From Thermus amyloliquefaciens (GTDB taxonomy: Bacteria; Deinococcota; Deinococci; Deinococcales; Thermaceae): a stretch of 64,000 nucleotides of DNA. The first letter of the stretch is position 1. Each line of letters starts with the position of its first letter. The stretch spans positions 1,798,001-1,862,000 of the forward strand of contig NZ_JQMV01000003.1 of NCBI RefSeq assembly GCF_000744885.1, read 5' to 3'. The notes beneath the pieces are model-generated. The model worked only from the letters and a program-made list of their open reading frames with translations, was not told the DNA's origin and ran no database searches. A program made the position numbers and the translations under genes. This document shows, piece after piece, positions 1 to 64,000 of this stretch.

Positions 1-701
1 GAAAGGAGGGCCTTGCGCAGGAGGAGCCTGGCCCTGGCCTTCCCCTCCACCGCCCCAAGCCCCCGGTCCAGCTCCCTGAGGGCCCGTTCCCTCAGCCCCT
101 CCTCCGCCAGGATGCGGGCCAGAAGGTCCCAGCCCTCGGCCATCCTGGGCTCCCGGTTCAAAAGGCCATAGAGCACCGGCACCGCCTCCGCCCTCCGCCC
201 CGCGGCGTAAAGGGCCTGGGCCAGGGCCAGGTGGTAGGCGGGGCTCCGCTCCGGGGTAAGCCCCCTCCGCAAAACCTCCGCCGCCTCCTTGGCCTGCTCC
301 GCTTGGGTGAGGGCGGTGGCCCATCCTAAGTAGGCCTCCTCCGTGGGGGAAAGCTCCGCGGCCTTGGCGAAGGCCTCCGCCGCCTCCTTGGGCTTGCCCA
401 GGCGCAGGTAGACCTGGCCCAGGTTGTAGTGGCCCTCGTAGCGGTCGGGGAAGACCCGGACCATCTGGTCAAAGGCGAAGCGGGCCTCCTCGAGGCGGCC
501 CAGGCGGAAGAGGCTCACCCCCAGGCCCAGGTGGGCTGCAAAACGGCCATAGTCCTGGGCCAGGACCTCCTCGTAGGCCAGGGCCGCTTGGGCATACTCC
601 CCCGCCTTGAACAAGGACTCCGCCCGCTCCCAAGCGGGTTGCGCCAAAGCCAGTCCAAGCCCCAGGAGAAGGGTTAAGGCTTTGGGAAAAGGTCTCGTCA
701 T
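1..701 (-). CDS. Exported tetratricopeptide-repeat protein (partial, C-terminus outside window)
   Basis: The reading frame starts at ATG 701 and runs off the left edge, so only about 233 N-terminal residues are visible. Residues 1-20 form a signal peptide (basic start, Leu-rich core, ALA-Q cleavage site). From about residue 22 the chain is helical repeats of roughly 34 residues with the TPR pattern; the clearest one (about 89-121) carries N-L-G, a central L-G-K and a final A-E-L-S-P. TPR proteins are scaffolds for protein-protein contacts, so this one probably acts outside the cytoplasmic membrane; its partner is unknown. GGAGG lies five bases before the ATG and supports this start. Transcription diverges from the HNH gene. 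Confidence 0.8.
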   Translation of the reverse strand, partial: MTRPFPKALTLLLGLGLALAQPAWERAESLFKAGEYAQAALAYEEVLAQDYGRFAAHLGLGVSLFRLGRLEEARFAFDQMVRVFPDRYEGHYNLGQVYLRLGKPKEAAEAFAKAAELSPTEEAYLGWATALTQAEQAKEAAEVLRRGLTPERSPAYHLALAQALYAAGRRAEAVPVLYGLLNREPRMAEGWDLLARILAEEGLRERALRELDRGLGAVEGKARARLLLRKALL

Positions 702-729
702 AAGGGCCTCCAAACCCGTCGTTGCCTTT

Positions 730-768
730 AGCATAGCACAGCTCCAGGGGAAGAGCCTTTGCTATCCT
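730..768. promoter_or_regulatory. Divergent -10 boxes for the TPR and HNH genes
   Basis: On the minus strand TATGCT (730-735) preceded by TGC forms an extended -10 for the TPR gene, with a leader of about 25 bases. On the plus strand TATCCT (763-768) sits six bases before the GTG at 775, so the HNH message is probably leaderless. No convincing -35 is seen for either. Confidence 0.5.
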
Positions 769-774
769 AAGGGC

Positions 775-1308
775 GTGGGTCCTCCCGGCAAGGCCCTGGA
801 CCTGGATGCCCCCAGGGTGCTGGTCCTGAACGCCGCCTACGAGGTCTTGGGGCTGGCCAGCATCAAGCGTAGCGTCCTCCTGGTGCTCTCCGGGGGAGCG
901 GAGATGCTTTCGGAAAGCGGGCGCCACCTGCACACCCCCTCCACCCAGATCCCCGTCCCCAGCGTCATCCGCCTCAAGCGCCTGGTAAGGCGGGGGCCAA
1001 GCCGCATCCCCCTAAACCGCCGCAACGTCCTGAGGCGGGACCGTTACACCTGCCAGTACTGCGGCCGCCAAGGGGGGGACCTCACTGTGGACCATGTCCT
1101 CCCCAAAAGCCGCGGGGGCAAGAGCACCTGGGAAAACCTGGTGGCCGCCTGCCGCCCCTGCAACCTGAAGAAGGGGGACCGCACCCCCGAGGAGGCGGGG
1201 ATGCGCCTTTTAAAGCCCCCTCGGGCGCCCAGGGCGCCCCTTTTTCTTTCCGATTTGAAGGAGATCCCCGAGGACTGGCAGCCCTACCTCCAGGCGTGGC
1301 TAACCTAA
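775..1308 (+). CDS. HNH endonuclease family protein
   Basis: A 177-residue protein with a C-terminal HNH nuclease domain. It has two zinc-binding CxxC pairs (Cys93/Cys96 and Cys126/Cys129), an Asp-His pair (106-107) that would be the catalytic HNH histidine, and Asn121 in the expected place. The N-terminal 85 residues resemble the extension of stand-alone bacterial HNH proteins annotated as McrA-like. The frame is open upstream, but GTG 775 is preferred because TATCCT lies six bases before it, the leaderless spacing. Substrate and role are unknown: there is no methyltransferase, intron or phage context. It converges on the EamA gene with four bases between. Confidence 0.85.
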   Translation: MGPPGKALDLDAPRVLVLNAAYEVLGLASIKRSVLLVLSGGAEMLSESGRHLHTPSTQIPVPSVIRLKRLVRRGPSRIPLNRRNVLRRDRYTCQYCGRQGGDLTVDHVLPKSRGGKSTWENLVAACRPCNLKKGDRTPEEAGMRLLKPPRAPRAPLFLSDLKEIPEDWQPYLQAWLT

Positions 1309-1312
1309 CGCC

Positions 1313-2146
1313 CTAGCGCCGCACCGTGAGGAGCACCGCCAGGAGCACTAGGCCCGCCCCCAGGTAGGCCCAAGGGGAAAGCACCTCCCGGAAGAGGAGG
1401 AAGGCGAACAGGTTGGCCACCACGGGCTCCAAGGTGGCCACCACGCTGGCCCGGGTGGCGGGAAGGTGCCTTAAACCCGCATAGTAGGCCAGATAGGCCC
1501 CGTACGTGGAAAAGGTTCCCAAGAACAGCAAGGCCCCCATGGCCTTTGGGCTGAGCGGGGTGAACCCCACCCAGGGCAAAAGCCCCAAGGCCCCCACGGG
1601 TAGGGCGTAGAGGAAGAGGGTGGGGGTGGGGTAGCGGGGGAGGTAAAGCTTGCCGAAGATGTAGTAAAGCGCGTAGGTAAACCCGGAAAGGAGCCCGAAG
1701 AAAAGGGCCGGGTACAGGGCCCGCACCCCACTCCCCCCTCCCGCCCCCATGAGCCCCACCCCCAGAAGGGTCAGGGCCACCGCCCAAAGCCCCCTGGGGT
1801 CCAGGGGTTCCCTTAAGACCCCCAGGGAAAGGAGGGCCACCCAGGCTGGGGCCGTGTACAAAAGGACGGAGGCCAGGGATGCCCCCCCGTAGACCACCGC
1901 CAGCTGGTAGGAGCCGTAGAAAAGGGAAACCCCCACCAGACCGAAAAGAAGGAGGGGCAGGGCGTCCCGGCCCTCCACCCTCACCTGGCGCAGGAGGAGG
2001 GCATGCACACCGAAGAACACCCAGGCGATGACCGCTCGGAAAAAGGCCACGGAAAGCGGGGTAAGCCCCTCCTGAAAGGCCAGGCGGCTTACGGGACCGA
2101 TGAGACCCCAAAGGAAAGCGGCCAGGAGCAGGTACAGATAACCCAC
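1313..2146 (-). CDS. EamA-family (DMT) membrane transporter
   Basis: A 277-residue polytopic protein of the drug/metabolite transporter superfamily, usually an exporter of amino acids or metabolites. Ten hydrophobic segments form two five-helix repeats, and the N-terminal W-G-x-x-x-P pattern with a charged break is typical of EamA domains. The substrate cannot be told from sequence. The start is GTG 2146; TACACT (2153-2158) ends six bases upstream, so translation is probably leaderless. Divergent from the LapA-like gene. Confidence 0.85.
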   Translation of the reverse strand: MGYLYLLLAAFLWGLIGPVSRLAFQEGLTPLSVAFFRAVIAWVFFGVHALLLRQVRVEGRDALPLLLFGLVGVSLFYGSYQLAVVYGGASLASVLLYTAPAWVALLSLGVLREPLDPRGLWAVALTLLGVGLMGAGGGSGVRALYPALFFGLLSGFTYALYYIFGKLYLPRYPTPTLFLYALPVGALGLLPWVGFTPLSPKAMGALLFLGTFSTYGAYLAYYAGLRHLPATRASVVATLEPVVANLFAFLLFREVLSPWAYLGAGLVLLAVLLTVRR

Positions 2147-2152
2147 CAGAAG

Positions 2153-2162
2153 AGTGTATAAT
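2153..2162. promoter_or_regulatory. Overlapping divergent -10 elements
   Basis: TATAAT (2157-2162) on the plus strand is a perfect -10 for the gene at 2191. On the minus strand TACACT (2153-2158) serves the EamA gene. The two hexamers overlap, so polymerase cannot occupy both at once. The -35 regions are weak. Confidence 0.5.
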
Positions 2163-2190
2163 CCCCCCGGTGCCCTATGGAGGCTGACGG

Positions 2191-2667
2191 ATGAGCGCGC
2201 GCACCCTTTTTGTCCTTCTCGTCCTCCTGCTGCTGGTACTCTTCTCCTGGCTCAACTGGGGGGAGGTCACCAAGCCCACCTCCCTCTCCCTGGGCCTCAC
2301 CCGGGTGCAGGCCCCCCTGGGCCTGGTCCTGGTGGTGGCCTTGGGGGTGGTTTCCCTCCTCTACCTCATCTTCACCATCGGCCTGGAAACCGCCGCCCTT
2401 CTGGAGGTGCGGCGCTACGCCCGGGAGCTTCTCCACTACAAGAAGCTGGCCGAGGAGGCGGAGCAAAGCCGGTACACCGAGCTTAGGCGCTACCTGGAAG
2501 AGGAGCTGAAGCGCCTGGCGGAGGTGGAGAAGGAGGAGATCCGGGCCCTCGAGGCCCGCATCGCGGAAACCCTGGAAAAACACGGCAACACCCTGGCCGC
2601 CTACATCGGGGAACTGGAGGACCAGCTCCTCAAGCTCTTGGGCCGCCCGGGGGAGGGAAAGGGCTAA
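2191..2667 (+). CDS. LapA-domain-like membrane protein with long coiled coil
   Basis: A 158-residue protein with two membrane helices (about 4-21 and 44-66) separated by a short loop, followed by a charged Glu/Lys/Arg-rich coiled coil (about 76-150) facing the cytoplasm. The two-helix unit with a W-x-N turn resembles the LapA/DUF1049 domain, linked in Gram-negatives to envelope lipid assembly, but similarity is only at pattern level. GGAGG lies seven bases before the ATG. The gene ends at a strong hairpin shared with the ribosomal cluster. Function not established. Confidence 0.7.
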   Translation: MSARTLFVLLVLLLLVLFSWLNWGEVTKPTSLSLGLTRVQAPLGLVLVVALGVVSLLYLIFTIGLETAALLEVRRYARELLHYKKLAEEAEQSRYTELRRYLEEELKRLAEVEKEEIRALEARIAETLEKHGNTLAAYIGELEDQLLKLLGRPGEGKG

Positions 2668-2701
2668 GGGCCCCCTCGTGGCTTTAGCCACGACGGGGCC
2701 C
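2668..2701. terminator. Hairpin between convergent LapA-like gene and rplQ
   Basis: Two 15-base arms (2668-2682 and 2687-2701) pair with a single C-C mismatch around a tiny loop. The hairpin lies between convergent transcription units and can form in RNA from either strand. Neither side has a proper U tract after the stem, so it may act as a barrier or 3'-end stabiliser rather than a standard intrinsic terminator. It marks the end of the str-S10-spc-alpha cluster. Confidence 0.6.
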
Positions 2702-2740
2702 TAAAAAAGCCTTAGACGCTACCCGTTTTCCCTAGGGGGG

Positions 2741-3097
2741 CTACTCCACCAGCTCCACCAGGGCCAGGGGCGCCCCATCCCCCCGACGGCGCTCCGCCAG
2801 CTTCAGCACCCGGGTGTACCCTCCGGGCCGGTTCTGGTACTTGGGAGCGATCTCGTCAAAAAGCTTGCGCACCAGCTTCACGTCCTGCAGGTCGCGGAGC
2901 ACCAGGCGGCGGGCGTGCAGGTCGCCCCGCTTGGCCAGGTGGATGAGGTGGTCCACGAACCCGGTGAGCGCCTTGGCCTTGGGCAGGGTGGTGGTGATGC
3001 GCCCGTGGGCCAGGAGGCTCTTGGCCTGGTTACGGTAAAGGGCCAGGCGGTGGGAAGAGTGACGGTTCAACTTCCTTCCAGACTTCAGGTGGCGCAT
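2741..3097 (-). CDS. rplQ: 50S ribosomal protein L17
   Basis: A 118-residue protein with the bacterial L17 start ([12 protein letters not shown]) and the usual Thermus length. L17 binds 23S rRNA near the exit-tunnel surface of the large subunit. It is the last gene of the cluster, four bases after the rpoA stop, the usual end of the alpha operon. AAGGAG in the end of rpoA supplies the ribosome-binding site. Confidence 0.97.
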
Positions 3098-3101
3098 GGT
3101 C

Positions 3102-4042
3102 TCACTCCTTCAGGGCGAAGCCCTTCTTGGCCAAAGCCTCGCGGATCTCCTCGAGGCTCCTTTCCCCGATGCCGGGGATGTTCTTCAGGTCCTTGAGGTT
3201 CAAGGCCAAAAGCGCCCGCACCGATTCAATCCCCTCCTCCTTGAGGCTGTGGAGAACCCGGGTGGAAAGCCCCAGCTCCTCCAAGGGCAGGTCCAGGTCC
3301 TCCTCCCCTTCCGTGCGCTCCACCGAGGCCGGCTCCGGGGGGGCAGGGTGGAGGCCTGCGGGTTGGCGAAGTAGGAAAGGTGCTCCCTAAGGATCTCCAC
3401 CGCCTGGTTCAGGGCCTCGAGGGGGGTCACGGAACCGTCCGTCCAGATCCTCAGGATCAGCTTGTCCAGGTCGGTGCGCTGGCCAAGCCGGGTGTCCTCC
3501 ACCTGGAAGGCCACCCGGCGCACAGGGGAGAAGATGGCGTCCACGGGGATGGAGTTGATGCGGTCCTTGATGCCGTGGCGCTCGGCGGGCACGTACCCCA
3601 CGCCCCGGTCCACCCGCACCTCCATGTAAAGCTTCCCCCCCTTGTCCAAGGTGGCGATGGGGAGGTCGGGGTTCAGGATCTCCGCATCGGGGGGCACCAC
3701 AAAATCCCCCGCCTTGACCACCTTCGGGCCTTCCGCCTTCAGGACCAAGGTGGCGGTCTGCATCCTGGGGTCCAGGAAGCGCACCACCAGCTCCTTCAGG
3801 TTCAGGATGATCTCCACCACGTCCTCCTTTACCCCGGGAATGGTGGAGAACTCGTGGAGAACGTCCTCAATGTACACGCTGGTAACCGCGGTCCCGGGGA
3901 TGGAGGAAAGGAGGATCCGCCTCAAGGGGTTGCCCAGGGTGACGCCAAACCCCCGCTCCAGGGGCTCCAGGACGAACTCCCCGTATTCCCGCCCCTGGGT
4001 GCGCACCGTGAAGACCGGGGCCTTCAGCTTGCTCTCTAACAT
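3102..4042 (-). CDS. rpoA: RNA polymerase alpha subunit (single-base break in linker)
   Basis: The alpha subunit dimerises to nucleate RNA polymerase assembly, and its C-terminal domain contacts UP elements and activators. The frame from ATG 4042 encodes the whole N-terminal domain (about 230 residues), then leaves frame at a run of seven C (plus strand G7, 3337-3343). The C-terminal helix-hairpin-helix domain continues in another frame down to 3102. One extra C restores a 313-residue protein like Thermus alpha. Since the gene is essential, the break is probably a sequencing deletion; slippage on the run is the alternative. GGAGG lies three bases before the ATG. Confidence 0.93.
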
Positions 4043-4063
4043 AGACCTCCTTGCCGGTACACC

Positions 4064-4086
4064 GGGGCCCGGACAGGCCGGGCCCC
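4064..4086 (-). repeat. Intercistronic GC hairpin, rpsD-rpoA
   Basis: A perfect 9-bp inverted repeat (4064-4072 with 4078-4086) with a five-base loop fills the 51-base gap between rpsD and rpoA. There is no U tract, so it is not an ordinary terminator. It could be an mRNA processing or stabilising element, or a site of translational control. Confidence 0.5.
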
Positions 4087-4093
4087 CTTAGGG

Positions 4094-4723
4094 CTACCTG
4101 GAGTAGAACTCCACCACCAGCTGCTCGTTCACGGGAAGCGCCAGGTCCTCCCGGTCGGGCAGGCGCAGGAACTTGCCCTTCATCCCCTCCACGTCCAAGG
4201 AAAGCCAGGGGCCCACCTTGCGGCCCTTCATGGCCTCGAGGTTCTCCCGGATGAAGGGCAGGTTGCGGCTGCCCTCGGCGATGGCGATCTCATCCCCCGG
4301 CTTCACCCGGTAGGCGGGAAGGTCCACCCGGCGGCCGTTCACGGTGATGTGGCCGTGGCGCACCATCTGCCGGGCCTGGCGGCGGCTTACGGCAAAGCCC
4401 AGCCGGTAGACCACGTTGTCCAAGCGGGACTCCAAAAGACCCAGGAAGACGGTACCCGTAACCCCCTTCTTGCGGCTCGCCTCCTCAAAGAGGTTGCGGA
4501 ACTGGGTTTCGGAGATCCCGTAGATGCGGCGGAGCTTCTGCTTCTCCCTAAGGCGCACCGCGTAGTCGGAAGGACGGCGGGTGCGCTTCTGCCCGTGCTG
4601 CCCCGGAGGGTAGGGGCGGCGCTCCATGGCGCACTTGGGGCTGTAGCAACGCTCCCCCTTCAGGTAGAGCTTGACTCCTTCCCGGCGGCAAAGACGGCAA
4701 ACTGGACCAATGTAACGACCCAT
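4094..4723 (-). CDS. rpsD: 30S ribosomal protein S4
   Basis: A 209-residue primary 16S rRNA-binding protein that nucleates 30S assembly. The N-terminus carries four cysteines at 9, 12, 26 and 31, the zinc site of Thermus S4 that many bacteria lack. The S4 RNA-binding domain lies at about 99-160. In E. coli S4 represses the alpha operon; no equivalent pseudoknot was recognised here. It follows rpsK by 13 bases. Confidence 0.97.
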
Positions 4724-4736
4724 CTTCTCCTACTCC

Positions 4737-5126
4737 TTACGAAGCCTTGCGGAACTTCTTCTTAGGCCGGCAGCCGTTGTGGGGCACGGGGGTGTCGTCC
4801 ACGATGGACTTCACCTGCAAGCCCGAGGCCTGGAGGGCCCGGATGGCCTGCTCCCGACCCGCCCCGGTGCCGCGCACGATCACGTCCACGCTCTGCATGC
4901 CATAGGCCATGGCCTTCTTGGCGGCGTCCATGGCCGCAAGCTGGGCCGCGTAGGGCGTGCCCTTGCGGCTTCCCTTGTAGCCGATGACCCCGCCCGAGGA
5001 CCAGGTGATGGGGTTGCCGTCCGGGTCGGTGATGGTGACGATGGTGTTGTTGTAGGAGGCGTGGATGTACGCCTTCCCGCTGGCCACCTGTCGCTTGACT
5101 TTTTTCTTGGTCGGTTTCCTGGCCAT
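4737..5126 (-). CDS. rpsK: 30S ribosomal protein S11
   Basis: A 129-residue protein of the 30S platform near the mRNA exit path. It has the conserved central region ([13 protein letters not shown]) and the basic C-terminal tail (G-C-R-P-K-K-K-F-R). GGGAG three bases before the ATG is the ribosome-binding site. Order rpsM-rpsK-rpsD-rpoA-rplQ is the standard alpha operon. Confidence 0.97.
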
Positions 5127-5165
5127 ACTCTCCCTCAGCTTTAGGAGTATCCACTGGCCCTAGAA

Positions 5166-5546
5166 CTACTTCCTAGGCGCCTTCTTCTTACCCGCCACGG
5201 TCTTGCGGGGTCCCTTACGGGTACGGGCATTGGTGCGGGTGCGCTGCCCCCTCACCGGCAATCCGCGGCGGTGGCGGAGGCCCCGGTAGCAACCGATGTC
5301 CATAAGGCGCTTGATGTTGGCGGCCACCTCCGCCCTGAGCTCACCCTCCAGCTTCCAGGTGTTCTCCACGTACTCCCGAAGGCGCACCACCTCCGCCTCG
5401 GTGAGGTCCTTCACCCGGGTCGCCGGGTTGATCCCCGTCTTCTCCAAGGCCTCCTTGGCCCGGGCGGGCCCCACCCCATAGATGTAGGTGAGGGCCACAT
5501 CCACCCGCTTGTTCCTGGGAATCTCCACGCCTGCAATCCTCGCCAC
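5166..5546 (-). CDS. rpsM: 30S ribosomal protein S13
   Basis: A 126-residue head protein that contacts the P-site tRNA and bridges to the large subunit. It begins [10 protein letters not shown] and ends in a long Lys/Arg-rich tail, as in other Thermus S13. It follows rpmJ by nine bases. Confidence 0.97.
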
Positions 5547-5555
5547 GTTCCCTCC

Positions 5556-5669
5556 TTACCCTTGCCGTTGCTTGTGCTTCGGGTTCTCGCAGATCACGTA
5601 CACCCGACCGTGCCGGCGCACCACCTTGCACTTCTCGCACATCTTTTTAACCGACGCCCGTACCTTCAT
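5556..5669 (-). CDS. rpmJ: 50S ribosomal protein L36 (zinc form)
   Basis: A 37-residue protein starting M-K-V-R-A-S-V-K-K. Cys11, Cys14, Cys27 and His32 form the zinc ribbon of C+ type L36. It packs into 23S rRNA near the base of the L7/L12 region. It lies between infA and rpsM, its usual place. Confidence 0.95.
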
Positions 5670-5677
5670 CTCGCCTC

Positions 5678-5896
5678 CTACTTCCTGTACACGATGCGGC
5701 CCCGCGTGGGGTCGTAGGGGGTAATCTCCACCACCACCCGGTCCCCAGGCAGGATGCGGATGTAGTGCATGCGCATCTTGCCCGAAATGTAGGCCAGGAT
5801 CTCGGGTCCCGAGTCCAGCTTCACCCGAAACGTGGTGTTGGGCAAAGCCTCGGTAACCACGCCCTCTGCCCGAATGGTGTCCTTCTCCTTCGCCAT
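5678..5896 (-). CDS. infA: Translation initiation factor IF-1
   Basis: A 72-residue OB-fold protein that blocks the 30S A site during initiation. The frame is open ten residues further upstream, but the start is set at 5896 because the chain then begins M-A-K-E-K-D-T, the family N-terminus, seven bases after the map stop. The middle (G-x-M-R-x-x-x-I-R-I-L-P-G-D-x-V) is the conserved rRNA-contact strand. Confidence 0.95.
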
Positions 5897-5903
5897 ACCC
5901 CTC

Positions 5904-6671
5904 CTACCCTGCCCGCACCAGGGCAACCCCGGTGAGGAGCTCCGGGCCTTCCTCCGTCACCAAGACGGTGTTCTCGTAGTGGGCGGCGAGGTTGCCCCTT
6001 CCGGCGCTCGCCGTCCAGCCATCTTCCAATATTACCACGGAAGCCGGGCGTAGGGTCACCATGGGCTCGAGGGCCAGGGTCATCCCGGGCCGGATCTTGG
6101 GGCCCGTTCCCGGCTTGCCGAAGTTGGGCAGCTGGGGATCCTCGTGGATCTCCCGCCCCACCCCGTGCCCCACGAACTCCCGCACCACCCCGTATCCACG
6201 GCTCTCCAGATAGGTCTGCACCGCATGGGCCACATCCCCGATGCGGTACCCGGGCCTAAGGTACTTCATCCCCTCCCAGAAGGCGGCCTCCGTGTCCTGG
6301 ATAAGCCTTTCCGCCTCCGGGGAGACCTTGCCCACGGGAAAGGTGCGGGCCATGTCCGCGGCGAAGCCCCCATAGATGAGGCCCACGTCCACGGAAAGGA
6401 TATCCCCCTCCTTGAGGGGCTCCTCTGAGGGGATGCCGTGGACCACCACCTCGTTCACCGAGGTGCACAGGGTGGCGGGGAACCCGTAAAGGCCCAGGAA
6501 GGCCGGTTTGGCCTTGCGCCTTTTTATGGCCTCATAGGCGATCCGGTCCAGCTCCTTGGTGGTGACGCCGGGCTCCACGTGCCGCCTTACCTCCTCCACC
6601 ACCTCGGTGAGGAGGGCTCCCGCCTCCCGCATGCGCTCAATCTCCCACGGACTTTTCAGTTTGATGGCCAT
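5904..6671 (-). CDS. map: Methionine aminopeptidase, type I
   Basis: Removes the initiator Met from nascent proteins. The 255-residue chain has the five metal ligands Asp95, Asp106, His169, Glu202 and Glu233, and the substrate histidine His78 in V-V-V-H-G. No N-terminal zinc extension is present, so this is the short type Ia form. Its ATG shares one base with the adk stop (TGATG), implying coupled translation. Position between adk and infA is standard. Confidence 0.96.
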
Positions 6672-7231
6672 CAGATTCCCAGGGCTTCCCGGATGCGGGC
6701 GTAAACCTCGTCAGGGGTACCCAGGCCGTCCACCCGCTTCAGAGCGCCCGTCTTCTCATAATACCGCACCAGGGGCTCGGTCTTCTCCCGGTAGACCTCG
6801 AGCCTCCGGCGGATGGTCTCCTCGTTGTCGTCGGAGCGGCCCTCCAGCTCGGCCCGCCGGAGCATCCGGCGCACCAGCTCCTCCTCCGGCACCTCCACCA
6901 GCACCACGCCCAGGAGCCGGGTACCCGTCTCCTTAAGGAGCCCGTCCAAGGCCTCCGCCTGGGGGAGGGTACGGGGGAAGCCGTCAAAGATGACCCGCTC
7001 CGCCAACTCCTCCCGAATGAGGGCCAGGATGAGCTCGTCCGGCACCAGGTCTCCCCGGTCCATGATGGGCTTCACCTGTTGCCCCAAGGGCGTGCCCCGG
7101 GCCACGTGGTCCCGCAGGATGTCCCCGGTGGAAAGCTTTTTGAAGCCCAGTTCCCCCGCCAGCCTGGCCGCCTGGGTGCCCTTTCCCGCCCCTGGCGGCC
7201 CCAAGAAGATCACCGCTTCCCCCATCCGCAT
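6671..7231 (-). CDS. adk: Adenylate kinase (short, zinc-free)
   Basis: Interconverts ATP + AMP and 2 ADP. The P-loop G-P-P-G-A-G-K-G-T is at residues 11-19, and D-G-F-P-R-T in the middle is the AMP-site motif. At 186 residues it has the short lid and no zinc cysteines. The first ATG (7231) matches the length of the Thermus enzyme; a second ATG at 7225 has better spacing from AGGGGG (eight bases) and may be used instead. It follows secY by ten bases. Confidence 0.95.
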   Translation of the reverse strand: MRMGEAVIFLGPPGAGKGTQAARLAGELGFKKLSTGDILRDHVARGTPLGQQVKPIMDRGDLVPDELILALIREELAERVIFDGFPRTLPQAEALDGLLKETGTRLLGVVLVEVPEEELVRRMLRRAELEGRSDDNEETIRRRLEVYREKTEPLVRYYEKTGALKRVDGLGTPDEVYARIREALGI

Positions 7232-7241
7232 TACCCCCTTC

Positions 7242-8558
7242 CTAGCGCGTGCGGCCGCGGATGCGGCCCTTGGAAAGGAACCCCTCGTAGTTTCTCAGCA
7301 TCAGTTGGCTCTCGATCTGCCTCAGGGTGTCCAGGGCCACCCCCACCACGATGAGAAGCCCAATGCCGGAGAAGGCGATGCTCTTCACCCCGGTGAGGTT
7401 CTGGATGATCTGGGGCAACGCCGCCACCAGACCCAGGAAGAGGGCCCCCCACAGGGTCAGGCGGGAGACGATGTGCTCCAAGAACTTCACCGTGGGCTCC
7501 CCTGGGCGGATGCCCGGGATGAATCCCCCATATTCCCGGAGGCTTTCCGCGATCCGCTTGGGGTCAAACTGGACGGCGGTGTAGACGTAGGTGAACAGGA
7601 CGATGAGCACCACCTCGATGAGGAGGCCGGAGAGGCGGGTGGGGTTGAAGAAGTTGGCGATGGTCTGAAGGACCTGGTTGTCCTGGAAGGGGGCGGTGAG
7701 GAAGATGGGGATCTGGAGAATGGCCGCGGCGAACACGATGGGGATGACGCCAGCAGCGTTCAGCTTGATGGGGATGTAGGTGGCCTGGCCCCCGTAGACC
7801 CTCCGGCCCACCACCTTCCTGGCGTACTGCACGGGGATGCGCCTCTCCGCCTGTTGCACCGCCGCCATCCCGGCAAAGGCCAGGACGATAAAGGCCAGGA
7901 AGAAGAGGAAGGCCACCAGGTTCACCTCACCGGTGCGGATTAGGCCTGCGGTGCGGACAAGCTGCGGCAACCAGTCCACCACGATCCCGGCGAAAATGAT
8001 CATGCTGGTGCCGTTGCCGATGCCATACTCGGTGATGCGCTCCGCCATCCAGAGGAGGAGGGCGATCCCCGCCACCTGGGTGACCACCACCACCAGCCAG
8101 AAAAAGGGACCGGGGGACCAGCCCGGAAGGAGGAAGCGCCCACCCTCCGCCCCTAGGAAGGCGGTGGCCAGGAAGAACCCCTGGAAAGCCCCCAGAGCGA
8201 TGCCGCCGATGCGGGTGTACTGGTTGATGATGCGGCGGCCCTCCTCACCCTCCTTGGAAAGCTTCTCCAGGGCGGGGACCACACTCACCAGAAGCTGCAT
8301 GATGATGGCCGCGGTGATGTAGGGCATGATCCCCAGGGCAAAGATGGAGAAGCGTTCAAAGTTCCCGCCCGAAAAGAGGTTGATGATGCCGAAAACCCCC
8401 CCCTGGGTGGTGCGCAAAAATTCCTGGATCTTGTCCAGGTCCACCCCCGGGGTGGGGATAAAGGCCCCCAGGCGGTAGGCGGCCAACACCAGCAGGGTGA
8501 AGAGGATCCGCTGGCGCAGTTCGGGAATGGCCAGGGCGCTCCGGAAGGCCTTAAGCAT
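7242..8558 (-). CDS. secY: Protein translocase subunit SecY
   Basis: The channel subunit of the Sec translocon in the cytoplasmic membrane. The 438-residue protein has ten hydrophobic segments. The N-terminus (residues 1-35) and the large cytoplasmic loops with conserved G-x-x-Y/I-P-I-K and G-G-F-I-P-G-I-R-P-G blocks are recognisable. Its ATG is one base after the rplO stop, the conserved spc-operon order rplO-secY-adk. Confidence 0.97.
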   Translation of the reverse strand: MLKAFRSALAIPELRQRILFTLLVLAAYRLGAFIPTPGVDLDKIQEFLRTTQGGVFGIINLFSGGNFERFSIFALGIMPYITAAIIMQLLVSVVPALEKLSKEGEEGRRIINQYTRIGGIALGAFQGFFLATAFLGAEGGRFLLPGWSPGPFFWLVVVVTQVAGIALLLWMAERITEYGIGNGTSMIIFAGIVVDWLPQLVRTAGLIRTGEVNLVAFLFFLAFIVLAFAGMAAVQQAERRIPVQYARKVVGRRVYGGQATYIPIKLNAAGVIPIVFAAAILQIPIFLTAPFQDNQVLQTIANFFNPTRLSGLLIEVVLIVLFTYVYTAVQFDPKRIAESLREYGGFIPGIRPGEPTVKFLEHIVSRLTLWGALFLGLVAALPQIIQNLTGVKSIAFSGIGLLIVVGVALDTLRQIESQLMLRNYEGFLSKGRIRGRTR

Positions 8559-8559
8559 C

Positions 8560-9042
8560 CTAAGCCTCCTTAGGCGTTTGCCCTTCGGGTGCGGTAGCCA
8601 ACAAGACGGCCTCGCCGCCCGCAGCCTTCAGCTTCTCCAGGGCGGTTTTGGAGAAAGCGTGGGCCACCACCTTGAGGGGTTTGGCCTCCCCCTCCCCCAA
8701 CACCTTTAGCCTGTACCCCTTCTTCAGGATCCCGGCCCGGACCAACACCTCGGGGGTCACCTCCCCTTCGAAGCGGGCCAGGTCCCTCAGATTAACCCCT
8801 TGGTACTTGGGCCGCTTGATCTCCCCGGGCACCTGGCCCAGCATGCCCCGCTTGGGCAGGCGCATCAAGGTGGTGGAGCGCCCCCCCTCAAAGCGGCGGG
8901 GGTCCTTGAGGCCGCCCGAGCGGGACTTCTGGCCCTTGTGGCCCCGGGTGGCCGTCTTGCCGTGGCCGGAGCCAGGGCCCCGCCCCACCCGCTTGCGCTT
9001 CTTGTTGGCTCCGGGGTTGGGCTTGAGGTCGGTAAGCTTCAT
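8560..9042 (-). CDS. rplO: 50S ribosomal protein L15
   Basis: A 160-residue late-assembly protein of the large subunit. The N-terminal half is the Gly/Arg/Lys-rich extension ([12 protein letters not shown]) that threads into 23S rRNA; the C-terminal half is the globular domain. It is about ten residues longer than T. thermophilus L15 because of an Ala/Glu/Pro tail. Its ATG overlaps the rpmD stop (ATGA). Confidence 0.96.
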
Positions 9043-9221
9043 TCCAGCACCTCCACCTGGAGAAGGTGGGCCACCTTGCGCACGTTGCCCCGCACGGCAG
9101 GGGTGTCCGGAAGCACCTTCTCCCTTTGCAACTTGGTCAGCCCTAAGGCCTTTAGGGCCGCCTTCTGGTCCTTGGGGTAGCCGATGGGGCTCTTCACCAG
9201 CTTGACCTTGAGCTTCGCCAT
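9039..9221 (-). CDS. rpmD: 50S ribosomal protein L30
   Basis: A 60-residue 23S rRNA-binding protein with the family core [11 protein letters not shown]. Two ATGs are adjacent (9224 and 9221). The second is chosen because GGAGG lies seven bases before it and only four before the first, and because it gives the family N-terminus. It overlaps the ends of rpsE and rplO, so translation is coupled on both sides. Confidence 0.94.
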
Positions 9222-9694
9222 CACTCCTCCCCGCCCTTCCTCAGGCGCTTGACGTCCTCCCGGGTCTGAAGCTGACGCAAGGCCTCCATGGTGGCGTAGG
9301 CGATGTTGATGGGGTTACGGCTCCCCAGCTCCTTGGTGAGGATGTCCGTGATCCCGGCAAGCTCGAGGATGGCCCGGGGCACCGCCCCGGCAATCACCCC
9401 CGTGCCCGGAGCCGCGGGCTTCAGGAGGATCTTGGAAGCCCCGTACTTCACCTCGATCTCGTGGGGAATGGTGCCGTTTTGCAGGGGCACCTCCACCATG
9501 TTGCGGCGGGCGTAATACCCCGCCTTCTGCACCGCAAGGGGGACCTCCTTGGCCTTGCCCAGGCCCAGGCCCACCCGGCCCTGCCGATCCCCTACCACCA
9601 CCAAGGCCCCGAAGCGGAAGCGCCGGCCACCCTGGTAGGTCTTGGCGGTGCGCCGCACCAGGATCATCTTCTCTTCAAAATCGGTCTCGGGCAT
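9221..9694 (-). CDS. rpsE: 30S ribosomal protein S5
   Basis: A 157-residue protein at the mRNA entry site that contributes to decoding fidelity. It has the N-terminal dsRBD-like domain (F-G-A-L-V-V-V-G-D-x-x-G-R-V-G-x-G) and the C-terminal domain with [10 protein letters not shown]. The C-terminus is slightly shorter than in T. thermophilus. It follows rplR by 17 bases. Confidence 0.96.
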
Positions 9695-9711
9695 GCTTCC
9701 TCCTCGCTAAG

Positions 9712-10050
9712 CTAGAACTCCAAGCCCCCTTCTCTGGCCCCTTCCGCCAAGGCCTTTACCCGGCCATGGTACTTGTAGGGACCGCGGTCAAAGGCCACCT
9801 TGGTGATCCCCAAGGCCTTGGCCTTCTCCGCCAAGGCCCGGCCCACCTGCCGGGCCACCTCCGTCTTGTTGCCCTTGAGCTTGAGGGCCAGGCTGGACTC
9901 GGCCACCAAGGTATGGCCCTTTTCGTCGTCAATGATCTGGGCGTAGATGTGGTTAAGGCTCCGGAAAACGGATAGGCGGAGCCGACCCGTGCGCTTAATG
10001 CGGTTACGCACCCGGAACTTGCGGCGTTCGTATGCGGTAAGCCGTGCCAT
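9712..10050 (-). CDS. rplR: 50S ribosomal protein L18
   Basis: A 112-residue 5S rRNA-binding protein of the central protuberance. The Arg-rich N-terminus ([10 protein letters not shown]) and the core L-S-V-F-R-S-x-x-H-I-Y-A-Q-I are conserved. Eight bases separate it from the rplF stop. Confidence 0.96.
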
Positions 10051-10058
10051 GGTTCCCC

Positions 10059-10601
10059 CTACTTCTTGGCCCCGGCCTTGCCGGGCTTGAGGCGGACGGG
10101 CTCGCCCGCGTAGTAGATGCCCTTCTCGTGGTAGGCGCTGGGCTTTTTGACGGCCCGGAGGTTGGCCGCCACCTGGCCCACCTTCTGCTTGTCTATGCCC
10201 AGCACGCGGATCTTGGTGGGTTCGGGCACCTCAAAGGTGATCCCCTCCGGGGGCTCCACCACCACCGGGTGGCTAAAGCCCACGGTGAGCTCCACCGCCC
10301 GGCCCGCAAGCCGGGCCCGGTAGCCGATGCCCTTGATGAGGAGCTCCTTCACGTACCCCTCGGAAACCCCCTTGATGGCGTTGGCGATGAGGGTTCGGGT
10401 AAGGCCGTGGAGGCTCTTGTGGCGCCTTTCATCCGAGGGCCGCTCCACCCGCACCAGCCCCTCCTCCACCACCACCCGCATCTCCGGGGAAATGGGCACG
10501 GAAAGCTCGCCCTTGGGGCCTTTGACCTTCACGAGTCCCGGAGCCACCTCCAGGGTGACCCCCTTGGGCAAGGGAATGGGAAGCCGGCCAATCCTAGACA
10601 T
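10059..10601 (-). CDS. rplF: 50S ribosomal protein L6
   Basis: A 180-residue protein near the sarcin-ricin loop, made of two repeated domains. Two GTG codons lie in frame just upstream, but ATG 10601 is chosen: it gives the family start M-S-R-I-G-R-L-P-I and overlaps the rpsH stop as TGATG. The C-terminal domain keeps the G-I-G-Y-R-A and K-P-S-A-Y-H-x-K-G-I-x-Y blocks. Confidence 0.96.
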
Positions 10602-11017
10602 CACCACACCTCGCAGATAAGTTCCCCGCCCACGCCCAACCGCCGGGCCTCCCGATCGGTGAGAACCCCCTTGGGCGTGGACAGGATGGCAATCCCTAGG
10701 CCGCGGCGCACCCGGGGAATCTCCTTGACCCCCACGTACACCCGCCGCCCAGGACGGCTGATGCGGCGGATGTGGTTGATGACCTGCTCAGGCCGGGGAT
10801 CAAGCCCCTGGCGCCTTGGCCCGTACTTCAGGTGGATGCGCAAGACGGGCTTGCCGTCCACCTCCACCCGCTCGTACCCCTTGATGAAGCCCTCCCGCTT
10901 CAGGATCTTGAGGATCTCCTCCTTAAAGCGGGAGGCGGGAACCTCGGTGCTCTCCTTGTAGACCCGGGTGGCGTTCCGGATCCGGGTCAGCATGTCGGCA
11001 ATGGGGTCCGTCAGCAT
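10601..11017 (-). CDS. rpsH: 30S ribosomal protein S8
   Basis: A 138-residue primary 16S rRNA-binding protein that in E. coli also represses the spc operon by binding its mRNA at rplE. The ends [15 protein letters not shown] and G-G-E-L-I-C-E-V-W are characteristic. A 68-base gap containing a GC hairpin separates it from rpsN. Confidence 0.97.
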
Positions 11018-11085
11018 TTCCTCTCTCCTTTTACCTCACTCCTGGACCATGCGGTCTCGAGGGAACCCCCCCGACCGGCCACGGC

Positions 11086-11271
11086 CTACCAGCTGGCCTT
11101 CCTCACCCCGGGAAGCTGCCCCTTGTGGGCCAGCTCCCGAAGGCAGACCCGGCAGAGCCCGAAGTAGCGGTACACGCTCCTGGCCCTCCCACAGCGCACG
11201 CAACGGGTGTAGGCCCGCACTTTAAACTTGGGGGTACGCTTGGCCTTTTCGATCAACGCCTTTCTCGCCAT
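11086..11271 (-). CDS. rpsZ: 30S ribosomal protein S14, zinc type Z
   Basis: A 61-residue head protein of the short zinc-containing S14 class. Cys24, Cys27, Cys40 and Cys43 form the zinc ribbon. It ends in the conserved L-P-G-V-R-K-A-S-W. It sits between rplE and rpsH, as in other spc operons. Confidence 0.96.
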
Positions 11272-11278
11272 GCTCGCC

Positions 11279-11827
11279 TCACTTGCGGAAGGGGAAGCCC
11301 AGGAGCTCCAAGAGGGCCCTGGCCTCCTCGTCGGTCCGGGCGGTGGTGACCACCGCGATGTCCATTCCCCGAAGGGCGTCCACCATGTCGTAGGTGATCT
11401 CTGGGAAGATCAGCTGCTCCCGAAGGCCCAGGTTGTAGTTGCCCCGACCGTCAAAGCTCCCCGGGTTCACCCCGCGGAAGTCGCGGATGCGGGGAAGGGC
11501 CACGTTGAGGAGCTTCTCCAGGAAGATCCACATGCGGTCGCCCCGCAGGGTGACCCGCAGACCGATGGGCATTCCCTTACGGAGCTTGAAGTTGGAGATG
11601 GACTTCTTGGCCCGGGTTATGGCCGGCTTCTGGCCGGTGATGAGGGCCAGCTCCTGTGAGGCCTTCTCCAGGATGCGGGCGTCCTCCTTGGCCTCGCCCA
11701 AGCCCTGGTTGATCACCACCTTTTCCAGCCTGGGCACCTCCCAGACGTTTTGGTAGCCGAAGCGGCGGATGAGCTCGGGCCGGACCTCCTCGTAGTATTT
11801 CTTCTTCAGCGCTACATCCAGGGGCAT
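11279..11827 (-). CDS. rplE: 50S ribosomal protein L5
   Basis: A 182-residue 5S rRNA-binding protein that contacts the P-site tRNA. The frame is open well upstream into rplX, but the start at 11827 gives the family N-terminus ([12 protein letters not shown]) and the expected length, one base after the rplX stop. The core K-V-V-I-N-Q-G-L-G is conserved. Confidence 0.96.
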
Positions 11828-11828
11828 C

Positions 11829-12161
11829 TTACTCCTCCACGTCCAAAGACCCGCCGCATTTGGCGCAAACCCGGATCTTGCGGCCATCCTCCAGAAACTT
11901 TTTGCGCACCCGGGTGGGCTTGCCGCATGCGGGACAGATGGGGCGCACCTTGGAGGCGTGCAGGGGGGCTTCCTGCTCCACAAAGCCACCCTGGGGATAC
12001 TGGGGGCTGACCCGCACCGCCTTCTTGACGATGTTCACCCCCTCCACGATGACCGCCCCCTTCCTGGGGAGCACGGCCTTCACCTTGCCCACCTGGCCCT
12101 TGTACTTGCCGGAGGCCACCAAAACCGTGTCCCCCTTCTTCACGTGCACCTTGGCCTGCAT
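11829..12161 (-). CDS. rplX: 50S ribosomal protein L24
   Basis: A 110-residue early-assembly protein at the exit tunnel. The KOW motif is near the N-terminus (K-K-G-D-T-V-x-V-x-S-G-K-Y-K-G). The C-terminal part has two CxxC pairs (C-P-A-C and C-A-K-C) that could bind zinc. Its ATG shares one base with the rplN stop (TAATG). Confidence 0.95.
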
Positions 12162-12529
12162 TAGAGCACCTCCGGAGCCAGGGAAACGATCTTCATGAAG
12201 CCCTTCTCGCGCAACTCGCGGGCCACGGGGCCGAAGACGCGGGTGCCGCGGGGCTCCAGCTGGTTGTTGATGATGACGGCGGCGTTGTCGTCAAAGCGGA
12301 TGGCGGAGCCATCGGGGCGCTTCACCTCCTTTTTGGTGCGCACCACCACCGCCTTCACCACGTCGCCTTCCTTCACCGCCCCGCGAGGGATGGCCTCCTT
12401 GACGCTGGCCACAATCACATCCCCCACGGTGGCGTACTTGGCGTTGGAGCCCTTAAGCACACGGATGCACATGATCTTGCGGGCCCCGGTGTTGTCGGCC
12501 ACCTCCAGGTAGGTCTGGGGCTGGATCAT
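12161..12529 (-). CDS. rplN: 50S ribosomal protein L14
   Basis: A 122-residue protein at the subunit interface. It begins [18 protein letters not shown], the conserved L14 start. The ATG overlaps the rpsQ stop (ATGA), so translation is coupled. Confidence 0.97.
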
Positions 12530-12843
12530 GCCTTACCTCCTCGCTTGGCAAGGCTGGCGTAGTTCTGCCTACGCACCAGGTACTTCTCCACCAGGTCCAA
12601 CCTTCCCCCCTCCACCAGGCGCAAGACCCTGAAGCGCTTGCGCTTGGAGACGGGGCGGGACTCGATGATCTCCACCACGTCCCCCACCTTGTACTTCTCC
12701 TCGGGGTCGTGGGCCAGGTACTTTTTGGAGCGCTTGATCACCTTGCCGTAAAGGGGGTGGGGAAACTGGCGCTCCACCAAGACCGTCACGGTCTTCTGCA
12801 TCTTGTCGCTCACCACCACCCCGGTCAGCACCTTCTTAGGCAT
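12526..12843 (-). CDS. rpsQ: 30S ribosomal protein S17
   Basis: A 105-residue OB-fold primary 16S rRNA-binding protein. The long Arg/Lys-rich C-terminal helix, about 20 residues beyond the E. coli protein, is characteristic of Thermus. The core [11 protein letters not shown] is conserved. It overlaps rpmC by eight bases. Confidence 0.96.
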
Positions 12844-13033
12844 TGGCCCTCCTCTTCTCGTTCAGGACCGTGAGGAGCCGGGCGATGAGGCGCCTCGTCT
12901 CCCGCACCCGGTGGTTTTGGGAAAGCTGGCCGATGGAGGCCTGGAAGCGAAGCTCCATCAGCTCCCGCTTTTTCTCCCGCACCAGCTTTTCAATCTCATT
13001 GGGAGAGAGCTTGCGGATCTCACTGGGCTTCAT
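12836..13033 (-). CDS. rpmC: 50S ribosomal protein L29
   Basis: A 65-residue two-helix protein at the tunnel exit, part of the docking site for SRP and trigger factor. ATG 13033 (M-K-P-S-E-I-R-K) is chosen over an in-frame ATG at 13042 because GGAGG is ten bases before it, while the other is one base away. The motif [13 protein letters not shown] is diagnostic. It overlaps rplP by 14 bases. Confidence 0.93.
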
Positions 13034-13445
13034 CGTAGGCATCCCTCCTCACGATCTTGGTCCGGATGGGAAGCTTGTGGCCGGCAATGCGCAAGGCCTC
13101 GAGGGCCTGCTCCTCCGTGACCCCCGCCACCTCAAACATCACCCGCCCCGGCTTCACCACCGCCACGTACCCTTCCACGTTGCCCTTACCCTTACCCATC
13201 CGCACCTCGAGGGGCTTCTTGGTGTAGGGCTTGTCGGGGAAGATGCGGATGAAGATCTTGCCCCCGCGGCGGAAGTGGCGCACCATGGCCACACGGGCCG
13301 CCTCAATCTGCTGGGAGGTGATCCAGGCGGGTTCCATGGCCACCAGGCCGAAGTCCCCGAAGGCCACGTAGTCCCCCCCCTTGGCCGCCCCCTTCATGCG
13401 ACCCCGGTGCTGCTTGCGGTACTTCATGCGCCTGGGCATCAACAT
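13020..13445 (-). CDS. rplP: 50S ribosomal protein L16
   Basis: A 141-residue protein near the A site. It begins [11 protein letters not shown] and keeps the G-R-x-K-G-A-x-K-G-G and F-P-D-K-P-x-T-x-K-P blocks. Length equals that of T. thermophilus L16. Confidence 0.97.
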
Positions 13446-13448
13446 GGC

Positions 13449-14168
13449 CTACTCCTCCTTCTTCACGCGCACCGCTGGGCGGCGGCGGCGGGGCCTCTCC
13501 TCCGCCCTTGGCTCCTCGGGGCGGGCCTTGGGCTTCTGGCCGCCGATCACCTCGCCCAGGAACACGTAGGCCTTGACCCCCAGCACCCCGTAGGTGGTGC
13601 GGGCCAAGGCAAAGCCGTAGTCTATGTTAGCACGAAGGGTGTGAAGGGGCACCCGGCCCTCCGCCGCCCACTCGGTGCGGGCCTGCTCGGCGCCACCGAT
13701 GCGCCCGGAGACGATCACCTTGGCCCCCTTGGCCCCCGCTTCCATGACCCGCTGCACCGCCTGCTTGATTGAGCGACGCACGGCAAAGCGCCTTTCGATC
13801 TGCTCCGCCACCCGCTGGGCCACCAGGGGAGCGGAGAGGTTGGGGTTATGGATCTCCTGGACGTTCAGGGCCACGTTCTTGCCGGTGAGCTGGGAAAGGG
13901 TGTCCCTGAGGACCTTGATCTTCTCCCCGCCCCGGCCGATGACCACCCCGGGCTTGGCCACGTGCACGGTCACGGCCACGTTGTCCGCAGCCCGTTCGAT
14001 GTCGATGCGGGCCAAGCCGGCGGGATAGAGTTCCTTGGTGAGGAGCTCGCGGATCTTCTGGTCCTCCACCAGGAGGTGGCGGTACTGCTTTTTGCCCGCA
14101 TACCAGCGGGACTCCCAGTCCCGGGTGATGCCGAGCCTAAACCCAATGGGGTGGATCTTATTTCCCAT
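13449..14168 (-). CDS. rpsC: 30S ribosomal protein S3
   Basis: A 239-residue protein of the mRNA entry tunnel with helicase activity. It has the N-terminal M-G-N-K-I-H-P-x-G-F-R-L-G, a KH domain (about 40-110, V-I-G-R-G-G-E-K-I) and the C-terminal S3 domain, then an Arg/Pro-rich tail. It overlaps rplV by 11 bases. Confidence 0.97.
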
Positions 14169-14499
14169 GCTTCTCCCCCAAGATCACCGTGATGTGGCTG
14201 GTCCTCTTCTTGATGATGTCCGCCCGGCCCCGGGCCCGGGGAAGCACCCTCTTTAGGGCAGGCCCCTCGTCCACGAAGGCCGCCTTCACAAAAAGCCGGT
14301 CCTCCAGCATGTCGTGGTTGTTGACCGCGTTGGCGGCGGCGGACTCCAGCACCTTGGCCACGTAATAGGCCCCCCGCTTGTTGGTGTAGCGCAGGATGGC
14401 GCGGGCCTCCTCGAGGCTCTTCCCCCGGATCAGGTCCACCACAAGGCGGACCTTCCTGGGGGCGATGCGCACGTAACGGGCAATGGCTTTCGCTTCCAT
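14158..14499 (-). CDS. rplV: 50S ribosomal protein L22
   Basis: A 113-residue protein whose beta hairpin lines the exit tunnel, a site of macrolide resistance mutations. The hairpin residues P-R-A-R-G-R-A are unaltered. It begins [12 protein letters not shown] and follows rpsS by two bases. Confidence 0.97.
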
Positions 14500-14501
14500 G
14501 G

Positions 14502-14786
<285 letters not shown>

Positions 14787-14791
14787 TCACC

Positions 14792-15622
14792 TCACTTCTT
14801 GCGCCGGGCGATGATGAAGCGGCTGGAGGGCTTGCGCCGCTTCCGGGTCTTGAGGCCCTTGGTCTGCCAGCCCCAGGGGGAAGCCGGAGGACGGCCCCGG
14901 GGCGCCCGGCCCTCGCCACCGCCGTGGGGGTGGTCCACCGGGTTCATGGCGGCGCCGCGCACATGGGGCTTGCGGCCCAGCCAACGGGTACGGCCCGCCT
15001 TGCCCAAAACGATGTTCTTGTGGTCGGCGTTGCCCACGGCGCCGATGGTGGCGTAGCACTCCCCATGCACCTTCCTGAGCTCCCCCGAGGGCAGGCGCAG
15101 GATCACGTAATCCCCTTCCCGGCCCTGGATCTGGGTGCTGGTGCCGGCGGAGCGGGCCAGCTTAGCCCCCTTCTTGGGCTCCAGCTCCACCGCATGCACC
15201 ACGGTACCCACCGGGATAAAGCGCAGGGGAAGGGCGTTGCCCACCTGGACGGGGGCATCCGGCCCGGCCACCACCCGCTGGCCCACCTCGAGGCCCTCTG
15301 GGGCGATGATGTAGCGCTTCTCCCCGTCGGCATAGTGGAGAAGGGCGATGCGGGCGGAGCGGTTGGGGTCGTACTCAATGGCCGCCACCTTGGCGGGAAT
15401 GCCCGCCTTGTCCCAGCGCTTGAAGTCAATGATGCGGTAAAGCCGCTTGTGGCCGCCCCCCCGGAAGCGCACGGTGATGCGGCCCTGGTTGTTCCGCCCC
15501 CCCGTCTTCTTCAGGGGTTTGACCAAGGACTTCTCCGGCTCGGTCTTGGTGATTTCGGAGAAGTCCGCCACCGTCATGAAGCGGCGGCTTGGGGTGTAGG
15601 GTTTGAACTTCTTTACTGCCAT
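14792..15622 (-). CDS. rplB: 50S ribosomal protein L2
   Basis: A 276-residue 23S rRNA-binding protein close to the peptidyl transferase centre. The conserved G-G-G-x-G-R-N-x-x-G block is present early as G-G-R-N-N-Q-G-R, and the C-terminal [13 protein letters not shown] carries the essential histidine. A 51-base gap with a GC hairpin separates it from rplW. Confidence 0.97.
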
Positions 15623-15648
15623 CCTCTACGCCTCCCTTGCCGGATCGG

Positions 15649-15669
15649 GGCCGGGCCCCCCTCCCGGCC
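15649..15669 (-). repeat. Intercistronic GC hairpin, rplW-rplB
   Basis: Seven-base arms (15649-15655 and 15663-15669) around a seven-base loop occupy most of the gap between rplW and rplB. No U tract follows. It resembles the rpsD-rpoA element in placement and GC content, suggesting a shared role such as RNA processing or stabilisation. Confidence 0.4.
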
Positions 15670-15673
15670 AGGT

Positions 15674-15964
15674 CTAGATGAGGCCCTCCAAGGCCTCAAT
15701 CTTCTGCCCGGAAGCCACCTGCACGATGGCCTTCTTGCGGTCGGGGCGCTTGCCCAGGTAGCGGCCCAGGCGCTTCTTCTTGCCCCGCACCGTCAGGGTG
15801 TTCACCCCCACCACCTTGACCTTAAAGGCCGCCTCCACGGCGTTTTTGATCTCCGTCTTGGTAGCCTTGGGGTGAACCCAGAAGGTGTACTTGCCCTCGG
15901 CAAAGCCCGCATAGGCCTTCTCGGAGAGCACCGGGGCCAGGATCACGTCAAAGGCGGTCTTCAT
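15674..15964 (-). CDS. rplW: 50S ribosomal protein L23
   Basis: A 96-residue protein at the tunnel exit that docks trigger factor and SRP. The pattern [11 protein letters not shown] at the N-terminus and the central F-W-V-H-P-x-A-T-K-x-E-I-K are diagnostic. Its ATG overlaps the rplD stop (ATGA). Confidence 0.96.
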
Positions 15965-16593
15965 GCCTCACCCCCCATGCGGGCCTGGAAGGCCTCCCAA
16001 GCTGCCAAATCCATGACCAGCCGCTCCGTGCGCAGGATGTCGTAGACGTTGAGCCCCTCGGGGGCCAGGGTGACCACCCAAGGGAGGTTCCGAGCGGCCC
16101 GGCGCACCGCCTCGTTCGCCGTCACCAGGAGCAGGCTCTCAGAGCCCTCCAGCCCCGCGCCCTTGGCCCAGGCCAGGAACTCCTTGGTCTTGCCGTTCAC
16201 CCCGGCAAAGTCCTCCACCAGGAGGAGCTTCCCCTCCTTGGCCCGGTCGGCCACGGCCATGGCCAAGCCCGCCTGCCGCACCTTCTTGGGCAGGGTGTAG
16301 CTGTAGTCCCGGGGTTTGGGGCCGAAGACCGTACCCCCTCCCACGAAGATGGGGGCCCCGATGTCCCCGTGGCGGGCCCGCCCGGTGTGCTTTTGGGGGT
16401 AGATCTTGCGGCTGGAATAGGCCACCTCGCCCCGGGTCTTGGTGCTGGCCGTCCCCCGGCGCCTTTTCGCCAGCTGCCAGCGCACCACCTCCCAGAGGAG
16501 ATGGGGGTTGATCTCCTGGGGAAGGTCCGCGGCAAGCGCCCGCCTGCCCGAAGAGGAGAGAACAGGAATCTGGTACACCATACCCTCCTTCAC
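15961..16593 (-). CDS. rplD: 50S ribosomal protein L4
   Basis: A 210-residue protein whose extended loop reaches the tunnel. The loop has [12 protein letters not shown] and [11 protein letters not shown]. In E. coli L4 autoregulates the S10 operon; no S10 leader lies here because rpsJ directly follows tuf. Its ATG overlaps the rplC stop. Confidence 0.96.
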
Positions 16594-17210
16594 TTGGCCA
16601 CCTTCTTGGTCTGGCGCACCAACACCAGGCCCCCGTTGGGCCCAGGCACCGCACCCTTGACCAAGAGGAGGTTTTCCTCGGGGATCACGTCCACCACCTC
16701 GAGGTTCATCACCGTGACCCGCTCCGCCCCGTAACGGCCGGCCATCCTCTTGCCCTTGTACACGCGGCCCGGGGTCTTGCGGTTCCCGATGGAACCCGGG
16801 TGACGGTGGATCTTGTGGGCACCGTGGGAATCAGGGCCGCCCGCGAAGTTCCAGCGCTTCATCACCCCCGCCGTACCCCTTCCCTTGGAGGTGCCGGTGA
16901 CGTCCACCCGCTCCCCCGCTTTGAAGATCTCCACGGTGACCACGTCGCCCTCAGGGTTGAAGTCGCGGATCTCCTTCAAGATGCGCACCGGCCCCACCCC
17001 AGCCCGGGCGAAATGCCCCTTCATGGGCCGGTTCACCCGCTTGGGGTTTTGGGGCAGGAAGCCCAGCTGCACCGCCGTGTACCCGTCCTTCTCCGGGGTC
17101 CGGCGCTGGACCACGGGGCAGGGCCCTGCCAGGATCACGGTGACGGGAATGGCCTGGTCCTCCCGGTAAATCCGGGTCATGCCCACCTTCATGCCCAGGA
17201 TGCCCTTCAT
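16590..17210 (-). CDS. rplC: 50S ribosomal protein L3
   Basis: A 206-residue early-assembly protein. It begins [12 protein letters not shown], has the central V-D-V-T-G-x-S-K-G-R-G-T-A-G extension near the peptidyl transferase centre, and keeps H-R-H-P-G-S-I-G. The ATG overlaps the rpsJ stop. Confidence 0.97.
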
Positions 17211-17524
17211 TTGCCACCCCCCACGGTCTTGATCTCAATCTCCACCCCGGTGGGCAGGTCCAAGGACATGAGGCTCTCGATGGTCTTGCGGTTGGGGTTC
17301 AGGATGTCCACCAGGCGGTGGTGGGTGCGGAGCTCAAAGTGCTCCCGGGAGTCCTTGTGCTTGAAAGGACCCCGGATCACGGTGAAGCGCCGCACCCGGG
17401 TGGGCAAGGGCACGGGACCCGAGACCTGGGCCCCGGAGCGCCGGGCGGCCTCCACGATCTTCTGGGCCGAGGCGTCCAGGGTCTTGTGGTCAAAGCCCCG
17501 TAGCTTGATGCGGATCTTGGGCAT
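17207..17524 (-). CDS. rpsJ: 30S ribosomal protein S10
   Basis: A 105-residue head protein that is also the NusE transcription factor. The start [13 protein letters not shown] and the loop around T-H-H-R-L-V-D are conserved. It lies eight bases after the tuf stop with no promoter visible, so the str and S10 operons are joined. Confidence 0.97.
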
Positions 17525-17532
17525 GCTTCACC

Positions 17533-18753
17533 TCACTCCAGGATCTTGGTGACCACGCCGGCGCCCACGGTCCTACCACCCTCCCGGATGGCAAACCGCA
17601 AACCCTCCTCCAACGCCACCGGCTTGATCAGCTCCACCGTAAACGTCACGTTGTCCCCAGGCATCACCATCTCCACCCCCTGGGGCAACTCCACCACCCC
17701 CGTCACATCCGTCGTCCGAAAGTAAAACTGCGGCCGGTACCCAGAAAAAAACCCCGTGTGCCGACCACCCTCCTCCTTCTTCAAGATGTACACCGAAGCC
17801 TCAAACTTCGTGTGCGGCGTAATGCTCCCAGGCTTCGCCAGCACCTGCCCCCGCTCCACCTCCTCCCGGCTTACCCCACGCAGCAACAAACCTACGTTGT
17901 CCCCAGCCAGCCCCTCCGACAGCGTCTTACGGTGCATCTCCACCCCGGTCACCACCGTCTTCCGCGTCTCCGGAGCAAGCCCCACAATCTCCACCTCGTC
18001 CCCAACCTTCACCTTCCCGCGCTCAATCCGCCCAGTGGCCACCGTCCCGCGTCCCGTAATCGTAAACACGTCCTCCACCGGCATCAAGAACGGCTTGTCC
18101 ACGTCCCGCACCGGCGTGGGAATGTACTCGTCAATCGCGTCCAAAAGCTCCCAAATCTTATCCACCCACTCGTTCTCCCCACGCTTCGTCTGTGGGTTCT
18201 TATGCATCTGCTCCAGCGCCAACAACGCGCTCCCGCGAATCACCGGAACCTCATCCCCAGGAAACTCGTACTGGTTCAGAAGGTCCCGCACCTCCATCTC
18301 CACCAGGTCCAAAAGCTCCGGGTCGTCCACCATGTCCACCTTGTTCATGAACACCACGATGTACGGCACCCCCACCTGGCGGGCCAGCAAAATGTGCTCC
18401 CGCGTCTGGGGCATCGGCCCGTCCGCCGCCGATACCACCAAAATCGCCCCGTCCATCTGGGCCGCACCCGTGATCATGTTCTTGATGTAGTCCGCGTGAC
18501 CCGGGCAGTCCACGTGCGAATAGTGCCGCTTCGCCGTCTCGTATTCCACGTGCGCCGTGTTGATGGTAATCCCCCGCGCACGCTCCTCCGGCGCCTTGTC
18601 AATCTCCCCGTAGTCCTTAACCTCTACATTCGGGTTCTCCGCCGCCGCCACAAACGTCAGCGCCGCCGTCAACGTCGTCTTCCCGTGGTCCACGTGCCCA
18701 ATCGTCCCCACGTTCACGTGAGGCTTCGTACGGATAAACTCGCCCTTGGCCAT
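17533..18753 (-). CDS. tuf: Elongation factor Tu
   Basis: Delivers aminoacyl-tRNA to the ribosome with GTP hydrolysis. The frame is open 18 residues further, but the start at 18753 gives the family N-terminus M-A-K-G-E-F and 406 residues, the Thermus length. G-H-V-D-H-G-K-T (19-26), D-C-P-G-H and N-K-V-D are the GTPase motifs. Codon use is unlike its neighbours: it prefers ACG, GTG, GGT, TTT and TTG where adjacent genes use ACC, GTC, GGC, TTC and CTC. Thermus normally carries a second tuf copy elsewhere, and gene conversion between copies may preserve this pattern. Confidence 0.97.
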
Positions 18754-18809
18754 CTTTGCTCTCCTTTCCGCATGGGAGGAAGGGCCTAGCGGCCCTCCCC
18801 CAGGCACTC

Positions 18810-20884
<2,075 letters not shown>

Positions 20885-20887
20885 GGC

Positions 20888-21358
20888 TTACCACCGGTAG
20901 TGGGCGTAGGCGCGGTTGGCCTCGGCCATGCGCTCCACGTCCTCCTTCTTCTTGATCGCCCCGCCCTTGCCCTCAGCCGCGTCCATGAGCTCGTGGGCGA
21001 TGCGCACGGCAGCCCCCCGCTCGGAACGGGCGTTGGCCGCCTGCACCAGCCAGCGCAGGGCCAGGGACTGCTGCCTCCTGGGGGAGACCTCCATGGGCAC
21101 CTGGTAGTTGGCCCCACCCACGCGGCGGGAACGCACCTCCATCCGGGGCTTCACGTTCTCCACCGCCTGCTTAAAGACCTTCAAAGGCTCCTGCCCGGTC
21201 TTTTCCTGGATGATGCGGCAGGCATCGTAGAAGATGCGGGCAGCCAGGTTCTTCTTACCGTCCCGCATGATCTTGTTGATGAAGGCCGACACCACCACAT
21301 CCCCGTAAACCAGGTCGGGCTGGAGCTGGCGTACCTCTGCTCTTCTTCTCCGTGCCAT
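20888..21358 (-). CDS. rpsG: 30S ribosomal protein S7
   Basis: A 156-residue head protein and primary 16S rRNA binder. It begins [10 protein letters not shown] and keeps the [18 protein letters not shown] loop. In E. coli S7 represses the str operon from the rpsL-rpsG gap; that gap is only seven bases here. Confidence 0.97.
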
Positions 21359-21365
21359 AGCTCAC

Positions 21366-21779
21366 CTACTTCTTCTTGGCCGGAGCCGCGCCCTTGGTCT
21401 CCTTGGGCTTCTTGGTTCCGTACTTGGAGCGGCTCTTCTTGCGGTCCTTCACCCCTTGGGTGTCGTAGACCCCGCGCACGATGTGGTAGCGCACACCCGG
21501 CAGGTCCTTCACACGGCCACCCCGGATGAGGACCACGGAGTGCTCCTGCAGGTTGTGCCCCTCGCCGGGAATGTAGGCGGTGACCTCGTACCCGGAGGTA
21601 AGGCGCACCTTGGCCACCTTACGCAGGGCGGAGTTGGGCTTCTTGGGGGTTACGGTGCGCACCACGGTGCACACTCCCCGGCGGAAAGGCGACCCCTTCA
21701 AGGCCGGAACCTTGCTCTTCTTTTGGACCTTCTCGCGGCCCTTTCTGACCAGCTGGTTGATCGTCGGCAGTGCCACCAC
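21366..21779 (-). CDS. rpsL: 30S ribosomal protein S12
   Basis: A 137-residue decoding-centre protein and first gene of the cluster. The start is GTG 21779, giving M-V-A-L-P-T-I-N-Q. The streptomycin-relevant blocks [11 protein letters not shown] and [10 protein letters not shown] are unaltered, predicting a sensitive allele. A leader of about 120 bases with two hairpins precedes it. Confidence 0.97.
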
Positions 21780-21822
21780 TCCCTTCTTCTTGGACTTGCC
21801 CCCGTGTTCTCAAGATCCACCC

Positions 21823-21842
21823 GGGGGAAGCTCCCTTCCCCC
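21823..21842 (-). other. rpsL leader hairpin 2
   Basis: A perfect 8-bp inverted repeat (21823-21830 with 21835-21842) with a four-base loop in the 5' leader of the ribosomal transcript, about 45 bases before the rpsL start. No U tract follows. Together with hairpin 1 it makes most of the leader double-stranded. Confidence 0.5.
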
Positions 21843-21866
21843 GACCTTCGCCCACACAGGGCAGCA

Positions 21867-21895
21867 CCCTCAGGGCCAGGGGCTGGCCCTGAGGG
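21867..21895 (-). other. rpsL leader hairpin 1
   Basis: A perfect 13-bp stem (21867-21879 with 21883-21895) with a three-base loop, beginning about eight bases from the predicted transcription start. The overlapping self-complementary decamer at 21891-21900 could form an alternative fold. A 5' terminal hairpin may stabilise the long mRNA or act as a control site. Confidence 0.55.
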
Positions 21896-21909
21896 CCCTC
21901 AACTTGACT

Positions 21910-21938
21910 AGTGTACAGGGCAAGGGGCATTTTGGCAA
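21910..21938 (-). promoter_or_regulatory. Promoter of the str-S10-spc-alpha cluster
   Basis: TTGCCA (21933-21938) and TACACT (21910-21915) are separated by 17 bases, with TG just before the -10. The start is expected near 21903. This is the only strong promoter seen upstream of rpsL. The insertion sequence at 21947 and its duplicated target begin directly at the upstream edge of the -35. Confidence 0.7.
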
Positions 21939-21946
21939 GCGCGGCA
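21938..21946. repeat. Left target-site duplication of IS copy 1
   Basis: AGCGCGGCA here is repeated exactly at 22920-22928 on the other side of the first insertion sequence. A perfect 9-bp duplication shows an intact, relatively recent insertion. Confidence 0.85.
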
Positions 21947-22919
21947 GGGCTTGCCTAGTAAATCGCCTTGTACCCCCCCTGAGGGGGAAGCAGGGTGAGC
22001 AGGATGCGCAGGCCGTAGGCAAGGAACTCCATAAAGGCCCGCCACATGGCCGTATGCGGTTTCCGCTCCTGCAAATAACCCCTCCGCAAACGCGTCTTCA
22101 TCCCCCCAAACACCCCCTCCACCACCCCTCGCCTCCGATACACCTCCCCGTCCCACCTCGCCGCTACCTCCCGCCGCACCTCATCCCGCACCTCTCCCCC
22201 TCCCCGCAGCCGGATCAGGGGCCACACCCCAAGCCCTCGCACCACCTCCCACACCTCCCTCCCGTCAAAGCCCGCGTCCCCCAAAAGCACCCCGCCCCCC
22301 AGCCCAAACCGCAGGAGCACCCCCGCCCCAAGCCTCGGGTCAGGGGCATACGCCCGCCCCACCCCGCCCCCCCAAGGGGCCAAAAGCTTCTGCCCCCTCC
22401 TCCACCGCACCAGGGCCAAAAGCCGGCTGTGCCCCCGCATCCGCCGCTCCTCCTGCCCCCTGTGCCAGCGCAGCACCGTGTCTTTGCTACGGTAGGCCAG
22501 CCCCGTGCTGTCCATCAAGAAAAGGGGGGGTCCCCTTCCTCTTGGGGAAGCCGGGCTTCCACCTCCTGTACCAGCCGTTCCAGCAGCGCCTGCAGCACCT
22601 CTTCGTTCAGGTGTTTCTGTGCATAGGCGGCCAGGGCCTGGTGGGAGGGGAAGGGGCCCTCTAGGAGGTCCTGGAGATGGGCCTCTGTGGCTCGGTAGGT
22701 GAGGCCGTAGAAGGCGCGGAAGAGGAGGAGGGCCAGGTACAGGGCATGGGTGTAGCGCCAGGGTCTGCCGCGGTGGCCTTTGGGGGTGGGTGGGGCCACC
22801 TCTTGGGCCAGGTACAGGCAGAGCTCTAGGACTTCCTTGGGCCTCGGTTCCCTTCGGACGAAGCCGCGCTTGCCCATCTCGGGAAAGGCATAACTCAAGA
22901 GGGCTTGCAAGGCAAGCCC
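21947..22919 (-). mobile_element. Insertion sequence 1 (IS4/IS5 superfamily, 973 bp)
   Basis: Bounded by the 10-bp inverted repeats GGGCTTGCCT (21947-21956) and AGGCAAGCCC (22910-22919) and flanked by a 9-bp target duplication. It contains one transposase gene on the minus strand whose stop codon lies in the left repeat. A 9-bp duplication fits the IS903 group of IS5 or the IS10 group of IS4; the family was not settled by eye. Confidence 0.85.
21955..22877 (-). CDS. DDE transposase of IS 1 (single-base break)
   Basis: The first part, from ATG 22877 (or TTG 22910), encodes an N-terminal helical domain. At a run of seven C (plus strand G7, 22524-22530) the frame ends, and the catalytic half continues one frame over: the first Asp in M-D-S-T-G-L, the second in L-G-D-A-G-F-D-G, and the Glu in Y-R-R-R-G-V-V-E-G-V-F-G-G-M-K, which matches the Y(2)R(3)E(6)K signature exactly. 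One more C joins them into about 307 residues. Slippage or a programmed frameshift is possible for an IS, but similar breaks in essential genes favour a sequence error. Confidence 0.8.
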
Positions 22920-22928
22920 AGCGCGGCA
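22920..22928. repeat. Right target-site duplication of IS copy 1
   Basis: Second copy of AGCGCGGCA. The very next base (22929) begins the target duplication of the second insertion sequence, so the two elements abut with only their target sequences between them. Confidence 0.85.
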
Positions 22929-22938
22929 AAGGAAAACC
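22929..22938. repeat. Left target-site duplication of IS copy 2
   Basis: AAGGAAAACC here is repeated exactly at 24089-24098, a perfect 10-bp duplication flanking the second insertion sequence. The original sequence is the U tract of the tRNA-Thr terminator read on the other strand. Confidence 0.85.
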
Positions 22939-24088
22939 CAGACTTGACCGTTATACCCCTTTTGGGGTAAATGATTCCCATGACCCTGCGCGAAGCCCTA
23001 TCCCAGGTTCCCGACCCCCGGGCCCACAACCGCCGCTACCCCCTCTGGGGCCTGCTGGCCCTGGTTCTTTTGGCCTTCCTCTCCCGCGTGGACTCCCTGC
23101 GCGGCGTCTCCCGCTTTGCCCGCGCCAACCCCCACCTCCTCCCCCACCTGGGCCTGCGCAAGGCCCCGGGCCACACCGCCCTCACCCAACTCCTCCACCG
23201 CCTGGACCCCCAGGCCCTGGCGGAGGCCCTGGCCAAGGTCTTCCCGGGAAGGGAGCTGGAAGGGGAAAAGGTCCTGGTGGCCGACGGCAAGGTGCTGCGA
23301 GGGAGCGGTAAGGGGAAGAGCCCCCAGGTCCGCCTGGTGGAGGCCTGGGCCCTTTCCCTGGGGCGCACCCTGGCCCAGGCCAGGGCGGAGGGAAGGGAGG
23401 ACAAGGCGCTTCTGGAGCTTTTGGAGCGCCTGGGGGCCGAGGGGCTTGTGGGGAAGGTGGTGGTGGGGGATGCGGGGTTTTTGTACCCCGAGGTGGCCCG
23501 CCGGGTGCGGGCAAAGGGGGGGAGTACCTCCTGGTGCTGAAGGGGAACCAGGGGGGGCTTTTGGGGTGGGTGCGGGAGGTGTTTGCGGGGATGGCGCGAG
23601 GAGCCCTGCCTGGGGAGACGCGGGCGGAGTGGGTGCGGGAGGCAGACGGGGAGGTGAGGCGGTACGAGGTGTGGGCTTCTCCGGTGTTGCCCCCGGAGGT
23701 GGCGGCCTTTCCTGGGGCCAGGCAGGCGGTGCGGCTGGTGCGGGAGGTGGTGGTGAAGGGGACGGGGGAGGTGAGGCGGACGGAGGGGTACGCGCTCACG
23801 AGCCTTGGGCCGGAGGAGGCGGACGCCCGGGTGCTGGGGGAGATTTGGGTGGGGCGATGGGGGGTGGAGAATGGTTCCTTCTGGGTGCGGGATGTGCTTT
23901 TGCGGGAGGACGCCTTTCAGGTGCGGGGGCGAGGGGGTGAGGTGCTGGCGGTGTTGCGGGCGCACTTGGTCTCGTGGTTGAACTGGAAGGGGGTGCGCCG
24001 GAAGAAGGCGGCCTTGGAGGTTTTCTCCTTCAACCCCCTGGCTGCCCTGCGGTTCCTGGGGCTCTATGCAGAATAGCGGTCAAGTCTG
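22939..24088 (+). mobile_element. Insertion sequence 2 (ISAs1 family, 1150 bp)
   Basis: Bounded by 16-bp inverted repeats with one mismatch: CAGACTTGACCGTTAT (22939-22954) and, at the right end, the complement of CAGACTTGACCGCTAT (24073-24088). It is flanked by a 10-bp target duplication, in the size range of ISAs1 elements. It carries one ISAs1-type transposase on the plus strand. Confidence 0.9.
22971..24076 (+). CDS. ISAs1-family transposase (single-base break)
   Basis: Cut-and-paste DDE transposase of the ISAs1/H-repeat family. The N-terminal part has the family start (L-R-E-A-L-S-Q-V-P-D-P-R) and V-A-D-G-K-V-L-R-G-S; the later part has V-L-K-G-N-Q and V-E-N-G-S-F-W-V-R-D-V. The frame breaks at a run of seven G (23516-23522); one more G gives a continuous protein of about 368 residues through G-G-E-Y-L-L-V-L-K-G. 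ATG 22971 lies four bases after GGGG. As it stands the gene is interrupted. Confidence 0.85.
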
Positions 24089-24098
24089 AAGGAAAACC
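24089..24098. repeat. Right target-site duplication of IS copy 2
   Basis: Second copy of AAGGAAAACC, still attached to the tRNA-Thr terminator, so that terminator keeps its U tract despite the insertion. Confidence 0.85.
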
Positions 24099-24114
24099 CC
24101 GCCTGCTGGCGGGG
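24091..24114 (-). terminator. Intrinsic terminator of tRNA-Thr
   Basis: On the minus strand a 7-bp GC stem (24108-24114 with 24097-24103) with a four-base loop is followed by four T and CC. It lies about 20 bases beyond the tRNA 3' end. The second insertion sequence entered at its U tract. Confidence 0.8.
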
Positions 24115-24135
24115 CTCGAGGGGATGGGTTTGGCC

Positions 24136-24210
24136 TGGAGCCGGTGGCCGGATTTGAACCGGCGGCCTACCGCTTACGAGGCGGTTGCTCTACCGCTGAG
24201 CTACACCGGC
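24136..24210 (-). tRNA. tRNA-Thr (anticodon CGT)
   Basis: A 75-base cloverleaf can be drawn. The acceptor stem GCCGGTG pairs with CACCGGC, and the 3' end TCCA encodes CCA. The D arm is GCTC-AGCGGTA-GAGC. The anticodon stem ACCGC/GCGGT carries the loop CTCGTAA with anticodon CGT (reads ACG). The T arm is GCCGG-TTCAAAT-CCGGC. It reads the Thr codon used heavily in tuf. It has its own promoter and terminator. Confidence 0.95.
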
Positions 24211-24221
24211 CCGCCTTAAAG

Positions 24222-24250
24222 AGTCTAGGGCAGGAGGCCCGTTTGCGCAA
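24222..24250 (-). promoter_or_regulatory. Promoter of tRNA-Thr
   Basis: TTGCGC (24245-24250) and TAGACT (24222-24227) with a 17-base spacer, about 12 bases before the mature 5' end. The -35 directly adjoins the stop codon of the upstream permease gene. Confidence 0.7.
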
Positions 24251-25372
24251 CTACCGCAGGACCACCCCAGGCTGAACCCTGAGGGCGCGGAAAAGGGGCA
24301 GGAGGGCGGAGAGGAAGGTGGCGAAAAGGCTTGCGCCGCTCACCAGAAGGAAGTCGGAAAGGCGCATCTCCACGGGCAGGTGGGTGAGGAAGTAGAGTTC
24401 CCCGGGAAGGTCCACCGGGCGGAGGGAAAGGTAGAGGCAGAGGAGGTACCCCAGGAGGTTGCCCAAAAGAACCCCCCCGATCCCCAGGAACACCCCTTCC
24501 AGGGCGAAGACCATCCCCACGGTGAACCTCGAGGCGCCCATGGCCCGGAGGAGGGCGATCTCCGGGGTCTTCTCCACCACCTTGAGCACCAAGAGGTTGG
24601 CCACCCCCAAGGCGGCCACGGCCACGATGAGGAAGACCAGGATGCCCAGGACCCGCTTCTGCAGGGAAAGCTGCTCCAAAAGGGTCCGCTGGGTGTCCTG
24701 CCAGGCCTGGGGGAAAAAGCGGGTACCGGCGAGGGCCACCCCCACCTCCTTGGCCCGCCAAGGGTCCTTGAGGCGCACCTGGTAGCCTTGGGCCCGGACC
24801 CCGGAAAGCCTCTCCACCGTCTTCAGGTCCACAAAGGCATAGGCGGAATCCAAGAGGTAGTTACCGGTACGGAAAGCCCCCAACACCCTAAGCTCTACCC
24901 GTTCCTGGGTAGCGGACATGGCGTAGAGCCTGTCCCCCAAAAAGGCCCCCAGGGACTGCTGCAAGGCCGAGCCCAGGTAGATGCCCCCGGGCTCCAGCCT
25001 TAGGCCCAGCTCCGGGTAAAGGGCCTCTCCACCCTCGCCCAGGCCCACCAGGGTGGCGAAGTCCACCCCCGGGCCCCTGGCGCCCTCCGCCGGGCGGGTC
25101 AAGAGGGCCTTGGTGGCGGCGAAGGGGGCGTAGGCCTCCACCTCGGGGAGTTCCCCGGCGGGAAAGGGAGGAAGCTCCTCGCTCAAGCTGAAGAGGACCA
25201 GATGGGGATAGGCCTTCAAGGTGGCCCGCACCAAGCCGCTGACAAAGCCGTTGGTGAGGGAGAGGGCGGTGAGGAGCACCGCCACCCCCACCCCTACCCC
25301 TAACAGGGCCAGGGCCGTCTGCAGGGGTCTACGCCGAAGGTGGGCCAGGGCCAGGAAGAGGGCGAAGCGCAC
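24251..25372 (-). CDS. ABC transporter permease, FtsX/LolC-MacB type
   Basis: A 373-residue membrane protein with the FtsX-like layout: one N-terminal helix (about 18-42) preceded by R-R-R-P, a large extracytoplasmic domain (about 45-235), then three C-terminal helices (about 240-365). Such permeases work with a separate ATPase in lipoprotein release, macrolide export or cell-wall control. No ATPase gene is adjacent, so the partner must be encoded elsewhere and the substrate is unknown. The gene ends at the tRNA-Thr promoter. Confidence 0.85.
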   Translation of the reverse strand: MRFALFLALAHLRRRPLQTALALLGVGVGVAVLLTALSLTNGFVSGLVRATLKAYPHLVLFSLSEELPPFPAGELPEVEAYAPFAATKALLTRPAEGARGPGVDFATLVGLGEGGEALYPELGLRLEPGGIYLGSALQQSLGAFLGDRLYAMSATQERVELRVLGAFRTGNYLLDSAYAFVDLKTVERLSGVRAQGYQVRLKDPWRAKEVGVALAGTRFFPQAWQDTQRTLLEQLSLQKRVLGILVFLIVAVAALGVANLLVLKVVEKTPEIALLRAMGASRFTVGMVFALEGVFLGIGGVLLGNLLGYLLCLYLSLRPVDLPGELYFLTHLPVEMRLSDFLLVSGASLFATFLSALLPLFRALRVQPGVVLR

Positions 25373-25402
25373 CCTCTCAGGATACGGGCAAGGGACGGGG
25401 TC

Positions 25403-25831
25403 TTACCGCCTGGGGTACTCCACCACCTCCAGCTGGAGGAGCCTCCGGCCAAAGCGCAAGGCGGTGGCCCGATCGGGAAGCCAGACGTCCACCTTCTCCC
25501 GCATCCTGGGGTGCATCACGTCGGCCACCACAAAGATGCGTTCGCGAAACAGGTAATCAAACTGCCCGCGGCCCCGGCCGTACACGGAACCCAGGTCCTT
25601 AAGGCGCACCTTGGTGCCGTAGGGCAGAGCCCGAAGAAGGTCTGGGCTCACCGCCAAGACCCCGAGCCGGGTGCGCATGCCGGTGGCGGTGATGAAGGGG
25701 GTGGAGTCGGTTTCCCGCACGCTGGAGGTGTAGGCGGTGGCCTCGAGGACCAAAACCTTCCGGCCCCCCACCTGGGCCCAAGCCCCGGCAACGGCCAGGG
25801 CGGAAAGGAGCACGATCAGCAAACCCCGCAT
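25403..25831 (-). CDS. Secreted 3D-domain protein
   Basis: A 142-residue exported protein. From ATG 25831 residues 1-20 are a signal peptide ending A-W-A-Q. The rest is a 3D domain (named for three aspartates) with E-A-T-A-Y, T-A-T-G, L-P-Y-G-T-K-V and V-V-A-D-V-M-H-P, a fold related to lytic transglycosylases and resuscitation factors. It is probably a small cell-wall lytic enzyme. The frame is open 21 residues further upstream, but the signal peptide fixes this start. It lies 30 bases before the permease. Confidence 0.8.
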   Translation of the reverse strand: MRGLLIVLLSALAVAGAWAQVGGRKVLVLEATAYTSSVRETDSTPFITATGMRTRLGVLAVSPDLLRALPYGTKVRLKDLGSVYGRGRGQFDYLFRERIFVVADVMHPRMREKVDVWLPDRATALRFGRRLLQLEVVEYPRR

Positions 25832-26028
25832 AGCGCCCCTGAGTATGCGGGGCAAACCTGGAGGTTTCTGAGAAGCATGAAGGGGGAGCCTCATCCAGGC
25901 CGCCCCCCAATAGGGATGGAATGTTTACAACAACTAAGGAACCACGCAGGAAAGGGACCACTTTGAGGCGTCTTGCATGAGAGATTCCTTAAACCTCTTT
26001 ACCCCACTCTCAGTCCCGTCAAAGAAGC

Positions 26029-26847
26029 CTAGGGGCATGGGGTGGAAGAGAGCTCCAGGCCGTAGCGTCCGCTATTTGCCTCGTCAAACCCCGCCCGGGC
26101 TAGGCCCCGATCCCGCACCACCAGGAGGGTGGCGGGGGAAACGGGGGCGCAGTTCATCACGGGGTCCAAGACGAGGGGGCTGGCATCCGTGGGCGAGAGG
26201 TAGAGAAGGGCCACCAGGTCCAAGGGACCGGAATAGGTGAACCTAAGGTAACCCGTGGCATCAGACACGTCGTACCGGTCAAACTCGCGCACGAACTCTA
26301 TGGCCCCCCACCTGCTCCCCGAGGAGAAGGCCTCCCCCTTCCCCGCGGGATTGGGGGTGAAGGGATCGGCGTACAGGGTTACCCGATCCTGGCTTAAGGC
26401 ATAGTTTTCCACCCGAAGGTAAAAGACCTGGCCCGCCTGCCCCTTAAAGTTCAGGCGGTACCCCGGGTCAAGGGTGATCTGGGGCCGTAGGGCAAGGGGC
26501 GCAAGCTCCTGCCAGGCGGCGAACCAGTTGCGGGCCACGCTCACCGCCTGCACCACGCCCTTGTCGTCCAAAAGCACCAGGCGGAGCCGCGCCCTTTGCT
26601 GAAGCTCTGCGGAAACCGCACTCACCTTCACCGCCTGGTCCTGGGTTAGGGCTATGCGGTACACCTTTACCCCCGGCCTTAGCTCCCCGCCGCTCTCCTG
26701 GGCCGCGGGCAGGTGGGCGATCACCGACCCCCCCACAGGCAAGTCCCCGCTCACCGGCGGGGGGCCCTGGAGGTTGCAGGCGGCAAGCGCCAGCACCGCA
26801 AGACCCCCAAGCCACCTCTTGGTCATCCCTACTTGGCCTTGCCACAT
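26029..26847 (-). CDS. Putative lipoprotein of unknown function
   Basis: A 272-residue protein with a lipobox (L-A-L-A-A-C) near residue 24, so it is probably anchored outside the cytoplasmic membrane. The rest is beta-rich with no domain I recognise. ATG 26847 is chosen because AGGGGG stands five bases before it; an ATG at 26826 closer to the signal has no usable spacing. A gap of about 200 bases without evident genes separates it from the 3D protein. Confidence 0.65.
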   Translation of the reverse strand: MWQGQVGMTKRWLGGLAVLALAACNLQGPPPVSGDLPVGGSVIAHLPAAQESGGELRPGVKVYRIALTQDQAVKVSAVSAELQQRARLRLVLLDDKGVVQAVSVARNWFAAWQELAPLALRPQITLDPGYRLNFKGQAGQVFYLRVENYALSQDRVTLYADPFTPNPAGKGEAFSSGSRWGAIEFVREFDRYDVSDATGYLRFTYSGPLDLVALLYLSPTDASPLVLDPVMNCAPVSPATLLVVRDRGLARAGFDEANSGRYGLELSSTPCP

Positions 26848-26866
26848 AAAATCCCCCTTTCCCTTC

Positions 26867-26872
26867 AGCATA
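26867..26872 (-). promoter_or_regulatory. Candidate -10 for the lipoprotein gene
   Basis: TATGCT lies about 20 bases before the ATG at 26847; no clear -35 is visible. Confidence 0.35.
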
Positions 26873-26884
26873 GCCCAGGGAAAG

Positions 26885-26914
26885 GGGGAAAAGGCTTAGG
26901 CTTTCTTTAGCCTA
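26885..26914 (-). terminator. Terminator of the fakA-like gene
   Basis: A 6-bp stem (26897-26902 with 26909-26914) with a six-base A-rich loop includes the stop codon and is followed within a few bases by four T on the transcribed strand. Short but with the right layout. Confidence 0.5.
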
Positions 26915-28477
26915 CTCCAAGACCCCCAGGTAGGCGTAAAGGTCGGGCCCCCCAGGGAGAACCTCCACCGCCAGCCCCGGAAACCTCCTGACCACCTCCT
27001 CGGCCTTTTCCTTGGAGGTGTTGGGGCCCAGGAAGAGGGTGAGAACCTCCTTCCCCTCCCCGGCCAAGCGAAGGAGGCCCTCCAGAACCTCCTCCGGGGT
27101 CTCCCCCATGAGGACAAGCCGGCCATCCAGAAGGCCGATGGGCTTATCCTTCAGGACCTTCACCCCATCCACCTCCGCGTCCCGGCTGGCCCAGGTGACC
27201 TCGAGGGTCACCGCCCCCCTCATGGCCTCCTCCATCTCGGGAAGGAGTTCCTCCATCTCCACCTCGGGGAGGTAGCGCACCGCCGCCGCCAAGCCCTGGC
27301 CCAGGGTGCGGGTCTTGAGCACATGCACCTCCTTGCCCAATCCCTTGGCCAGCTCCGCCGCCTTTTCCGCCGCCAGGAAGACGTTGGGGTTGTTGGGGAG
27401 CAGGATCACCTTGGGGCTGGCCAGGCTCCGGATGGCGGCCAGGAGGTCCTCCACGCTGGGGTTTTGCGTCTTGTCCCCCGCCACCACCCGGGCCCCCAGG
27501 CTGCGAAAAACCCGGGCCACCCCGTGCCCCAGGGCCACGGCCACCAGGCCGGTGGGCGGGGGGGCCTCCTGCCCCGCCCCCACCATGGCCAGGATCTCCG
27601 TGTGCTGCTCGGTCATGTCCTCCACCTTGGTGCGCACCATGCGCCCAAAACGGGCCACGGTGGCCAGGAGGCCATCGGGATCGTTGGTGTGGATGTGCCC
27701 CTTCACGTACCCCTCGGCCCCCACCACCAAGAGGGAGTCCCCAAAAGGGGCCACCGCCTCCCGGACCCTCTCAATGGGCACCTCCACCCCCTCCATGAGG
27801 AACTCGGTGCAGTAGCCGAACTCCTCGGTGGCGAAGGCGGTCTGGGCGTAGCGCTCCACCTTGGGGGGCTCGGGCAGGGGAAGCCCCAGGACATACCCCC
27901 GGATACCCTCCAGAAAGCGCACGTACCCGGCACCTCCGGCGTCCACCACCCCCGCCTGCTTCAACACGGGAAGGAGTTCGGGGGTCTTCTCCAAGGCCTC
28001 CCGGGCGGCCTTAAGGGCGTTTTCCAGGACCTCCTCCACGCTCCCTCCCCTAGCCCCTTCCCCCGCCGCCCGGGCCACGGTGAGGATGGTGCCCTCCACC
28101 GGCTTCATCACCGCCTTGTAGCCGGTTTCTGCCCCCAGGCGCAGGGCCTCGGCCAAGGCGGGGGCGTCCAGCACCTCCCTTTGGCGGATGGCCTCGCTGA
28201 ACCCCTTCAGGATCTGGGAAAGGATCACCCCGCTGTTGCCTCGAGCCCCCAAAAGGCTCCCGTAAGCGATGGCCCGGGCCACCTCGGACATCTTGGAGGT
28301 GTCGGCCAGATCCAGCTCCCGCCGAGCGGACAGGAGGGTGAGGTGCATGTTGGTGCCCGTGTCCCCATCGGGGACAGGGTAGACGTTGAGGGCGTTGAGC
28401 TCCTCCACGAACACGGCAAACCAGTCCGTGGCGTAGCGAAAGGTTTCGGCAAGCTCCTCGGGCCTCAGGCTAGCCAC
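26912..28477 (-). CDS. FakA/YloV-family kinase (fatty-acid kinase catalytic subunit-like)
   Basis: A 521-residue protein. The N-terminal DhaL/DAK-type ATP-binding domain (to about residue 200) has V-P-D-G-D-T-G-T-N-M for metal binding and G-A-R-G-N-S-G-V. A middle domain and a C-terminal DegV-related domain follow. In Firmicutes FakA phosphorylates fatty acids presented by FakB. No FakB gene is nearby. GTG 28477 is chosen from GGTGGGGG just upstream and because it overlaps the end of the Asp23 gene, the same pairing as YloU-YloV in Bacillus. Confidence 0.85.
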   Translation of the reverse strand: MASLRPEELAETFRYATDWFAVFVEELNALNVYPVPDGDTGTNMHLTLLSARRELDLADTSKMSEVARAIAYGSLLGARGNSGVILSQILKGFSEAIRQREVLDAPALAEALRLGAETGYKAVMKPVEGTILTVARAAGEGARGGSVEEVLENALKAAREALEKTPELLPVLKQAGVVDAGGAGYVRFLEGIRGYVLGLPLPEPPKVERYAQTAFATEEFGYCTEFLMEGVEVPIERVREAVAPFGDSLLVVGAEGYVKGHIHTNDPDGLLATVARFGRMVRTKVEDMTEQHTEILAMVGAGQEAPPPTGLVAVALGHGVARVFRSLGARVVAGDKTQNPSVEDLLAAIRSLASPKVILLPNNPNVFLAAEKAAELAKGLGKEVHVLKTRTLGQGLAAAVRYLPEVEMEELLPEMEEAMRGAVTLEVTWASRDAEVDGVKVLKDKPIGLLDGRLVLMGETPEEVLEGLLRLAGEGKEVLTLFLGPNTSKEKAEEVVRRFPGLAVEVLPGGPDLYAYLGVLE

Positions 28478-28811
28478 GCCCCACCCCCACCACGTGGACC
28501 TTGACCTGGGAAAGCTCCACCCCCGCAAGCTTCTTGGCGGCAAAGGCCACCCGCTCCGCTAGGGACTCCACCACCGTGGGGATGCGGGTGCCCACCGCCA
28601 CCACCACGTAGAAGTCGGCGGTGTACTTGCCCGGGCTCGCCGGGTCCTGGCGCACCACCACCCCCTCGCTGGCCTCCTGCCGCCCAAGAATGCGCACCAC
28701 CTGGTCCCTAAGCCCCGCCGGGGCCATCCCCACCACCCCGGGCACCTCGTGGGCCGCCAGGGCCAGCAAGGAGGCCAAGGCCCCCTCGGTTACCGTCACC
28801 CGTCCTTGCAT
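28470..28811 (-). CDS. Asp23/Gls24-family protein (YloU-like)
   Basis: A 113-residue soluble protein with the Asp23 pattern: V-T-V-T-E-G-A-L near the start, a central Y-x-x-D-F-Y-V-V-V-A-V-G-T-x-I and the final V-x-V-H-V-V-G-V. The family is linked to envelope stress in Gram-positives. It overlaps the downstream FakA-like gene by eight bases, a conserved pair. Confidence 0.85.
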   Translation of the reverse strand: MQGRVTVTEGALASLLALAAHEVPGVVGMAPAGLRDQVVRILGRQEASEGVVVRQDPASPGKYTADFYVVVAVGTRIPTVVESLAERVAFAAKKLAGVELSQVKVHVVGVGRG

Positions 28812-28812
28812 C

Positions 28813-29921
28813 CTACCTCCTCAGGGCCTCCTCGGGGGGGGTATAGGGCAGGCCGAAGGCCTCCGCCACCCCGGGATGGGTGAGAAGCCCCCGGTGGGTG
28901 TTGAGGCCTTTGCGGAAGGCATCGTCCTCCAAAAGGGCCTCCAAGCCCTTCTCCGCCAGCTTCAGCACGTAGGGCAGGGTCTGGTTGGTGAGGGCGAAGG
29001 TGCTGGTCCTGGGCACCGCCCCCGGCATGTTGGCCACCCCATAGTGCACCACCCCCTCCACCACGTAGGTGGGCTCGGCGTGGGTGGTGGGGCGGATGGT
29101 CTCCACACACCCCCCCTGGTCCACGGCCACGTCCACGATCACCGAGCCCTCCTTCATGAGGGGCAGCATGTCCCGGGTCACCAGTTTGGGGGCCTTGGCC
29201 CCGGGCACCAACACCGCCCCGATGAGGAGGTCTGCGTGCTGGATGCTCTTCTTGATGTTGGCCTCCGTGGCGGTGAGGGTGACCACCCGGCCCCCAAAGA
29301 CATCGTCCAGGTACTGGAGGCGCTTATGGTTCACGTCCAGGATGGTCACCTGGGCCCCCATACCCAGGGCGATCTTGGCGGCGTTGGTGCCCACGGTGCC
29401 GCCCCCCAGGATCACCACGCTGGCCGGGGCCACCCCGGGCACCCCCCGAGGAGCACCCCCCGCCCCCCATGGGGCTTCTCCAGGAACTGGGCCCCCACCT
29501 GGGGGGCCATCCGCCCCGCCACCTCGCTCATGGGGACCAGAAGGGGGAGGGAGCCGTCGGGAAGCTGCACGGTCTCGTAGGCTATCCCCGTGACCCCGCT
29601 TTGCAGCATGGCCTCGGTGAGGGTGCGGTCCGCGGCCAGGTGCAGGTAGGTGAAGAGGATGAGGCCGGGGCGCAAAAAGGGATACTCCTCGGGCAGGGGC
29701 TCCTTCACCTTCACCACCAGCTCCGCCCCCCAGGCCTCCTCCCGGCTCACCAGCTCAGCCCCCGCCCGCTGGTACTCGGCATCGGATAGGCCGGAGCCCA
29801 GGCCTGCACCCCGCTCCACCAAAACGGTGTGCCCGCGCTTGACCAGGCTTTCCACCCCACCCGGGGTCATGGCCACCCGGTTCTCCAGGGTCTTGATCTC
29901 CTTGGGTACGCCGATCACCAT
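28813..29921 (-). CDS. ald: Alanine dehydrogenase (single-base break)
   Basis: Catalyses NAD-dependent oxidative deamination of alanine. The N-terminal half begins [10 protein letters not shown] and keeps V-K-V-K-E-P. The frame breaks at a run of six G (plus strand C6, 29442-29447). The second half has the Rossmann motif [11 protein letters not shown] and the C-terminal H-P-G-V-A. One more G gives 369 residues, the family size. The gene is in line with truB and the Asp23 pair. Confidence 0.88.
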
Positions 29922-29922
29922 A

Positions 29923-30861
29923 CTAAGCCTCCTTTACAAAGACGCGCCTTATCTTGAGCTTGAAGCCGTCGCCCTCAGCGATGGCCAAAAGCCTTCTTCG
30001 GGAATCCACCAAGGCCACATAGCCCAAGGCGGGGATGGGCAAGGGAATCCCTTCCAGCACGCGGCGGGCCTCGGTGTGGGAAAGTTCCACCACGGGGAAA
30101 GGCAGGGCATCGGTCTCGGGGATGGCCTTTTCCGGGGAAAGCTCGGAAAGCTTCACCGCCCGCTCCAACCCCACCTTGCCGATGCGGGTGCGCACAAGCC
30201 CGGAGAGGAAGGCCTTGGTCTTGAGCCTCTCCCCCAGGTCCCGGGCAAAGGCCCGCACGTAGGTGCCGGGGCCCACCACCAGGCGGATCACCGCGGTGGG
30301 GTAAGAACCCAAGGGTTTGGGAAGCTCCACCTTGCGCCCCCCCTTTTCCGCAAGCCGCCACCCCTTGGCCGAGGGGGCAATGGGATGGGGGATGGGCTCG
30401 GGGTCCAGGGCCAGGAGTTCCACCTCCAGGTACTTCACCGGCCTGGGGCCAAGCTCCAAGGGCCTTCCTTCCCGGGCCGCCTCGTAGGCCCTTTTGCCCC
30501 CCACCTTGATGGCGGAGTAGAGGGGAGGCACCTGCTCCTTAAGCTTCAAAAACGAAGGGAGCACGCCTTCCAGCTCCTTGCGGTCAAAGCGCACCGGGGC
30601 CTCCTCGCTCACCGGCCCCTCCGCATCCAAGGTGGGGGTGGTGGCCCCGAAGGAAACCCAGGCGATGTACTCCTTCTCCTCCCCCGAGAGGAAGGGAACC
30701 AGCTTGGTGCTCTCCTCGGAAACCAAAAGGAGCAGGCCCGTGGCCAAGGGATCCAGGGTGCCGGTATGCCCCACCCGGCGGGTGCCAAGAAGGCGCCTCG
30801 CCTCCTCCACCGCGTCATGGGAGGTGAGGTGGAGGGGCTTGTCCACCGCATAGAGGGCCAT
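29923..30861 (-). CDS. truB: tRNA pseudouridine-55 synthase
   Basis: A 312-residue enzyme that makes pseudouridine 55 in the T loop of tRNAs. The catalytic Asp37 lies in [14 protein letters not shown]-terminal PUA-like domain follows. The message seems nearly leaderless: TACAAT ends nine bases before the ATG. One base separates it from ald. Confidence 0.93.
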
Positions 30862-30870
30862 GCCTAGGGG

Positions 30871-30879
30871 ATTGTATCA
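30871..30879 (-). promoter_or_regulatory. Extended -10 for truB
   Basis: TGATACAAT on the minus strand is an extended -10 element. The predicted start leaves only two or three bases of leader before the truB ATG. The divergent gene at 30907 lies 28 bases away. Confidence 0.55.
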
Positions 30880-30906
30880 CCACCCGGTGGGGGGAAGAAT
30901 GGAGGC

Positions 30907-31692
30907 ATGGACCTGAGTGGCCGTTACCCCAGCCTCGCCTTCGCCTGGCCCCGACCCGGGGTGCTGGAGATCACCCTAAGGGGGGAAAAGCTGAACGCCT
31001 TAGGCCCAGGGGCCCACCGGGACCTGGCCCGGATCTGGCGGGACCTCAGGGAGCTGGAGGAGGTGAGGGCCGTGCTCCTAAGGGGCGAGGGCGGGGTCTT
31101 CTCCGCCGGGGGCTCCTTCGCCCTCATCGAGGAGATGCGCGCCTCCCACCGGGCCCTGATGCGGGTGTTTTGGGAAGCCAGGGAGCTGGTGGCGGGGCCC
31201 TTGGACTTCCCTAGGCCCGTGGTGGCCGCGGTGGAGGGGGTGGCAGTGGGGGCGGGGCTGGCCTTAGCCCTGGCCAGCGACGTGGTGGTGGCGGGCAAGA
31301 AGGCCAGGCTCCTGGACGGGCACCTCAGGCTTGGGGTAGCGGCCGGGGACCATGCGGTCCTCCTTTGGCCCCTCCTGGTGGGCCTGGCCAAGGCCAAGTA
31401 CCACCTTCTTCTGAACGAGCCCCTCACCGGGGAGGAAGCGGAAAGGCTGGGCCTGGTGGCCCTGGCGGTGGAGGACGAGAGGGTGTACGAAAAGGCCCTC
31501 GAGGTGGCCGCCCGGCTGGCCGAGGGCCCCAAGGAGGCCCTAGGCCTCACCAAGCACGCCCTGAACAACTGGCTCCACACCTTCCTGCCCCACTTTGAGG
31601 TCTCCTTGGCCCTGGAGTTTCTGGGCTTCCAGGGGGAGGAGCTGGAAGAGGGGCTTCGGGCGCTTAGGGAAAAGCGAAAACCCCGGTTCTAG
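30907..31692 (+). CDS. Enoyl-CoA hydratase/isomerase family protein
   Basis: A 261-residue crotonase-fold protein. The oxyanion-hole segments are G-G-V-F-S-A-G-G-S-F and G-V-A-V-G-A-G-L-A-L. Likely substrates are acyl-CoA esters in beta-oxidation or aromatic breakdown, but the family is broad. Positions usually occupied by the two catalytic glutamates were not confirmed. GGAGG is only one base from the ATG; AAGAAT seven bases upstream could be a leaderless -10. The RluB-like gene follows after two bases. Confidence 0.8.
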   Translation: MDLSGRYPSLAFAWPRPGVLEITLRGEKLNALGPGAHRDLARIWRDLRELEEVRAVLLRGEGGVFSAGGSFALIEEMRASHRALMRVFWEARELVAGPLDFPRPVVAAVEGVAVGAGLALALASDVVVAGKKARLLDGHLRLGVAAGDHAVLLWPLLVGLAKAKYHLLLNEPLTGEEAERLGLVALAVEDERVYEKALEVAARLAEGPKEALGLTKHALNNWLHTFLPHFEVSLALEFLGFQGEELEEGLRALREKRKPRF

Positions 31693-31694
31693 CC

Positions 31695-32405
31695 ATGGAA
31701 AGCCCCTTGCGCCTGCAAGCCTTCCTGGCCCGCGCCGGCTTTGGAAGCCGCCGGAAGGCGGAGGAGCTCATCCGCCAAGGCCGGGTGCGGGTGAACGGGG
31801 AGGTGGCCCAGCTGGGGCAAAGGGTGGGGCCAGGGGACGTGGTGGAGGTGGACGGGAGGCGGGTGGAACCCCCCGGAAAGCGGGTGGTCCTGGCCCTGCA
31901 CAAGCCCCGGGGCTACACCACCACCCGCCATGACCCCCACGCCCGGAAGACGGTCTTTGACCTCCTGCCCGATATCCCCGGCCTCCATCCCGTAGGCCGG
32001 CTGGACCGGGATTCCGAGGGGCTCCTTCTCCTCACCAACGACGGAAGCCTAACCCTCCGCCTCACCCATCCCCGGTACGGGGTCAAGAAGGTCTACCGGG
32101 TTTACACGGAAAGGGGCACCCTGCCCAGGTCCGTCTGCCAGAGGCTCCTGGAGGGGGTGGAGCTGGAGGATGGCCCCGCCCGGGCCCTGGCCTGCCGCCC
32201 GGCCCCTGGCGGCGCCCTCCTTACCCTGGCCGAGGGAAGGAAGCGGGAGGTGCGGAGGATGCTCCAGGCCGTGGGCTACCCGGTGAAGAGGCTTCTGCGG
32301 TTGCAGGTGGGGCCCATCCGCCTGGGCCGCCTACCCCCGGGGAAGTGGCGGCAGCTTTCCCAGGAGGAGGTGGAGGCCCTTTTGCGGGAAACCTCGGTAG
32401 AATGA
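31695..32405 (+). CDS. rRNA pseudouridine synthase, RsuA/RluB family
   Basis: A 236-residue enzyme with an N-terminal S4 RNA-binding domain (1-60, R-L-Q-A-F-L-A-R-A-G-F-G-S-R-R-K-A-E-E) and a catalytic domain with Asp104 in G-R-L-D-R-D-S-E-G-L-L-L-L-T-N-D-G. It modifies either 16S or 23S rRNA; RluB is the likelier assignment but not settled. It ends V-E-stop written GTA GAA TGA, which doubles as a -10 box for hpt. Confidence 0.88.
   Translation: MESPLRLQAFLARAGFGSRRKAEELIRQGRVRVNGEVAQLGQRVGPGDVVEVDGRRVEPPGKRVVLALHKPRGYTTTRHDPHARKTVFDLLPDIPGLHPVGRLDRDSEGLLLLTNDGSLTLRLTHPRYGVKKVYRVYTERGTLPRSVCQRLLEGVELEDGPARALACRPAPGGALLTLAEGRKREVRRMLQAVGYPVKRLLRLQVGPIRLGRLPPGKWRQLSQEEVEALLRETSVE
32398..32403 (+). 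promoter_or_regulatory. -10 box across the rluB-like stop codon
   Basis: TAGAAT spans the last two sense codons and the stop of the upstream gene, seven bases before the ATG at 32411. It could drive a leaderless hpt message starting at that second ATG. The same GTAGAATGAGG string occurs before the SDR gene at 59779. Confidence 0.45.
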
Positions 32406-32947
32406 GGGCCATGTTCACCGCGGGGAATGGACCCGTACAGATCAGCGAGGAGGCCATAGCGAAACGGGTAAGGGAGCTGGGTAGCAAAATCGCCCAGGAC
32501 TACCAGGGGAAAACCCCCCATCTCATCTGCGTGCTGAACGGGGCCTTCATCTTCATGGCCGACCTGGTCCGGGCCATCCCCTTGCCCCTCACCCTGGACT
32601 TCATCTCCATCAGCTCCTACGGGAACGCCTACCGTTCCTCCGGCGAGGTGGAGCTTGTGAAGGACCTCCGCCTTCCCATCCACGGCCGGGACGTGATCGT
32701 GGTGGAGGACATCGTGGACACGGGGCTTACCCTCTCCTACCTGCTGGATTACCTCGAGGCCCGCAAGCCCGCCTCCATCCGGGTGGCCGCCCTCCTCTCC
32801 AAGCCCAGCCGCCGCCAGGTGGAGGTCCCCATCCACTACCTGGGCTTTGAGATCGAGGACGCCTACGTCTACGGCTACGGCCTGGACCGGACCCAGTTTG
32901 ACCGCAACCTGCCCTTCATCACCTCCATCCGCCCGGAGGAAGAATGA
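32402..32947 (+). CDS. hpt: Hypoxanthine(-guanine) phosphoribosyltransferase
   Basis: Salvages hypoxanthine/guanine with PRPP to IMP/GMP. The 181-residue enzyme has the PRPP-binding motif V-I-V-V-E-D-I-V-D-T-G-L-T (about 98-110) with its two acidic residues. ATG 32402 overlaps the upstream stop as ATGA and gives the length of the Thermus enzyme; ATG 32411, three codons on, would be the start of a leaderless form. Confidence 0.94.
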   Translation: MRAMFTAGNGPVQISEEAIAKRVRELGSKIAQDYQGKTPHLICVLNGAFIFMADLVRAIPLPLTLDFISISSYGNAYRSSGEVELVKDLRLPIHGRDVIVVEDIVDTGLTLSYLLDYLEARKPASIRVAALLSKPSRRQVEVPIHYLGFEIEDAYVYGYGLDRTQFDRNLPFITSIRPEEE

Positions 32948-33612
32948 AGTACCTGGACCTGATCACCGCCCTCTTCGCCACGGTGCTCCTGGTGTCCAAC
33001 GTGGCCTCCACCAAGCTGGTGGTGCTGGGGCCTTTCACCTTTGACGGGGGCACCCTGCTCTTCCCCTTGGCCTACATCTTCGGCGACGTCCTCACCGAGG
33101 TCTACGGCTACCGGAAAAGCCGCCGGGTGATCTGGACGGGCTTTTTCGCCCTCCTCCTCGCCACCCTCACCTTCCAAATGGTGGCCGCCCTCCCTGCCCC
33201 CCAGGACGGGGAAAGCCAGCGCTTCGGGGAGGCCTTTGGCCTACTCTTGGGCCTGACCCCCAGGATCGTCCTGGGAAGCCTCCTCGCCTACTTCGCCGGG
33301 GAGTTCGCCAACGCCTACGTGCTGGCCAAGCTCAAGGTGCGGACCGAGGGGCGTTTCTTCTGGCTCCGCGCCCTCCTCTCCACCCTGGTGGGCCAGGGGC
33401 TGGACACCGGGGTCTTCCTGCTGGTGGCCTTCTACGGGGTCTGGCCCGAGGAGGTGCTCCTGGCCGTCTTCCTCTCCAACTACGCCTTCAAGGTGGGGGT
33501 GGAGGCCCTCATGCTCCCCCTCACCTACGGGGTGGTGGGCTTCCTGAAGCGGGCCGAGGGCCTGGACGCCTACGACCGGGACACGGACTTCAACCCCTTC
33601 CGCCTGGCATGA
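32944..33612 (+). CDS. Queuosine precursor transporter, YhhQ family
   Basis: A 222-residue integral membrane protein of the YhhQ (VUT_1) family, which imports the queuosine precursor preQ0 or preQ1. The family pattern S-N-V-A-S-T-K-L near the start, Y-I-F-G-D-V-L-T-E-V-Y-G-Y and a later G-Q-x-L-D-T are present across about six hydrophobic segments. Its ATG overlaps the hpt stop (ATGA). Confidence 0.88.
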   Translation: MKYLDLITALFATVLLVSNVASTKLVVLGPFTFDGGTLLFPLAYIFGDVLTEVYGYRKSRRVIWTGFFALLLATLTFQMVAALPAPQDGESQRFGEAFGLLLGLTPRIVLGSLLAYFAGEFANAYVLAKLKVRTEGRFFWLRALLSTLVGQGLDTGVFLLVAFYGVWPEEVLLAVFLSNYAFKVGVEALMLPLTYGVVGFLKRAEGLDAYDRDTDFNPFRLA

Positions 33613-34496
33613 ACCCCCTCTTCGCCCACCGCATGGGCCTGGGCACCTGGGCCTGGGGCGACCGAATCTTCTGGGGCTACGGCCAGGGCTACGGGGAGGA
33701 GGACCTGAAGGCCGCCTTCCGGGCGAGCCTCGAGGGGGGCGTAACCCTTTTGGACACCGCCGAGTTCTACGGGTTCGGCCTGTCGGAGAGGCTCATCGGC
33801 CGCTTCATGGCGGAAACCGGCGCCCGCCCCTTCCTGGTCACCAAGTTCTTCCCCTACCCCTGGCGGCTTTCCCGGAAAAGCCTCCTCCGGGCCCTCCGGG
33901 GAAGCCTAAAGCGCCTGGGGGTGGAGGCGGTGGACCTTTACCTCCTGCACTGGCCCTGGCCCCCGGTGCCCCTCAGGGTCTGGGCCGAGGCCCTGGCCGA
34001 AGTCCAGGAACGGGGCCTGGCCCGGGGGGTGGGGGTTGCCAACTGCTCCTTGGCCCAGCTGGAGGAGGTCAAGGGCGTCCTGGACCGGCACGGGGTGCCC
34101 CTCCTGGCCCACCAGGTGGAGCATAGCCTTCTGGTGCGGGACTGGGAAGCCCACCTCCCAGCCCTCCGCCGGGAGGGCATCGCCCTCATGGCCTACAGCC
34201 CCTTGGCCATGGGCTGGCTCACGGGCAAACTGGACCCGAAAAACCCCCCCAGGAGCTACCGGGGGGCCAAGTACCGCCCCTTTTTGGAACGGGTGAGGAG
34301 GCTTTTACCCCTCCTGCGGGCGCTGGCGGAGGCCAAGGGGGTTAGCCCGGCGGCCATCGCCCTCCGCTACCTGATGGAGAAGGGGGCCCTGCCCATCCCT
34401 GGGGCCAAGAACGCCCATCAGGCCCAGCAAAACGCCCAGGCCCTGCGCATTGTCCTCGGTCCAGAGGAGATGGCCCTCCTGGAGGAGGCGTCGTAA
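33609..34496 (+). CDS. Aldo/keto reductase
   Basis: A 295-residue NADPH-dependent oxidoreductase with the AKR tetrad: Asp49, Tyr54, Lys79 and His114 (in Y-L-L-H-W-P). The fold is a single TIM barrel. The substrate cannot be assigned. Its ATG overlaps the upstream stop. It ends with TAA that forms part of a -10 box for purA. Confidence 0.88.
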   Translation: MNPLFAHRMGLGTWAWGDRIFWGYGQGYGEEDLKAAFRASLEGGVTLLDTAEFYGFGLSERLIGRFMAETGARPFLVTKFFPYPWRLSRKSLLRALRGSLKRLGVEAVDLYLLHWPWPPVPLRVWAEALAEVQERGLARGVGVANCSLAQLEEVKGVLDRHGVPLLAHQVEHSLLVRDWEAHLPALRREGIALMAYSPLAMGWLTGKLDPKNPPRSYRGAKYRPFLERVRRLLPLLRALAEAKGVSPAAIALRYLMEKGALPIPGAKNAHQAQQNAQALRIVLGPEEMALLEEAS

Positions 34497-34499
34497 GCT
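34494..34499 (+). promoter_or_regulatory. Candidate -10 for purA
   Basis: TAAGCT includes the stop codon of the aldo/keto reductase gene and lies seven bases before the purA ATG. AAGGGG touches the ATG directly, too close to act as a normal ribosome-binding site, so leaderless translation is plausible. Confidence 0.35.
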
Positions 34500-34506
34500 T
34501 AAGGGG

Positions 34507-35733
34507 ATGCCGGGAGTCGCCATCATCGGGGCACAGTGGGGGGACGAGGGCAAGGGGAAGGTGGTGGACGCCCTGGCCCAGGAGGCCGATTACGTGATCC
34601 GCTACCAAGGGGGGGCCAATGCCGGGCACACGGTGGTGGCGGAAGGCCGGGTCTTCAAGCTGAACCTTCTGCCCTCGGGGGTCATCCACCCCCATGCGGT
34701 GAACATCCTGGGAGACGGGATGGTGATCGATCCCTTCCGCTTCCAGGAGGAGCTTTCGGCCTTGGAAAGGGAGGGCTTCCGCCCCCAGGTCCTGGTCTCC
34801 GAGCGGGCCCACCTGGTCCTGCCCCACCACAAGCACGTGGAAAGCCGCCACAACTTCGTGGGCACCACCGGCCGGGGCATCGGCCCCGCCTACTCCGACC
34901 GGGCGCGAAGGGTGGGGATCCGGGCGGGGGACCTCTTGAGGGAAGACGTCCTGCGGGAAAGGGTGCGCCGCCTCCTCCTGGAAAAGCCCAACTCCACCCG
35001 GGAGGCGGGCTGGGACACGGAGGAAAAGGCCCTGGCCGATCTCCTGAGGATGCGGGAGATCCTGGCCCCCTTCGTGGCCGACACGGGAAGCCTCCTGCGG
35101 GAGGCCCTGAAGCGGGGCAAGCGCCTCCTCTTTGAGGGGGCCCAGGCCACCCTCTTGGACCTCAACTACGGCACCTACCCCTACGTGACCAGCTCCCACC
35201 CCACCGTGGGGGGCATCCTGGTGGGCACGGGGCTTTCCCACAAGGCCATCACCAAGGTGTACGGGGTGGCCAAGGCCTACGCCACCCGGGTGGGGGAAGG
35301 CCCCTTCCCCACGGAACTCACCGGGGACCTGGCCCATTACCTAAGGGAAAGGGGCGGGGAGTACGGCACCACCACGGGCAGGCCCCGGCGGGTGGGCTGG
35401 CTGGACCTGGTGGCCCTCAAGTACGCCTGCGAGGTGAACGGCTTTGACGGCCTGGCCCTCACCAAACTGGACGTGCTCTCGGGGCTGGAGAAGGTGAAGG
35501 TGGCGGTGGAGTACCTGGATGGGGCCCGGCCCGGGGAGGCGGCCCCCGAGGCGGTGCGCTACCTGGAGCTTGCGGGCTGGGGGGACCTCTCCGGGGTGCG
35601 AAGCCGGGAGGACCTTCCCCCTTCCCTAAGGCGCTACCTCGAGCTCATAGAGGAATACACCGGGGTGCCCGTGGTCCTCTTCTCCACAAGCCCCAGGCGG
35701 GAGGACACCTTTGGGGCGGTGAGCTGGGTGTAA
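34507..35733 (+). CDS. purA: Adenylosuccinate synthetase
   Basis: Condenses IMP and aspartate using GTP, the first step from IMP to AMP. The 408-residue enzyme has W-G-D-E-G-K-G-K near the N-terminus (catalytic Asp13) and the G-H-T histidine near residue 41. The start at 34507 gives the family N-terminus M-P-G-V-A-I-I-G-A-Q-W. It supports the purine salvage made by hpt upstream. A run of seven G at about 34605 is read correctly in frame. Confidence 0.96.
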   Translation: MPGVAIIGAQWGDEGKGKVVDALAQEADYVIRYQGGANAGHTVVAEGRVFKLNLLPSGVIHPHAVNILGDGMVIDPFRFQEELSALEREGFRPQVLVSERAHLVLPHHKHVESRHNFVGTTGRGIGPAYSDRARRVGIRAGDLLREDVLRERVRRLLLEKPNSTREAGWDTEEKALADLLRMREILAPFVADTGSLLREALKRGKRLLFEGAQATLLDLNYGTYPYVTSSHPTVGGILVGTGLSHKAITKVYGVAKAYATRVGEGPFPTELTGDLAHYLRERGGEYGTTTGRPRRVGWLDLVALKYACEVNGFDGLALTKLDVLSGLEKVKVAVEYLDGARPGEAAPEAVRYLELAGWGDLSGVRSREDLPPSLRRYLELIEEYTGVPVVLFSTSPRREDTFGAVSWV

Positions 35734-35748
35734 AGGGCTTCCTAAGGC

Positions 35749-36738
35749 TCACCCCTTGAGGAAGGCCACATAGCGCTCCAAAAGCCCGTAGGCCTCCCCC
35801 GAGGCCAGGACCTCCTGGGCCAGGCGCACCCCCTCCCTGAGGGAAGGAACCTTTCCCGCGGCATAGAAGCCCGCCCCCGCCGCCAGGGCCACCCCTTGGG
35901 CGTGGGGGCCCTTCTCCTCTCCCCTGAGGATCCTTTTGGCCAGCTCGGCGTTCTCCCCTGGGGAACCCCCCTGGAGGGCCTCGAGGGGATAAGCCTCCAG
36001 CCCCACCTCCTCCGGGGTAAGGGTGTAGGCCCCCCTTCCCACCTCCACCACCTGGTTCTCCCCCAGCACGAGCTCGTCCGCCCCCTCCCCGTGGACCACG
36101 AGCCCCTTGGCCCCCAGGCGCCCCAGGGCCTCGGCCATGGGGGTAAGCCACCTTGGGCTGAAGACCCCCAGCACGTAGCGGTCGGCCCCTGCGGGGTTGG
36201 TGAGGGGGCCCAGGAGGTTGAACACGGTGCGGATACCAAGCTCCGCCCGCACCGGGGCCACGTGGCGCATGGCGGGGTGGAAGAGGCGGGCGAAGAGGAA
36301 GCCAAAGCCCAGCTCCTCAATGGCCTCCCCCACCCTTTCGGGCGGGGCCTCCAGGTCCACCCCCAAGGCCTCGAGGAGGTCCGCCGAGCCCGCACGGGAG
36401 CTGGCCGCCCGGTTCCCGTGCTTGGCCACCGCCACCCCCCCCGCCGCCGCCACCAGGGCCCCCAGGGTGGAGAGGTTCAAAAGCCCCTTGTGGTCCCCTC
36501 CCGTGCCCACGATGTCCAAAAGGGGCCTGCGGCTTACGGGGATACGCCGGGCCGCCTCCCGCATGGCCCTGGCCATGGCGGCGATCTCGGAAGGGGACTC
36601 CCCCCTAAGGGCCAAGGCGGTGAGCACCCCTGCCATCTGCACCGGGGAAAGCTCCCCCCGCATCATGGCCCCCATGAGCCCATAGGCCTCCTCCTCGGTA
36701 AGCACCTCGCCCCAAAGCGCCCGCTTCACTGCCTCCAT
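35749..36738 (-). CDS. trpD: Anthranilate phosphoribosyltransferase
   Basis: Transfers phosphoribose from PRPP to anthranilate in tryptophan synthesis. The 329-residue enzyme has the PRPP motif G-T-G-G-D at 78-82 and K-H-G-N-R-A for anthranilate. The residue after G-T-G-G-D is His where many family members have Gly. It overlaps trpG by 13 bases and converges on purA with 15 bases between. Confidence 0.95.
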   Translation of the reverse strand: MEAVKRALWGEVLTEEEAYGLMGAMMRGELSPVQMAGVLTALALRGESPSEIAAMARAMREAARRIPVSRRPLLDIVGTGGDHKGLLNLSTLGALVAAAGGVAVAKHGNRAASSRAGSADLLEALGVDLEAPPERVGEAIEELGFGFLFARLFHPAMRHVAPVRAELGIRTVFNLLGPLTNPAGADRYVLGVFSPRWLTPMAEALGRLGAKGLVVHGEGADELVLGENQVVEVGRGAYTLTPEEVGLEAYPLEALQGGSPGENAELAKRILRGEEKGPHAQGVALAAGAGFYAAGKVPSLREGVRLAQEVLASGEAYGLLERYVAFLKG

Positions 36739-37307
36739 GGGTCCTCCAGAAAGTTCTTAAGGATGATCTTACCCGCCTCCGTGAGGTAGCTTTCCGGGTG
36801 GAACTGCACCCCGTGGGTGGGGTAGTGCCGGTGGCGGAAGCCCATCACCGTGCGCCCCCCCGCCTCTTCCACCCAGGCGTTCACCAGGAGGTCCTCCGGC
36901 ACCGCCTCCACCACCAGGGAGTGGTAGCGGGTGGCGGGGAAGGGGTTGGGAAGGCCGCGGAAAACCCCGGTGCCGTCGTGGTGGATCTCGCTCACCTTGC
37001 CGTGCATGATCACCGGGGCCGGCACCACCTTCCCGCCAAAGGCCATGCCGATGGCCTGGTGCCCCAGGCAGACCCCGAGGATCGGGTAGCGGGGGGCGTA
37101 GCGGCGGATGAGGGGGAGGGAAAGCCCCGCCTCGAGGGGGGTGCAGGGCCCGGGGCTTATCAGGATGCGGTCCGGGTCCAAGGCCTCCACCTCCTCCAGC
37201 TCAAAGCGGTCGTTCCGCCACACGATGGGCTCTGCCCCAAGTTCCCCCAGGTGCTGCACCAGGTTGTAGGTGAAGCTATCGTAGTTGTCAATCACGAGCA
37301 CCCTCAC
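36726..37307 (-). CDS. trpG: Anthranilate synthase, glutamine amidotransferase subunit
   Basis: Releases ammonia from glutamine for TrpE. The 193-residue class I amidotransferase has the catalytic triad Cys80 (G-V-C-L-G-H), His170 and Glu172 (F-H-P-E-S). It follows trpE by 15 bases, with overlapping translation into trpD. Confidence 0.95.
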   Translation of the reverse strand: MRVLVIDNYDSFTYNLVQHLGELGAEPIVWRNDRFELEEVEALDPDRILISPGPCTPLEAGLSLPLIRRYAPRYPILGVCLGHQAIGMAFGGKVVPAPVIMHGKVSEIHHDGTGVFRGLPNPFPATRYHSLVVEAVPEDLLVNAWVEEAGGRTVMGFRHRHYPTHGVQFHPESYLTEAGKIILKNFLEDPWRQ

Positions 37308-37322
37308 GTCGCCCTCCTCCAG

Positions 37323-38744
<1,422 letters not shown>

Positions 38745-38762
38745 CCCACCTCCTAAAGGAAG

Positions 38763-38784
38763 CCCCCGGGGTGTACCCCGGGGG
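38763..38784 (-). terminator. trp attenuator hairpin
   Basis: Arms 38763-38772 and 38775-38784 form a 9-10 bp GC stem followed on the transcribed strand by CTTCCTTT. It lies between the leader peptide and trpE. The self-complementary CCCCGGGG just after the leader stop codon (about 38799-38806) can pair with the first arm instead, which would give a competing antiterminator. Confidence 0.65.
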
Positions 38785-38807
38785 AAAGACCACCTCCGCC
38801 CCGGGGC

Positions 38808-38843
38808 CTAGCCGGGCCACCAGCGGGCGGCCAAAAGGGTCAT
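38808..38843 (-). CDS. trpL: trp operon leader peptide (tandem Trp codons)
   Basis: An 11-residue reading frame, M-T-L-L-A-A-R-W-W-P-G, with two adjacent Trp codons at positions 8-9. TATCCT ends six bases before the ATG, so it is leaderless. The Trp pair, the following stop, the mutually exclusive stems and the trpE context fit transcription attenuation: a ribosome stalled at the Trp codons when charged tRNA-Trp is scarce would free the antiterminator. Too short to judge by coding statistics; the call rests on context. Confidence 0.8.
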   Translation of the reverse strand: MTLLAARWWPG

Positions 38844-38849
38844 GCCCCT

Positions 38850-38878
38850 AGGATAGCCCAAACCCCCCCAGGGGTCTA
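38850..38878 (-). promoter_or_regulatory. Promoter of trpL-trpEGD
   Basis: TATCCT (38850-38855) with TAGACC (38873-38878, four of six -35 matches) at 17 bases. Transcription should start at or next to the trpL ATG. The spacer and -35 lie inside an inverted repeat that follows pruA. Confidence 0.6.
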
Positions 38879-38892
38879 GGGGGGTCTTGGGC
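38856..38892 (-). terminator. Inverted repeat after pruA, overlapping the trp promoter
   Basis: Arms of about 13 bases (38856-38868 and 38879-38892, with one bulged base) form a strong stem in the transcript leaving pruA. No U run follows. A smaller hairpin (38906-38921) lies closer to the pruA stop. Together they probably end or stabilise the proline operon transcript. Confidence 0.45.
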
Positions 38893-38924
38893 CTACCTTG
38901 GGAACCCTCGCCCTGGCGAGGCCT

Positions 38925-40475
38925 TCAGAAGCGCTCCGCCACGGTCTTCATCTGCAGGAAGTGGAGAAGGTAGTCGGGCCCCCCGGCCTTGGTGTCGGTG
39001 CCGGAGAGGTTAAAGCCGCCGAAGGGCTGGACCCCCACCAAGGCCCCGGTGATCTTGCGGTTGAAGTAAAGGTTCCCCACGTGGAACTCCCGCCTGGCCC
39101 TTTCCAGGTGCTCCCGCTTGCGGGAGTAGACCCCGCCCGTGAGGCCGTAGACGGTGTTGTTGGCCACCTCGAGGGCCTCCCCGAAATCCTTCACCCGGAT
39201 CACGGAAAGCACCGGGCCGAAAATCTCCTCCTGGGCGATCCTGGCCGTGGGGGACACCTCGGTGAAGATGGTGGGGGCGATGAAGTAGCCCTCTCCCTCC
39301 AGGCGCTTTCCCCCAAGGACCAGCCGGCCCTCCCCCTGGCCGAGGGCGATGTAGGAGAGGACCTTTTCCTCCTGGGCCTTGGAGGCCACGGGGCCCAGGT
39401 CGGGGTTCTCCTCGGCGGGGCCCACCACCAGGCGCTCGGCCCGCCGCAAAACCCTTTCCATCAAGGGTTCAAAGGCCCCTTCGGTGACGATGAGGCGGCT
39501 TGCCGCGGAGCACTTCTGCCCCTGGAAGCCATAGGCGGAGACCAAGATGCCCTCGGTGGCCGCCTCAAAATCCGCGGTCTCGTCCACGATGATGGCGTCC
39601 TTGCCCCCGAGCTCCAGGAAGACCCGCTTGATCCAGCGCTGGCCCGGGGCCAGCCTGGCCGCCCTCTCGTGGATCCAAAGCCCCACCTCGAGGCTCCCCG
39701 TGAAGTTGATGAAGCGGGTTCTGGGGTGCTCCACCAGATAGGCCCCCACCTCCCGCCCCTCCCCAGGCAGGAAGTTCACCACCCCAGGGGGAAAGCCCGC
39801 CTCGTGGAAGATCTCAAAGACCTTGGCGGCGATGACGGGGGTATCCTCCGCGGGCTTGGCCACCACGGTGTTCCCCACGGCCACCGGCCCGGCGATCATC
39901 CCCGTGAAGATGGCAATGGGGAAGTTCCAAGGGGCGATGACCACCCCGGCCCCCAGGGGGATGTAGAAGCTTTCGTTATCCTCCCCCGGAAAGGGCACCA
40001 CCTCCACCGAGGGGTACTTGTACTTGAGGGCCTGGCGGGCGTAGTACTCCAGGAAGTCAATGGCCTCGGCCACCTCGGCGCTGGCCTCGAGCCAGTTCTT
40101 GCCGATCTCGTAGACCAAGGTGGCCTCCAGCTCCCGCCGCCTCCGCTTCATGAGAGCGGCGGCCTTTAGAAGAAGGCGGCTCCGGTCCTCCTGGGGCCAG
40201 TCCTTCCAGGTGCTAAAGGCCCGCCAGGCGGCCTCCAGGGCGGCTTCCGCCTCCGAAGGCCCGGCCTTGGCGGTGCTCCCCACCACCTCGCTGGGAGCCG
40301 AGGGGTTGAGGGATAGGATCTTCTCCCGGGTATCGGCCCAGGCCCCATCGATGTAAAGGCCCCAGTGCCGGCCAAACTCGGCCCTGACCCGCCTCAAGGC
40401 CTCGCGCATCTCCCGCCTGGCCTCCTCCGTCCCGAAGGTCTCTATGGGCTGGTTGCGAAAAGGTTCCACCGTCAT
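38925..40475 (-). CDS. pruA: 1-pyrroline-5-carboxylate dehydrogenase
   Basis: Oxidises P5C/glutamate semialdehyde to glutamate, the second step of proline breakdown. The 516-residue aldehyde dehydrogenase has the catalytic Cys322 (G-Q-K-C-S-A-A-S-R) and Glu288 (L-E-L-G-G-K-D), matching the known Thermus enzyme. In this phylum it is separate from proline dehydrogenase, unlike the fused PutA. It follows the proline dehydrogenase gene by 12 bases. Confidence 0.96.
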
Positions 40476-40487
40476 GCCGCACCTCCT

Positions 40488-41411
40488 TTAGCCTCCCAAG
40501 AGGCTTCGCAGCACCAAAAACAGGTTCTCGGGCCGTTCGGCGATGCGCCGGGATAGGTAGGGGTACCAGTCCTTGCCGTAGGGCACGTAGGCCCGCACGG
40601 TGTAGCCCTCCCCAGCCAGGCGCCTTTGCTCCTCGGGGCGCACCCCGTAGAGGAGCTGGAACTCAAAGCGGTCCTTGGGGATGCCCATGGCCTGGGTGTA
40701 GCGCTTCACCTCGGCGATGAGGCGGGGATCGTGGGTGGCGAAGGCCACGTAAAGCCCTTCCTTTAGGGCGAGCTTCCCCAAATGCAAAAACTCGGCGTCG
40801 ATGAGGCGCTTATCCCCGTAGGCCACCTCCTTGGGCTCCCGGTAGGCCCCCTTCACCAAGCGCAGGTTGGGCCGGTAGGGCAGGAGCTCCCAGAAGTCCT
40901 TTTCCGTGCGGTAGAGGTAGCTTTGCAAGACCAAGCCCACCCCGCTAAACCCCTCCTCCCGCAGGGCCTTGTAGAGGCGCAAGGTGGCCTCTACCCGGGG
41001 GGAGTCCTCCATGTCCATGCGCACAAAGACCCCCCTGGGCTCGGCCTCGCGGAGGATGCCCCGCATGAGCTCCAGGGCCAGGGCCTCGGAAAGGTCCAGG
41101 CCCAGCTGGGTGAGCTTGAGGGAGACGTACTTGGGCCAGGGGCGCCCGGAGATCGTCCGCACCAGCTCCAAGATGCCCTCCTGGAAGGCCCGGGCCTCCT
41201 CCTCGCTCCTCACCATCTCCCCCAGGAGGTCCAAGATGGCGTGCACCCCTCCCGCCTCCAGCCTCTCCGCCGCCTGGAGGGCCTCCTCCAGGGTCTCCCC
41301 CGCCACATAGCGGCGGACCAGGCTCCTGGCCCGGGTCTTGATGAGGCCCTCCACCTTAGGGTTTCCCGCCACGGAAAGCACCGCCTGCCGATACACGAGG
41401 TCCAGGTTCAT
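40488..41411 (-). CDS. Proline dehydrogenase (monofunctional)
   Basis: FAD enzyme oxidising proline to P5C. The 307-residue chain is a TIM barrel that ends with the substrate-binding pattern [12 protein letters not shown], the two arginines at 288-289 contacting the proline carboxylate as in the T. thermophilus enzyme. It transfers electrons to the membrane quinone pool. Its ATG overlaps the regulator stop (ATGA). Confidence 0.95.
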
Positions 41412-42070
41412 ACCCCTCCTTTCCGAAGCCGCGCCACCACCAGGTCGCGGAAGCGCCCCACGTGGGCCTCCACCGCCCGCTTGGCCCCTTCCGGGTCCCG
41501 CCTTCTTAGGGCCTCGAGGATGGCCCAGTGCTCCTTGCGGGTGGCCTCCTCCTGGGAGAGGGTGGGAAGGGCGCTCCTCACCAGGGCCAGGCTGGAGAGG
41601 AGGTCCTCGTAAAGGCGGTAAAGGGTCTTGTTCCCGGAAAGGCGCACCAAGGCCCGGTGGAACTCCAGGTCCCGGCGCATCTGCTCGGGGTAGTCCTCAG
41701 GAGGGGCCTCGTCGATGGCCTTAAGGCGGGCCTCCAGGTCGGCCAGCTCCCAAGGGGTGGCCCTCAGGGCCGCCTCCCGCGCGGCTTCCCCCTCCAGGAG
41801 GGCCCTGACCCCATAGACCTCCTGGACCTCCTCGAGGCTGAAGACCCGAACCCTGGCGCCCTTCCCCGGCACCAGCTCCACCAATCCCTCCTCGGTGAGG
41901 CGCATAAGGGCCTCCCGCACGGGGGTACGGGAAACCCCCAGCTCCTGGGCCAAAAGGGGCTCGGAGAGGCGCTCCCCCGGGGCAAACCTTCCGGAGAGGA
42001 GGAGCTCCTTGAGGTGCCGGTACACCGCCTCCCGCACCTGGTTGGGTCGGCGGAAGCCCAGGGTCTGCAT
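41408..42070 (-). CDS. GntR-family regulator (FadR/FCD type)
   Basis: A 220-residue transcription factor. The N-terminal winged helix (about 8-75) has the family pattern L-S-G-R-F-x-P-G-x-R-L and [15 protein letters not shown]; the C-terminal all-helical FCD ligand domain has the D-L-x-F-H-x-x-L pattern. ATG 42070 is chosen because the promoter and palindrome lie just before it. It is first in the operon with the proline genes and probably controls them and itself; proline or a related metabolite is the likely effector. Confidence 0.88.
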
Positions 42071-42071
42071 C

Positions 42072-42109
42072 CTGTATACAGAGTAAGGACGATCCAGGGC
42101 CAAAATCAA
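42072..42109 (-). promoter_or_regulatory. Promoter and palindromic operator of the proline operon
   Basis: CTGTATACAG (42072-42081) is a perfect 10-bp palindrome of the kind bound by FadR-type GntR proteins, between the -10 TACTCT (42080-42085) and the start codon. TTGATT (42104-42109) is a -35 at 18 bases. A regulator bound here would cover the transcription start, consistent with autorepression. Confidence 0.65.
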
Positions 42110-42146
42110 GGGCGGGGAAACCCCCGCCCCTCAAAATCCATCCCCC

Positions 42147-42959
42147 TCAGCGTACCCGGGCCTCTATGGCAAAGCCGCTCACCTCCGTAATCTCTAAGGG
42201 GAGGAGCTGAAGGCTTTCTAGAAGCGCTGCCAGCTCGTCCACGGACCCTTGGAAGACCACCTCGGCCTCGAGGACGCCGTTGGCGAAGCTTTTACGCTCA
42301 GCCGAGACCACACCCTTCTGAGCTCCAAGCTCCCTTAGGAGCACGGAAGCATCGGTGAAGCCCTTAAGGCCAGTTACCGTCAAGCGAACCACGGGGCTGG
42401 CTCCCGAAGCGGAAAAGTTTTGCTTGCGCAATTCCTGCCCCACCTGTCTGCCCAGGTTGCGCAGGGCCGCAAAAGCCGCTTCCCGCTCGGAGGTACCGGT
42501 CCCTGTCTGGGACGGACTCCAACTGCCCACCACTTGGCCTGTACTGGCCATCACCAGCCGCACGTCCGCCGTAGCCTTGTAGGTGTAGAAGGTGGCCACG
42601 TTGGTCCGAGTGGCAAGGACGCGGGAGGTGAAGACCCGGCTTACCACCAAGGCGTCAGCCTTAAAGTTGGTGGCCAAGGTGATGGCCGCCAAGGCGTCCC
42701 CCTGCACCAGGCGGGTGAGAAGCTGCCGGTCCGCCACCCTTTGCACCTGGGCGGCGTCCAGCACCCGAAAGCCCCCCTGCAAGAGTTCTTCCCGTAAAGC
42801 CGCCTCGTAAAGACCCGCCTCCTCATCCCACCAATGCTCACCTTGGCTCACAAGGACGAGGGTTTTGGGCCCTTGGCCCAAGGCCATCCCCAAAATCAGG
42901 GTGGCCAGAAGGAGAAAAAGGCGCCTAAGGCTGCTGGTAAGGTTTTCCGTCCGGCGCAT
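42147..42959 (-). CDS. Exported protein of unknown function
   Basis: A 270-residue protein with an N-terminal signal peptide (about 1-28, R-R-L-F-L-L-L-A-T-L-I-L-G, ending A-L-G-Q). The next 150 residues look like the CsgG/FlgT-type N-terminal fold (alternating strands, a conserved A-D-A-L-V-V-S-R-V-F-T pattern), and the C-terminal 80 residues could be a small alpha/beta domain. It overlaps the CsgG-like gene by 35 bases and is probably co-expressed with it. No firm family. Confidence 0.6.
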   Translation of the reverse strand: MRRTENLTSSLRRLFLLLATLILGMALGQGPKTLVLVSQGEHWWDEEAGLYEAALREELLQGGFRVLDAAQVQRVADRQLLTRLVQGDALAAITLATNFKADALVVSRVFTSRVLATRTNVATFYTYKATADVRLVMASTGQVVGSWSPSQTGTGTSEREAAFAALRNLGRQVGQELRKQNFSASGASPVVRLTVTGLKGFTDASVLLRELGAQKGVVSAERKSFANGVLEAEVVFQGSVDELAALLESLQLLPLEITEVSGFAIEARVR

Positions 42960-43647
42960 ACTTGAAGTAGCTCCTGGGTGTACGCTTAATGATCTCCTCC
43001 ACCGCCTTAGAGGTCATCACAGCCAAGGCTTTGCCCATGGGGGTCTTCTCGTACTGCTTCAACCCCCCCCCAAGGGCAGCGCCCGGACCCAAGATCCCCA
43101 GGAGACCCCCGTAATCCACATCCGTGGCCTCGCCCTCCACGCGGAAAGCGGAAACGATAGCGCCGCTTTGGGCGTCCACGATCCGCATGTCCACCGCAAC
43201 GTACGAGCGTTTCTGTCCACCACCGAAGGCACCCAAGAGGCCCCCCAGAATACCACCACCACCCCCCCGGGTACCGCCCGCATCGGGCTCAAAAGCGGTT
43301 ATGGAACCCACCACCAAAAGCTCAGCCCCCTGCAAGTTGAGGGGTTTGCCCCCGAGGTAGGCTTCTTGTTGAATTTGCGCAAGCACCGAGCGGTCGTAGA
43401 GAATGAAGTGGTTGGTGTTGATCAGGGCGGTCATCAAGAGCTCTGAGATGGAAGCCCCAACGCCCGGAGGGCACTGGGCTGCCGCGCAGATGAAGTTGGC
43501 CACCACCGCTTTGGCCCGTGGCCCCGTGTAGTTGGCATAGGGATTTTCGCCCTCCAAGCCTGAAGAAGTCTTGGTGGTGACGCTGGGAGCGCAAGCCGCT
43601 AAAACCGCCAATAAAACCACACCAAGAAGGCCAAGGCCTTTTCTCAT
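42925..43647 (-). CDS. CsgG-family lipoprotein
   Basis: A 240-residue protein with a lipobox at residues 15-19 (V-L-A-A-C). The body has the CsgG pattern: a strand with K-A-V-V-A-N-F, a helix ending L-M-T-A-L, then F-I-L-Y-D-R-S and L-L-V-V-G-S-I-T. CsgG forms the curli secretion pore in Enterobacteria, but the broad family also includes non-pore lipoproteins, and no curli genes are here. ATG 43647 is chosen from the signal peptide and GAGGTG upstream. Confidence 0.78.
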   Translation of the reverse strand: MRKGLGLLGVVLLAVLAACAPSVTTKTSSGLEGENPYANYTGPRAKAVVANFICAAAQCPPGVGASISELLMTALINTNHFILYDRSVLAQIQQEAYLGGKPLNLQGAELLVVGSITAFEPDAGGTRGGGGGILGGLLGAFGGGQKRSYVAVDMRIVDAQSGAIVSAFRVEGEATDVDYGGLLGILGPGAALGGGLKQYEKTPMGKALAVMTSKAVEEIIKRTPRSYFKYAPDGKPYQQP

Positions 43648-43663
43648 AGGGTTCACCTCACTC

Positions 43664-43694
43664 CTAGGCACCTAGGATAATTTCTAGGCACCTA
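43664..43694. repeat. Twin palindromic sites at the csgG-like promoter
   Basis: CTAGGCACCTAG (43664-43675) and CTAGGCACCTAC (43684-43695) share eleven bases and are exactly 20 bases apart, two turns of the helix. Each has inverted arms CTAGG/CCTAG around CA. They start at the predicted transcription start, so a protein bound there could block initiation. Confidence 0.65.
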
Positions 43695-43701
43695 CTTTAG
43701 A

Positions 43702-43730
43702 ATTTTAGTGCTCTCGTAAGGAACGGTCAA
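43702..43730 (-). promoter_or_regulatory. Promoter of the csgG-like operon
   Basis: TTGACC (43725-43730) and TAAAAT (43702-43707) with a 17-base spacer, among the best promoters in the window. The leader would be about 48 bases and carries the twin palindromes. Confidence 0.7.
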
Positions 43731-43773
43731 GTACAGATGAACAACCATCAAGACATGCCAGGGCTAAGCTTGC

Positions 43774-44673
43774 CTATTTACCCCACCGAGCCCTTAGCCA
43801 CGCCTTGAGCCCACCCCCCATCCGCTTCCACCACGGCCCAAACCGGGCCTCGTAGCTCCGGGCCGCCTCCTCGGGGGAGAGGTCCACCCCGAGCTCCCGG
43901 GCCAGGAAGTAGCGGTGGTCCATGACCCAGAGGTAAAGGTCGGCTTCGGTGCGCCCGGGGAACTCAGCCAGGAGCCCGAGCTTCCGAATAGCCTCCACCG
44001 TGGGCCTGTAGAGGTTCTGGTACCAGTCCACCACCGCCTCCTCCCAGGGGATCTCCCGGCCCTCCTCGAGGCCCCGGAAGTACCTCCGGGTGGCGATGTG
44101 GTCCAAGAGGAGGTCGTAGCGGCCCAAGGTGGTGAAGCGGATCTCCTCCGCCTCGGGAACCAGGTCCTTAAGCCGGGTCTTCTCCAGAAAGTGCGCGTAC
44201 TCCGCCTTCAGGATCAGGTCCTTGGGGGTATCCCCGGGCTCCACGGGCACGGGCACCTCCAAGGCGATGACGTAGGCGTCAATGAACCGTTGCCCCGTGG
44301 CCTTGGCCAGGGCCACCCGGTGGTTTCCGTCCTTGACGAAGTAGGCCTCCCCCACCTGGTAGACCTCAATGGGGGGGAAAACGGTCCCGGCAAGCTCCAG
44401 GGCCCTAAGGCGCTTCCAGCGCTCCAGGGTGTGGGGGGTTTTGGGCAGGAAGTGGCGGTCAAAGTCCTCGTAACGGTCCACCGAGCCCACCACTTTGTCC
44501 ACCTCAATGGTGCGGAGGCCCAGGTGGTGCTCCCCCCTGGGGCGCAGGGCCAGGGCCTGGTGGAAGGGCAGTAGGGTGTCCGGCTCCCCCTTGAGGCGGT
44601 GGAGGAGCTCTTGGAACCTCACCCGGCGCTCCAGCCGCTCGGCCTCGGTCTCCGCCTGCCACACCCCCCTCAT
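43774..44673 (-). CDS. ParB/sulfiredoxin-like domain protein of unknown function
   Basis: A 299-residue soluble protein. Residues about 55-140 look like a ParB-type nuclease/ATPase domain: I-E-V-D-K-V-V-G-S-V, then F-P-P-I-E-V-Y-Q-V, and V-K-D-G-N-H-R-V-A-L-A-K-A-T-G, the ParB box that binds nucleotide. The remainder is helical and unlike chromosome-partition ParB (no HTH seen). Role unknown. ATG 44673 is the first good start; an in-frame TTG lies upstream. Divergent from kbl. Confidence 0.65.
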   Translation of the reverse strand: MRGVWQAETEAERLERRVRFQELLHRLKGEPDTLLPFHQALALRPRGEHHLGLRTIEVDKVVGSVDRYEDFDRHFLPKTPHTLERWKRLRALELAGTVFPPIEVYQVGEAYFVKDGNHRVALAKATGQRFIDAYVIALEVPVPVEPGDTPKDLILKAEYAHFLEKTRLKDLVPEAEEIRFTTLGRYDLLLDHIATRRYFRGLEEGREIPWEEAVVDWYQNLYRPTVEAIRKLGLLAEFPGRTEADLYLWVMDHRYFLARELGVDLSPEEAARSYEARFGPWWKRMGGGLKAWLRARWGK

Positions 44674-44709
44674 GGAAGCGCTACCACCTCCCAATCCCAG
44701 GGTAGCATC

Positions 44710-44756
44710 CCCCTGTCAGGGGAGTGTGAAACCCCCCACCTGGACAGGGGGGGTTT
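44710..44756. repeat. Nested inverted repeats upstream of kbl
   Basis: Three overlapping repeats: a 13-bp palindrome CCCCTGTCAGGGG (44710-44722); CCCCCTGTC (44709-44717) opposite GACAGGGGG (44743-44751); and AAACCCCCC (44729-44737) opposite GGGGGGTTT (44748-44756). They cover the region between the two divergent starts and overlap the -35 of kbl, as expected for a regulator site or a terminator-like structure. Confidence 0.5.
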
Positions 44757-44771
44757 ACCGGGGTTTAGAGT
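44741..44771 (+). promoter_or_regulatory. Promoter of kbl
   Basis: TGGACA (44741-44746, five of six matches) and TAGAGT (44766-44771) with a 19-base spacer. TAGAGT ends six bases before the ATG (44778), so the message is probably leaderless. Confidence 0.5.
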
Positions 44772-44777
44772 AGGGGC

Positions 44778-45965
44778 ATGAGCCTGTCCTTGCGCGCCCG
44801 CGTGCAGAGCGAGCTGGAGCGGCTGAAGCGGGAAGGGCTTTACATCCGCCCCCGGGTCCTCGAGGCCCCCCAGGAGCCCGTGACCCGGGTGGAGGGGCGG
44901 GAGGTGGTGAACCTCGCCTCCAACAATTACCTGGGCTTCGCCAACCATCCCTACCTGAAGGAGAAAGCCCGCCAGTACCTGGAAAGGTGGGGGGCAGGTA
45001 GCGGCGCCGTGCGCACCATCGCCGGCACCTTCACCTACCACCTGGAGCTGGAGGAAGCCCTGGCCCGCTTCAAGGGCACGGAAAGCGCCTTGGTCCTGCA
45101 GTCGGGCTTCACCGCCAACCAGGGGGTGCTGGGGGCGCTGCTGCAGGAGGGTGACCTGGTCTTTTCCGATGAGCTCAACCACGCCAGCATCATTGACGGC
45201 CTCCGCCTCACCAAGGCCACCCGTTTGGTCTACCGCCATGCGGACGTGGCCCACCTGGAGGAGCTCCTCAAGACCCACGACACCGAAGGCCTCAAGCTCA
45301 TCGTCACCGACGGGGTTTTCTCCATGGACGGGGACATCGCCCCCCTGGACCGCATCGTCCCCTTGGCGAAGCGGTACGGGGCGGTGGTCTACGTGGACGA
45401 CGCCCACGGGAGCGGGGTCTTGGGGGAGATGGGCAAGGGCACGGTGCACCACTTTGGCTTCCACGCCGACCCCGACGTGATCCAGGTGGCCACCCTCTCC
45501 AAAGCCTGGGCGGTGGTGGGCGGGTACGCCGCCGGGGCCTTGGAGCTCAAGGACCTCCTCATCAACAAGGCCCGCCCCTTCCTCTTCTCCACCAGCCATC
45601 CCCCAGCGGTGGTGGGGGCCCTTTTGGGAGCCTTGGAACTCATCCAGAAAGAGCCCGAACGGGTGGAAAGGCTTTGGGAGAACACCCGCTACTTCAAGAG
45701 GGAGCTTGCCCGCATGGGCTACGACACCCTGGGAAGCCAGACCCCCATCACCCCCGTCCTCTTCGGCGAGGCCCCCCTGGCCTTTGAGGCCAGCCGCCTC
45801 CTCCTGGAAGAGGGGGTTTTCGCGGTGGGGATCGGCTTCCCCACCGTGCCCAGGGGCAAGGCCAGGATCCGCAACATCGTCACCGCCGCCCACACGAAGG
45901 AGATGCTGGACCGGGCCCTCGAGGCCTACGAAAAGGTGGGCCGGAAGCTAGGCGTCATCCGCTAG
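44778..45965 (+). CDS. kbl: 2-amino-3-ketobutyrate CoA ligase / alpha-oxoamine synthase
   Basis: A 395-residue PLP enzyme of the alpha-oxoamine synthase family. The cofactor lysine is Lys242 in T-L-S-K-A-W, with Asp208 in V-D-D-A-H-G-S-G. Kbl cleaves 2-amino-3-ketobutyrate to glycine and acetyl-CoA; BioF and ALA synthase are close relatives, and some Thermus members accept several acyl-CoAs, so specificity is open. No threonine dehydrogenase is adjacent. The methyltransferase gene starts directly at its stop. Confidence 0.85.
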   Translation: MSLSLRARVQSELERLKREGLYIRPRVLEAPQEPVTRVEGREVVNLASNNYLGFANHPYLKEKARQYLERWGAGSGAVRTIAGTFTYHLELEEALARFKGTESALVLQSGFTANQGVLGALLQEGDLVFSDELNHASIIDGLRLTKATRLVYRHADVAHLEELLKTHDTEGLKLIVTDGVFSMDGDIAPLDRIVPLAKRYGAVVYVDDAHGSGVLGEMGKGTVHHFGFHADPDVIQVATLSKAWAVVGGYAAGALELKDLLINKARPFLFSTSHPPAVVGALLGALELIQKEPERVERLWENTRYFKRELARMGYDTLGSQTPITPVLFGEAPLAFEASRLLLEEGVFAVGIGFPTVPRGKARIRNIVTAAHTKEMLDRALEAYEKVGRKLGVIR

Positions 45966-47553
<1,588 letters not shown>

Positions 47554-47600
47554 CCTACAGGCTCGTGCGGGTCCGGGGCAAGGCCAATAATCGGTAATGA

Positions 47601-49595
<1,995 letters not shown>

Positions 49596-49641
49596 GCGCC
49601 CGGGGTAGCTTTCGCCTAGGTGGGATAGCTAACAAAAAGCG

Positions 49642-51936
49642 ATGGCGGACTGGCTGGACCAAGGGGTGGCCCTCCTCCAAAAGGAGGGCCGCCTCCTCCT
49701 GGTGGCCCCCCCGGGGACGGGCAAGAGCACCCTCTTTCCCCTAAAGGTGCTCCGGGCCCTTCCCGGCAAGGTGCTCCTCTTTGAGCCCCGGCGGGTGGCG
49801 GCCCGGGCGGTGGCGGCCCGCCTGGCGGAAAACCTGGGGGAGGCCTTGGGGCGGACGGTGGGCTACCGGGTGCGCCTGGAGGGGAAGGAGAGCGGGGCCA
49901 CCCGGCTCCTGGTGATGACCGAGGGCCTCCTCACCCGGCTCCTCCTGGAGGACCCGGCCCTCGAGGGGGTTTCCGCCGTTCTCCTGGACGAGGCCCACGA
50001 GCGCCACCTGGAGTCCGACCTGGCCCTGGCCCTCCTCCTCAGGGTGCAGGAGACCCTGAGGCCCGACCTGAAAATCGCCCTCCTCACCGCCACCCCGGAC
50101 GAGGAGCTAAGGCGGGCCTTTTCCGGGGCGGTCTTGGAGGTGGAAGGGAAGGGCCACCCGGTGGAGGTCCTCCACCTGCCCAAACCCCCGGAGGGCCCCC
50201 TGGAACCCCTGGCCGCCCGCTACGCCAAAAAGGCCTTCCTGGAGGGGGAAGGCGACGTTTTGGTCTTTCTGCCGGGCAAAGCCGAGATCGAAAGGACCAG
50301 GAGGCTCCTGGAGGGCCTTCCCGCCTTCCCCCTCCACGGGGGGCTTCCCCTTTCCCAGCAGATGGCCCTCCTAAGGCCAGGCCCAAGGAGGATCGTCCTG
50401 GCCACGGACGTGGCGGAAACCAGCCTCACCCTGCCGGGGGTGCGGGTGGTGGTGGACAGCGGGCTTGCCAGGAAGCCCCGCTTTGACCCCCGCACGGGCC
50501 TCACCCGCCTGGCCCTGGTGCGCATCCCCGAGGCCTCCGCCCGGCAGCGGGCGGGGCGGGCCGGACGCACGGGGCCTGGGCGGGTGTACCGCCTCTACCC
50601 CGAAGGCCCCTTCCCCCCCAAAAGGCCCGAGGTGCTGGAGGCGGACCTCTCCCGGGCCCTCCTCCTGGCCCTGGCCTTGGGGGAAAGGCTGGAGGCCCTG
50701 CCCCTCCCCACCCCGCCGCCCCAAGGGGCCCTCGAGGCCGCCTGGAACCTCCTCGGGCTCCTGGGGGCGGTGGAGGGGGAGGGCCTCACCCCCTTGGGGC
50801 AGAGGATGCTCCTCCTGCCCACCCACCCCCGCCTGGCCCGCATGGTCCTGGAGGCGGAAGGCCTCGGCCTCCTCCCCCTGGCCGCCGACCTCCTGGCCCT
50901 TCTGGAGGAGCGGGACCCCTTGGAGGGGGAGGCGGACCTTTTGGAGAAGCTTGCGGGGGTCCTAAAGGCCCGCCGGGAGGGCCGGGGGGCCTTCTTGGGG
51001 GTGGAGCGGGTCTCCGCGCTTTGGCGGGGGAGGCTTAGGGTGCCTCCCCTGCAAAGCCTCCCCGCCCCGGAGGCGGTGGGGAGGCTCCTTCTGGCCGCCT
51101 ACCCCGACCGGGTGGCGGAAAGGGTGGCCCCCGGGCGCTACCGCCTGGCCACCGGCCCCCTCCTGCGCCTCTCGGGGGAGGGCCCGCCTTACCTGGTGGC
51201 GGTGGGAGCGGAGGCGGGCCCCAAGGAGGGGCGCATCCTCCTCTTCGCCCCCCTGGCCCGGGAAGACCTCCTGGAGCGGGCGGAGGTGGCCGCCTGGACG
51301 GGGTGGGAGGAGGGGAGGCTCAAGGGGTACCTGGAGCGGCGCTACGGGGCCATCGCCCTGGAGCGGGTGGCGGTGGACCCAGGCCCGCCCGCAGAAGCCC
51401 ACCTGCGGGAGGCCCTGAAGGAGGGGCTTCCCCTCCCCGAGGAGGCCCGGCAGGTCCTTCTGCGCCTCTCCTTTTTGAAGGCCCACGGGGTGGCGGTGCC
51501 GGAGCTCTCCGAGGAGGCCCTCCTCAAGGACCTCTCCTGGCTCCTCCCCTGGACAGGGGAGGTGAGGCGGCAGGAGGACCTGAGGGCCCTTCCCTGGAAG
51601 GAGATCCTCCTCTCCCTCCTGGGGGAGGCCCGGAGGACCCTGGAGGAGCTCGCCCCCGAGGCCCTCCCCCTGCCCTCCGGGAGGCGGAAGCGCCTGGAGT
51701 ACCGCCAAGACGCCCCGCCCCTCCTCTCCTTGCGCATCCAGGAGGCCTTCGGCCTGCGGGAGACCCCCAGGGTTTTGGGGGGGAAGGTTCCCGTGGCGGT
51801 GGCCCTCCTCTCCCCCGCGGGGCGCCCGGTGCAGGTGACCCAGGACCTGGGGGGCTTCTGGGAACGGCACTACCCCAGGGTGCGGCAGGAGCTCATGCGC
51901 CGCTACCCCAAGCACCCCTGGCCGGAACGGCCCTAA
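49642..51936 (+). CDS. hrpB: HrpB-type ATP-dependent RNA helicase
   Basis: A 764-residue DEAH-box helicase. Walker A is A-P-P-G-T-G-K-S-T (22-30), the DEAH motif L-L-D-E-A-H-E-R-H follows, then T-A-T-P and the C-terminal helicase motifs up to Q-R-A-G-R-A-G-R-T-G-P-G. The HrpB C-terminal domain fills the rest. HrpB is a widespread but little-understood bacterial helicase, linked to RNA handling. No clear promoter or binding site was seen before ATG 49642. Confidence 0.9.
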   Translation: MADWLDQGVALLQKEGRLLLVAPPGTGKSTLFPLKVLRALPGKVLLFEPRRVAARAVAARLAENLGEALGRTVGYRVRLEGKESGATRLLVMTEGLLTRLLLEDPALEGVSAVLLDEAHERHLESDLALALLLRVQETLRPDLKIALLTATPDEELRRAFSGAVLEVEGKGHPVEVLHLPKPPEGPLEPLAARYAKKAFLEGEGDVLVFLPGKAEIERTRRLLEGLPAFPLHGGLPLSQQMALLRPGPRRIVLATDVAETSLTLPGVRVVVDSGLARKPRFDPRTGLTRLALVRIPEASARQRAGRAGRTGPGRVYRLYPEGPFPPKRPEVLEADLSRALLLALALGERLEALPLPTPPPQGALEAAWNLLGLLGAVEGEGLTPLGQRMLLLPTHPRLARMVLEAEGLGLLPLAADLLALLEERDPLEGEADLLEKLAGVLKARREGRGAFLGVERVSALWRGRLRVPPLQSLPAPEAVGRLLLAAYPDRVAERVAPGRYRLATGPLLRLSGEGPPYLVAVGAEAGPKEGRILLFAPLAREDLLERAEVAAWTGWEEGRLKGYLERRYGAIALERVAVDPGPPAEAHLREALKEGLPLPEEARQVLLRLSFLKAHGVAVPELSEEALLKDLSWLLPWTGEVRRQEDLRALPWKEILLSLLGEARRTLEELAPEALPLPSGRRKRLEYRQDAPPLLSLRIQEAFGLRETPRVLGGKVPVAVALLSPAGRPVQVTQDLGGFWERHYPRVRQELMRRYPKHPWPERP

Positions 51937-52361
51937 GGGCGGAAGACCTCCGCCTGGAAGCCCAAGGCCCTAGCCCTTGCCACCAGGAGGGGGTTGTCGT
52001 CCAGGTAGAGGGCCTCCTCCGGGGAAAGCCCTAAGGAGCGTAGGGCTAGGGCGACGGCCTCCAGCTTCTCCGGGTGGAAGAAGGCCCGGTAGCCCTCAGG
52101 GGGCGGGAGGTCGGAAACGAGATGAAAGGGCTCGGGGAAGGGGTGGGCCCGGGGGCGGAAGGCCAGGGGGTAAAGGCGTCTTGCCCCGGGGAAGAGGGCC
52201 TCCAGGACCCCTGGCCCCTCCGCCTTGAGGCGGGGGAGGAGGCGGTAAAAGGCCTCGGAGAGGTAAAAGGGGGGCTCCCCGCCCGCCTCGGAGAGGAGGC
52301 GGAGGAGCCTGGGCTCCACCGGCTCGCAAAAGACCCCGGAGAGGTCCAGGAGGTAGACCAC
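51933..52361 (-). CDS. HAD-superfamily hydrolase
   Basis: A 142-residue HAD protein. Motif I is L-L-D-L-S-G-V-F (nucleophile Asp6; the +2 position is Ser rather than the usual Asp), and motif IV is Y-L-D-D-N-P. Variants with D-L-G-G-V or D-L-S-G-V lie in HAD subfamily IA and include phosphatases of unknown substrate. GTG 52361 is chosen because TACCTT ends six bases upstream (leaderless). Its end overlaps hrpB by four bases. Confidence 0.75.
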   Translation of the reverse strand: MVYLLDLSGVFCEPVEPRLLRLLSEAGGEPPFYLSEAFYRLLPRLKAEGPGVLEALFPGARRLYPLAFRPRAHPFPEPFHLVSDLPPPEGYRAFFHPEKLEAVALALRSLGLSPEEALYLDDNPLLVARARALGFQAEVFRP

Positions 52362-52362
52362 C

Positions 52363-52391
52363 TTTCCAAGGTATCGCAAAGGGTTTATGCT
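52363..52391. promoter_or_regulatory. Overlapping divergent promoters, HAD and SCP2 genes
   Basis: Plus strand: TTTCCA (52363-52368) and TATGCT (52386-52391), 17 bases apart, for the SCP2 gene. Minus strand: TACCTT (52368-52373) is the -10 of the HAD gene. The two promoters overlap almost completely. Confidence 0.55.
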
Positions 52392-52410
52392 CGGTGCAAA
52401 GGAGGCGAGC

Positions 52411-52803
52411 ATGGAACTTTTCTCCCCAGCCTGGGCCGAGGCCTACTGCCAGAAGCTCAACGAAAGCGAGGCCTACAAGAAGGCGGCGGCCACCTGGGAG
52501 GGCTCCTTGGCCCTAAGGGTGCGTCCCGACCCCTCCTTGGGCTTCCCCGAGGGGGTGGCGGTGGTCCTGGACCTCTGGCACGGGGCGTGCCGGGGCGTGC
52601 GGGTGGTGGAGGGGGAAGCGGAGGCGGACTTCGTGATCGAGGCCGACCTCGCCACCTGGCGGGAGGTGCTGGAGGGGCGCCTCGAGCCCCTCATGGGCCT
52701 GATGCGGGGGTTTTTGGAGCTGAAGCGGGGCTCCATCGCCGCCTTGGCCCCCTACGCCCAGGCGGCCCAGGAGCTGGTCAAGGTGGCCCGGGAGGTCCCA
52801 TGA
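52411..52803 (+). CDS. SCP2 sterol-binding domain protein
   Basis: A 130-residue protein with the SCP2 fold: an N-terminal helix, a central beta sheet and F-V-I-E-A-D-L-A-T-W-R-E-V-L-E-G-R-L-E-P-L, typical of the family. Bacterial members bind lipids or CoA esters. GGAGG five bases before ATG 52411 fixes the start. It overlaps the dehydrogenase start (ATGA). Confidence 0.8.
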   Translation: MELFSPAWAEAYCQKLNESEAYKKAAATWEGSLALRVRPDPSLGFPEGVAVVLDLWHGACRGVRVVEGEAEADFVIEADLATWREVLEGRLEPLMGLMRGFLELKRGSIAALAPYAQAAQELVKVAREVP

Positions 52804-53834
52804 GGGCCGTGGTGTACCAGGGCCCCTTCCAGGTGGCGGTGACGGAGGTGCCCGAACCCCAGCTGGAGGCGGAAACCGACGCCCTCGTGGAGGTGGAGCT
52901 CGCCGCCATCTGCGGCTCGGACCTGCACATCTACCACGGCAAGATCGCCGGGGTCCTGCCGGGCACCGTCTTGGGCCACGAGTTCGTGGGCCGGGTGGTG
53001 GCCAAAGGACCCCTGGTGCCCTTCGCCCTGGGGGAGAGGGTGGTGGGGAGCTTCCAGGTGGCCTGCGGGGAGTGCCCCGCCTGCCGCAAGGGGCAGTACT
53101 TCGCCTGCCTGCAGGGAGGCGTCTTCGGCTTCGGCCTGGCCCTGGGGAACCTGGCGGGGGCCCAGGCGGAAAGGGTGCGGGTGCCCTTCGCCCGGCAAAG
53201 CCTCTTCCCCATCGGGGACCTGCCCGCGGAGGAGGCCATCCTGGCCGGGGACATCCTCACCACCGCCTACGGGGGGGTAAGGCCCTTCCTCAGCCCGGGG
53301 ATGAGCGTGGCCGTGGTGGGCTCGGGGCCGGTGGGCCTCATGGCCCAGGCGGTGGCCCACGCCCTGGAGGCGGGGCTGGTGATGGCCATAGACCCGGAGG
53401 AAAGCCGCCTGGAAATGGCAAGGGCCTTAGGAAGCCTCCCCTTGAACCCCAAGAAGGAGGACCCCGTGGCCCGGGTGCGCCGCGAAACGGAGGGCCTGGG
53501 GGCGGAGCTGGTGGTGGAGGCGGTGGGCGGGGACGGGGAGGCGCTGAAGCTGGCCCTCCGCCTTGCCGGGCCCGGGGGCACCGTGTCCAGCCTCGGGGTG
53601 CCCACCGCGGAGAGGCTGGACTACCCCTGGCTTTCCGCCTTCAGCCGGGGCATCACCTTGAAAAGCTCCCTGGCCAACATCCCCCGTTGGATTGGGGAGG
53701 TCCTGGCCTTGCAAAGGGCGGGGAGGCTTAAGGGGAGCTTCGTCTTCAGCCACCGCCTGCCCCTCGAGGAGGCCCCCGAGGGCTACCGCCTCTTCCACGA
53801 GCGGCAGGCCACCAAGGTGGCCCTGGTGCCCTAA
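52800..53834 (+). CDS. Zinc-dependent medium-chain alcohol dehydrogenase
   Basis: A 344-residue NAD(P)-dependent dehydrogenase. Catalytic zinc ligands are Cys38 and His60/Glu61 (G-H-E-F-V-G-R-V); structural zinc ligands are Cys89, Cys92, Cys95 and Cys103. The Rossmann motif is V-V-G-S-G-P-V-G. The substrate is open (threonine, glutathione-formaldehyde or alcohol types share these features). It is in one unit with the SCP2 gene and ends at a terminator. Confidence 0.88.
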   Translation: MRAVVYQGPFQVAVTEVPEPQLEAETDALVEVELAAICGSDLHIYHGKIAGVLPGTVLGHEFVGRVVAKGPLVPFALGERVVGSFQVACGECPACRKGQYFACLQGGVFGFGLALGNLAGAQAERVRVPFARQSLFPIGDLPAEEAILAGDILTTAYGGVRPFLSPGMSVAVVGSGPVGLMAQAVAHALEAGLVMAIDPEESRLEMARALGSLPLNPKKEDPVARVRRETEGLGAELVVEAVGGDGEALKLALRLAGPGGTVSSLGVPTAERLDYPWLSAFSRGITLKSSLANIPRWIGEVLALQRAGRLKGSFVFSHRLPLEEAPEGYRLFHERQATKVALVP

Positions 53835-53844
53835 AAGCAAAACC

Positions 53845-53868
53845 GCCGCCCGCAGGCGGCTTCTTCCT
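53845..53868. terminator. Terminator of the dehydrogenase operon
   Basis: A 6-bp GC stem (53845-53850 with 53855-53860) with a four-base loop, followed by a T/C-rich tract on the plus strand. On the minus strand the same stem is followed by GGTTTTGCTTTT, a better U tract, so it could also end a short antisense transcript. Confidence 0.6.
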
Positions 53869-54148
53869 CTGACTCCTTTATTTTACCACGGTTTGCCGGT
53901 ATGTAAAGGGGTATGCAGAAAAACCCGTTCCCAAGGGGGCGGAGAACCCCAAGGGACCCCCCCTTTTGGCTGGCTGGGGAGGGGGTCTGGGGGTTTTGGA
54001 AGCCAAGCTGTAAGAGCTCCCATTTAGAGGGGCCAGGGCAAGGCGATCCCGCTCCCTGCCTTAAGCCAAAGAAGGGCCAAGAGCCCAAAGCTGGCCAAGG
54101 CCCGGGGCTCTTCCCCCCGGCCTGGGGGCGTTTCTCATCTTGGCCCCG
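53869..54148. other. Intergenic stretch without a recognised gene
   Basis: About 280 bases between the dehydrogenase terminator and the LptF promoter. Nothing coding was accepted. On the minus strand TTTACA (53901-53906) and TAAAAT (53879-53884), 16 bases apart, form a good promoter that would make a very short RNA ending at the terminator. The octamer CCCAAGGG occurs twice, and arms AAGAGCCC and GGGCTCTT near 54079-54112 can pair. A small RNA is possible but not shown. Confidence 0.35.
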
Positions 54149-54154
54149 TATACT
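54149..54154 (+). promoter_or_regulatory. -10 box of the lpt operon
   Basis: TATACT ends seven bases before GTG 54162, the leaderless arrangement. No strong -35. Confidence 0.5.
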
Positions 54155-54161
54155 CGGCCTG

Positions 54162-55172
54162 GTGCTGGGGCGCTACGTCCTCAAGGAAGTCCTGGTCCCC
54201 TACCTGGTGGGGGTCCTCCTCTTCGTGGCCCTCCTCACCTTTGACCTCCTCTCCAGCCTCTCCGGGGTGCTCCTGAGCCGGGGGGCCAGCGCCGAGGCCA
54301 TCCTGACCCTCATCCTCTACCGCCTTCCCTGGACCCTGAGCCTGGCCCTGCCCTTGGGCCTGGTCTTCGCCATCCTGGTGGGCCTGGCCCGCCTCATCCG
54401 AGGCTCGGAGCTGAAGGCGGCCTACGCCGCGGGCGTACCCCCCTGGGCCCTTTTGAAACCCCTGGCGCTTCTGGCCCTTTTGGTGAGCCTCTTCAACCTC
54501 CTCAACCTGGCCGAGCTCCGCCCCCGGGCCCTCGAGGCCTACGACCGACACCTGGCCCGGCTCCTCTACGGGGAAGGCGGCCTAAGCGGGGTTTTGCGCA
54601 AACAGCTCTACGCCGCGGAAGGCCTCGGGGTCTACTACGCGGAAGAGGTCCGGCCCGAGGTGGGGCAAAACCGCCTCTTCGGCATCCGGGTGGTGGACGA
54701 AAGGGGCCGGGTCTATAGCGGCCAGGAGGGCGTATGGGACAAGGAGGGGTGGCACTTTCGGGGGTACGTGCTGGAGGAGGGCAAGCCCAAACCCTTCGCC
54801 GGCACCCTTCCCTTTCCCGCCCAGTTCCGCCCCAAGGAAAGCCTGGGCTCCCGCGACCCCTACGACTCCACCACCCTAAAGGAGCTTTGGGAGAGGAGCC
54901 GGGTGGAAAGCGGGGCCCGCTTTGCCTTTTACCGCCGGCTGGCGGATGCCCTGGGGGGGTTCTTCCTGGGCCTGGTGGCGGCCGCCTTGGGCCTTTCCTT
55001 CCGGGAGGCCGCCTGGGCCTTTCTCAGCATCGTCCTCCTCATCTTCGGCTACTACGTGCTCTGGACCCTTTCCGCCCAGCTGGCCCGCTACGACGTGAAC
55101 CCCCTCCTGGCCTTTCTTCCCAACGCCTTCTTCGCCGCCTTGGGCCTCTTCCTCATCTGGAGGCTTAGATGA
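54162..55172 (+). CDS. lptF: LptF/LptG-family permease 1
   Basis: A 336-residue membrane protein of the LptF/G (YjgP/YjgQ) family: three N-terminal helices, a periplasmic domain (about 130-240), then three C-terminal helices. In Gram-negatives LptFG with the ATPase LptB extracts lipopolysaccharide from the inner membrane. GTG 54162 is chosen from the -10 box. The open frame extends upstream to 53913, but that part is unlike the family. It overlaps the second permease gene (ATGA). LptF versus LptG cannot be told apart by eye. Confidence 0.85.
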   Translation: MLGRYVLKEVLVPYLVGVLLFVALLTFDLLSSLSGVLLSRGASAEAILTLILYRLPWTLSLALPLGLVFAILVGLARLIRGSELKAAYAAGVPPWALLKPLALLALLVSLFNLLNLAELRPRALEAYDRHLARLLYGEGGLSGVLRKQLYAAEGLGVYYAEEVRPEVGQNRLFGIRVVDERGRVYSGQEGVWDKEGWHFRGYVLEEGKPKPFAGTLPFPAQFRPKESLGSRDPYDSTTLKELWERSRVESGARFAFYRRLADALGGFFLGLVAAALGLSFREAAWAFLSIVLLIFGYYVLWTLSAQLARYDVNPLLAFLPNAFFAALGLFLIWRLR

Positions 55173-56211
55173 AGACCCTGGACCGCTACCTCCTGCGCGA
55201 GGCCCTGGCCCACTTCAGCCTGGGGCTTGGGGTCATCGTCCTCCTCTTCCTGGCGGGGGCGGTCTACGAGGTCCTGGCCCCCCTGGTGGCCAAGGGGGCG
55301 GACCCCTATACCCTCCTCCGCTACCTCCTCTACCGCACCCCTGAGGCCTTGGTCCGGGGGGCCCCCGTGGCCTACCTCTTCGCCCTTCTCTTCCTCCTCT
55401 CCCGCCTGGCCGAGGACTCGGAGCTGAAGGCCCTTCTCGCCTTGGGCATCCGGCGGGAGCGGGTTCTGCTTCCCTTTTTGGCCCTGGGGGGGTTCTGGCC
55501 CTTTTGGGCTTCGTCCTGGGGGAAAGCCTGGTGCCCAAAGCCCTGGCGCAGGGGCAGGACCTCCTCCGCAGGCAGGTGCTGGAAAAGCCCCGGACCCTTC
55601 TCACCCCGGGCACCACCTTCCAGGACGCCAAGGGTAGGGTGGTCCACGTGGGGGAGGTGGCGCGGGATCGGATCGGAAAGCTGAGGATCCTCTCGAGGGA
55701 GGAGGTGATCCTGGCGGAGGAAGGGAGGTTCCAAGGCGGGGTCCTCCAGGTGGCAAGGGGCCTCAGGGTCACCTACGAGGGGGATAGGCCAAGAACCCTG
55801 ACCCACTTCCAGGAAGGGGAGCTGGTGCTTAAGGACCTCACCTTTGAGCCCTGGCAGAACCCCGCCAACCGCATGACCCTAAGGGAGCTTAGGCAGGAGG
55901 TGGAAAGGCTTAGGACCATGGGGGTGAAGGCGGGCCTCGAGGCCACCACCTACCACCGCCGCTTCGCCGAGCCCGCGGCCAGCCTGGTCTTCGCCCTCTT
56001 CGCCACGGGGCTCGCCTTCTACCTGCTCGGGGGATCCCGGAGCCTGGGGCTCGTGGGGGTGGCGGTCCTCACCTTCTTCTACTACGCCACCTGGAGCGTG
56101 GGGCGGATCATGGGGGAGCAAAACGCCCTGGATCCCCTCCTGGCCGCCTGGGGGCCCAACCTGGTCTATGGCCTGTTGGGGCTTCTCCTCTTTCTGGGAG
56201 GGCGAAGGTGA
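55169..56211 (+). CDS. lptG: LptF/LptG-family permease 2 (single-base break)
   Basis: The partner permease, 347 residues once repaired. The N-terminal three helices run to about residue 110, where the frame breaks at a run of seven G (55486-55492). The rest (periplasmic domain and three C-terminal helices, F-A-T-G-L-A-F-Y-L-L-G-G) continues in another frame. One more G joins them through L-G-G-V-L-A-L-L-G-F. The intact partner on each side suggests a sequence error. ATG 55169 overlaps the lptF stop. Confidence 0.83.
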
Positions 56212-58684
56212 GGTGGCTTTTCGCCCTCCTCCTGCTCTTCCTCCCCGCCCTGGCCCAGGAGAAGGTCTTGAGGGTTTTAGAGGCGGAAAAGCTGGAACTC
56301 CGGCAGGAGGGGGAGGAGGAGGTCTACGTGCTCACGGGCAGCCCCGTGCGCCTGGAGCGGGATGGGGAGGCCCTCGAGGCGGGGAGGGTCACCTACTTCC
56401 GCACCCGGAGGCTCCTTTTTCTCTCCGAAGGGGTGCGCTACCGCGACCGGGAGGGAAGGCTTGTGGAGGCGGAGGAGCTCCAACTAGACCTCTCCGACGA
56501 AAGCTTTGACGCCCTGGAGGTGCGCATCGAGGCCCAGGACCTCCTGCTCACGGGCCCCCTTTGCCAGCGGGTGGCGGGGGCCATCCTCCTGGAAAGGGGC
56601 TACGCCACCCCTTGCGCCCCTTGCGGCCAGGAGGTGCCCGACTACGCCTTCCGCGCCCAGGAGATCGTCCTCTATCCCGGGGACCGGGTGGTGGCCCGGG
56701 GGGTGGTGCTCCTGGTGGGGGAGAGGCCGGTCCTGGAACTCCCCGCCCTCCTCCTCTTCCTCTCCGAGCGCAGGCCCCGGCTGGAGGTGGGCCAGGATGC
56801 GCAAGGGGTCTACGTGAAGGCCGCCTTGCCCTACGTCTCCGACTTCGGCCTGGGGTTCACCCTCCTCGCCTACTATGAGGGGCGGGGCTACGGCTTCGGC
56901 TTTGACCACGTGGGCACCGGGGAGGCCAAGGAGCGCTACTTCTTCCTCCACACCCCCCCGGAGACCTTCCAGTACCGGGGGGAGTACGCCCTAAAGCGGC
57001 AGGAGTTCTCGGTGAGCGCCCTTCTGGAGCGGGACGATACCCGGGAAAAGCTCTCCCGCTTCCGCCTGGAGGGCCTCCTCCCCGGCGCCCCCACCCCGGG
57101 GGACTGGCGCTACGCCCTGCGGCTGGAGGGCTTCCTGGACCACGACCCCGCCACCCCTCCCCCCGCACCCTGCAGCGCCTGCCCGAGCTGGAGGTGCAAA
57201 GCCCCGTCCTGCGGGAAGGGCCTTTTAGCGTGCAAGGAAGCCTGGCCGTGGGCCGCTACCTGGCGGAGACCAACCCCCTAAACCGCTCCGCCCGGGCCCT
57301 GGGGCCCTACGCGGAGGCGGAAAGGGCCCTTTTTGCCCACAGCGAAAGCCTCGCCCTCACCCCCTGGCCCGGGGCCACCTTGCGGGCGGAAAACCGCTTC
57401 CGGGGCTTTTACTACACCACGCAGAACCCGGATGGGGAGCCCGAGCGCCAGGTGGACTGGACCACCTCCGCCAGCCTGCGGCAGGCCCTGGGGGGCTTGA
57501 GCCTCGAGGCCGCCTATACCCGAAGCGTCCAGGAGGGGGAAAGCCCCTTCCGCTTTGACGCCCTGCCCCAGCGGCGGAGCCACCAGGCCACCCTTAGCCT
57601 GGGCTTCCAGGAAAGGCCCCTCCTCCTCAGCCTGAAAGCGGGAAGGGACCTGGAGGCGGGGCGCTACCTGCCCCTCGAGGCCCAGGCCGCCCTCCAGGAG
57701 CCGGGTTACACCCTTACCCTTTTCCACAAGCGGGGCCTTGCGGGGGAAGGCCCCCTGGAGACCCGCCTGGAAGGGGGCCTCACCCCCTACCCCTTCTCCC
57801 TGAAGGCCAGCCTCCGCTACGACCACCCCAAGGCCCTCTTTGACCCCCTCCTCCTCCAGGCGGGCTACGCCCTGCCGGGGGGAAGCCTGAACCTCACCCA
57901 CCGCCACGACCTCAATGGCCAAGGCGCCCTCACCACCGACCTCACCTACGCCCTGCGGGAGGGGGCGAACGCCTACACCCTCCAGGCCAGGCGGGACTGG
58001 CGGCAAGACGCCCTGGCCCTCCAGGGGCAGGCCATCCTGGGGCCGCAGAGCCTCTCCCTGCAGGCCACCTTGGACCCCAAGGCCCTGGCCTACACCCTGG
58101 GCTTCCGCTCAGGGGTGGCCCCGGGGCCCCTGGGGGAGCTGGCCCTTTCCGGGCGTTACCAGGAGGGTTTCCGGGCCACGAACCTCCGCCTCAGCCTCAC
58201 CCAGGCCCAACCGGAGGTGGGCTTCCGCCTAAGCGCCAACCTGCACCTGCCGGAGGTGGAGGACAAGGAGGTGTACCTGAAGGACGCCACCTTCAGCGGG
58301 GGGGTGGAGCTGTGGCGGCCCGTGCCTGCGGACGAGGAGGGGGAAGGGGCTATCCCCGGGCTTTCCCTCTCGGGGAGCCTGACCTATACCCGGAAGACCG
58401 GCACCCCCGAGGGTTATGGCCTCTCCTTGCGGAACTTCGGCCCCACCCTCACCTTCCTGGGCCGGGAAAACACCAAGCTCCACCTTTCCGCCCTCCTCAC
58501 GCAAAACCTTCCGGGGGAACCCCTGAAGCCCCGGTTCCTCCTGGTCCTGGACCGATGCTGCTGGGCCCTGCGCTTCACCCTGGACGCCGCCAAGGGCAGC
58601 GTGGGCCTGGCCTTCCTCTACGGGGGCCAGGCGGCGGGGCTTCTCCTTTCGGAAGAGGGCGTGAAGCTGGGAGGTGGACCGTGA
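56208..58684 (+). CDS. lptD: LptD-like outer-membrane assembly protein (single-base break)
   Basis: About 825 residues once repaired. It has a signal peptide (1-16, L-P-A-L-A-Q), an OstA/LptA-like domain (about 20-100) and a long beta-rich C-terminal region typical of an outer-membrane barrel. Cysteines at about 119, 136 and 139 and an adjacent Cys-Cys pair (codons 58556-58561, about 784-785) match the LptD layout, where N-terminal cysteines bond with a C-terminal pair. The frame breaks at a run of six C (57159-57164); one more C restores it. Start overlaps lptG (ATGA-type). Confidence 0.82.
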
Positions 58685-59775
58685 AAGGATTGCGCCGCTT
58701 GGGTGGCCCGCCTTGGCTTTCCCCACCCCGGGGGCCCCGGAAGGGCTTTGGGCATCGCCCCCCTTCCCTGTCCGTTGCGGGAACCTCCCTGCAACGGCAC
58801 CTGCTCCTAGCCCTCTTGCTCCTTCTCCTCGCCGCCTGCACGGGAAGCCAAGAGCCGCCCCTGCCCGCCTTGGTGGCGGCGGGGGGCGGGGGTGAGGTGC
58901 GCTTCTACCGGGCGCGGGACCTGCAGGAGGGCACGGGGAACCCCGTGGCCACCTGGGATGCCCAAAACCTCCAGGACCTGGCCTACAGCAACGCCTTCCA
59001 AAGGCTCTACCTTCTCTTCCCCGACCGAATGGAGGCCTACGACACCGCCACCTTCACGGAAAACGCCGTCCCACAGGGCTCCCCCACCGAGGCCTCCCTC
59101 CCCGCGGACTGCGCCGGGGGCTACCTGCGCCTGGGGCAAAGCCGGCTCCTGGCCCACTGCCCAGGGGCAGGAAGGGCCTTCCTCTGGAGCCTGGACGGCT
59201 CGGGGAACCCGGAGGAGGTGGACCTCACCGGCCTTCCCCCGGAGGTGCGCCTGGCCCTCTTCCCCCAAGGAGGGCAGGAGGTTTTGGCCTACATGACCCG
59301 GGAGGCCCTGGGCTACCGTCCCGCCCAGAACCCCTCGGGCACCCCCAGCCTGGAAAAGCCCTTGGACCCCCAGGCCAGCCAAGGCCCCTTTGACCTCCAG
59401 CTGGACCGGGCCCGGGGAAGGCTTCTCGGGCTTGCCGCCACCCCCACGGAGGTACGCCTCTACGCCCTGGAAGGGGATGCCTTGACAAGCCGCAAGGTGC
59501 TGGGGGACTTCCCTCAGCCCAGCCGCCTGGCCCTGGACCCCGTGGGGGCGGTGGTCTACGGCCAGGGGTTCCAGGTGCTCCTGCCCAAGGAATCCCCCCT
59601 GCAGCAGGAGTTTCGCACCTACACCGCTGGGCTGGTGGGCCAGGACGGCTACCTCTACCTGGCCCAGGGGCAGAGCCTCGAGGTCTACGACCTGGTGCCC
59701 TCCCCACCCCTTTTCCTGCGCTCCTCAAACCTGGGGTTCAGCCCCACCTCCTTGGCCTTCATCCCGGTAGAATGA
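58681..59775 (+). CDS. Lipoprotein with beta-propeller-like repeats
   Basis: A 364-residue protein. GTG 58681 overlaps the lptD stop (GTGA) and is six bases after GGAGG, so it is preferred, but it leaves about 36 residues before a Leu-rich signal with lipobox (L-L-L-A-A-C-T-G-S). A start closer to the signal at a rare codon is possible. The body has repeated strand pairs with G-x-x-x-L-Y-L and D-P motifs, suggesting a propeller. It may work with LptD at the outer membrane. It ends V-E-stop (GTA GAA TGA), which forms the SDR -10. Confidence 0.7.
   Translation: MKGLRRLGGPPWLSPPRGPRKGFGHRPPSLSVAGTSLQRHLLLALLLLLLAACTGSQEPPLPALVAAGGGGEVRFYRARDLQEGTGNPVATWDAQNLQDLAYSNAFQRLYLLFPDRMEAYDTATFTENAVPQGSPTEASLPADCAGGYLRLGQSRLLAHCPGAGRAFLWSLDGSGNPEEVDLTGLPPEVRLALFPQGGQEVLAYMTREALGYRPAQNPSGTPSLEKPLDPQASQGPFDLQLDRARGRLLGLAATPTEVRLYALEGDALTSRKVLGDFPQPSRLALDPVGAVVYGQGFQVLLPKESPLQQEFRTYTAGLVGQDGYLYLAQGQSLEVYDLVPSPPLFLRSSNLGFSPTSLAFIPVE
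59768..59773 (+). promoter_or_regulatory. -10 box across the lipoprotein stop codon
   Basis: TAGAAT overlaps the end of the upstream gene, and five bases separate it from the ATG at 59779. The message is probably leaderless. The same string precedes hpt. Confidence 0.5.
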
Positions 59776-59778
59776 GGC

Positions 59779-60462
59779 ATGCTCCAAGGCAAAGCCTTTT
59801 TGGTCACGGGGGCGGGAGGCGCCTTGGCCCGGGCGGTGATCCCCGCCTTGCACCGGGCAGGGGCCAGGCTCTTCCTCTCCGACCCCAGGGAGGAAAGGAT
59901 GGCGGAGCGGGCCAGGACCTACGGGGCGAAGACCTTTGTCGCCGACCTCACCCGCCTGGAGGAGGCCCTGGCCCTGGCCCGCTTCGTGGAGGGGCAAGCT
60001 CCCCTTTACGGGGTGGTGCACACCGTGGGGGGCTTCGCCGCCGGGCGCTTTCTGGACTCGGACCCCGGGCTTTACGACTGGATGCTGGACCTGAACCTGC
60101 GCACCGCCTTCAACCTGCTCCAGGCGGTCCTGCCCTACATGGAAAGGCGGGGGGAGGGTTTCTTCGCCGCCATCGCCGCCGGGCCCGCCTGGACGGGGGC
60201 CGGGCCGGGAAGGGCCCTTTACGCCATGGCCAAGGCCGCCCTGGCCACCCTCCTGCGGTCCCTCCAGGGGGAGGTGGAGGGGGTGCGGTTCCTCATCCTC
60301 TACCCCATGGGCACCCTGGACACCGAGGCCAACCGCAAGGCCATGCCCGAGGCCGATCCCAGCCGCTGGATCTCCCCGGAAATCCTGGCCGAGGCCATCC
60401 TCCTGGGGGCCTCCGCTAAGGGCGGCCGGCTTCTGGAACTTCCCATCTACCCCCCAGCCTAG
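59779..60462 (+). CDS. Short-chain dehydrogenase/reductase family protein
   Basis: A 227-residue Rossmann protein with the cofactor motif T-G-A-G-G-A-L-A near residue 10 and the catalytic Tyr-Lys pair in Y-A-M-A-K. The usual catalytic Ser, expected about 13 residues earlier, seems replaced in the A-A-I-A-A-G-P-A-W segment, so activity may be altered. The substrate is unknown. It converges on and overlaps the VanZ-like gene by 47 bases. Confidence 0.8.
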   Translation: MLQGKAFLVTGAGGALARAVIPALHRAGARLFLSDPREERMAERARTYGAKTFVADLTRLEEALALARFVEGQAPLYGVVHTVGGFAAGRFLDSDPGLYDWMLDLNLRTAFNLLQAVLPYMERRGEGFFAAIAAGPAWTGAGPGRALYAMAKAALATLLRSLQGEVEGVRFLILYPMGTLDTEANRKAMPEADPSRWISPEILAEAILLGASAKGGRLLELPIYPPA

Positions 60463-60760
60463 CCCCCACCCAGGCCCCCAGGGCATCGGCCAGGAGGTCC
60501 CAGCCGAAGGCCTCCCGTCCGGGAACGAAGCTTTGGTGCCACTCGTCCGCCAGGCCGTAGAGGGCGGCCACAAAGAAGGCGGGGCGGAAAACCCCAAGGC
60601 CCAAGCGCAGGAGCAGCCCCAGGAGGGCGTAGGCCAGGAAGTGGGCGGCCTTGTCCCAGGGGTGGGGTAGGCCCACCCCGGTGGCGGGCTGGTGGGAAAG
60701 CCAAAAGAGGAGGGCCATGTGCCCCAGGGCGAGGAGAAGGGGCAGAGGGCGGAAGCCCAA
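60416..60760 (-). CDS. VanZ-like membrane protein
   Basis: A 114-residue protein with four hydrophobic segments and the VanZ pattern: F-W-L-S-H-Q-P in the first helix, W-D-K-A-A-H-F-L-A-Y-A-L-L-G and A-D-E-W-H-Q-S-F-V-P-G-R. VanZ-like proteins have no settled general function. TTG 60760 is chosen: GGAGG lies nine bases before it in the end of the epimerase gene, and the first helix starts straight after. Confidence 0.78.
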   Translation of the reverse strand: MGFRPLPLLLALGHMALLFWLSHQPATGVGLPHPWDKAAHFLAYALLGLLLRLGLGVFRPAFFVAALYGLADEWHQSFVPGREAFGWDLLADALGAWVGARLGGRWEVPEAGRP

Positions 60761-60764
60761 GGGG

Positions 60765-61157
60765 CTACTCCTCCACCAGCTCCCAAAGCACCCCCAGGCC
60801 AAAGCTGGGGTGGAGGAAGGCCACCCTATGGCCGCCAAAACCGGGCCTGGGGACCTCGTCTATGAGCCTAGCCCCTTCCGCCTTAAGCCGGGCAAGCTCC
60901 TCCTGGATCCGGGGCGTGGCGAAGGCCAGGTGGTGGAGGCCGGGACCCCGCTTCTCCAGAAACCGCCCCACGGGGGTGTCGGGGCCCAGGGGGGCCAGAA
61001 GCTCCAATAGGGTCTCCCCGGCCCCCCGCAGCATGGCCACCCGCACCCCTTGGGCCGCCACCTCCCCCTCGGCCACCGGGGCAAAGCCCAGGAGGCGGTA
61101 ACGGGCCTTGGCCGCCTCGAGGTCCTCCACCGCGATGCCCACATGGTGTAGCCGCAT
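60765..61157 (-). CDS. mce: Methylmalonyl-CoA epimerase
   Basis: A 130-residue VOC-superfamily enzyme that interconverts (2R)- and (2S)-methylmalonyl-CoA in propionate metabolism. It has the family start L-H-H-V-G-I-A-V-E-D-L and the later G-L-H-H-L-A-F and P-x-x-x-G-V-L-W-E-L-V metal-site strands. No mutase gene is in the window. It follows the ferredoxin-like gene by nine bases. Confidence 0.9.
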   Translation of the reverse strand: MRLHHVGIAVEDLEAAKARYRLLGFAPVAEGEVAAQGVRVAMLRGAGETLLELLAPLGPDTPVGRFLEKRGPGLHHLAFATPRIQEELARLKAEGARLIDEVPRPGFGGHRVAFLHPSFGLGVLWELVEE

Positions 61158-61166
61158 GGGGAGATT

Positions 61167-62108
61167 TTACAGGTCGTACCAGGGGGGCTTACCCCGGTAA
61201 AGTTCCAGCTCCTCGGTTACCTCTTCCTTGGAGGCCTCCTCGAGGCGGATCACCTGGGGCGGGCAGCTCTCCACGCAGGCCCCGCACCCGGTGCAGGCCT
61301 CCACCTTCAGGCGCAGCACGTACTCCTCCCCCTCCCGCACCCGGTAGACCGCCTCCGTGGGGCAGACGTTGGTGCACACCGGGCAAAGGGTACAGCCCTC
61401 CTCCACCCGGATCCTGGGCCAGCGCACCCCAGGTGCCCGCCCGGCCGCAAGCCGGCGCAGGCGAAGCTCCGCCGGCAAACCCTTTTCCTCCGGTTCCGCG
61501 GCTAGGGGAGGTTCGGGCACCAGGTCGGCGGCGGTGCGCTTGGCGCTTCCCAGAAGGGCCTGGAAGAGCTCCCTCCGGCCCACCTTCTCCCCGGGAAGCT
61601 CCCCTTGGATCACCTCCACCTCCACGGGATGGTAGCGCTGGGCCTCCGCCACCATGCGCTGGAGGTGCTCGGGCACCGAGGGGCCCCCGATCTTACAGGT
61701 GGCGCACTCCCCCCGGGCCAGGATGAGCTTGCCAAAACGGCTTCCCGCCTCGGCCAGAAGCCCGGGGGTGAGGCGGCCGAGGCAAAGCACCTCCTCCCCC
61801 TTGCCCTCCGCCTTGGAGCAACGGATCTGCCCCTTGCCCCGGATCAGGGCCTCCTGCATCCCCCCCAAGGGGTACTCCAGGGCGATGCCGGGGCAGACCC
61901 CCGTGCACAAGCCACACCCCGTGCACAGGACCTCGTCCAGCTCCACCCGGAAGCTTTCCAGCTGCACCGCCCCCTTGGGACAGACCTGGTAGCACCGGTC
62001 GCACCCCCCCACGCTGTTCTTGTAGAGGAGGCAGCGAGCCTCGGTGTAGCGGGGCCTGGGGTCGGTGGCCTTGAGGAAGGCGTTCAGCAGGTTATCCAAG
62101 AAACCCAT
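61167..62108 (-). CDS. Multi-cluster 4Fe-4S ferredoxin-like protein
   Basis: A 313-residue iron-sulfur protein. Near the N-terminus are two Cys clusters (Cys26, 36, 39, 43 and Cys62, 65, 68, 72), the second a standard CxxCxxCxxxCP. The C-terminus carries two more (C-T-L-C-P-V-C-T-N-V-C-P and C-T-G-C-G-A-C-V-E-S-C-P). The middle has further cysteines (G-E-C-A-T-C-K). It is probably an electron carrier; partner unknown. It begins directly after the DAHP synthase stop. Confidence 0.82.
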   Translation of the reverse strand: MGFLDNLLNAFLKATDPRPRYTEARCLLYKNSVGGCDRCYQVCPKGAVQLESFRVELDEVLCTGCGLCTGVCPGIALEYPLGGMQEALIRGKGQIRCSKAEGKGEEVLCLGRLTPGLLAEAGSRFGKLILARGECATCKIGGPSVPEHLQRMVAEAQRYHPVEVEVIQGELPGEKVGRRELFQALLGSAKRTAADLVPEPPLAAEPEEKGLPAELRLRRLAAGRAPGVRWPRIRVEEGCTLCPVCTNVCPTEAVYRVREGEEYVLRLKVEACTGCGACVESCPPQVIRLEEASKEEVTEELELYRGKPPWYDL

Positions 62109-63173
62109 TCACGCCCCTAGGAGGTCCTCTATGGCCTGCAAGAAGGCCTCAAACTGCCGGAAGTCCATCTGCTGCTGGTTGTCGGAAAGGGCCACCTTGG
62201 GGTTGGGGTGGACCTCCACGTGCACCCCGTCGGCCCCCACCGCCAGGGCCGCCCGGGCCAGGGGGGCCAGGAGGTCCGTGCGCCCGGCGGCGTGGGTCAC
62301 GTCCACCACCACCGGCAGGTGGGTCTCCTGCTTGGCCAAGGCCACGGCGGAGAGGTCCAGGGTGTTTCGCGTCCAGCGCTCAAAGGTGCGGATCCCCCTT
62401 TCCGCCAGGATCACCTGCTCGTTGCCCTGGGAAAGGATGTACTCGGCGGCGTAGAACCATTCCTCCATGGTGGCGGAAAGCCCCCGCTTGAGGAGGACGG
62501 GCCTCCCCGAGCGGCCCACCTCCTTGAGGAGGGCGAAGTTCTGCATGTTGCGGGCCCCCACCTGCAGGATGTCCGCGTACTCCGCCACCACCTCCACGTC
62601 CCGGGTGTCCATGACCTCGGTGACGAAGACCATGCCGTGGGCGTCCGCCGCCCGGCGGCCGATCCTAAGACCCTCCACCCCCAGGCCCTGGAAGCCGTAG
62701 GGGCTCGTCCTGGGCTTGAAGGCCCCACCCCTCAAGACCCTAACCCCTTTGGCGGCCAGGAAGCTTGCGGTTTCCATCATCTGCTCCTCGGACTCGATGG
62801 AGCAGGGCCCAGCGATGAGGAGGGGCTTCTCCCCAAAGACCACGTCCCGCACCCGCACCCGGGTGGGCTCGGGCTTGTGTTTCCGGGAGTAGAGGAACTT
62901 CTTTTGGTCCTCCTTCTCCTCGAGGTCCAGGCTGGCCTTGAAGATCTCCTTAAAAAGCTTCCGGATGGTTTCCGCAGGAAAGGGGCCGGGGTTTTCCGCG
63001 GTGAGGTAGGAGAGCATCTCCTCCTCCCGCTTGGGGTCGTAGTGGGGCAGGCCCAGTTCCGTCTGGATGCGGCCGATCTCCTGCACCAGCCTCCCCCGTT
63101 CGGAAAGGAGGCGCAGGATTTCCCGGTTCACCCGGTCCACCTCTTTTCTGAGGGCCAGGATGCGCTCGTCCAT
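62109..63173 (-). CDS. aroG: Chorismate mutase / DAHP synthase bifunctional enzyme
   Basis: Starts the shikimate pathway from PEP and erythrose 4-phosphate. The N-terminal AroQ-type chorismate mutase domain (1-90) is fused to a type I-beta DAHP synthase (about 100-354) with G-P-C-S-I-E-S, F-K-P-R-T-S-P-Y and V-D-V-T-H-A-A-G-R. In the Bacillus enzyme the mutase domain serves feedback control by chorismate or prephenate. It feeds the tryptophan branch seen at 35749-38744. ATG 63173 is leaderless. Confidence 0.92.
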   Translation of the reverse strand: MDERILALRKEVDRVNREILRLLSERGRLVQEIGRIQTELGLPHYDPKREEEMLSYLTAENPGPFPAETIRKLFKEIFKASLDLEEKEDQKKFLYSRKHKPEPTRVRVRDVVFGEKPLLIAGPCSIESEEQMMETASFLAAKGVRVLRGGAFKPRTSPYGFQGLGVEGLRIGRRAADAHGMVFVTEVMDTRDVEVVAEYADILQVGARNMQNFALLKEVGRSGRPVLLKRGLSATMEEWFYAAEYILSQGNEQVILAERGIRTFERWTRNTLDLSAVALAKQETHLPVVVDVTHAAGRTDLLAPLARAALAVGADGVHVEVHPNPKVALSDNQQQMDFRQFEAFLQAIEDLLGA

Positions 63174-63178
63174 GGGCT

Positions 63179-63210
63179 ATTGTAAAGGGCTAAACCCCGC
63201 CGGCTGTCAA
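63179..63210 (-). promoter_or_regulatory. Promoter of aroG
   Basis: TTGACA (63205-63210) is a perfect -35 that overlaps the tatC stop codon. TTTACA (63181-63186) at 18 bases, or TACAAT (63179-63184) at 20, is the -10. The ATG is five bases after TACAAT. Confidence 0.65.
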
Positions 63211-63950
63211 GCGGCCCCCTCCTGGGGACGGGCCCTTTCCGCCAGCCGAGCCACCAAGACGGAAACCCAGTAGAGAAGGAGGAGCGGCCCGGTGACGATG
63301 GAGAGGGAGACCACGTCCACCGTGGGGGTGATGAGCGCCGCCAGGGTGAGGAGGAGGACCACCGCCACCCGCCAGTTGCGGGCCAAGAAGCCGGAGGAGA
63401 GGATCCCCAGCCGGGCCAAAAGGTAGCTCACCACCGGCATCTCAAACACCAAGCCCATGACGCTCATCATCATGAGGACCTGGCCCATGTAGCGGCCGAT
63501 GGAGATCTGGGGGGTGATGACGTCCCCCAGAAAGCCCAAGAGGAAGGGGATGGCGAAGGGCAGAAAGCCGTAGTAGGCGAAAAGGGCCCCCAGGGCGAAG
63601 CTGAAGCCCGCCCCCAGCAGAAAAGGCCCCGCCAGGCGCTTCTCATGCTCATACAGGCCAGGGGCGATGAAGGCCCAGGCTTGGTAGACGATGAAGGGTA
63701 AGGCCAGCACCAGGCCCCCGAAGGCCGCCACCTTCAAGGAGACCAAAAAGGGCTCGGCGATGTCCAAGACGATGAGGTTGACCTGGATGTTGTTCTGCTT
63801 GGCCGCCAGGTCCAAGGGCCGCTTCAGCCACTCCAAAAGCTGGACACGGAAGCTCCAGGCCACCCCCGTGCCCACCACCCAGGCCACCAGGGACCAGAGG
63901 ATGCGGGCTCTAAGTTCCTCGAGGTGCTCTACCAGGGGTGCTTCCTTCAA
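63207..63950 (-). CDS. tatC: Sec-independent translocase subunit TatC
   Basis: Receptor of the twin-arginine export system for folded proteins. The 247-residue protein has six hydrophobic segments and the family start H-L-E-E-L-R-x-R. TTG 63950 is the start: it overlaps the stop of the preceding gene as TTGA. The C-terminal tail is cytoplasmic. Confidence 0.93.
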   Translation of the reverse strand: MKEAPLVEHLEELRARILWSLVAWVVGTGVAWSFRVQLLEWLKRPLDLAAKQNNIQVNLIVLDIAEPFLVSLKVAAFGGLVLALPFIVYQAWAFIAPGLYEHEKRLAGPFLLGAGFSFALGALFAYYGFLPFAIPFLLGFLGDVITPQISIGRYMGQVLMMMSVMGLVFEMPVVSYLLARLGILSSGFLARNWRVAVVLLLTLAALITPTVDVVSLSIVTGPLLLLYWVSVLVARLAERARPQEGAA

Positions 63951-64000
63951 GCCTTACGCTCCTCTTGGGCTTCGGAAACCTCAGGGGTCCTGCTGGGGGA
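63947..64000 (-). CDS. tatA: C-terminal end of a probable TatA protein (partial)
   Basis: Seventeen residues end S-P-S-R-T-P-E-V-S-E-A-Q-E-E-R-K-A, a charged tail like those of TatA proteins. Its stop overlaps the tatC start, and tatA-tatC is a common pair. The body lies outside the window, so the identity is inferred from context. Confidence 0.45.
   Translation of the reverse strand, partial: SPSRTPEVSEAQEERKA

Follow-up and report, generated by a model that had tools for sequence, protein, structure and literature searches.

An Lpt-type locus with an LptD homologue and an adjacent lipoprotein modelled as a propeller in Thermus amyloliquefaciens

How the outer leaflet is filled in diderm bacteria that lack lipopolysaccharide (LPS) is an open question, and a gene cluster of Thermus amyloliquefaciens bears on it. 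The cluster lies in a stretch of 64,000 nucleotides, here called the window, and encodes relatives of the Lpt proteins; what would such a locus export in a genus without LPS? That Lpt orthologues are present in LPS-less Thermus, with a glycolipid as the likely cargo, is already published in passages of PMC10353723, and so is the general idea of Lpt without LPS in passages of PMC11784454, where Lpt glycolipid transport in Spirochetes is called "entirely hypothetical." Passages of PMC8871954 state that lptD never occurs in atypical diderms, Deinococcus-Thermus included.

Layout of the locus and its reading-frame breaks

The features of the locus, in window coordinates, are the following.

54162 to 55172, forward strand: lptF, inner-membrane permease of the LptF/LptG family
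55169 to 56211, forward strand: lptG, second LptF/LptG-family permease, in two frames (55169 to 55684 and 55504 to 56211)
56208 to 58684, forward strand: lptD, outer-membrane LptD homologue by modelled fold, in two frames (56208 to 57281 and 57194 to 58684)
56265 to 56759, forward strand: N-terminal beta-taco of LptD, limits approximate and transferred from an ortholog model
56613 to 56624, forward strand: PCxxC pair of LptD, close to the taco-barrel hinge
58556 to 58561, forward strand: C-terminal Cys-Cys pair of LptD (CCW)
58681 to 59775, forward strand: lipoprotein gene directly 3′ of lptD, predicted beta-propeller, probably seven-bladed
59779 to 60462, forward strand: short-chain dehydrogenase gene (PF00106, E = 9.1e-19)

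The lptF product matched PF03739 (LptF_LptG) over the entire profile (positions 1 to 353 of 353, E = 8.1e-58); the match was scored on the stretch 54171 to 55169, and the start codon was set from the open reading frames of relatives. The two pieces of lptG matched the same profile with E values of 3e-27 (55169 to 55684) and 1.3e-41 (55504 to 56211). Consecutive genes from lptF to the lipoprotein gene overlap by 4 bases (ATGA at 55169, GTGA at 56208 and 58681), and their order is kept in 25/25 same-genus loci examined, so that two permeases, an LptD-like barrel, and a lipoprotein do form one run, as a sequence-only reading had proposed. The short-chain dehydrogenase gene starts 3 bases past the lipoprotein gene, with which it may be co-transcribed; it is the next gene in 24 of the 25 loci, and the remaining locus ends with its contig.

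The same reading had called the LptF-LptG-LptD locus complete. All of the genes are there, as judged by PF03739 and the LptD fold, but lptG and lptD are split between frames as assembled. Each is 1 base short in a homopolymer, a G run near 55489 to 55495 in lptG and a C run near 57160 in lptD, and at both sites the window was the sole row of 27 with a gap in alignments with 26 related loci. Among the 25 same-genus lptD loci examined (the fragmentary genome G025 is not among them), lptD is a single open frame in 23, and the exceptions, G010 and G008, break at other positions. Genes for elongation factor EF-G (18813 to 20884) and alanine dehydrogenase (28819 to 29921) in the same window are also frame-split, and the genome is reported to have been sequenced by PacBio RS alone (PMC4769583). 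Because EF-G is split as well and lptD is intact in 23/25 loci, we read the breaks as probable assembly errors. Programmed frameshifting was rejected, as aligned relatives read through in frame and the site sequences vary. The genes are also unlikely to be pseudogenes, given the intact same-genus copies and dN/dS values below 1. When the window lptD was compared with 14 of 26 loci (L037 to L062), dN/dS was 0.14 to 0.43 in the N-terminal part and 0.17 to 0.62 in the C-terminal part, below 1 in every comparison; by this measure, lptD is under purifying selection.

Fold and kinship of LptD and the rest of the Lpt system

The LptD-like barrel noticed in the sequence was recovered by structure prediction, which was run on an ortholog rather than on the window protein itself (pLDDT 85, pTM 0.56). 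In a Foldseek search of the PDB, the top 36 rows were LptD entries (best E = 3.1e-20); 33 of them carry LptD in the title, and we take 4q35_A and 4n4r_A/C to be LptD entries. The same rows have TM-scores of 0.21 to 0.32, an rmsd of 12 to 18 Å, and 8 to 14% identity, values which, together with the pTM, mean that the barrel shape or the domain placement is poorly matched. In VIA, the best LptD rows reached Z scores of 20.3 and 20.1, compared with about 12 to 14 for other outer-membrane barrels, and the beta-taco (ortholog model residues 18 to 139) aligned with LptA (2r1a_C) at a Z score of 14.1 and an rmsd of 2.1 over 116 residues. On the modelled fold, the barrel is thus an LptD homologue.

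Kinship at the sequence level is fainter. Curated LptD models in Pfam and NCBIfam stayed below threshold on the Thermus proteins, with no match to PF04453 (the LptD barrel) or PF03968, and weak matches were found to DUF3769 (3/20 family members, best E = 0.034), LptD_N (2/20, 0.24), and the LptA model TIGR03002 (4/20, 0.0027). A sequence-profile search of the PDB gave nothing significant, with RavA entries at the top (E = 0.3) and Neisseria gonorrhoeae LptD fourth (E = 0.36). Aligned by hhalign with the Thermus LptD family, E. coli LptD alone scored weakly (probability 6%, E = 0.006). A six-row set of LptD-like sequences that includes E. coli LptD scored E = 4.5e-28 over 237 columns spanning taco and hinge; five of these rows were fetched by Thermus-family patterns, their LptD status rests on LptD_N/OstA_2 matches, and the four rows that were scanned do not match PF04453.

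The adjacent cysteines reported near the LptD C terminus were located in the CCW motif and are kept in 36/36 aligned LptDs, as are both cysteines of the PCxxC pair; an extra cysteine 17 residues N-terminal to the CxxC is found in 17/36, the window included. Where the six rows, E. coli LptD among them, are aligned, one hinge cysteine and one C-terminal cysteine do not vary. In E. coli, the LptD cysteines pair as disulphides, and the hinge and C-terminal cysteines of the Thermus protein are putatively able to do likewise. Like gammaproteobacterial LptD (PDB 5iv9, 9ia0, and 8h1s), the Thermus protein combines an N-terminal beta-taco with a large C-terminal barrel and a hinge cysteine with adjacent C-terminal cysteines, in a genome with LptF, LptG, and LptB homologues. 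It differs in that lptD lies directly behind lptF-lptG in a genome without an LpxC match, and in that the N-terminal cysteines are the CxxC near the hinge (plus the cysteine 17 residues before it) rather than Cys31 and Cys173 of E. coli. Borrelia LptD, in contrast, reportedly has no cysteines (PMC10353723), compared with four in each of the 36 LptDs aligned with the Thermus protein.

A search of the genome for LptA, LptB, and LptC, suggested by the sequence-only reading, was productive in part. LptB was the sole match above the cut-off (324.9 bits versus 240) among 46 ABC ATPase matches, and an LptA-like gene lies outside the locus (PF03968, E = 9.5e-10, above the cut-off), with one more near the cut-off. 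LptC had no curated-model match in the genome, in which one LptC-like gene without a Pfam match was seen. Elsewhere in the genome, a second LptF/G-type permease is encoded next to a small protein that looks secreted, opposite a gene that matched Wzy_C below the threshold.

The predicted propeller lipoprotein

The gene behind lptD encodes a lipobox (LAAC, Cys codon at 58837 to 58839); its start codon is uncertain, as the GTG at 58681 overlaps the lptD stop. The propeller-like pattern noticed earlier in its product was supported by a confident beta-propeller model (pLDDT 92.0, pTM 0.87), whose best VIA match was 6nau_A (Z score of 25.8, rmsd of 3.0) and whose residues 26 to 330 are covered by propeller matches. 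Propellers match each other broadly (963/966 chains at a Z score of 8 or more with this model), and such matches therefore show fold only. This applies to BtuG-BtuB of Bacteroides, likewise a propeller lipoprotein with an outer-membrane barrel: the model matched BtuG2 (8bai_A, Foldseek E = 8.4e-8) and BtuG1 (8blw_B, VIA Z score of 21.8), but BtuG binds vitamin B12 compounds, and the likeness seen for the Thermus protein is one of fold.

The lipoprotein gene is directly 3′ of lptD in 32/38 lptD loci. Its profile matched 62/111 genomes, in two families only, and three further families have genomes with LptD and no lipoprotein match. All 21 LpxC-positive genomes of the Thermus family carry it, which excludes an origin tied to LPS loss. 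The protein has no Pfam match, and no description of it was found in titles and abstract openings among the matches listed for the literature on Lpt/LptD of Thermus, Deinococcota, and Terrabacteria. From gene order, it may be a partner or accessory of LptD. The LptE model PF04390 had no match in the T. amyloliquefaciens genome at an E value of 0.1 and matched weakly in 4/111 genomes, above the cut-off in 0/111; LptE is also absent among the fold matches listed in VIA. LptE, LptM, and LptY of E. coli are lipoprotein subunits reported to work with LptD (PMC12644819), and the Thermus lipoprotein, unlike them, models as a propeller without a Pfam match.

Cargo, rival explanations, and meaning

In agreement with the statement for T. 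thermophilus HB8 that "no LPS exists" (PMC3398001, data not shown there), and with the earlier claim that Thermus lacks classical LPS, LpxC had no match in the T. amyloliquefaciens genome. Profile searches with positive controls found LpxC in 0/27 Thermus genomes, compared with 21/23 other genomes of the family, and the locus was therefore filed as an Lpt-type system rather than an LPS exporter. The LptD profile, by contrast, matched 27/27 Thermus genomes, 47/50 LpxC-negative genomes, and 106/111 overall. LpxC is the main marker because the LpxB model is weak across the class: it gave short matches (E = 3e-6 to 1e-3) in 49/111 genomes (0/27 Thermus), missed some LpxC-positive ones (e.g., G031, G027, and G039), and yet matched Bacillus subtilis. 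LpxK was absent in 111/111 genomes, so its absence in Thermus is not informative; Synechococcus elongatus also has an LpxC match without LpxK.

The lack of an LpxC match makes LPS an improbable cargo. All Thermus and Meiothermus examined reportedly share a glycolipid core (PMC3035268 and PMC3035272), structures are given in PMC3398001, and the N-acyl-hexosamine glycolipid of the family would be the best candidate. Meiothermus has LpxC together with the same reported core, and Lpt retention there therefore needs no glycolipid cargo. We favor, with a probability of roughly 0.6, an Lpt-type lipid bridge with a non-LPS cargo, this glycolipid being the best candidate, and with the propeller as an LptD accessory. 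By homology, LptF and LptG, powered by LptB encoded elsewhere, would pull the lipid from the inner membrane, and LptC/LptA-like beta-taco proteins, also encoded elsewhere, would hand it across the periplasm; the locus would form the outer end of this bridge, where the lipoprotein, to judge from gene order, could help LptD with its assembly, with gating, or with the handling of its substrate. As in the Lpt systems of Borrelia and other LPS-less diderms, the bridge is kept without LPS and a glycolipid is the proposed cargo (PMC10353723); Thermus adds the lptD-linked propeller lipoprotein.

The most serious competitor, a possible but distinctly less probable one, is another outer-leaflet lipid in place of the neutral glycolipid, such as a phosphoglycolipid that contains GlcNAc and an alkylamine, or a polysaccharide linked to a lipid. 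Such a phosphoglycolipid is reported for Thermus, Meiothermus, and Deinococcus, and the second LptF/G-type permease near the sub-threshold Wzy_C gene hints that several lipids may use Lpt-type export; however, nothing found links either lipid to the locus, and an N-acyl-glucosamine with three acyl chains would be nearer to lipid A. It is unlikely that the lipoprotein strictly replaces LptE as a plug of the LptD barrel: its place behind lptD and the lack of above-cut-off LptE matches would suit that role, but LptE is much smaller than the ~300-residue propeller, which may not fit in the barrel, and three families have LptD without it. The view of the locus as a remnant of lost LPS export with no present role is very improbable. 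In the assembly neither lptG nor lptD is intact, but the same holds for EF-G in the same window (one EF-G gene considered), and the intact same-genus lptD genes, the LptD match in every Thermus genome, and dN/dS below 1 throughout speak against such a remnant.

The remaining alternatives concern lipoprotein traffic and turn on LolA, whose model matched 3/111 genomes, two of them Thermus (G016 and G018), and not that of T. amyloliquefaciens; the model also matches two archaeal controls and is therefore a poor test of absence, and a divergent LolA may exist in Thermus. The LptD system might display lipoproteins on the cell surface, the adjacent lipoprotein being the cargo, as one group proposed for Borrelia in work reviewed in PMC11784454. 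The rarity of LolA could call for another route, but two of its three matches are in Thermus, an opposing Borrelia study is covered in the same review, and the lipoprotein is far less widespread than LptD (62/111 versus 106/111 genomes); we consider this quite improbable. In a more elaborate proposal, LptD and the propeller of Thermus and its relatives would make up a translocon that has no LptE and supplies the outer leaflet with N-acyl-hexosamine glycolipid, and the lipoprotein would reach the outer membrane by way of the Lpt bridge itself or of the second LptF/G-type module. It was put forward because T. amyloliquefaciens has no LolA match, is weakened by the matches in two other Thermus genomes, and is doubtful as a whole; if true, an Lpt-delivered lipoprotein would contradict the view that such Terrabacteria have no outer-membrane lipoproteins.

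The fold evidence for LptD in the Thermus family speaks against the absence of lptD stated in PMC8871954 and matters for attempts to reconstruct the ancestral envelope. In a single bacterial family, the LptD family, the lipoprotein, and the reported glycolipid core are shared by genera that have LpxC and genera that lack it, and the question of the cargo is therefore directly testable.

Architecture and assembly of the lptF-lptG-lptD locus

The region at 54162-59775 had been described, in the sequence-only reading, as a complete LptF-LptG-LptD locus with a lipoprotein gene. In a Pfam scan, LptF and both pieces of LptG matched PF03739, which bears out the two permeases, but the locus is not intact as assembled, lptG and the LptD-like gene each occupying two frames. 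The genes concerned, and the other frame-split genes of the window, are as follows.

Genes of the locus and frame-split genes elsewhere in the window
55169-56211, lptG, split over two frames
56208-58684, lptD, split over two frames
58681-59775, lipoprotein gene
18813-20884, EF-G, two frames against an intact relative, its halves matching in separate frames (88 and 95 % identity)
28819-29921, alanine dehydrogenase, two frames against an intact relative

In a comparison with DNA from two relatives, frame splits appear in four conserved genes of the window (lptG, lptD, EF-G, and alanine dehydrogenase). One more row, at 51942-52797, likewise runs across two frames, but there the relative's ORF may be too long. 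At the lptG and lptD break sites, one homopolymer base is missing in the window only, among 27 aligned rows. Outside the window, lptD is a single frame in 23/25 same-genus loci examined (leaving out the fragmentary genome G025), and the other two are broken elsewhere. Because a living cell could hardly do without an intact EF-G, unless it has a second copy, indel errors in the assembly are the simplest explanation of the frame breaks. The genome comprises 2,160,855 bases in 6 contigs, with the window at C3:1798001-1862000; for T. amyloliquefaciens YIM 77409T, PacBio RS is described as the sole source of reads, which HGAP 2.1.1 assembled into 6 scaffolds (PMC4769583). Frame changes at other positions in lptF, lptD, lptG, or the lipoprotein gene were also observed in three few-contig Thermus genomes (L049 of G008, L043 of G010, and L047 of G022).

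The gene order is widely shared, with lptF and lptG upstream of lptD in 36/38 lptD loci and the lipoprotein gene downstream in 32/38. A short-chain dehydrogenase gene (59779-60462) comes next after the lipoprotein in 24/25 same-genus loci. An LptD profile built from 36 named sequences matched 106/111 genomes of the class, including 27/27 Thermus, and had no match in G048, G049, G064, G085, and G103, of which three are <75 % complete and two (G048 and G103) >90 %. The Lpt family is reported as strongly conserved across diderms (PMC13067283). Against 14 of 26 loci, dN/dS was 0.13 to 0.42 for lptF, 0.14 to 0.43 for the N part and 0.17 to 0.62 for the C part of lptD, and 0.23 to 0.58 for the lipoprotein gene.

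Identity and cysteines of the barrel protein

No Pfam or NCBIfam model names the LptD-like barrel protein. The structure of its Thermus parvatiensis ortholog was predicted (mean pLDDT, 85.3; pTM, 0.56). In Foldseek, the top 36 rows were LptD entries (best E value, 3.1e-20), 33 of them so titled and the others being 4q35_A and 4n4r_A/C, which we take to be LptD entries. TM-scores to these rows were low (0.21 to 0.32 by model length, with rmsd of 13 to 18 Å), and one VDAC row reached 0.42 by target length. VIA-align gave Z scores of 20.3 (rmsd 15.9, 566 aligned) and 20.1 (rmsd 12.1, 551 aligned) to E. coli LptD and 12 to 14 to other outer-membrane barrels; the N-terminal beta-taco matched LptA with a Z score of 14.1 and an rmsd of 2.1. 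Since LptD entries lead these searches but TM-scores are low and rmsd values high, membership in the LptD family, as proposed earlier, is clear from the predicted structure, but this does not extend to the shape of the barrel or the placement of the domains.

By sequence alignment, E. coli LptD alone matched the Thermus family with an E value of 0.006 and a probability of 6 %. An Omnitrophota protein (E value, 1.8e-13) and a six-protein set including E. coli LptD (4.5e-28) aligned over the taco and hinge and left the barrel uncovered; these two values are not independent, because 5/6 rows were retrieved with patterns from the Thermus family. Among four scanned proteins of the set, none matched the LptD barrel model PF04453, and three reached the LptD_N or OstA_2 cut-offs. 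LptD-like proteins with the hinge motif TCD and a single C-terminal Cys occur in Omnitrophota and Armatimonadetes metagenome-assembled genomes (L122:2305-4521, L123:1964-4195, and L124:6719-9103) and occupy a position between E. coli LptD and the Thermus family. Halobacteroidaceae contigs from metagenome-assembled genomes, binned as deposited, carry LptD-like proteins of 799 amino acids (L126:5755-8151, with an LptD_N match of 1e-7, and L128:1512-3908) and partial ones (L125 and L127), whereas in PMC5007114 a clear LptD was not identified for Halanaerobiales. Atypical diderms are reported to have no lptD (PMC8871954); the divergence of Thermus LptD may be the reason that a survey missed it.

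All 36 aligned LptD proteins have a CxxC near the hinge and a CC near the C terminus, and 17/36, as well as that of the window, have an extra Cys 17 residues before the CxxC. The cysteines of E. coli LptD are Cys31, Cys173, Cys724, and Cys725, with disulphides 31-724 and 173-725. The first Cys of the CxxC aligns with Cys173 in the weak alignment (probability 6 %); the far N-terminal Cys of E. coli LptD has no counterpart in the Thermus family, whose additional cysteines are found close to the hinge.

A predicted propeller lipoprotein linked to lptD

The propeller-like pattern noticed in the lipoprotein is borne out by its structure prediction (pLDDT, 92.0; pTM, 0.87), whose fold matches are propellers: 6-phosphogluconolactonase (6nau_A; Z 25.8, rmsd 3.0, 289 aligned) was the best, a designed protein titled 7-bladed (7bid) gave a Z score of 23.0, and BtuG lipoproteins gave about 21 to 22. 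The protein is thus predicted to be a seven-bladed propeller, with the blade number taken from the fold matches. Because 963/966 compared chains reached a Z score of 8 or more, these matches speak to fold only, not to function. Two invariant cysteines, at residues 110 and 126 (of 58783-59772) in a 20-row alignment, could form a disulphide.

A lipoprotein profile matched 62/111 genomes, namely, 50/50 of the family containing Thermus (f1), among them all 21 LpxC-positive members, and 12/14 of f4; it matched 0/47 in the remaining families, where a very divergent propeller could escape it. No genome among the 111 had an LptE match over the cut-off. Three of the 111 genomes gave a LolA match, two of these being Thermus; the T. 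amyloliquefaciens genome gave none. LPS-less diderm Terrabacteria are described as apparently having no lipoproteins localized to the outer membrane (PMC11784454). The lipoprotein could remain in the inner membrane rather than reach the outer membrane. We found no description of an lptD-linked propeller lipoprotein in the titles and abstract openings listed by literature searches on Lpt in Thermus and its relatives.

Remaining Lpt components and a probable non-LPS cargo

Of the components still to be located in the genome, LptB is C3:495233-495946 (alone among 46 matches in exceeding the cut-off of 240, at 324.9 bits), and an LptA-like gene lies at C3:1401110-1401967 (PF03968, 39.1 bits). Its neighbor at C3:1400177-1401106 scored 19.7 bits, just below the PF03968 cut-off of 20.4, and 23 bits in another scan that included its neighbors. 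The ORF before these genes (C3:1401964-1402587) matches no Pfam model and on visual inspection begins with a hydrophobic N-terminal segment; it is labeled LptC-like by position only. A third LptF/G permease (C3:242962-244050), found nearby in 11/11 other Thermus loci examined, forms a second Lpt-like module (C3:242956-245495; L075:5957-8496) with a 211-amino-acid protein, taco-like by eye and lacking a Pfam match, that occurs in 97/111 genomes and 21/27 Thermus; opposite this module is a gene with a subthreshold Wzy_C match.

The genus had been taken to lack typical LPS, and the genomes agree: LpxC was matched in 61/111 genomes of the class and in 0/27 Thermus. By family, the counts were 21/23 for the other f1 members (Meiothermus ruber and M. 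silvanus being among the LpxC-positive ones), 1/14 for f4, 0/4 for f2, 4/4 for f5, and 35/39 for f3. The LptD profile matched 47/50 LpxC-negative and 59/61 LpxC-positive genomes. LpxK matched none of the 111, though 61 have LpxC, a pattern also seen in a Synechococcus control; lipid A in these LpxC-positive, LpxK-negative genomes may lack the 4′ phosphate.

The main idea, an Lpt system without LPS and with a glycolipid cargo, is already in print: T. thermophilus is described as LPS-less yet with Lpt orthologues, citing Putker 2015, and a glycolipid cargo is suggested (PMC10353723). LPS loss has been inferred in some Deinococcus/Thermus (PMC5007114), and Lpt is described as kept repeatedly after such loss (PMC11784454). 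T. thermophilus HB8 is stated to have no LPS ("data not shown") in PMC3398001, where the glycolipid is given as Galf-Galp-GlcNacyl-Glc-diacylglycerol. A three-chain lipid whose amino sugar is N-acylated would be a plausible cargo of the Thermus Lpt system.
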